Virus record (IMG/VR): IMGVR_UViG_3300032213_002336
Location: 1 to 24,143 of that record
Strand: one strand, 5' to 3'
Source: a virus
DNA length: 24,143 bases
Part shown: in pieces, positions 1 to 24,143 of the stretch
Layout of the letters: each line of letters starts with the position of its first letter
How positions within the stretch are numbered: the stretch's first letter is position 1
Position numbers and translations under genes: made by a program
The notes under the pieces: generated by a model
The model's input: the letters and a program-made list of their open reading frames with translations, nothing else
The model's database searches: none
Told to the model about the DNA's origin: nothing

Positions 1-212
1 GGTAGAACGCCGTAACGCCTGCTGCGTGGTAAGGGGTCCATTATTAACCCACGTCGTCAGCTGATAACATCAGGACTTTTTTCTCCCGTCAGAAAACGCG
101 TCACCTGCGTCCCCCACATCCACCGCGCAGCATCGCATCCACACAAAAATATATCATCGTTACCAGCATTTCACAAAGTGCCTCCATATGTATGATTATG
201 GAGACAGACACG
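1..212. other. non-coding leader upstream of the packaging genes
   Basis: I see no supportable gene here. A 20-codon open stretch from base 2 to a TGA at 62-64 could be the tail of an upstream gene, but nothing confirms that. CGTGG at 25-29 and CCACG at 49-53 form an inverted repeat. A second hairpin at 56-82 is listed separately. The stretch looks like the boundary between an upstream unit and the packaging/structural operon. Confidence 0.5.
56..82 (+). terminator. weak candidate rho-independent terminator
   Basis: CTGAT (61-65) and ATCAG (69-73) pair around a three-base loop. They are extended by GTC (56-58) with GAC (74-76) across a two-base bulge, and six T follow at 77-82. The stem is short and AT-rich, so the call is tentative. 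Its position just before the first packaging gene fits the end of an upstream transcription unit. Confidence 0.35.
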
Positions 213-581
213 ATGGCATTTGACAATAACTATGACGACCCCGACGACAGGCGCTTCTATCGCCATCATGTCTTCTTCAACAAGCCTGGCACCCTGGACT
301 GGCTCATCGACCGTGGGGCCGTGTCCCCTGAGGACGACATCATTGCCCATCTGGACGGTGAGACCCCTGAGCATCTGCTTCCACTGCCACCCGTTCCTAC
401 CCTGGAGGGTATCTCAGATGAACTGGTCTGGATGTGGCATTGCCGTGAGTCGGGCATGACCTGGGGTGAGGTCGCCCAGAACCTGGGCCTAAAGACCCCT
501 GCCGGTGCGTGGAAGCGTTATCACAAATTGATTGATGCTGAGAGGAAAAAGGCGGGGTTATGTTTAAGGGAACAATCATGA
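213..581 (+). CDS. hypothetical DNA-binding-like protein, small terminase candidate
   Basis: This encodes 122 residues. I chose ATG 213 over the in-frame ATGs at 192 and 198 because GGAGA (200-204) lies 8 bases before it. The N-terminus is acidic (several Asp in residues 4-12). Residues 82-106 (MTWGEVAQNLGLKTPAGAWK and what follows) look like a helix-turn-helix with a Trp-rich second helix, of the kind that contacts DNA. The gene ends in an ATGA overlap with the next gene and lies two genes before the large terminase. Small terminase subunits usually sit there and carry an N-terminal HTH, so TerS is a reasonable guess, although here the HTH is towards the C-terminus. It could equally be an unrelated regulator. 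The function is inferred. Confidence 0.6.
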   Translation: MAFDNNYDDPDDRRFYRHHVFFNKPGTLDWLIDRGAVSPEDDIIAHLDGETPEHLLPLPPVPTLEGISDELVWMWHCRESGMTWGEVAQNLGLKTPAGAWKRYHKLIDAERKKAGLCLREQS

Positions 582-835
582 AGACGCCCGCTAGTGGTTT
601 CAATCGACTCAAGAAGCGCCTCCGGGACGCCATCAAGCGTGGTGATGCGGCCCAAATCGTGCAGTCTGTCATGCTCCTGGGCGAGCATGCCAATGAGATT
701 GAGGACTACAAGATGTCGGCTCGAACATTCTTCGAGTTTGCTGACCTCCTCAGGCAACTGAAGAACGACGGTCAGCTATCAGACGGTGGCCAGGCCCAAA
801 TCCTGGAGCTGCTTCGCAACGGGACTGATGAGTGA
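578..835 (+). CDS. small helical protein upstream of TerL, alternative small terminase candidate
   Basis: This encodes 85 residues from ATG 578, which overlaps the preceding stop as ATGA and has AAGGGA (566-571) 6 bases upstream. An in-frame ATG at 560 would add six residues. The protein appears almost wholly alpha-helical, with a basic N-terminal segment (KKRLRDAIKRGD) and then amphipathic helices to an acidic end. It has no Cys and no recognisable catalytic motif. T7-type small terminases are of similar size (about 90 residues) and lie directly before TerL, so this gene competes with its neighbour for that role. I do not recognise the family from sequence alone. Confidence 0.6.
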   Translation: MKTPASGFNRLKKRLRDAIKRGDAAQIVQSVMLLGEHANEIEDYKMSARTFFEFADLLRQLKNDGQLSDGGQAQILELLRNGTDE

Positions 836-874
836 AGTTCTGTCGAATCACACACAGCAGGGGTGATGAGTGAA
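826..874 (+). repeat. 11-bp direct repeat flanking the TerL start
   Basis: TGATGAGTGAA occurs at 826-836 and again at 864-874, a spacing of 38 bases. The first copy overlaps the stop of the preceding gene and the second contains the GTG start of TerL. Each copy also contains an ATG (828 and 866) that opens a tiny out-of-frame reading frame of 12 and 8 codons. This could be a remnant of a local duplication, a translational control element or a packaging recognition site. Only the repeat itself is visible. Confidence 0.6.
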
Positions 875-2420
875 TCACAGCTGGTCAGCTGAACTACGCA
901 AGGAGCTAGGGGACTTTAAGAAGTTCCTCCGGCTCATGCACGTCTTTGACAAGAACGCTGGGAAGAAGGTCCCCTTCCTGCCCACACCTGAGCAGTTGCG
1001 CCTGGCTGATATGCTTCAGTCATCGGGTCGCGTCATCATCTTGAAGGCCCGTCAAATCGGTGCCTCCACCATTGTTCGCGCCTACTTCACGTGGAAGGCG
1101 CTCATGTCGACTGAGCCCACCCATTCGGGCATCATGTCCCTCAGCCATGAGTCAGCCCAGTACCTCCACAGCCTCGACAAGGGCTTCATTGACTGCCTGC
1201 CTTCAGCCTTGGGCCGAAAGCTGGACAGCAGCACTGCCCGCACCATTCGCTTCAAGGACACAGGCGCCCAGCTCCGCTCTTTCACAGCAGGCATGAAGGG
1301 CGGTGGCACTCGCTCCTTCGCCCTCACTGACCTCCACCTCAGTGAGTTTGCGCACTACGATGACCAGGACGAGGTCCTGTCCAACGCCGTCTCCACTGTC
1401 GGTGAGGGCGGCCAAATCGTCATTGAGACGACAGCCAACGGTCCGGGCAACAAGTACCACCACCTCTGCCTCTCAGACACGGGCGACTGGTCCCTCTTCT
1501 TCAGTCCCTGGTACAAGCATCCCGCCTACAGCAAGTCTGCCCGCTTCGGTGACGGCAACGTGGGCCCCATGACAGGGGACGAGCGGAAGCTCATGTCCAA
1601 GCTGGGGCTCACTAAGGACCAGCTCTACTGGCGCAGGACCATGATTCACAGCATGGGCCCTGACAAGTTCATGCAGGAGTACCCCTCCACCCCTCAGGAG
1701 GCATTCATCGCCACCTCCAAGGCGTGGCTCCAGCCTTCCCACCTGGCTGACATTGAGGTCCGCAAGGGTGCTGGGAAGGAGATATGCCTTGTCCCTCCTG
1801 ACGAGATGGATGAGGACCCCCTGGTGCTGGGCATTGATGCCGCTAGCGGGACAGGCGGGGACTTCACCGCCGTCACTGCCGTCTCAGTCTCCACCGGTCA
1901 GCCTGTCTGGCACTGGCACTGCAACGATGAGTCACCTGGCCGCTTCACCGAGCGGGTCCTGAAGTGGTGTGAGAAGTGGGACATCCGCTCCATTCTTGTG
2001 GAGTCCAACGCCCACGGTGCTGTCGTCCTCAGTCGACTCCGTGACCTGGGCATCGATGAGAACATGCTCTGGAAGGACGAGGCTGGGAAGGACTGGACCA
2101 CCAACAAGTGGACCAAGATTCGTGCCCTAGAAGAGCTGAAGACCAAGCTGGAGGACGGCACCATCACCGTCATGGCTGAGCCGCTCTTCAAGGAACTCCA
2201 GCAGTTGGACAACAGCGGTCCCACACCCCGTGCCCCCAAGGGCGGACACGATGACCTGGTGGTGGCCACCGCCCTCGCTTATATCGCCCTCCTCAGTGTC
2301 CCAAATATGTCTATGCGGGAAACACGTGAGAGATTAATGGATAACTGGATTAAACAGCAACGCGTTTCCCGCCTCACGAGCGGCGACCGTCTGCCGTGGA
2401 AGAGGAGACAATATGCCTAA
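870..2420 (+). CDS. terL: terminase large subunit (ATPase and nuclease)
   Basis: This encodes 516 residues, normal for TerL. It is the motor that pumps phage DNA through the portal and cuts concatemers. The N-terminal ATPase half has a Walker A-type loop LKARQIGAST (58-67), a Walker B-like segment ALTDLHLSEFA (151-161, with E159 as probable catalytic carboxylate) and a coupling motif IETTANG (185-191). The C-terminal RNase H-like nuclease shows VLGIDAASGTGGDF (319-332, D323), ILVESNAHG (375-383, E378) and GGHDDLVVA (458-466, D461/D462). The start is GTG at 870 with AGGGG (859-863) 6 bases before it. The gene overlaps the portal by 8 bases. Assignment to the terminase family is secure. Whether packaging is headful or site-specific cannot be told from the sequence. 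Confidence 0.95.
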   Translation: MNHSWSAELRKELGDFKKFLRLMHVFDKNAGKKVPFLPTPEQLRLADMLQSSGRVIILKARQIGASTIVRAYFTWKALMSTEPTHSGIMSLSHESAQYLHSLDKGFIDCLPSALGRKLDSSTARTIRFKDTGAQLRSFTAGMKGGGTRSFALTDLHLSEFAHYDDQDEVLSNAVSTVGEGGQIVIETTANGPGNKYHHLCLSDTGDWSLFFSPWYKHPAYSKSARFGDGNVGPMTGDERKLMSKLGLTKDQLYWRRTMIHSMGPDKFMQEYPSTPQEAFIATSKAWLQPSHLADIEVRKGAGKEICLVPPDEMDEDPLVLGIDAASGTGGDFTAVTAVSVSTGQPVWHWHCNDESPGRFTERVLKWCEKWDIRSILVESNAHGAVVLSRLRDLGIDENMLWKDEAGKDWTTNKWTKIRALEELKTKLEDGTITVMAEPLFKELQQLDNSGPTPRAPKGGHDDLVVATALAYIALLSVPNMSMRETRERLMDNWIKQQRVSRLTSGDRLPWKRRQYA

Positions 2421-4113
2421 TTACTCACTAAAGCCACAGACCCTGGCAGCCATCGCAAGTCGTCACAAAGAGTGGTGGGACAAGCAGCGTGCTGAACTCT
2501 ACCGACTGAAGGCCTGCTATGAGACCCGCATCTGGGACGACCGGATGGGCTACGATGACCGCAACTTCACGCCCATGGAGGGCATCAACGTTGAGGTTCC
2601 AGTGGGCTATGAGACTGTTGAGTCAATCATGGCCTCCCTCTTCACCCGTCAGCCCGGTGTGGTCATCCGCCCAGGCCTCCAGGGCACAGGTTCCCCTGAG
2701 AAGGCTGAGGCTCTCATCAACAACTGGACCCTGCGCAACCGTCGTGTCCTAGAGGACGCAGCACGTCTGGCCCTCATCTATCCCATGTCCTTCGTCAAGC
2801 TGGCCCCTCAGGCGAATCCTGACCCAGTCAAGCGTGTGACAGCTGTGGCCGTGCCGCCCTGGGAGGTCATCCTTGACCGTGATGCCTACCGCTGGGAGGA
2901 CCAGCGCTACTGTGGCCATGTCTACTACCTCCCCCTCCCAGATGCGAAGGAGAAGTTTGGCAACAAGCGCTTTGATGCGGGTGAGCGCCTCGACTACTGG
3001 GACAAGGGCCTCCTCAATCCCGACTCCACCTTCAAGGGCACAGCACCGACAAAGGTGGGCGTGGGCACACCCGACATGGATGAGAACGAGGAGGGCTACT
3101 TCCACTTCATCAAAGTGGTGGAGCTCTACGACTTCATCAATGACAAGCTCATCTTCTGGTCACCCAACTGGAAGGGCGGTGATGACTTCCTCGATGTGGG
3201 TCCTATCCCATTCAGGAAATATGACGGCACCCCTGACAACAACGTCATTCCCATGTACTTCAACCACGTGCCTGACCGCCCCATGGACGGCTACAGCACA
3301 CTCCGTCGCACCTACGACCAGGCGCTGGAGATGAACATCATCCGCTCCTTCCAGGCGAACGCTGTCCGCAAGGCCTCCCGCCAGTGGATTGTGAAGAAGG
3401 GCGCCTTCGATGAGGAGCAGATGGCTCAGCTCATCAGCGGTGTGGATGGTGCCTATGTGGAGGTCGACTCTGACTCCCTCGACGGTGTCATGCGTGCAGT
3501 TCCTCACACAAGCACACCTCCTGAGGTTCAGGCCTACTACGAGGCTGTGAAGGCCGACAAGGACCGTGGCTCCATCATGGCACCCTTCACCCGTGGTGAG
3601 GCCACTCGCTCCTCAGCCACTGAGATTGCTGCACTGGTCGCCTACACCTCGTCTGAGGTGGGTCGCATGGCCCGTGAGCGCGATGAGATGGTGGAGATGC
3701 TGTCCCGTGGCATCCTCAACATGTACCGCGTCTACCTCGGTGAGCAGCCTGTTACACTCCTCGTGAAGGGCAAGTACCTTCGCGTCAGTGGTGCTGACCT
3801 CGATGACGACTTCAACATCTACTCTCAGGACAACGCCTCCACTCCAGTCTCCGATGCGGTCAGGAAGTCCGAGCTTCTCGGTGCGTCCAACCTGCTCACG
3901 GGCCTAGGCGTTCCACCAGCCGAGCTTCTGAAGGAGTTGGTCCGCACACTCAATCTTCCAGAGAGCTTCCTGCAGGCGCCCACTGCGGCACCTCAGGCAC
4001 CAACAGGTCCTCTCCCATCAGGTGGACCAGCAGCTGCAGCCGCTCTACAGGGAAGCGGCGCCGGTGGACCTGGCGCCTTGGCAGCTGCCATCCTTGATGC
4101 TCAGAGGAAATAA
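2413..4113 (+). CDS. portal protein
   Basis: This encodes 566 residues. The portal is the dodecameric ring at one capsid vertex through which DNA enters and leaves; it contacts terminase, scaffold and adaptor. The N-terminal helices (residues 10-40, rich in Arg, Glu and Trp), the stretch around VVIRPG (83-88), and PPWEVILDRDAYRWED (148-163) followed by a DAKEKFG segment (177-183) are typical of podovirus-type portals. The last 50 residues or so are low-complexity Ala/Pro/Gly. The start overlaps the TerL end by 8 bases and AGAGGAGA lies just upstream. The stop overlaps the next ATG as TAATG. Identification rests on these motifs, the length and the position after TerL. Confidence 0.88.
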   Translation: MPNYSLKPQTLAAIASRHKEWWDKQRAELYRLKACYETRIWDDRMGYDDRNFTPMEGINVEVPVGYETVESIMASLFTRQPGVVIRPGLQGTGSPEKAEALINNWTLRNRRVLEDAARLALIYPMSFVKLAPQANPDPVKRVTAVAVPPWEVILDRDAYRWEDQRYCGHVYYLPLPDAKEKFGNKRFDAGERLDYWDKGLLNPDSTFKGTAPTKVGVGTPDMDENEEGYFHFIKVVELYDFINDKLIFWSPNWKGGDDFLDVGPIPFRKYDGTPDNNVIPMYFNHVPDRPMDGYSTLRRTYDQALEMNIIRSFQANAVRKASRQWIVKKGAFDEEQMAQLISGVDGAYVEVDSDSLDGVMRAVPHTSTPPEVQAYYEAVKADKDRGSIMAPFTRGEATRSSATEIAALVAYTSSEVGRMARERDEMVEMLSRGILNMYRVYLGEQPVTLLVKGKYLRVSGADLDDDFNIYSQDNASTPVSDAVRKSELLGASNLLTGLGVPPAELLKELVRTLNLPESFLQAPTAAPQAPTGPLPSGGPAAAAALQGSGAGGPGALAAAILDAQRK

Positions 4114-4556
4114 TGCCTATCTACGAATTTCGCTGTCAAAACGGTCATAGCCATGACGAGTTGCACAAGTGGCCTGCCCCTGAGGTCGTATGGTGCAACG
4201 CATGCAAGAGCAACGCATTCCGCCAAGTGTCCATGCCTCAGAAGACCGCAGGCAAGTGGGGTGACACAGGGGCAAAGTTTATCCCAGCCTTTGGTAAGGA
4301 ACTAACCACCTCTCAGGCTGCAGCTGAGGCGAAGAAGCGGGGCCTAGTCCACGAGGCCGACCTCCCCAAGCACTTCATCGAGGACAAGCTCGATAAGGAG
4401 TGGCAGGACGCTCGTCAGCACGACAAGACGATGGAAAAGTTTAAGGAACTCAAGAAGACGCACGATGGTGATGCGTCAAGAGCGTGGTCCGAGGTCTTCT
4501 CGGTCGACGAGATGAAGAAATCAGGCACACTAAAGGAGGATGTCGCCAATGGCTAG
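4113..4556 (+). CDS. FmdB-like zinc-ribbon protein
   Basis: This encodes 147 residues. The opening MPIYEFRCQNGH matches the start of FmdB-type small zinc ribbons (MPxYxxxCxxCG...CxxC). Potential zinc ligands are C8, H12 or H14, and the C28-x2-C31 knuckle (WCNACKS). The second Cys of the first knuckle is replaced by Gly, with His one residue later, so metal binding would be Cys3-His type. The remaining 100 residues are charged and helical, rich in Lys, Glu and Asp, with no known domain. It is translationally coupled to the portal (TAATG) and overlaps the next gene by 8 bases, so it is made with the head proteins. A role in head assembly or as a DNA- or protein-binding accessory is inferred. 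Its true function is unknown. Confidence 0.75.
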   Translation: MPIYEFRCQNGHSHDELHKWPAPEVVWCNACKSNAFRQVSMPQKTAGKWGDTGAKFIPAFGKELTTSQAAAEAKKRGLVHEADLPKHFIEDKLDKEWQDARQHDKTMEKFKELKKTHDGDASRAWSEVFSVDEMKKSGTLKEDVANG

Positions 4557-5151
4557 AGGTATACCAATGGAGATGGGCGCCAAGGGCGCTCCCATGATGA
4601 AGGATGAGAAGGGTATGGACAAGAAGATGTCCGTCGAGGTCGAGATTGAGAAGGGCCCCATGGAGCCTGAGGAAGAGGAACTCATGGGCAAGGCTCAGGA
4701 GATGGACGACATGGAGGAGGAGGCCTATGGTGCCGCCGCTCCTCAGGGCGACTTCTCTGTCAGCGGTCTCAACGCGCTGGTTGACGGTCTGAATGCTGTC
4801 CTGCCCATGTTCGACATGCCTGACTATGAGCGCTTTAGTGAGGGCATGACCACGCTCCCACCCAAGTTCATGAAGCAGCTGACAATGGTCAATGAGGCTG
4901 CAATGGCAGCTGGCCTGGATGACATGGTAGTCGACTTCGCCACCATCACCGATGATAAGTCCCTGAAGATGGCTGCTGGCAAGCTTCGCACTCTCGCCGG
5001 CAACACATCCTTTAAGCGCTTCCTCAGGTCCGAGCGTCCTGAGGCACCCACAGCCCCTGCACCTGGTGGTGTTCCAGAGGCTCCCATGGCTGCACCCGCT
5101 GCTGCAATGGGCATGTCTGAGGACGACTTGATGATGAGCCGTCTCAGTTAA
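4549..5151 (+). CDS. Met-rich acidic protein between portal and scaffold, unknown function
   Basis: This encodes 200 residues from ATG 4549, chosen because AAGGAGG (4533-4539) lies 9 bases upstream. The ATG at 4540 directly abuts that site and is unlikely. By hand count 24 of 200 residues are Met. Residues 1-60 alternate Met with Lys and Glu and include an acidic run (PEEEEL), suggesting disorder. A central region of about residues 65-165 looks globular and helical. The C-terminus is Pro/Ala-rich (PTAPAPGGVPEAPMAAPAAA) and ends in an acidic Met-rich helix. Such proteins between portal and scaffold may be capsid accessory or inner-core proteins, but I do not recognise the family. Confidence 0.75.
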   Translation: MARGIPMEMGAKGAPMMKDEKGMDKKMSVEVEIEKGPMEPEEEELMGKAQEMDDMEEEAYGAAAPQGDFSVSGLNALVDGLNAVLPMFDMPDYERFSEGMTTLPPKFMKQLTMVNEAAMAAGLDDMVVDFATITDDKSLKMAAGKLRTLAGNTSFKRFLRSERPEAPTAPAPGGVPEAPMAAPAAAMGMSEDDLMMSRLS

Positions 5152-5164
5152 ATCACAGAATGAA

Positions 5165-5181
5165 CCCAGCATAAGTCTGGG
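5165..5181 (+). promoter_or_regulatory. small hairpin before the scaffold ribosome site
   Basis: CCCAG (5165-5169) and CTGGG (5177-5181) are perfect inverted arms around a seven-base loop, 11 bases before AGGAG (5193-5197). No T run follows, so it is not a classical terminator. It could tune translation or mRNA stability of the scaffold gene. Confidence 0.3.
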
Positions 5182-5210
5182 ACACTTTAAATAGGAGAAT
5201 GAGTATTACC

Positions 5211-6080
5211 ATGGCTGAAGCAAACGTGAATAACGGCGTGTCACCCGTAACATCCGGCGATGCACCGACTCACACTGTCACCGTTGACCACGGAACCCCA
5301 AGTTCTGATGGCTCGACCCCAAACAGTGTGAAGGGTTCGAATCATGAGAGGTTGGAAAAGGCATATGCCCAGGCAACCGGTGGACAGAAGCTGACCAATG
5401 AGCCACTCACAGTCGAGCGGTTGGCAGAGGTTCAGGGCATTCCTGAGGGAGAGTTCAAGGGTGTCGACTACAATCGCACCATCAACGAGCTTCCTGAGGA
5501 TGCGAAGAAGATTCTGGCCAACCTCCGCTCTGACTACACTCGCAAGACCCAGGAGATTTCTCGGCAGCAGAAGGAGCTTGAGGCCCAGCGTCAGGCTCTT
5601 CTGGAGTCCGATGCATATCGAAACATCCAGGCTAAGGCCACTGAGGCCCCTGTCGATGCTGACCCTTGGGACCCACAGGCCTTCAATCAGCGCATTGAGC
5701 AGGAAGTTGCCAAGCGACTGACTGAGGTCCTGAAGCCTATGCAGCAGGAGTTCGAGGTCCAACAGCGTCGTCAGAAGTTGGACAAGTTTAAGTCGGACAA
5801 TCCCGACCTGGAGGCCTACAAGACTGAGATTGTTGAGGTCCTCAAGACCAACGACAACCTCAGTCTCGAGCAGGCTTATTACATGGTAAAAGGTCGCAGT
5901 CAGACCGAGACCCTTCGCAAGGCTGAGCAGGAGCTCCAGGCTTACAAGACAGCCGCGAAGGACTACGGTCTCAAAGTATCTGTTGGCTCAGTGAATACAG
6001 GCCCACTGAAGCCACCAGCTTCCGTCAAGAGAGATGCCTACAGCGTTTATCGTTGGCTTCAGGCAAATCAAAAGGCCTAG
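5211..6080 (+). CDS. capsid assembly scaffolding protein
   Basis: This encodes 289 residues. Scaffolds template coat assembly inside the procapsid and then leave. The protein is highly charged: a disordered Thr/Ser/Gly-rich N-terminus (1-45), a long helical and coiled-coil section including LRSDYTRKTQEISRQQKEL (105-123) and RIEQEVAKRLTEVL (161-174), then a short basic C-terminal helix (SVKRDAYSVYRWLQANQKA, 271-289) of the kind that binds coat subunits. It sits directly before the coat gene. The start is uncertain: AGGAG (5193-5197) is one base from ATG 5199 and 13 bases from ATG 5211, neither ideal. I prefer 5211; using 5199 adds four residues. No protease signature is visible. Confidence 0.85.
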   Translation: MAEANVNNGVSPVTSGDAPTHTVTVDHGTPSSDGSTPNSVKGSNHERLEKAYAQATGGQKLTNEPLTVERLAEVQGIPEGEFKGVDYNRTINELPEDAKKILANLRSDYTRKTQEISRQQKELEAQRQALLESDAYRNIQAKATEAPVDADPWDPQAFNQRIEQEVAKRLTEVLKPMQQEFEVQQRRQKLDKFKSDNPDLEAYKTEIVEVLKTNDNLSLEQAYYMVKGRSQTETLRKAEQELQAYKTAAKDYGLKVSVGSVNTGPLKPPASVKRDAYSVYRWLQANQKA

Positions 6081-6102
6081 ACAGGAAAAAATAAAGTGTC
6101 TA
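6078..6102 (+). repeat. inverted repeat at the end of the scaffold gene
   Basis: TAGACA (6078-6083), which includes the scaffold stop codon, pairs with TGTCTA (6097-6102) across a 13-base A-rich loop. No T run follows. It lies at the left edge of the 131-base gap before the coat gene and may separate scaffold and coat expression. Confidence 0.3.
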
Positions 6103-6152
6103 ATAGGAGCAGCCCTCTTCCGAGACAAGCTTCCTCCGAACCCCCGGCAATC

Positions 6153-6182
6153 CGGACAAGGTAAATGGGCACTTAGTCTAAT
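6153..6182 (+). promoter_or_regulatory. candidate sigma70-type promoter for the capsid genes
   Basis: CGGACA (6153-6158, four of six consensus -35 bases) and TCTAAT (6177-6182, five of six -10 bases) are 18 bases apart. Transcription would begin near 6189, just before the strong ribosome site AGGAG (6198-6202) of the coat gene. This lies in the largest intergenic gap of the structural cluster, and the unit ends in a strong terminator after the decoration gene. The match is from reading alone and is not proof of function. Confidence 0.3.
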
Positions 6183-6211
6183 CAATCAACAATCAATAGG
6201 AGATTTGGAAA

Positions 6212-7207
6212 ATGGCTGCAATAAGCAATGACATCCTCAGCTCCACCCTGCGCATCCTCCTGGATGAGGCAGTCGACAACTTGTACCGTTCGACTCCCCT
6301 CCTCGACCAGATTCGCGCAGACGGTGGTCTTGAGCTCTACGACGGCGGCTCTCAGCTCGACGTCCCTCTCATCCTTGAGGAGCACTCTTCAATCACTCAG
6401 ATGAGCTCAGGCTATGAGCCCATCAACCTCGCCGTGCAGGACGCACTCCGTCAGGCCCAGTTCGGTTGGTGTGACTTCATCGCCCCCATCGTTATCACCC
6501 AGCGTGAGGAGCTCTCCAACAAGGGCGACCGTGCGGTTCTCAGCATTGCTGAGGCTCGTATGAAGTCCGTGATGGGCACTCTCCGTCGTGAGTGGGAGAA
6601 GCAGGCCGTGGCTGGTACCTCTACCATCCTCAGCGACATGCTCACCCTCAATGGTGGCGCAAGCAGCACAGGCTTCCTCGAAGGCCTCGCTGTCACCACG
6701 CAGAACAACACCGTTGGTGGTCTCTCGAAGGCTACCTTCCGCGAGCTTGAGAATCAGTTCGTCGATGCGGGTACGACTCTCAGCATTCCTGAGATGAGCA
6801 ACCTCATGATTAACTGCCAGATTAAGACCCCGGACGGTTCGGCTCCCAACCTCATCCTCGCCTCGCCGCTGTTCTACCAGACCTACAAGGGTCTGCTCTT
6901 CAACAACGAGCGCTACGTTGATGAGTCCACCCTCGACGGTGGACGCCTCGCCCTGGCATTCAACACCGCTAAGATGTACGTTGACAGCTTCCTTCCTGCC
7001 GTCTCTGACAGCTCGAATGCTCTGTCCGCCTACTTCCTCAACACGAAGTACCTCAAGGTCGGCTTCGACTCCGATGCCAACTTTAAGATGAGTGACTTCG
7101 AGACTGTGTCCGGCTACGCTGCTCGCTCTGCGAACATCTACGTCCGCACACAGCTCTACTTCCACCACCTAGCATCACAGGGCGTCCTGGTCAGAGGAGA
7201 ATCGTAA
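6212..7207 (+). CDS. major capsid protein (HK97-fold type)
   Basis: This encodes 331 residues. It is the main shell subunit of the head. It follows the scaffold and has a strong ribosome site (AGGAG 6198-6202, 9 bases before ATG). Recognisable segments are the N-terminal helix, the E-loop-like region with SGYEPINLAVQDALRQAQF (66-84), and IAPIVITQREELSNKGDRA (90-108) leading into a long Arg-rich spine-type helix. That order is typical of phage coat proteins of this class. The rest is mixed alpha/beta with VRTQLYFHHLASQGVLVRG near the end. There is no long N-terminal delta domain or protease site, matching use of a separate scaffold. Only the fold class is claimed. Confidence 0.88.
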   Translation: MAAISNDILSSTLRILLDEAVDNLYRSTPLLDQIRADGGLELYDGGSQLDVPLILEEHSSITQMSSGYEPINLAVQDALRQAQFGWCDFIAPIVITQREELSNKGDRAVLSIAEARMKSVMGTLRREWEKQAVAGTSTILSDMLTLNGGASSTGFLEGLAVTTQNNTVGGLSKATFRELENQFVDAGTTLSIPEMSNLMINCQIKTPDGSAPNLILASPLFYQTYKGLLFNNERYVDESTLDGGRLALAFNTAKMYVDSFLPAVSDSSNALSAYFLNTKYLKVGFDSDANFKMSDFETVSGYAARSANIYVRTQLYFHHLASQGVLVRGES

Positions 7208-7209
7208 TC

Positions 7210-7680
7210 ATGGCTACCTCACAGAATATTCAGTATCTTGAACCTACTGCTAAGGACGAGTTCGGCGCTACAGTTCAGATTGGCGCAGGCACTTCGGACC
7301 GTCGTCAGATTGAAACCTTTATCGCCGGTGCTGCTATCACCGCTGGCGACTGGGTGATGTTTGACACCTCGAAGACCGATGCCAGCCGCGTGCTCACCGT
7401 TATCCAGGCAACGTTTGCCGCAACTGGGCAGCCCCTGACGGTTGGTGTCGCTCTCACCGCTGCTACCGCCGCCGGCCAGAAGGTTGACGTCGTCGTGGCA
7501 GGTTACGTTGAGAATGCCAACGTTGCCACTGCCGTCACGGTCGGTCAGGCGCTCAGCATCAGCGCCGTCAACGGTCGTGGTTCTGCTGCTGCAGCCACCG
7601 CTGTTGCTCCGTTCTGCGGCGTGGCGCTTGAAAATGCTGCCTCCAACCTCGCCGACGTCTGGGTCATCAAGCAGTTCTAA
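7210..7680 (+). CDS. putative capsid decoration/stabilisation protein
   Basis: This encodes 156 residues and starts 2 bases after the coat stop, with AGAGGAGA (7193-7200) as ribosome site inside the coat gene. The composition is that of a small beta-barrel protein: Ala, Val, Thr and Gly rich, few charges. Repeating short strands include AITAGDWVMFD (42-52), LTVGVAL (76-82), KVDVVVAGYV (91-100) and ALSISAVNGRG (114-124). Such proteins next to the coat gene commonly bind the outside of mature capsids as cement proteins (lambda gpD-like or DUF2190-like). It shares the transcription unit of the coat gene and is followed by a strong terminator, consistent with high-level expression. The role is inferred from context and composition. 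Confidence 0.65.
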   Translation: MATSQNIQYLEPTAKDEFGATVQIGAGTSDRRQIETFIAGAAITAGDWVMFDTSKTDASRVLTVIQATFAATGQPLTVGVALTAATAAGQKVDVVVAGYVENANVATAVTVGQALSISAVNGRGSAAAATAVAPFCGVALENAASNLADVWVIKQF

Positions 7681-7705
7681 GCTCGAAAGACGGTCAGGCC
7701 CGGTA

Positions 7706-7743
7706 AGGGGCCGTCCTCAGAAATGGGGGCGGCCTCTTTTTTT
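7706..7743 (+). terminator. strong rho-independent terminator after the capsid genes
   Basis: An 11-base stem, AGGGGCCGTCC (7706-7716) with GGGCGGCCTCT (7727-7737) allowing G-T pairs, encloses a ten-base loop. A run of seven T (7737-7743) follows at once. It lies 25 bases after the decoration gene stop and is the clearest terminator in the window. It probably reduces read-through into the tail genes so that capsid proteins are made in excess. Confidence 0.85.
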
Positions 7744-7782
7744 GCAGGAAAATGAAAGGGTGTTATTAGGAGACTTCATCCT

Positions 7783-9240
7783 GTGAATCTGAAGCAAATC
7801 AAGGACATGATATTCTCCATCACGGACTACAACCCGGATGTCGAGACTTACCAAAATGAGGTGACTCGTATCGTCAACGAGGTGTATGAAGACTTCTTCA
7901 GTTCTCGGCCGTGGACATTCTCTCAGAAAGAGATTGACATGTACACGATGCCTGACGTTACTGTCACTGGCGCGGTCATCACATCGACAACACCTGCTGA
8001 CCCTCAGTCGCATCTCGTTACTAACGTAGGTGCCATTGCCGCTGACCCCCGATACGAGGGCAGCATCCTGCAGGTCACCAATGCGACAGACGCGACTGAC
8101 CAGGGCGAATACTTCATTGACTCCTGTGACACACTGACGCAAATCTTCGTGTCCAAGAAGGCTATCTACGGCAGCCCAGCCTGGACAACGACCACCAATC
8201 CGGTCACCGTTGTCGCAAAGCAACGCTACATCACACTGCCTGATGACTGTGTTGTTCCTCTTGGCGTCTCAGTTCGCGACCCGACGATAACAACTGGACC
8301 TGGTCCTTACGGTCCTATCTTTGAGCTCAACCGTCGTGATGACGCTGAGATGGGACTATGGCTTGACAGCACAGGCACACCGAACAGCTGGGTTCCGTAC
8401 GATAACGTGCCCGGTGGTGAGCTTGATGTTACTGATTTTCCTCCTCTCCCAGGTGACCTTGCGGTCAGTGCTGTTGCTTGCGTTGCTGGCGAGGCGTGGC
8501 CGGCTGGACAGTACGAGTTCTTCCTTGCGTACAGATTCAGAGGCCACATCGGTCCAATCGGCGAAGCCGTTAAGTTGACCATTGCTCAGCTACAGAAGCC
8601 TCGCTTTGCGACACGTGACACGACTCTTAGCGGAATGGCAGGCCTCCACAAGCACATCTTCTACAAGATTGTCCTAATCACTGCAACGTCTTACACTGAT
8701 GACCTCATCCGTGACATGAACGCATACAGCATGACAACGACTCCTGTCCCTGTTGCACCTGGAACTGGCGCAATTATTGGTCAGAAGTTCTACATCCCTG
8801 ATGAGAATATCTCCATCGACACGCCTCCTGACTGGCTCGGCGGTGTGGGCTCAAATGAGCAGAAGCTTCGTTCGGTTCCTCGTGCACCTGACTTCACTGA
8901 GGGGACTTACTGGCGCATTCGTCTGCATCCACGCCCCAACTTCTACATGCCTATCAGGATACGCTACATCAGAAAGTGCCACAGCCTTGTTGCTGATACG
9001 GACACTCCTGAGATGCCGCCTGACACGCATCGCTACATCGTCTATCGCTCCTGTGAGGAGCTCTTCACGAAGCACAACGCACTTCCTCAGGCCCAACTCT
9101 ACAAGCAGAAGGCCGATGCTGAAGAAGCACGAATGGCTGCGCAGTGGCTCACACAGCGCGCTGCAAGCTACGTGAAGGGTCCATTCAGGGCGAGTCCTGG
9201 TTACTACAAGCCCTTCCGCCGGTTGATTCAGCTACCATGA
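7783..9240 (+). CDS. head-tail adaptor (connector) protein with Ig-like insertion
   Basis: This encodes 485 residues from GTG 7783, with AGGAG (7768-7772) 10 bases upstream. The N-terminal helices (LKQIKDMIFSI, then NEVTRIVNEVYEDFFSSRPW, 25-44), a strand pair ending YITLPDDCVVPLG (149-161), and a C-terminal part with WRIRLHPRP (377-385), a DTPEMPPD stretch and a final helix bundle (410-465) follow the pattern of podovirus adaptors that dock under the portal (T7 gp11, P22 gp4 type). It is much longer than those (about 170-200 residues) because of a beta-rich insertion at about 224-345 that resembles an Fn3/Ig-like domain. It ends in an ATGA overlap with the nozzle gene. Confidence 0.65.
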   Translation: MNLKQIKDMIFSITDYNPDVETYQNEVTRIVNEVYEDFFSSRPWTFSQKEIDMYTMPDVTVTGAVITSTTPADPQSHLVTNVGAIAADPRYEGSILQVTNATDATDQGEYFIDSCDTLTQIFVSKKAIYGSPAWTTTTNPVTVVAKQRYITLPDDCVVPLGVSVRDPTITTGPGPYGPIFELNRRDDAEMGLWLDSTGTPNSWVPYDNVPGGELDVTDFPPLPGDLAVSAVACVAGEAWPAGQYEFFLAYRFRGHIGPIGEAVKLTIAQLQKPRFATRDTTLSGMAGLHKHIFYKIVLITATSYTDDLIRDMNAYSMTTTPVPVAPGTGAIIGQKFYIPDENISIDTPPDWLGGVGSNEQKLRSVPRAPDFTEGTYWRIRLHPRPNFYMPIRIRYIRKCHSLVADTDTPEMPPDTHRYIVYRSCEELFTKHNALPQAQLYKQKADAEEARMAAQWLTQRAASYVKGPFRASPGYYKPFRRLIQLP

Positions 9241-11381
9241 TTACACCCAAGAAGCAAGAGTTCACACCTATCAAAGGTGTTGATGTTCGTGAGCCGCAGC
9301 CCGAGGGTGCCTCGTCACAGCTCATCAACGCCGTCTACAACTCAGAGATTCAGTCCTGGTCCAACGACCTTGGATATGAGCGATACTTCCCAAACAGGAC
9401 TTCATTCACACCTTTTCCCACCGGTCCAGTCAACTCTCTCTACAACTTTGAGCGTCATAATGGTGCTCAGCAGTGGTTGCTATTCGAAAGTGGTGGGACT
9501 CTCTACTATGTTATCGGTAATAACACAGGCAATGTTGTCACACTGCGGACAGGTCGCACAGTTCCTGCACCCGGTGAACCTGGCTCCTGGTACAACGTCT
9601 TCAGCCGATACGCTGTCATTACCAATGGACTTGACTCACCGCTGAAGTATCGTGGTTACAGTCAGCTTCAGCCACTAGGCTGGGACCGCAAACCTAATCC
9701 GCCTACGCCGCAGTCGCTAGCCCCTAATCCTAACAGCAACGCATCAAGGCTGCAGAGCCAACCAGGCACTGTCACACTGACAACAGTCAACAGCGGCCTA
9801 CGTCCTAACTCATTTGATAATGAGGATATGCAAGGGCTTGGTGACCCAACCGCAGCTGCCTTGAACAAGTACTACTGGAAGGTGACACTCATCAATGAGA
9901 ACGGCTCTGAGAGTCCTATCTCAGTTCCTTCTACAGCGCTGAGGTGGACAACGACTGCAGACACATTCGGTAATGCCAATGCAATGGTCTGCATGCTTAG
10001 CAACCTTCCTATTGGACCAAAGGGAACAGTAGGACGTATCCTCTATAGGACCAAGAACCTAAGTCAGACTGACGACGGTAACTACTACTTTGTGACCTAT
10101 ATCGACAACAACACTCAGACAACTTACTTCGATGAGAAGTCTGACACTGAGTTGGGCTCTCTAGCACCTAATGATGCAGACTCAGTCACATTCCCAGCCC
10201 CTCAGTGCAAGTTCTCAGCCACCTTCAAGGGATGCCTCTTTGTCGACGGTGGTCAGGCAGACGGCACTAAACTCTTCTATTCTGAGGCACTTCAACTTGA
10301 CACCTACAAAGCATCTAGCATCATTGACCTGGGAACCCGAAAAGGTGGAAACATCACCGGACTTTACACCTACTACAATCAGCTCCTCGTCTTCCGAGAC
10401 TCAGCCATTGACATGGTCCGGGGAGATGCATCTAGCGGGTTCCAACTCGTCCCATTCGCTCAGGGAATTGGCACCAAATCGCCCCACACTATTACGTTTG
10501 TCCCGGGACTCGGTGTCCTCTTCCTTGGAAACGACGGAGTCTACGCGATTAGCGGAGGTCTCGACGGTGGCTCAACTCTCAACATTAGCAACATATCTCA
10601 GGGCATCGGAACTCTCCTCGAAAAGCGAGCCGTAGACGTTCTTGGTCAGGCCTGTGCTGCCTACAGTCCTAAGTTCAAGGAGTGGCAGTGCTACTTCCCA
10701 GCTTTTGGAACTGACAACAAGATAATGGGCATTGTCTACCACGTTGAGGGCGGATACTGGTCACAGCGTCAGGACTTCAAGGTAGGTGCAGTCACCACCG
10801 ACTTCGATGGCAACGTCATCTTCGGCAACAATGTGGGTCAGGTTGGTGCCCTTGTCGATGAAGTGGCGAACGAGTGGGGCCTGTTCGTTGTCAGTCGACG
10901 TCATGCATGCGGCACAGTCTGGGATTCAACAGGTGGTCCGAATCCTACGTTTTCGCTGAAGGACAACAAGCCTTGCGTCTTCACTTGGCGCAGCAAGTGG
11001 CATGACTTCGGCTATCCAGGCATCAAGAAGTTTGTCAAGTATGTCTACGTCTATGCAGCAGGTCGAGGCTCCAACAAGGTCTCACTGTCCTACTACAAGG
11101 ACCACAGCTGGGAGACTGAGACGGTGCACCCTGACCAAGAATGGCAGTGGGATGACAACAAGAACCAGCCCTACTACAACACGGTCATTGACGACTACGC
11201 CGCTGTCCTTGGCACTAGCCGCTGGCAGGACAAGGTCATCACACCTATCCGGTTTGACATCAGTAACAAGGCTGTGTCGGACTTCGCCTTCGAGATAAAG
11301 ACCGATGTGCCTGTTGAGTTCATTGGCTACGCTGTCGAGTACGAAGTCAATGGAACGCAGACAATAGGAGGAAAGCGATAA
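9237..11381 (+). CDS. tail nozzle/tubular protein with beta-propeller-like repeats
   Basis: This encodes 714 residues. ATG 9237 overlaps the adaptor stop (ATGA). The ATG at 9144 lies deep in the adaptor gene and is rejected. The sequence is nearly all beta. Repeating blade-like units such as TGLYTYYNQLLVFRDSAIDM and PGLGVLFLGNDGVYAISGG (roughly 370-450) recall the propeller of T7 gp12/P22 gp10-type nozzles, which close the end of the short tail. A region near 211-300 (YYWKVTLINENGSESPIS, later ILYRTKN) resembles an Ig/Fn3-like domain comparable to the one in the adaptor. The C-terminal region (about 583-714) has strand-rich WRSKWHDFGYPG. The ribosome site is weak, so coupling to the adaptor is likely. 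Confidence 0.65.
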   Translation: MITPKKQEFTPIKGVDVREPQPEGASSQLINAVYNSEIQSWSNDLGYERYFPNRTSFTPFPTGPVNSLYNFERHNGAQQWLLFESGGTLYYVIGNNTGNVVTLRTGRTVPAPGEPGSWYNVFSRYAVITNGLDSPLKYRGYSQLQPLGWDRKPNPPTPQSLAPNPNSNASRLQSQPGTVTLTTVNSGLRPNSFDNEDMQGLGDPTAAALNKYYWKVTLINENGSESPISVPSTALRWTTTADTFGNANAMVCMLSNLPIGPKGTVGRILYRTKNLSQTDDGNYYFVTYIDNNTQTTYFDEKSDTELGSLAPNDADSVTFPAPQCKFSATFKGCLFVDGGQADGTKLFYSEALQLDTYKASSIIDLGTRKGGNITGLYTYYNQLLVFRDSAIDMVRGDASSGFQLVPFAQGIGTKSPHTITFVPGLGVLFLGNDGVYAISGGLDGGSTLNISNISQGIGTLLEKRAVDVLGQACAAYSPKFKEWQCYFPAFGTDNKIMGIVYHVEGGYWSQRQDFKVGAVTTDFDGNVIFGNNVGQVGALVDEVANEWGLFVVSRRHACGTVWDSTGGPNPTFSLKDNKPCVFTWRSKWHDFGYPGIKKFVKYVYVYAAGRGSNKVSLSYYKDHSWETETVHPDQEWQWDDNKNQPYYNTVIDDYAAVLGTSRWQDKVITPIRFDISNKAVSDFAFEIKTDVPVEFIGYAVEYEVNGTQTIGGKR

Positions 11382-12073
11382 TGTCCTACAAGTTTGATGC
11401 TGGCTACGTTGAGAACCTTGACATTGTCGATGGTCGCCAGTTCGACAACACGCTTAACAACCTTGTGGGTGCTGTCAACGGTGGCCTTGATAGAGAGAAC
11501 TTGCCGTCCGGCTGCGTTCAGCCTACACAGATTTTAAGTCAGAACGTTGCCAAGTGCAATGTGAATCGTCTTAACTATGAGACGGCAACTGTTGCTGCTA
11601 CCGGTGCATCATACTGGAATGCATTCGGTTTCTCACCACGCGGCAACAACCTATGTGGCCTCCTCTATTCAGCCATGCAGGGCGGTCAGACCAACGTGAC
11701 GGCAGCGACCAGCAACATTGACTGCGAGGAGGGCATGCTTCAGGTAACATGGAAGTGTGCTCAGTGGATTAACTCCCACCTCACAAACTTCAATGCAGGT
11801 GGTGGTTCTCCTGCCTCAGTATACTCACTGAAGGCTGTCTACTGGCAGATAAAGGTTGACGGCACAGTGGTCTGCAACTCTCGCAATTACTACATGAACT
11901 GGTCAAATGTTAAGCTGGAGTGTGCTGTCCCAGTCAGCAAGGGCAACCATGAGGTGCGTGTTGAGTTTAACTTTGCCAATGCGACTGACCGAGACTTCTC
12001 AGTCATCTACGATAACACTCCAGTTTTTCACTGGTGGGGCGGAACAATCTTCACAACTAACAGGTTCAGGTAA
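11381..12073 (+). CDS. virion-type protein 1 of three with shared N-terminal motif
   Basis: This encodes 230 residues. The start overlaps the nozzle stop by one base, with a perfect AGGAGG (11366-11371) 9 bases upstream. N-terminal residues 16-42 (VDGRQFDNTLNNLVGAVNGG followed by LDRENL) match a pattern common at the start of phage tail-attached proteins and seen again in the next two genes. The remainder is beta-rich with many aromatic and Asn residues. It has five Cys (C45, C54, C92, C114, C126 and neighbours) whose pairing is unknown. It ends near FHWWGGTIFTTNRFR. The position directly after the nozzle suggests a tail or vertex attachment. I cannot name the function. Confidence 0.65.
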   Translation: MSYKFDAGYVENLDIVDGRQFDNTLNNLVGAVNGGLDRENLPSGCVQPTQILSQNVAKCNVNRLNYETATVAATGASYWNAFGFSPRGNNLCGLLYSAMQGGQTNVTAATSNIDCEEGMLQVTWKCAQWINSHLTNFNAGGGSPASVYSLKAVYWQIKVDGTVVCNSRNYYMNWSNVKLECAVPVSKGNHEVRVEFNFANATDRDFSVIYDNTPVFHWWGGTIFTTNRFR

Positions 12074-13176
12074 TGTCAAGAGCAAATATCACAAACTTCT
12101 ATCCTGACAATCCTGTCATCGATGCCACACCACTGAATGCCCAATACTCTTCAGTGGCAACTGCAACTGGCCTCATCAATCAGGAGAATGTCCGATTTGA
12201 AGGCATTGACACACGTCAGATTGCGACGAGTCCTATCGTTGTCTTTTCTAAACAGTTCAGCAACGGCTACAAGCTGACTGTTCCTGCCACACCGGCAGCA
12301 GGTGCACTATACCTGGCAAAGTCCAACCCAGCATGGCCTTACGGTGGCAACGTCTCTGAGATTCCTATCAATCATGACACTACAGGTACGAAGAACACTA
12401 CTATCGGTTTTGGCACCAAGTACAATCTGAATGTAGGCATCGGTGTGCCAGTCCAGATAGGCGATGTCATTCGCATTGACCTTGATGTCCAGGCATGGAG
12501 CATTCAAGAGCAGATTGCCGGTGTGACTGATAGTCCTTTTGGAACAGTTGCAGCAGCATCCCGTGCGCAGCTTGTCAATGGTGTAGGTGGTCAGGCGGTC
12601 CTCTTTGGTGGCAACCACGGCAGTGGAATGGGTGAGTGGTGCTCGCTCATCTATCCAAAGGTCAACATCACAAGCGGTGTAGGAACTGATGCGGACTACG
12701 TTCCTCTCAGCACAGCGTTTACCATTGCAGGTGCTCCTAACTTTGGCAACCTGGTAGGCAACGCAGCCGGAGCGAATCCTCCTGGCGGCAGCTTCTTTGA
12801 CCTTCAGAACGACTTTGACAACGTGCTTGTGCTACCTATCCACCACATGTCGCCTGCTAATAACATTGCACGCAAGTCCTTTATGCCCTACTACGAGGGT
12901 CACCTCAACACAACGTACGCAGATGACAACTTTGACATGCCTCCCCTTCGTGAGGCAACGTCCATCATCTTTATTGCAAATGCAAACGTAACGCTCTACT
13001 CCATTCAGCTCTTCTACAGCGGCATCTGGCGAATGGCTGCTAGCGGCAACACTCCTCTCCTCTACCTTGAAGGTCAAGACTGTGACCCAGCACTGGGTGG
13101 TCAACACTTTGGTGTCAGCACAGGCGTCTTCCTCGAGGAGTGCAGATGGGGACTTCAAATTCTCAGGAGAGTATAA
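12073..13176 (+). CDS. virion-type protein 2 of three with shared N-terminal motif
   Basis: This encodes 367 residues. The TAATG overlap with the preceding gene and the weak upstream ribosome site (AGG 12067-12069) point to coupled translation. The N-terminus (NPVIDATPLNAQYSSVATAT, then GLINQENVRFEGIDTRQI, about 13-50) is the best example of the shared motif: an Asp-Ala-x-x-Leu-Asn helix leading to x-x-ENVR-EGID. Phage head- or tail-attached fibre-like proteins often open this way. The body is beta-rich, with Gly/Asn/Pro loops and an aromatic C-terminal part ending CRWGLQILRRV. It is probably a structural protein on the virion surface. No enzymatic motif is seen. Confidence 0.65.
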   Translation: MSRANITNFYPDNPVIDATPLNAQYSSVATATGLINQENVRFEGIDTRQIATSPIVVFSKQFSNGYKLTVPATPAAGALYLAKSNPAWPYGGNVSEIPINHDTTGTKNTTIGFGTKYNLNVGIGVPVQIGDVIRIDLDVQAWSIQEQIAGVTDSPFGTVAAASRAQLVNGVGGQAVLFGGNHGSGMGEWCSLIYPKVNITSGVGTDADYVPLSTAFTIAGAPNFGNLVGNAAGANPPGGSFFDLQNDFDNVLVLPIHHMSPANNIARKSFMPYYEGHLNTTYADDNFDMPPLREATSIIFIANANVTLYSIQLFYSGIWRMAASGNTPLLYLEGQDCDPALGGQHFGVSTGVFLEECRWGLQILRRV

Positions 13177-13851
13177 ATGGCCTACGTCCCACCGAACGTC
13201 TTTACCAACGGTACAGCACTTGATGCCACGCTTGTTCAGGCCAACAATGATACGATGAAGAGGTATGTTGATGGTGGAGCCGTTGTAGGTGACGTGTCCA
13301 CAGCAACATGGATTCGTGCGCCTCACATCATGCGTGGCACGTACATTCCACTTCAGAACCTCCATGAGTTCACAACAGGTGTTGTTCGCGGTGCCACATT
13401 TGAAGAGAACGATGTCACTGTATCTGCCGACCGGTTCAGAACACCGTATCCTGCATTCTTAGGTTCCAATGCCAACTTTGTTGTTGAGTTCACAAATGAG
13501 AGCGGCACCTGGGACCAGCGCATTGGATGGCAGGTCTTTCCAAAGCACATACCAGTCGATACAACGCCTACAACGACAGTTGGTCAGCTGACACAGACGA
13601 CCGTTGGTTCTGAGTACAAGACTCACACGTGTCAAGAGAACGATGCCGGCAACTACAGGAATACAGTTGCCACATTCGAGCAAGGCATTCCAGGCATATA
13701 TCGTAGGCGTGCAGTTCAAAACTGGGAATACGTCGATTTGCTAGGTGCAACTGTAGGTCAAAAAGTCGTGAAGCAGTGGTTCATCGGGACCAATAACATT
13801 GTCAATGACTTTGCAGACTTCGGCTACGTGCTAGAAGTTTACTACAAGTAA
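13177..13851 (+). CDS. virion-type protein 3 of three with shared N-terminal motif
   Basis: This encodes 224 residues and starts immediately after the previous stop, with AGGAG (13165-13169) 7 bases upstream. The N-terminus MAYVPPNVFTNGTALDAT, then LVQANNDTMKRYVDGG, then a VGD and IRAPHIMRG stretch, belongs to a pattern I associate with structural proteins of uncultured aquatic podovirus-like phages. That association is from memory and could not be checked. The rest is beta-rich, with a central segment around WDQRIGWQVFPKH and an aromatic C-terminus (FGYVLEVYYK). It is probably a third copy-type member of the nozzle-proximal set, perhaps a short fibre or tail accessory. Confidence 0.65.
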   Translation: MAYVPPNVFTNGTALDATLVQANNDTMKRYVDGGAVVGDVSTATWIRAPHIMRGTYIPLQNLHEFTTGVVRGATFEENDVTVSADRFRTPYPAFLGSNANFVVEFTNESGTWDQRIGWQVFPKHIPVDTTPTTTVGQLTQTTVGSEYKTHTCQENDAGNYRNTVATFEQGIPGIYRRRAVQNWEYVDLLGATVGQKVVKQWFIGTNNIVNDFADFGYVLEVYYK

Positions 13852-13874
13852 GGAAAACAGGAGGATATTCATAG

Positions 13875-14501
13875 ATGGACCCATTTACCTTAATGGCAAT
13901 TACGAAGGGCGTCCAGTCCGTAGGACAGGGCGTCACTGACTATGCTGCTGCCGAGCAGGCATTTGGCAAGTCACAGGAGCAACGTCTCCGTGAACTCCAG
14001 CGCCGTGAGGAACTGGGGACACTGGGCTTTACGGGTGAGGAGCAGAACCGCATTATGCGTGACCTGCTCAACCCCATTCAGGCCCGTGAAGCACAACGTG
14101 CTCTAGAGACTCGTCAGATTCTGGGTGCAGGTGACCTGGGTGCAGCACAGTCTGCCATCGCAGGCATGATTCAGGCTGACAAGGGTGAGGCGGCTCGTGC
14201 TGCGGCATCTGAGACATTCCTTCAGGAGCAGATGTCTGAGAAGCGCCGCCAGGAAGGAGAACTTCGTGACCTGCAGAAGGCACAGGATGCTGAGAAGGCA
14301 GCCAAGACACAGGCAGTCCTCAGTGCTCTCACTCTCGGTATTGCAGGTCAAGCTGAGACCGCACAGCGTCGTGCAGCCTACAACGAGATGCTCTACGGTC
14401 AGGCTTCTGCTGATGCAACAAGTGCTGGTAAGCCTCCACTAACGAATGAACAATTGGAAAGAGCAAATGAGCTGATGGGCTTTGTCCCAGGAGGAAGCTA
14501 A
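13875..14501 (+). CDS. putative internal virion (ejection) protein A
   Basis: This encodes 208 residues, with AGGAGG (13859-13864) 10 bases before ATG. The protein is strongly helical: a short hydrophobic N-terminal helix (FTLMAITKGVQSVGQG), then long Ala/Glu/Gln/Arg coiled-coil-like helices (31-145), and a more hydrophobic helix at about 145-160 (TQAVLSALTLGIAG). It is the first and smallest of three consecutive large helical genes. This matches the order of T7 14, 15 and 16, whose products form the ejectosome that builds a DNA channel across the host envelope. There is no sequence-level proof of homology; the call rests on composition, size and order. Confidence 0.6.
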   Translation: MDPFTLMAITKGVQSVGQGVTDYAAAEQAFGKSQEQRLRELQRREELGTLGFTGEEQNRIMRDLLNPIQAREAQRALETRQILGAGDLGAAQSAIAGMIQADKGEAARAAASETFLQEQMSEKRRQEGELRDLQKAQDAEKAAKTQAVLSALTLGIAGQAETAQRRAAYNEMLYGQASADATSAGKPPLTNEQLERANELMGFVPGGS

Positions 14502-14503
14502 TT

Positions 14504-16267
14504 ATGGGAAGCCAGGCTGAATACTGGACAGACATCTATGCAACTACACATGAGCAGCGTCTAGCTGAGTCAATGGCTGCTGCACGTGCTGAGTTGAAAG
14601 ATAGATATGGTCTTGAAGCTGAATACCTCAAGTGGTTGCAAGACAAGTCTAAGATGCTCGAGCAGGAGCGCACAAAAGTCCAGCAATCTCTGGATGAATA
14701 CTCACGAGCACGCGGTGGTAAAGCTGGTGGAGAAGGTAGTGATGATACAGCTGCTCTTCTATCAGTTATTCAACAGGCTGGTGCAACAATTGGTCGTGAA
14801 GCTGGTGAGGCTGCTCAGAGAAAGCTCGAGGCTGAGGCTGCTGTTGAAAGCCGATACCGTCTAACCGGTGAGCAGAGTAACGCAATTGGTAAAGCTGGTG
14901 ATTACTTTGGCAAAGTTGATATGACAACTGCCACAACATCACCAGATGTTCAGCGTATCATTGATGCTGCAATTAATGAGATTGGTCCAGGAACTTTCGC
15001 ATCAGGCACAGATGCATCTAAGACTGGAACTGCAGAACTAGTCTCTCGTATTGACCGTGCATTGTCTAGAAATCAAGTCTATTTAAGCGACCCAAGTCTT
15101 AAGCAGTATGTTGTTGACAAAGCAACACAGAAACTTGGAACAACTACAGCTTATGCTGTTCGTTCAGGAGTTGATGCTGATAAAAAGGCAGCAATCTCCT
15201 CAGCTCAAAAGACTGTCGGTGTTGTTGCAACGAAAGAATCATCAGATGCTGCAAAACTCGCAAAAGATGCACTTAAGAATAAACTCGGCGGTGCAAATGC
15301 ACCTGAAGTGGATGCTGTTGCAGAATGGGTAAGCTCACCAGCTGGTGCAGCATACATGTCAGAACTGCAGAAGACTGGTGACTATGATAAAGCACTGATT
15401 GCTGCGGCTGGTATCCTACAGATTCCAAATGCTGCCGAACTTGCTGCTGGTCAACTTGAGCAACTGGTGTTCAATGCAAAAGTCGCACCAACAGCTGATG
15501 AAGCAAAAGCAGGAAAGACTGCAGCAGACCGCGATGTTCGAGCAATCTTGAAGGATGCCAATGCTTCCTTTGATATTGTAAAGTTCTTTGACCCAGGATT
15601 TATCGACCTCTACGGTCGTTCAAAGTCTCTTGAAAAAGATGCATCGGAGACTTTCGGTAAGGTATCAACTCAGTGGGATACTCTTAGAGAGACATTGCCG
15701 ACTGAAGAAGCTGCACGTCGCAGAGGAACAGAGATTTATGAGCCAATCTCACCAGGAGTTGGTGCTCGTCGGCGTGAAGCAGCAGTTCGTGAGGAAGAAG
15801 CAAGGATGCGTGACAAGATGCGTCCATCTACTGGTGCTGGAACTGTTGACGACTTCCTTGCCTCCAGGCTAACAACGCCATCCATTCCTGAAGAGCAGCG
15901 AGTTCTTGCTGGTGCATCAGCTGCAGCTGTTAGGTTTGGTGCGAAGTCTGGTTCTGGTTCTTCTGACGACCTGGGTTACAGGATGTATAGTAATGTCAGA
16001 GAACGTCAGCTTCGTGACACAACTCCAAAAGCTCTTGTCCAGCATGCTGCTGACCTTGCAGGTGGTGATGCAAAGAAACGTGACGAGATTCTTCAAGGCT
16101 ACTATCAGTACGCTCTTGGTGAGAAACAAGGTCTTGAAGCACGTAAGCGTGAAACACGTATTGAAGAAACTGAAGCACCAGCTCCACTCCTTAATCCAAG
16201 CGATGTCAAAGACAATACAAAGTTTAGAGACATTAGCGGTATAACTTCTGAAGACACAAACTTCTAA
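14504..16267 (+). CDS. putative internal virion (ejection) protein B
   Basis: This encodes 587 residues, starting two bases after the previous stop with AGGAGG (14489-14494) 9 bases upstream. It is Ala-rich and helical throughout, with a coiled-coil-like N-terminus (about 10-75, LKWLQDKSKMLEQERTKVQQ) and a Gly/Ser-rich break after it (GGKAGGEGSDD). It has no hydrolase or membrane motif that I recognise. Length and position compare with T7 gp15 (747 residues), the middle ejectosome component. Codons here end in A or T much more often than in the packaging genes, for example GCA, GAA and AAA in long runs near 15240-15300. This block begins the lower-GC part of the window. Confidence 0.6.
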   Translation: MGSQAEYWTDIYATTHEQRLAESMAAARAELKDRYGLEAEYLKWLQDKSKMLEQERTKVQQSLDEYSRARGGKAGGEGSDDTAALLSVIQQAGATIGREAGEAAQRKLEAEAAVESRYRLTGEQSNAIGKAGDYFGKVDMTTATTSPDVQRIIDAAINEIGPGTFASGTDASKTGTAELVSRIDRALSRNQVYLSDPSLKQYVVDKATQKLGTTTAYAVRSGVDADKKAAISSAQKTVGVVATKESSDAAKLAKDALKNKLGGANAPEVDAVAEWVSSPAGAAYMSELQKTGDYDKALIAAAGILQIPNAAELAAGQLEQLVFNAKVAPTADEAKAGKTAADRDVRAILKDANASFDIVKFFDPGFIDLYGRSKSLEKDASETFGKVSTQWDTLRETLPTEEAARRRGTEIYEPISPGVGARRREAAVREEEARMRDKMRPSTGAGTVDDFLASRLTTPSIPEEQRVLAGASAAAVRFGAKSGSGSSDDLGYRMYSNVRERQLRDTTPKALVQHAADLAGGDAKKRDEILQGYYQYALGEKQGLEARKRETRIEETEAPAPLLNPSDVKDNTKFRDISGITSEDTNF

Positions 16268-16275
16268 GGAAACAA

Positions 16276-19200
16276 ATGCCAGCACCTAAAGTTCCTGCAG
16301 GACTCCCAGCTGATAGAGTCCAAACTTACAATGACCTGTATGATTTGCTTGGACAACAAGCTGCAGATGACTTTGCCGTAGGCTTTGGAGCTAAACCTGT
16401 TGCACCTGCACCTGCACCTGCTCCAACTACTACGCCAACTCCAACTACTACACCTGCTCCAGCACCTGTCACACTAAATCTGCAACGAGGACCTGACGGC
16501 AGAATTGTAAACATGCCAGTTGGCACAACACCTCCACCTGTTGACATGCCTGAGGTACGTACACAGCTTCAGGACCGTCCAGGTATTCCTGCACTTCGAA
16601 TGACGCAGGATGAGTTGACCGAGTCTGCAATCAAGGCTCGCACAATTGTCCTTCAGCGCAGTGGTCTTGATTATGAAACGGCACGCAAGCAGGCTGAAGA
16701 AGCAATTGCTGCCGCACGTAATGCACCTCGTACTGTGGAGTTTAGGCCAACTCCTGCAAAGCCTGCTGGTTACTCAGAGCTTGCAGTTCGTGGTGAGGAG
16801 ATGCTTCCCAAGCTTAGTGCAGGTGAGGCAACTATTGAGGCAATCAAGCCGCAAGTCCTTGAGACAGAGTCACAGGCCGAAGGCCGTCGCCGCTTTGAGG
16901 AACAGCAGAGAGCAGCAAAGGCTGAGATTGAGCGAATTGCTCGTACAACTGGCAGGATGAAAAAGGTTCCTGCTCCTACTATTAAAGACCCAAAAGCCGA
17001 AAAAGAAGTTCCTGACCTCGATGCAATTATTCCAGGTCTTGAGGCTGCTAACTTACAGAAAGCTAATGCTATTTTGGCTCAACAGTATCCAGATGGTAAA
17101 GTTCCTGGTCCTGGTGGTTATGCTAAGGCTCAGCAAGAAATACTGGCTGCACTTAATGCGCCTCTGTATGCTGCAGTTGATGATTACAAGCCTGCGCGTT
17201 CATTGGACGTGGGTGAGGGAATTAGTAATGTTGCGATGGATGCGCTTCGTGGTCTCACACAGGAAGAGAAGCAGGGCAGGCTCGTTGAGACAAGAGGCGC
17301 TGCAGCTCTTCGTAATATTGGCGGTCTAACACGATACGGCATCAAAGGACTCGAGAACGTTATTGTTGAGCCAGTTGTCAAGGGAATAGTTGCGGGCATG
17401 GACCCGTCAGTAACCTACGGTGACCTCACAAGGCTTGAGGAAGAAGCTATTGAAGGTGGCGGTGGCGTCAGCAGATTCGAGGGGGCAGGTGTCAAGTACG
17501 AGAAGGGCTTCGAGACAAGAAATAAGCTAGAGACTGGAAGTTACCTAAAGGATGTTGCCTACGAGGTTGCCACTGGTCGTTCAGCAATCGATGACTGGTA
17601 TGATGCTGGTGCACCAGTTGCAGTAGCAACAGTGCTTGGTGTTATCACAGAAATTGGTCTGCCTGCCTCACCTATTGGCTATGTAACCGATGTTGCAACA
17701 CCTGCGCTGCGGTTGGTCTCTAAGGTTCCCTATGCTGGTGCTCCGCTTAGAGCAGCCGGTCGTGTCCTTGATGTTGTAGGTGACCTTCCTGAGGCGATTC
17801 GTCTAAATCGATTTATCAAGGACCAGATTAAGAATGCTCCTGACCTTGCAAAAGCACTAGATAATCCGGGATTTATGAAGACATGGAGTAATGTCTCTGA
17901 TGCTCGTGTCAACCTGGCTATCAAGGTAGCTGATGATGCATCTGATATTGCAGCAGTCACCAAACTTGTGCGTGCTGGAGATAGTGCTAAGATTGGTGCT
18001 CGCATTGCTAATGTCATTGAGGGTGCTGTTGATGGAACAAGTACTATTAATAAGATTGGTGCAAAACTATGGGATGACTTTGTAGGCACAGGCACAATGT
18101 CTGAGGGTGAATTTATTGCAGCACTTCGTGACCCTAAAGCAATAGGTCTTGAAAACGATATCCTCAGAGTTTCAAAGGAAATTAACTCTGCCAATGTCCA
18201 AAAGTTGACATCATCTACCGCATCAGATATTGCTCGTAACTCTTATGCAATTGCTATGAAGTCAGTCGATGACTTTGCATCTCCTCGTGATGCAGTTGTT
18301 AGAGCAACTCTGGCTGAGACACTGGAGAAGGTTCCTAACTCCAAGTACATGTTCATCACTCCTCGCCTGATGGTGACCAAGGAGCTGGCAAACAGCAAGC
18401 CATTCCAAAAGGAGATTGCTTCCGCTGTCCGTGCTCTACCCCCTGACTCATCCATCGATGACGTCATGCGTCAGGTCGAGAAGACAATCAAGGAGAAGTT
18501 TAAGGGAACTAATATTGCTGAACCTGCAGCCATGACTCCACCAACAGCTGAAGGTCTGCTTCCTACTGCACCTCGTGGTGGACTTGAGCGTATTGCAACT
18601 CCTGCAGCTCGTCGTATGACAGTTACTGAGGGACTTCAGGACCTTAGAGATACACTTAGGGCGCTTAGACCATCAGATAAAAAGCTTGTAAGTGAAGCAT
18701 TTGCAGGTAGCACATTTATTGATGGCACACAAAAGACACTCGATACTGCACTTAATGCACGTATTCCAGTTCAGATGCGCGACTTCCTTGTCGCAACAAA
18801 GTCTGAGATTGAAGCTCTCGGTGTTGCTAAGACACGAATTGTAGGTGGAAAGATTGAGGGCACACTTATCGATGCACTTCGCCTGCAGGGTGACAATGCG
18901 CTAGATGCTTACCTCACCGCCAGAATCGAAGCTGACCTTGGTGACATGACAACTCTTCGTGCTTCAAGAGTGAAAGGTGCAGTTGGTTCGAAAGCATTCT
19001 CAGCACTTGATACTAGTAGGTCAGATGCTATTGAGACCATTGTCTATAACTTTTTTGGTGACAGTGTTGATGTACTGACAGACCCTAGCGTGGCAAAGAT
19101 AATCTCAACTGCAGCAAAGAATGCATCTGAAAATGCAACATCAGCATTGGATGCTGTAATTGAAGCTATTGCAACAACACGTGCTAACATTCCAGAACTT

Positions 19201-21426
19201 GCAACTGCAGGTCGTCGAGGTGCTGCGGCTGTAGATGTTAAGATGATTGGGTTGAAACCTTCAGTATCACTTCGTGATGATGTGGCATCGGCTGTGCTTG
19301 ATTACATTATTACTCAGGAAGCAAAGGTTATCTTTACTGAGAACTTCTTCAAGAACTACCCAGAACTTCAGTTTAATCCATCTCAGTTTACTAACAATGC
19401 AAAAGCTGCAATTTTCAATCAGCTTGATGCCAGTGCGGCAACGGGTGCGGTGGATGCTGCCAAGGTTCAACAGGCAAAAGACATCATCAATGCGCACCTT
19501 AGTGTTGACATCAATGCACAGCAACTTGCTAAGGATGCCGTTGTTAACTGTAGCCAGATGATTGTTGATGGTTCTCTTGACTTTTCAAGAGGAACAGTCT
19601 TTAGCAGGACAGGACCTGAAGCAACAAAACTACTTATTGACTTGAATGCATTAGGTGAACCACTCATTGTTAATGCAGCAATTAGAGGAATGACAGCTAC
19701 TATTAAGCCACATGCTGAGGCGGTGACTTCATTCCTGATGCAGAACAAGATTTTGCGTCCAATCACCGAGAACGATATTGTGACATTCCTGGCAAAGGAT
19801 GTCTATGCTCCTATACCTCAGTCACAGAAGACGCTTATCGAATCTCTTATTGGTCCTATTGATAAACTTCGTTCTGGTAAGTCAGTTATTGCCGATAACC
19901 TTGGTGCTATCTACAGGAATCCAGCTTCCGGTCTTGGAGTTTCTGTTACCCAGGCTGCAAAGTCTTTTATGGATACAGTCCGTGGTCTATCAGTTCCTGG
20001 CTTGACTGCTGGTGTTCCTCTACCAAATGCCAAGTTCTTCTCACTGAACTACTTCGGTGCACCACTTATCATGTCTATCACATCACCTGGTCTTGCTGCA
20101 AAGACAATGCTTGGTGAACTCAGTCGTATTATTCCTATCCGCTCATGGCAGGAAGCAAACCTCTCGTTCACCAGGCAGATGGCAAAGACAGCACCCAATG
20201 ATGTTGCTTTCGTGTCAACCACTGGCATCCCATACACATACGGTCAGCTCAACAAGTTCATGGATGAGAACTACTTCGGTATGACTCAGGAGACATTCGC
20301 ATTCGCTAACAAGTTTGGTGAGGATGTCAGGATTGAACTAGGCCTGAACCATGCAGGAACGCCAGCAAGTGGACTTGATAAGAGCCGTGATGCTGTCCTC
20401 CGCTACATGAACGTAGCAGGCACAAACTACTACACCAGAGTTGCTTCATCGGTTGACACCGGTTGGCGTCAGCAAACATTCCTTGCAGCACTGAAGAATG
20501 GTGAGACCGTTGAGAGTGCACGACGTGTTGCTGCCAACGCAGTCCTTGACTACGGAAGAATACCAGCTGATATTCGAACAATGGCACGTCGTTACATGAC
20601 ATTCTTCAGTTGGTTCGCAGTTAGCAATGCTGAGGTGTTCTCAGCTCTATTGAGACCTGCTGCGGCAGCAAACATTGCAAAAGGCATCAGGGCACAGAGA
20701 GACCTGCACCGCGGATTCGGTGAGTGGACATACAGTGATGATGACTTCAAGAAGAGAATGTTTAGCGTCAGCATTGGAAACTACGATGACCTTCCTGCCT
20801 ACTACGTGGGTCCTGAAAATCCTGTTGTTGGACCACTCATTGACCAGGTATCAATCACACTTGGACTTGCTGCAATAGCATCTGGTGATGAAACACTTGC
20901 TGGTGGATTTGAATCATTAAGCAGTGCAATTGTTGAGAAGTCATTCACACCATTCCTTGGTTACTTATCTGACATAGGTGCACTAGGTGAGTCGGGAGCA
21001 ACTGGTAAGGTTGTGCCGGCCAGACAGATTGCATTCCATCGTGCAATGGGTGATGCACACTTCGGTGACTGGATGAGGGATAACAACATCACCACAGTTA
21101 CAACTGACGAGAGGCGTGTTGGTGAGCCAACATTCTACGGTCAGCAGTACATGTATGCTGATGAGGATGCACGCAAGAAGGCAGCATTCATGGACTTCAT
21201 GCTTGTCATGTCAGGTATGGGACGTGCACTAAACGACTACTCTCAGATGGGTCTTATCCTTGCTCCTCCTCCAGGCACAGAGCTGAAGAGGTTTGATAAC
21301 ACAGGTCTTGGTGTCCTTCAGTACTTTGCCGCTGGCAACCTATCGAAGGGAACTAATGAGCACGAGGCTGTGCGGTCTGCAATCATTAGCACCAACGCAG
21401 AACTCAGGAAAATGTCGGAGAATTAA
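16276..21426 (+). CDS. giant internal virion (ejection) protein C
   Basis: This encodes 1716 residues, with AAGGAA (16266-16271) 4 bases before ATG. It is the largest gene and third in the ejection block; T7 gp16 is 1318 residues. Residues 41-65 form an Ala/Pro/Thr linker. The body is helical, with a hydrophobic region near 443-485 (VAVATVLGVITEIG...) that could insert in a membrane. The segment at about 1426-1464 (DYGRIPADIRTMARRYMTFF and what follows) is the proline-plus-aromatic helix pattern often seen near the C-terminus of giant phage internal or polyvalent proteins. I see no lysozyme or transglycosylase signature, unlike T7 gp16. A role in forming the DNA channel is inferred from size, composition and order. 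Confidence 0.65.
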   Translation: MPAPKVPAGLPADRVQTYNDLYDLLGQQAADDFAVGFGAKPVAPAPAPAPTTTPTPTTTPAPAPVTLNLQRGPDGRIVNMPVGTTPPPVDMPEVRTQLQDRPGIPALRMTQDELTESAIKARTIVLQRSGLDYETARKQAEEAIAAARNAPRTVEFRPTPAKPAGYSELAVRGEEMLPKLSAGEATIEAIKPQVLETESQAEGRRRFEEQQRAAKAEIERIARTTGRMKKVPAPTIKDPKAEKEVPDLDAIIPGLEAANLQKANAILAQQYPDGKVPGPGGYAKAQQEILAALNAPLYAAVDDYKPARSLDVGEGISNVAMDALRGLTQEEKQGRLVETRGAAALRNIGGLTRYGIKGLENVIVEPVVKGIVAGMDPSVTYGDLTRLEEEAIEGGGGVSRFEGAGVKYEKGFETRNKLETGSYLKDVAYEVATGRSAIDDWYDAGAPVAVATVLGVITEIGLPASPIGYVTDVATPALRLVSKVPYAGAPLRAAGRVLDVVGDLPEAIRLNRFIKDQIKNAPDLAKALDNPGFMKTWSNVSDARVNLAIKVADDASDIAAVTKLVRAGDSAKIGARIANVIEGAVDGTSTINKIGAKLWDDFVGTGTMSEGEFIAALRDPKAIGLENDILRVSKEINSANVQKLTSSTASDIARNSYAIAMKSVDDFASPRDAVVRATLAETLEKVPNSKYMFITPRLMVTKELANSKPFQKEIASAVRALPPDSSIDDVMRQVEKTIKEKFKGTNIAEPAAMTPPTAEGLLPTAPRGGLERIATPAARRMTVTEGLQDLRDTLRALRPSDKKLVSEAFAGSTFIDGTQKTLDTALNARIPVQMRDFLVATKSEIEALGVAKTRIVGGKIEGTLIDALRLQGDNALDAYLTARIEADLGDMTTLRASRVKGAVGSKAFSALDTSRSDAIETIVYNFFGDSVDVLTDPSVAKIISTAAKNASENATSALDAVIEAIATTRANIPELATAGRRGAAAVDVKMIGLKPSVSLRDDVASAVLDYIITQEAKVIFTENFFKNYPELQFNPSQFTNNAKAAIFNQLDASAATGAVDAAKVQQAKDIINAHLSVDINAQQLAKDAVVNCSQMIVDGSLDFSRGTVFSRTGPEATKLLIDLNALGEPLIVNAAIRGMTATIKPHAEAVTSFLMQNKILRPITENDIVTFLAKDVYAPIPQSQKTLIESLIGPIDKLRSGKSVIADNLGAIYRNPASGLGVSVTQAAKSFMDTVRGLSVPGLTAGVPLPNAKFFSLNYFGAPLIMSITSPGLAAKTMLGELSRIIPIRSWQEANLSFTRQMAKTAPNDVAFVSTTGIPYTYGQLNKFMDENYFGMTQETFAFANKFGEDVRIELGLNHAGTPASGLDKSRDAVLRYMNVAGTNYYTRVASSVDTGWRQQTFLAALKNGETVESARRVAANAVLDYGRIPADIRTMARRYMTFFSWFAVSNAEVFSALLRPAAAANIAKGIRAQRDLHRGFGEWTYSDDDFKKRMFSVSIGNYDDLPAYYVGPENPVVGPLIDQVSITLGLAAIASGDETLAGGFESLSSAIVEKSFTPFLGYLSDIGALGESGATGKVVPARQIAFHRAMGDAHFGDWMRDNNITTVTTDERRVGEPTFYGQQYMYADEDARKKAAFMDFMLVMSGMGRALNDYSQMGLILAPPPGTELKRFDNTGLGVLQYFAAGNLSKGTNEHEAVRSAIISTNAELRKMSEN
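16402..16470 (+). repeat. Pro/Ala/Thr low-complexity repeat inside the giant ejection protein
   Basis: The reading frame repeats GCACCT, CCAACTACT and similar units, giving an Ala-Pro and Thr-Pro linker (residues 43-65). It separates a short N-terminal helix from the main body and is probably a flexible tether. Repeats of this kind can vary in length between related phages. Confidence 0.8.
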
Positions 21427-21430
21427 TAGG

Positions 21431-21694
21431 ATGCCAAAGAAGACGCCAGTTTTGAACAAGCCTCGTCCCCTCAAGAAGGGTGAGGCCGGCTATGGCAAGA
21501 AGCGTAAGGTTGTCTACGTCAAGAACCCAGCCACTGGGAAGGTGAAGACAATCAAGTTCGGTGATGCCAAGTTGGGCATGAAGAAGGGCATTCCTGCCCG
21601 CAAGAAGAGCTACTGCGCACGTAGCAGCGGACAGAAGAACACCAAGAATAAGCTTTCGGCCAACTACTGGGCGCGAAAAGATTGGGGGTGCTAA
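21431..21694 (+). CDS. basic mini-protein 1 (KKSYCAR motif)
   Basis: This encodes 87 residues from ATG 21431, with GGAG (21417-21420) 10 bases upstream, four bases after the giant gene's stop. By hand count it has 21 Lys, 5 Arg and only 3 acidic residues. The C-terminal half contains ARKKSYCARSSGQ (56-68) and ends WARKDWGC, so two Cys bracket the motif. I have seen similar K-S-[FY]-C-A-R...W-x-C endings in small phage proteins of unknown role, but could not check this. The codons return to G/C-ending compared with the preceding gene. It may be a nucleic-acid-binding virion protein; the function is unknown. Confidence 0.75.
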   Translation: MPKKTPVLNKPRPLKKGEAGYGKKRKVVYVKNPATGKVKTIKFGDAKLGMKKGIPARKKSYCARSSGQKNTKNKLSANYWARKDWGC

Positions 21695-21753
21695 TGCCCG
21701 CAATCACTCCGGACATTGAGTCCACAACACAACCAATCAAAGGGAGAAGGACA

Positions 21754-21903
21754 ATGAAGAAGTCGAAGATGTCGTCCAAGGACGGATTCAAGAAGTTTGC
21801 GCCAGCCAAGAACGCAGGCTCCGCCAAGTATCGCAAGCAAGTCATCAAGGGCCCAGTCAAGGCCAAACTGAAGGGTGGCGGTGCCAAGTACGGTGGTGCA
21901 TAA
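21754..21903 (+). CDS. basic mini-protein 2
   Basis: This encodes 49 residues from ATG 21754, chosen because AGGGAGAAGG (21741-21750) lies just upstream. An alternative in-frame ATG at 21694, overlapping the previous stop (TAATG), would give 69 residues with a non-basic N-terminal extension. From 21754 it has 14 Lys, 1 Arg and 1 acidic residue, with Gly-rich ends (LKGGGAKYGGA). No domain is recognised. It is part of a run of five small basic genes with overlapping ends, so a shared role is plausible. Confidence 0.6.
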   Translation: MKKSKMSSKDGFKKFAPAKNAGSAKYRKQVIKGPVKAKLKGGGAKYGGA

Positions 21904-22046
21904 TGGCCATCAAGAAGACTTCGAAGGGTTTCTACGCCACTTCGTCCCGTGGACGTAAGCTCAGCAAGAAGCCCAAGACCAAGAAGGCTGCCATGAAGCA
22001 GCTTGCTGCCGTTGAAATCAGCAAGATGAAGCGTGGCAAGAAGTGA
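21903..22046 (+). CDS. basic mini-protein 3
   Basis: This encodes 47 residues. The ATG overlaps the previous stop (TAATG) and the end overlaps the next GTG (GTGA). By hand count it has 14 Lys, 3 Arg and 1 acidic residue. Sequence features are KKTSKGFYATSSRGRKLSKK, then a Lys/Ala helix with a single Glu. It is short enough to be missed by routine length cut-offs. Evidence for a real gene is the tight stop/start overlap on both sides, an open frame in the same strand and composition matching its neighbours. Confidence 0.6.
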   Translation: MAIKKTSKGFYATSSRGRKLSKKPKTKKAAMKQLAAVEISKMKRGKK

Positions 22047-22213
22047 AGAAGAAGCCGCTCCCAAAGGGATACAAAGCCCCGCCAGGTTCAGCCCGTGCCA
22101 AGAAGTTAGCGCAGGCCTCGAAGCTGTACAAGAGCGGCAGAAAGCAGGCTGCTTTCAAGCTTCGTGATGCAATGGAGAGGAAGGTGAGACGTGGCAGCAA
22201 AAAGAAAGGTTAA
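22043..22213 (+). CDS. basic mini-protein 4 (GTG start)
   Basis: This encodes 56 residues from GTG 22043 (GTGA overlap with the preceding stop) to TAA 22211-22213. By hand count it has 15 Lys, 6 Arg and 2 acidic residues. The N-terminus is KKKPLPKGYKAPPGSARAKK, followed by an amphipathic basic helix (LYKSGRKQAAFKLRDAMERK) and a Lys-rich tail. The only other in-frame start is ATG 22169 late in the gene. The last 23 bases overlap the next gene's start. Coding is inferred from the open frame, overlaps and composition. Confidence 0.55.
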   Translation: MKKKPLPKGYKAPPGSARAKKLAQASKLYKSGRKQAAFKLRDAMERKVRRGSKKKG

Positions 22214-22424
22214 CTACAGTGGGATGGCAAAGAAGTACAAGACTACTCCGACTAAGGTCAGAAAGGTCTATGCGAAGGGACTTGCAGCATATGCATCGTC
22301 CGGAAGTCGTCCCGGTGTCACGGCTCACCAGTGGGCAGCAGCCCGAGTCCGAAGTGCCTTTACCGGTGGCCCCGCCGCTAAGGTTGATAGAGCAATCATC
22401 AAGGGCAAGACAAAGAAGAAGTAA
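22191..22424 (+). CDS. basic mini-protein 5 (conserved small phage protein type)
   Basis: This encodes 77 residues from GTG 22191, with AGGAAGGTGAG just upstream. By hand count it has 14 Lys, 6 Arg and 1 acidic residue. The middle (VYAKGLAAYASSGSRPGVTA, then HQWAAARVRSAFTGG, about 26-60) is a compact motif: Gly-Leu-Ala-x-Tyr, Ser-Arg-Pro-Gly, Gln-Trp-Ala-x-Ala-Arg-Val-x-Ser-Phe. I associate it with small proteins of unknown function in tailed phages (possibly the DUF5824 group; not verified). The tail is KGKTKKK. It is the most structured member of the basic cassette and the best for homology searching. Confidence 0.7.
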   Translation: MAAKRKVNYSGMAKKYKTTPTKVRKVYAKGLAAYASSGSRPGVTAHQWAAARVRSAFTGGPAAKVDRAIIKGKTKKK

Positions 22425-22446
22425 CCATCTGTAGGAGGAGAAGACG

Positions 22447-22872
22447 ATGGCAGCAGTCGGTAAATACATTCATAGTTCGAGGCATACAGGCCTCACAATC
22501 GCGTTGACCAATGCCTATGTGGCAGGCGCTCAACGTCACAATGCGCCGCTCTGGGAGGGGAATGATGGAACTAAGACCGCAGCATCTCCTGTCCGTGCAC
22601 GCCTCAGTGCCATCTACGTCCAGGTGGACACCATCGCAGCTGGTGCTACCACACTGACGATTCGTGCAACGAGCGATGCGGCAGGTCAGCTCATCATTGT
22701 GCCTGACACGACAGCCACCATCAGCACTGGCATCACAACTGCCACGGCAGGCGGTGTTGTCCTGAAGATTGATGTTGACTACAAGGCATCTGACAGCAAC
22801 TTCTACGTCCACTTCAAGACGAATGCTGGCACGTGCAACGTTAAAGTCCTAGAAGTGGCGTGGGAGGAATAA
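22447..22872 (+). CDS. small beta-rich virion-type protein
   Basis: This encodes 141 residues, with a strong ribosome site AGGAGGAG (22433-22440) 6 bases before ATG. After a short N-terminal segment (HSSRHTGLTIALTNAYVAG) the protein is a series of Thr/Ala/Val strands (LTIRATSDAAGQLIIV, TISTGITTATAGGVVLKIDV) typical of a beta-sandwich or jelly roll, ending NVKVLEVAWEE. It precedes the polyglycine adhesin by one base, so it may be its partner, an adaptor joining the adhesin to the tail, or a decoration protein. I do not recognise the family and no catalytic residues stand out. Confidence 0.65.
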   Translation: MAAVGKYIHSSRHTGLTIALTNAYVAGAQRHNAPLWEGNDGTKTAASPVRARLSAIYVQVDTIAAGATTLTIRATSDAAGQLIIVPDTTATISTGITTATAGGVVLKIDVDYKASDSNFYVHFKTNAGTCNVKVLEVAWEE

Positions 22873-22873
22873 C

Positions 22874-23785
22874 ATGGCTGGAAATGGCGTAGACGTATTT
22901 AGCGTTGACAACGCATTTAGTGGCGGCGGCGGTAGCGGCTTCTCTACTAGCTACGGTGACGGCCTCTTCGGTGACGGTGTCACTGGCACTGCCACAATTA
23001 CTGGCACCACCACACTGTCATCTGAGGCTTACTACAACAACCTCACCATCAGCAGCACAGGCATCCTAAAGCCAGCCGGCTTCCGCATCTTTGTGAAGGG
23101 CACACTCACGGTCGACAGCGGCGGCACCATCAATGACGATGGAAATCCTGGAAGCGGCATCACAGGTGGCGCCGCACTCGGGGCTCGTCAAACACTTAAT
23201 GCTGCAAGTGGCGTCGGTGGAAACGGTAGCAGCGGCGGCAACGGAAGCGTAGGAGGTGGTGCAACTAACTCCTCACTGAACGATACAGGTGTCGCTCCTA
23301 CAGGTGGTAAAGGCGGAGACGGTGCCCCTAACACCGGCGGAAATGGCGGTTCAGCTGGTCAGCCTGCACAAGCTCAACGCTGGCAAGGCACGGCCTGGCA
23401 ACAGCAAGGTCGCTTCAGCAACGGCACTGCCACAGGGCAGTTCAACGGTGGCTCCGGTGGTGGCGGCGGTGCCTCCTCAGCAGCGACATGCACAGGTGGC
23501 GGCGGCGGAAGCGGTGGCGGCTCGGTGTGGATTGCTGCAAAGAACGTGATTAACAACGGCCGCATCTCAGCCAATGGCGGCAACGGTGCGAACGGCTTCG
23601 GTGGAGCTGGTAATGCAGGTGGTGGAGGCGGCGGTGGAGGCGGAAACGTCTGCGTCGGCACTCTGTCATACACAGGAAGTGGCCTTCTTCAGGCTCTCGG
23701 TGGGCTGGGCGGAACGGCACTCGCTTCAGGCGTTGCTGGTAACAACGGCAATGCCGGAAGCACAACTGTGGTGGTGCTGTCATGA
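22874..23785 (+). CDS. polyglycine-rich adhesin / receptor-binding candidate
   Basis: This encodes 303 residues, with GGAGG (22863-22867) 6 bases before ATG. Residues 36-90 form a strand repeat of beta-solenoid type (TITGTTTLSS, NNLTISSTGILKPAGF, VKGTLTVDSGGTI). The rest is dominated by glycine, with runs at 192-199, 208-217 and 241-257 separated by short strands (SVWIAAKNVINNGRISANGG). Polyglycine-II sandwiches of this kind form the tip adhesin of phage S16 gp38, where loops between glycine runs decide the receptor. Aromatic loops at 169-181 (RWQGTAWQQQGRF) and the C205/C260 pair are candidate specificity or stability elements. It ends in an ATGA overlap. Receptor binding is inferred; homology to gp38 is by composition only. 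Confidence 0.7.
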   Translation: MAGNGVDVFSVDNAFSGGGGSGFSTSYGDGLFGDGVTGTATITGTTTLSSEAYYNNLTISSTGILKPAGFRIFVKGTLTVDSGGTINDDGNPGSGITGGAALGARQTLNAASGVGGNGSSGGNGSVGGGATNSSLNDTGVAPTGGKGGDGAPNTGGNGGSAGQPAQAQRWQGTAWQQQGRFSNGTATGQFNGGSGGGGGASSAATCTGGGGGSGGGSVWIAAKNVINNGRISANGGNGANGFGGAGNAGGGGGGGGGNVCVGTLSYTGSGLLQALGGLGGTALASGVAGNNGNAGSTTVVVLS

Positions 23786-23970
23786 CAACGCAGAAGTGGC
23801 TCATCTTCGAGGCTGACGCAACTGCGTCCTACATCAGCTGGCACCTGGCCCGCAATCCTGATGTTGTGGGATACTTTAGCGGCTGTCCTCCCTTCCTTCA
23901 GGCAGAAGCTGAGGCGGAGGGCTGGACCTACAAGCCGCCCCACATCTGGATACAGGAGATACCCCAGTAA
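23782..23970 (+). CDS. small hypothetical protein
   Basis: This encodes 62 residues. ATG 23782 overlaps the adhesin stop (ATGA) and the stop overlaps the next ATG (TAATG). It is Trp- and aromatic-rich (W6, W20, W48, W56) with WLIFEADATASYISWHLARN at the N-terminus, a single Cys (C35) and KPPHIWIQEI at the end. There is no signal peptide or membrane segment. It could be a chaperone or accessory of the adjacent adhesin, as small genes after fibre genes often are, but that is guesswork. Confidence 0.6.
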   Translation: MTTQKWLIFEADATASYISWHLARNPDVVGYFSGCPPFLQAEAEAEGWTYKPPHIWIQEIPQ

Positions 23971-24143
23971 TGGAACAGTTCATCTCACTAATCCAAGGTC
24001 CAGCTGCTGCAACTGTCCTGATGGCAGCCATCCTGGGCACTGCTTACAAGTTCGTCATCAACTACGTCATCCCACGCATCGATGCCTCTCTGAAGGAGAG
24101 CAACGACCGCTACAAGGAGATGATTGCTGAGCACAGAGCTGAC
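23970..24143 (+). CDS. membrane protein, holin/lysis candidate (truncated by window end)
   Basis: 58 codons are visible with no stop. ATG 23970 overlaps the previous stop, and AGGAG (23954-23958) lies 11 bases upstream. Residues 12-34 (AAATVLMAAILGTAYKFVIN) form one transmembrane helix, followed by a charged, probably helical cytoplasmic or periplasmic part (PRIDASLKESNDRYKEMIAE). This one-helix plan with a coiled tail fits a small holin, and T7 has its holin at the same place after the tail fibre gene. A spanin or other lysis protein would look similar at this length. The missing 3' end prevents a decision. Confidence 0.6.
   Translation, partial: MEQFISLIQGPAAATVLMAAILGTAYKFVINYVIPRIDASLKESNDRYKEMIAEHRAD

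Follow-up and report, generated by a model that had tools for sequence, protein, structure and literature searches.

Why would a phage place five consecutive genes for very small, strongly basic proteins in its late structural region? The window, a viral contig from IMG/VR analysed over its whole length of 24,143 bases, is from a water-dwelling bacterial virus and carries a terminase, a portal, a major head protein and a late structural region. The major capsid protein (PHROG major head protein) is encoded at 6212-7207 on the plus strand, preceded on the same strand at 4540-6080 by two acidic proteins, of 203 aa (pI 4.4) and 293 aa, which are scaffold-like by position only. The five-gene cassette lies on the plus strand between a 1716-aa protein (16276-21426, plus strand) and a 141-aa protein (22447-22872, plus strand). 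The first-pass annotation had called these neighbours a giant ejection protein and an adhesin, names for which Pfam and PHROGs give no confirmation; the 1716-aa protein has no match in either collection, and the synteny of the 141-aa protein is kept in four related contigs (L002, L084, L096 and L258). A glycine-rich 303-aa protein at 22874-23785, with no match in PHROGs, is also kept beside the cassette site in relatives.

The five short frames that had been described, of 87, 49, 47, 56 and 77 residues, were reproduced: P1 (21431-21694, pI 10.6), P2 (21754-21903, pI 10.6), P3 (21903-22046, pI 11.4), P4 (22043-22213, pI 11.5) and P5 (22191-22424, pI 11.3), all on the plus strand. P1 to P3 start with ATG and, as had been noted, P4 and P5 with GTG. 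Computed counts of Lys plus Arg against Asp plus Glu agree with those made by hand, at 26/3, 15/1, 17/1, 21/2 and 20/1 from P1 to P5, and the isoelectric points of 10.6-11.5 compare with 4.4-7.8 for the 18 other window proteins checked. The description of mostly overlapping ends holds for three of the four junctions, namely P2/P3 (TAATG, a 1-base overlap), P3/P4 (GTGA, 4 bases) and P4/P5 (23 bases); a gap of 59 bases separates P1 from P2. P3 and P4 look translationally coupled. Shine-Dalgarno-like purine-rich stretches precede P2, P5 and the gene after P5, and GGAG stands upstream of P1. Opposite the cassette, a 170-codon frame is open on the minus strand (21552-22064), probably as a by-product of the lysine-rich genes.

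The observation of a cassette of basic mini-genes is correct and reflects more than chance, because many other phage contigs encode homologues of P1, P3, P4 and P5, and their dN/dS is low. Searches by alignment of IMG/VR returned at least 484 relatives of P5; at least 522 relatives of P1 were found in the same resource, and 29 of P3 when a first alignment served as the query. In window comparisons with unsaturated dS, the dN/dS of P1, P3 and P5 was 0.10-0.26, and close P1 and P5 pairs outside the window gave medians of ∼0.05-0.06. Window pairs of P4 were saturated in dS, yet amino-acid identity is still 62-70% and synonymous change per site far exceeds non-synonymous change; the L084 and L086 copies of P4 gave a dN/dS of 0.11. 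Judged from these alignments, four of the five genes are under purifying selection, and the lack of conservation that would have spoken against the cassette did not appear in them. P2 is an orphan, with no relative detectable in our searches, and its standing as a gene rests on position, charge and a ribosome-site signal. It is doubtful, though a chance to be reckoned with, that P2 alone is a spurious frame in a translated gap: the lack of relatives speaks for this, but the frame has a strong Shine-Dalgarno-like sequence, TAATG coupling to P3 and a basic composition. Searching isolates directly with the window P1 and P5, by nucleotide sequence and by tblastn, gave no matches; divergent relatives were needed.

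Two of the proteins could be placed in named families. P5 matches DUF5824 (PF19141; also phrog_28338) above the curated gathering score (40 vs 25 bits), and residues 7-85 of P1 give a significant full-length profile match to phrog_7595 (3.1e-10). The match of P1 to DUF6321 (PF19846) stayed under the gathering score, at 14.2 against 28.5 bits. Members 1 and 5 had been singled out as the only ones resembling known small phage proteins; the profile searches bear out the resemblance but not the restriction, as P3 and P4 also recur as families. DUF5824 comes without an assigned function, and is here linked to head genes, P1 and P4; phrog_7595 and DUF6321 likewise have no prior function. A literature search for DUF5824, DUF6321 and pelagiphage virion proteomes found nothing useful.

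Structure models built with alignments of relatives predict that P1 (pLDDT 86, pTM 0.75) forms a two-stranded hairpin plus two helices, and that P5 (pLDDT 81, pTM 0.66) is helical. As both are predicted to be folded, they would not simply be disordered, protamine-like peptides. Foldseek returned no significant PDB match; the first ten matches of the P1 model were all to Cren7, at E values of 0.57 or worse. Cren7 is a DNA-binding chromatin protein of Crenarchaeota, and this non-significant likeness is offered as a lead only. A sequence search of solved structures gave weak matches, such as ribosomal L44. BFVD contains a phage protein with 96% identity, as well as a P1-type match to an entry called XkdF. 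We gave up the idea that P1 is a zinc finger, as the cysteines are missing from whole sub-families.

The company that these families keep points to the head. Most of the neighbouring genes encode portal, terminase, adaptor, capsid and scaffold proteins, and P1 and P5 group with portal, scaffold and capsid genes even where the capsids of the phages are unrelated. The synteny check that had been proposed for the cassette shows P5 immediately after P4 in the window, in L082-L087, L052, L062 and L096, and in the cultured Prochlorococcus phage P-HS2 (L320), whose cassette runs P4-P5-x-P1. P1 lies within the fetched flank at 52 of 80 P5 loci, which are not independent of one another, mostly at a distance of 0.3-1.6 kb. 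The position of the set varies among the window's near relatives: P4-P5 comes after a giant protein in L096, P1 and P3 stand ahead of the 143-aa and glycine-rich genes in L258, P3 stays before those two genes in L084 with P1-P4-P5 elsewhere, and L082, L083, L086 and L263 have the set immediately ahead of the capsid gene, next to acidic genes of scaffold-like type. A giant protein precedes basic genes in L002 as well as in L096. In marine phages with unrelated capsid proteins, P1 is found within clusters of several other small basic genes. Small basic ORFs made up 51 of 201 ORFs near P1, P3 or P5 and 5 of 239 far from them (odds ratio 16), in a count that used a crude gene caller and defined nearness by these same three families. 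Strongly repetitive basic proteins (MKKSKGG or MKNGG) occur in the same clusters as P1 in L008, L012, L016 and L027; another basic family (LYTDEDPKDT...) stands alone beside P1 in L008 and L075, and appears with an FKKFLKE leader in L279 (3943-4662). A few relatives lie away from head genes, such as that of Kolga, beside ribonucleotide reductase genes, and KVP40.0311 (L290, 5962-6141), a P3-like protein from a T4-like Vibrio phage in culture, amid tRNA genes; KVP40.0311 has a relative in nt-1, a phage of Vibrio natriegens.

The informative part of the evidence is the fusions. In the Roseobacter phage CRP-6, gp55 joins P1 to an XkdF head-maturation protease, and many P1-XkdF proteins are present in IMG/VR, with PF14550 in all six that were checked. 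In HTVC008M (Kyanoviridae) a cytidyltransferase carries P5 at its C-terminus, and the next gene ends in P1; Melnitz carries P5 and P1 in one protein. Cytidyltransferases of related phages (cyanophages) have been reported in purified virions (PMC3037559; PMC10665884), where P5 content was not shown and where, according to the authors of the second study, carry-over is possible. In T4-like contigs, P3 forms the C-terminal domain behind an extension that in several cases begins MKITKxQLKQIIKEE, and in L267 leader-type P1 and P3 proteins are encoded by consecutive genes. The N-terminus MKITKxQLKQIIKEE(L/I) is common to runs of otherwise unrelated proteins in L262, L264, L267, L274 and L275, which in the longer contigs are encoded close to a terminase-like gene; this N-terminus is a candidate capsid-targeting leader. 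In L286 (5001-5852) the order is reversed relative to the other fusions, with an N-terminal P3-like domain followed by a leader-like KTLKEFLEED.

The T4 prohead protease gp21 cuts after L/I-x-E and thereby removes the leaders of basic internal proteins (PMC9026906). In nearly all of the extended P3 proteins examined, the residue that opens the domain is also the last one of an L/I-x-E motif whose middle position varies (LDE, IME, LEE, IEE, LQE, LIE, LVE or LKE; LVE in KVP40.0311); in L284 the motif lies two residues further. The motif stands three residues ahead of the P1 domain in HTVC008M (LEE), C48C1 (LTE) and immuto (LDE), and four to five residues inside the modelled start of P5 in Melnitz (LDE), HTVC008M (IDE) and C48C1 (LEE). 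It was not at the tested place in P1 of Melnitz or L267, the latter having AVLDE nearby, nor at the domain start of P5 in DSL-LC01, in which gp21 was also not found. Taken one by one, the sites gave weak results in shuffle tests (p mostly 0.1-0.5); the argument is the motif's recurrence at this position, among sequences that are in part related.

The extended and bare forms also differ in the phages that encode them. A gp21 gene (PF03420) was recognised in 12 of 16 records with extended forms (records of at least 10 kb), whereas the 27 records with bare mini-genes yielded no such gene (Fisher p 1e-7), with classes assigned by hand and related phages counted separately. It was not detectable in the extended-form contigs L277, L299, L279 and L284, which may be fragments. 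T4-like ancestry alone could explain much of this association; what it establishes is that extended and bare forms are found in two different kinds of phage, and it does not demonstrate cleavage. The window encodes bare forms, its cassette proteins having no N-terminal capsid-targeting leader with L/I-x-E. Among the genes scanned in this 24-kb fragment no gp21 was recognised.

A link to the virion itself comes from a sister module. This basic module of 44 aa (KKDACYHKVKARYDVWPSAYASGALVKCRK...) occurred in 36 fetched loci, all with P1, a sample biased by most having been fetched by P1, and directly adjoins P1 in 24 of them. Preceded by ISE, it forms the C-terminus of S-CREM2 gp160, which as a whole protein was identified in the purified virion by mass spectrometry with seven unique peptides (PMC10665884, Table 3). 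In two stretches of S-CREM2, 4 of 14 virion proteins carried a T4-like leader, compared with 1 of 34 other proteins (p 0.02), by a pattern written after the sequences had been seen. Leaders of the type MKxFxxFLxE occur there (L326, L327) on genes for a virion-detected SAM hydrolase, kinase and cytidylyltransferase, as if these enzymes were cargo. The two small virion proteins of the siphovirus P-SS2 were also considered as family members and rejected.

We consider it probable, at about 0.62, that the cassette encodes small, mostly folded internal head proteins that are protease-independent and probably DNA-associated. The roles originally proposed were being packaged with the DNA or condensing it, forming part of the capsid or tail, and ejection into the host. 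A place in the head interior is favoured among these because of the P1-XkdF fusions, the leaders and L/I-x-E motifs beside P1, P3 and P5, and the detection in virions of gp160, the protein that includes the sister module. The proposal is thereby partly supported; condensation and ejection stay at the level of what we infer, as do, for this phage, the head location itself and contact with DNA, and, for T4-like relatives, cleavage. The proteins would be made late, together with the structural proteins, and would be incorporated into the procapsid, where acidic proteins of scaffold type may hold them. They would then stay with the packaged DNA, neutralising or organising part of its charge, and may exit with it at infection. 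In T4-like phages gp21 would be expected to cut the modules at L/I-x-E, freeing them inside the capsid, whereas in the window phage and its relatives mini-genes would code directly for the basic modules in finished form.

The same gene order could also suit head-assembly accessories that bind the acidic scaffold or shell and aid procapsid assembly, with no lasting role on DNA. The set lies between scaffold-like and capsid genes in L082, L083, L086 and L263 and precedes scaffold-like and capsid-like genes in P-HS2, and fusion to the XkdF protease fits as well. This reading is nevertheless unlikely, as the basic genes of the window, L258, L096 and L002 are far from the capsid gene, by the giant or glycine-rich gene, and as the strong excess of positive charge, together with the release-type motif, suggests that the proteins stay once the scaffold has been removed. 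Were the proteins instead head cargo acting in the host, with targets such as its DNA, restriction enzymes or transcription, they would resemble T4 Alt and IPI; T4 internal proteins do act in this way (PMC9026906), and the fusion of relatives to an enzyme domain and the variable, modular gene content agree with it. We regard such effectors as quite unlikely, since P1, P3 and P5 occur across unrelated phages with low dN/dS, which is unusual for host-specific effectors, and no catalytic motif was seen in them.

Late nucleic-acid binders that work in the cell, outside the virion, would condense DNA before packaging, bind RNA or shut off the host. Small size, basic charge, a late operon and the relatives found outside head-gene blocks are all compatible with such a role; the protease fusion, the leaders, the prohead-protease motifs and the mass spectrometry of the protein that holds the sister module make it very unlikely. 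Returning to internal head proteins, we tentatively suggest, at somewhat short of even odds, a wider pattern: P1, P3, P4, P5 and their sisters may form an interchangeable kit of basic 'head chromatin' modules common to tailed phages of seas and lakes, delivered in T4-like phages through prohead proteolysis of precursors that bear leaders, with fusion to virion enzymes in some cases, and encoded in finished form by other phages as mini-gene cassettes.

Internal basic proteins lying with packed DNA have hardly been looked for outside phage T4, and the cassette families, which often fall below the length limits of annotation, are unstudied in the literature that we searched. According to a 2012 paper, nothing indicates that basic proteins play much part in neutralising the dsDNA genomes of phages (PMC3281028); families seen hundreds of times in environmental viruses may do so outside the T4 group. 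If the wider pattern holds, protein-assisted organisation of packaged DNA would be common in phages. The reading as internal head proteins would give DUF5824 and phrog_7595 a function and make packaged cargo proteins recognisable in marine T4-like phages. The prediction is precise, in that it names cultured phages, peptides and exact cleavage sites.

Among known systems, the virion of PBCV-1 contains basic proteins, and kinases with 'basic adaptor' domains, that are reported with the virion DNA (PMC3281028). PBCV-1 differs in being a giant virus of eukaryotes and is likened here by description only; the common feature is basic modules, some of them fused to enzymes. The T4 internal proteins IPI-IPIII are basic, of ∼8-20 kDa, present at ∼360 copies each, and bear a capsid-targeting leader that is cut by gp21 (PMC9026906). 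The window versions differ from them in being leaderless and in forming a row of five different mini-genes. The cassette proteins match no named internal-protein family in PHROGs or Pfam, and with no leader on the window proteins we do not claim membership of the T4 family. What they have in common with the T4 proteins is small size, basic charge and genes placed with those for late head proteins, and the P1, P3 and P5 relatives in T4-like phages add to this leader-like N-termini or extensions that carry L/I-x-E.
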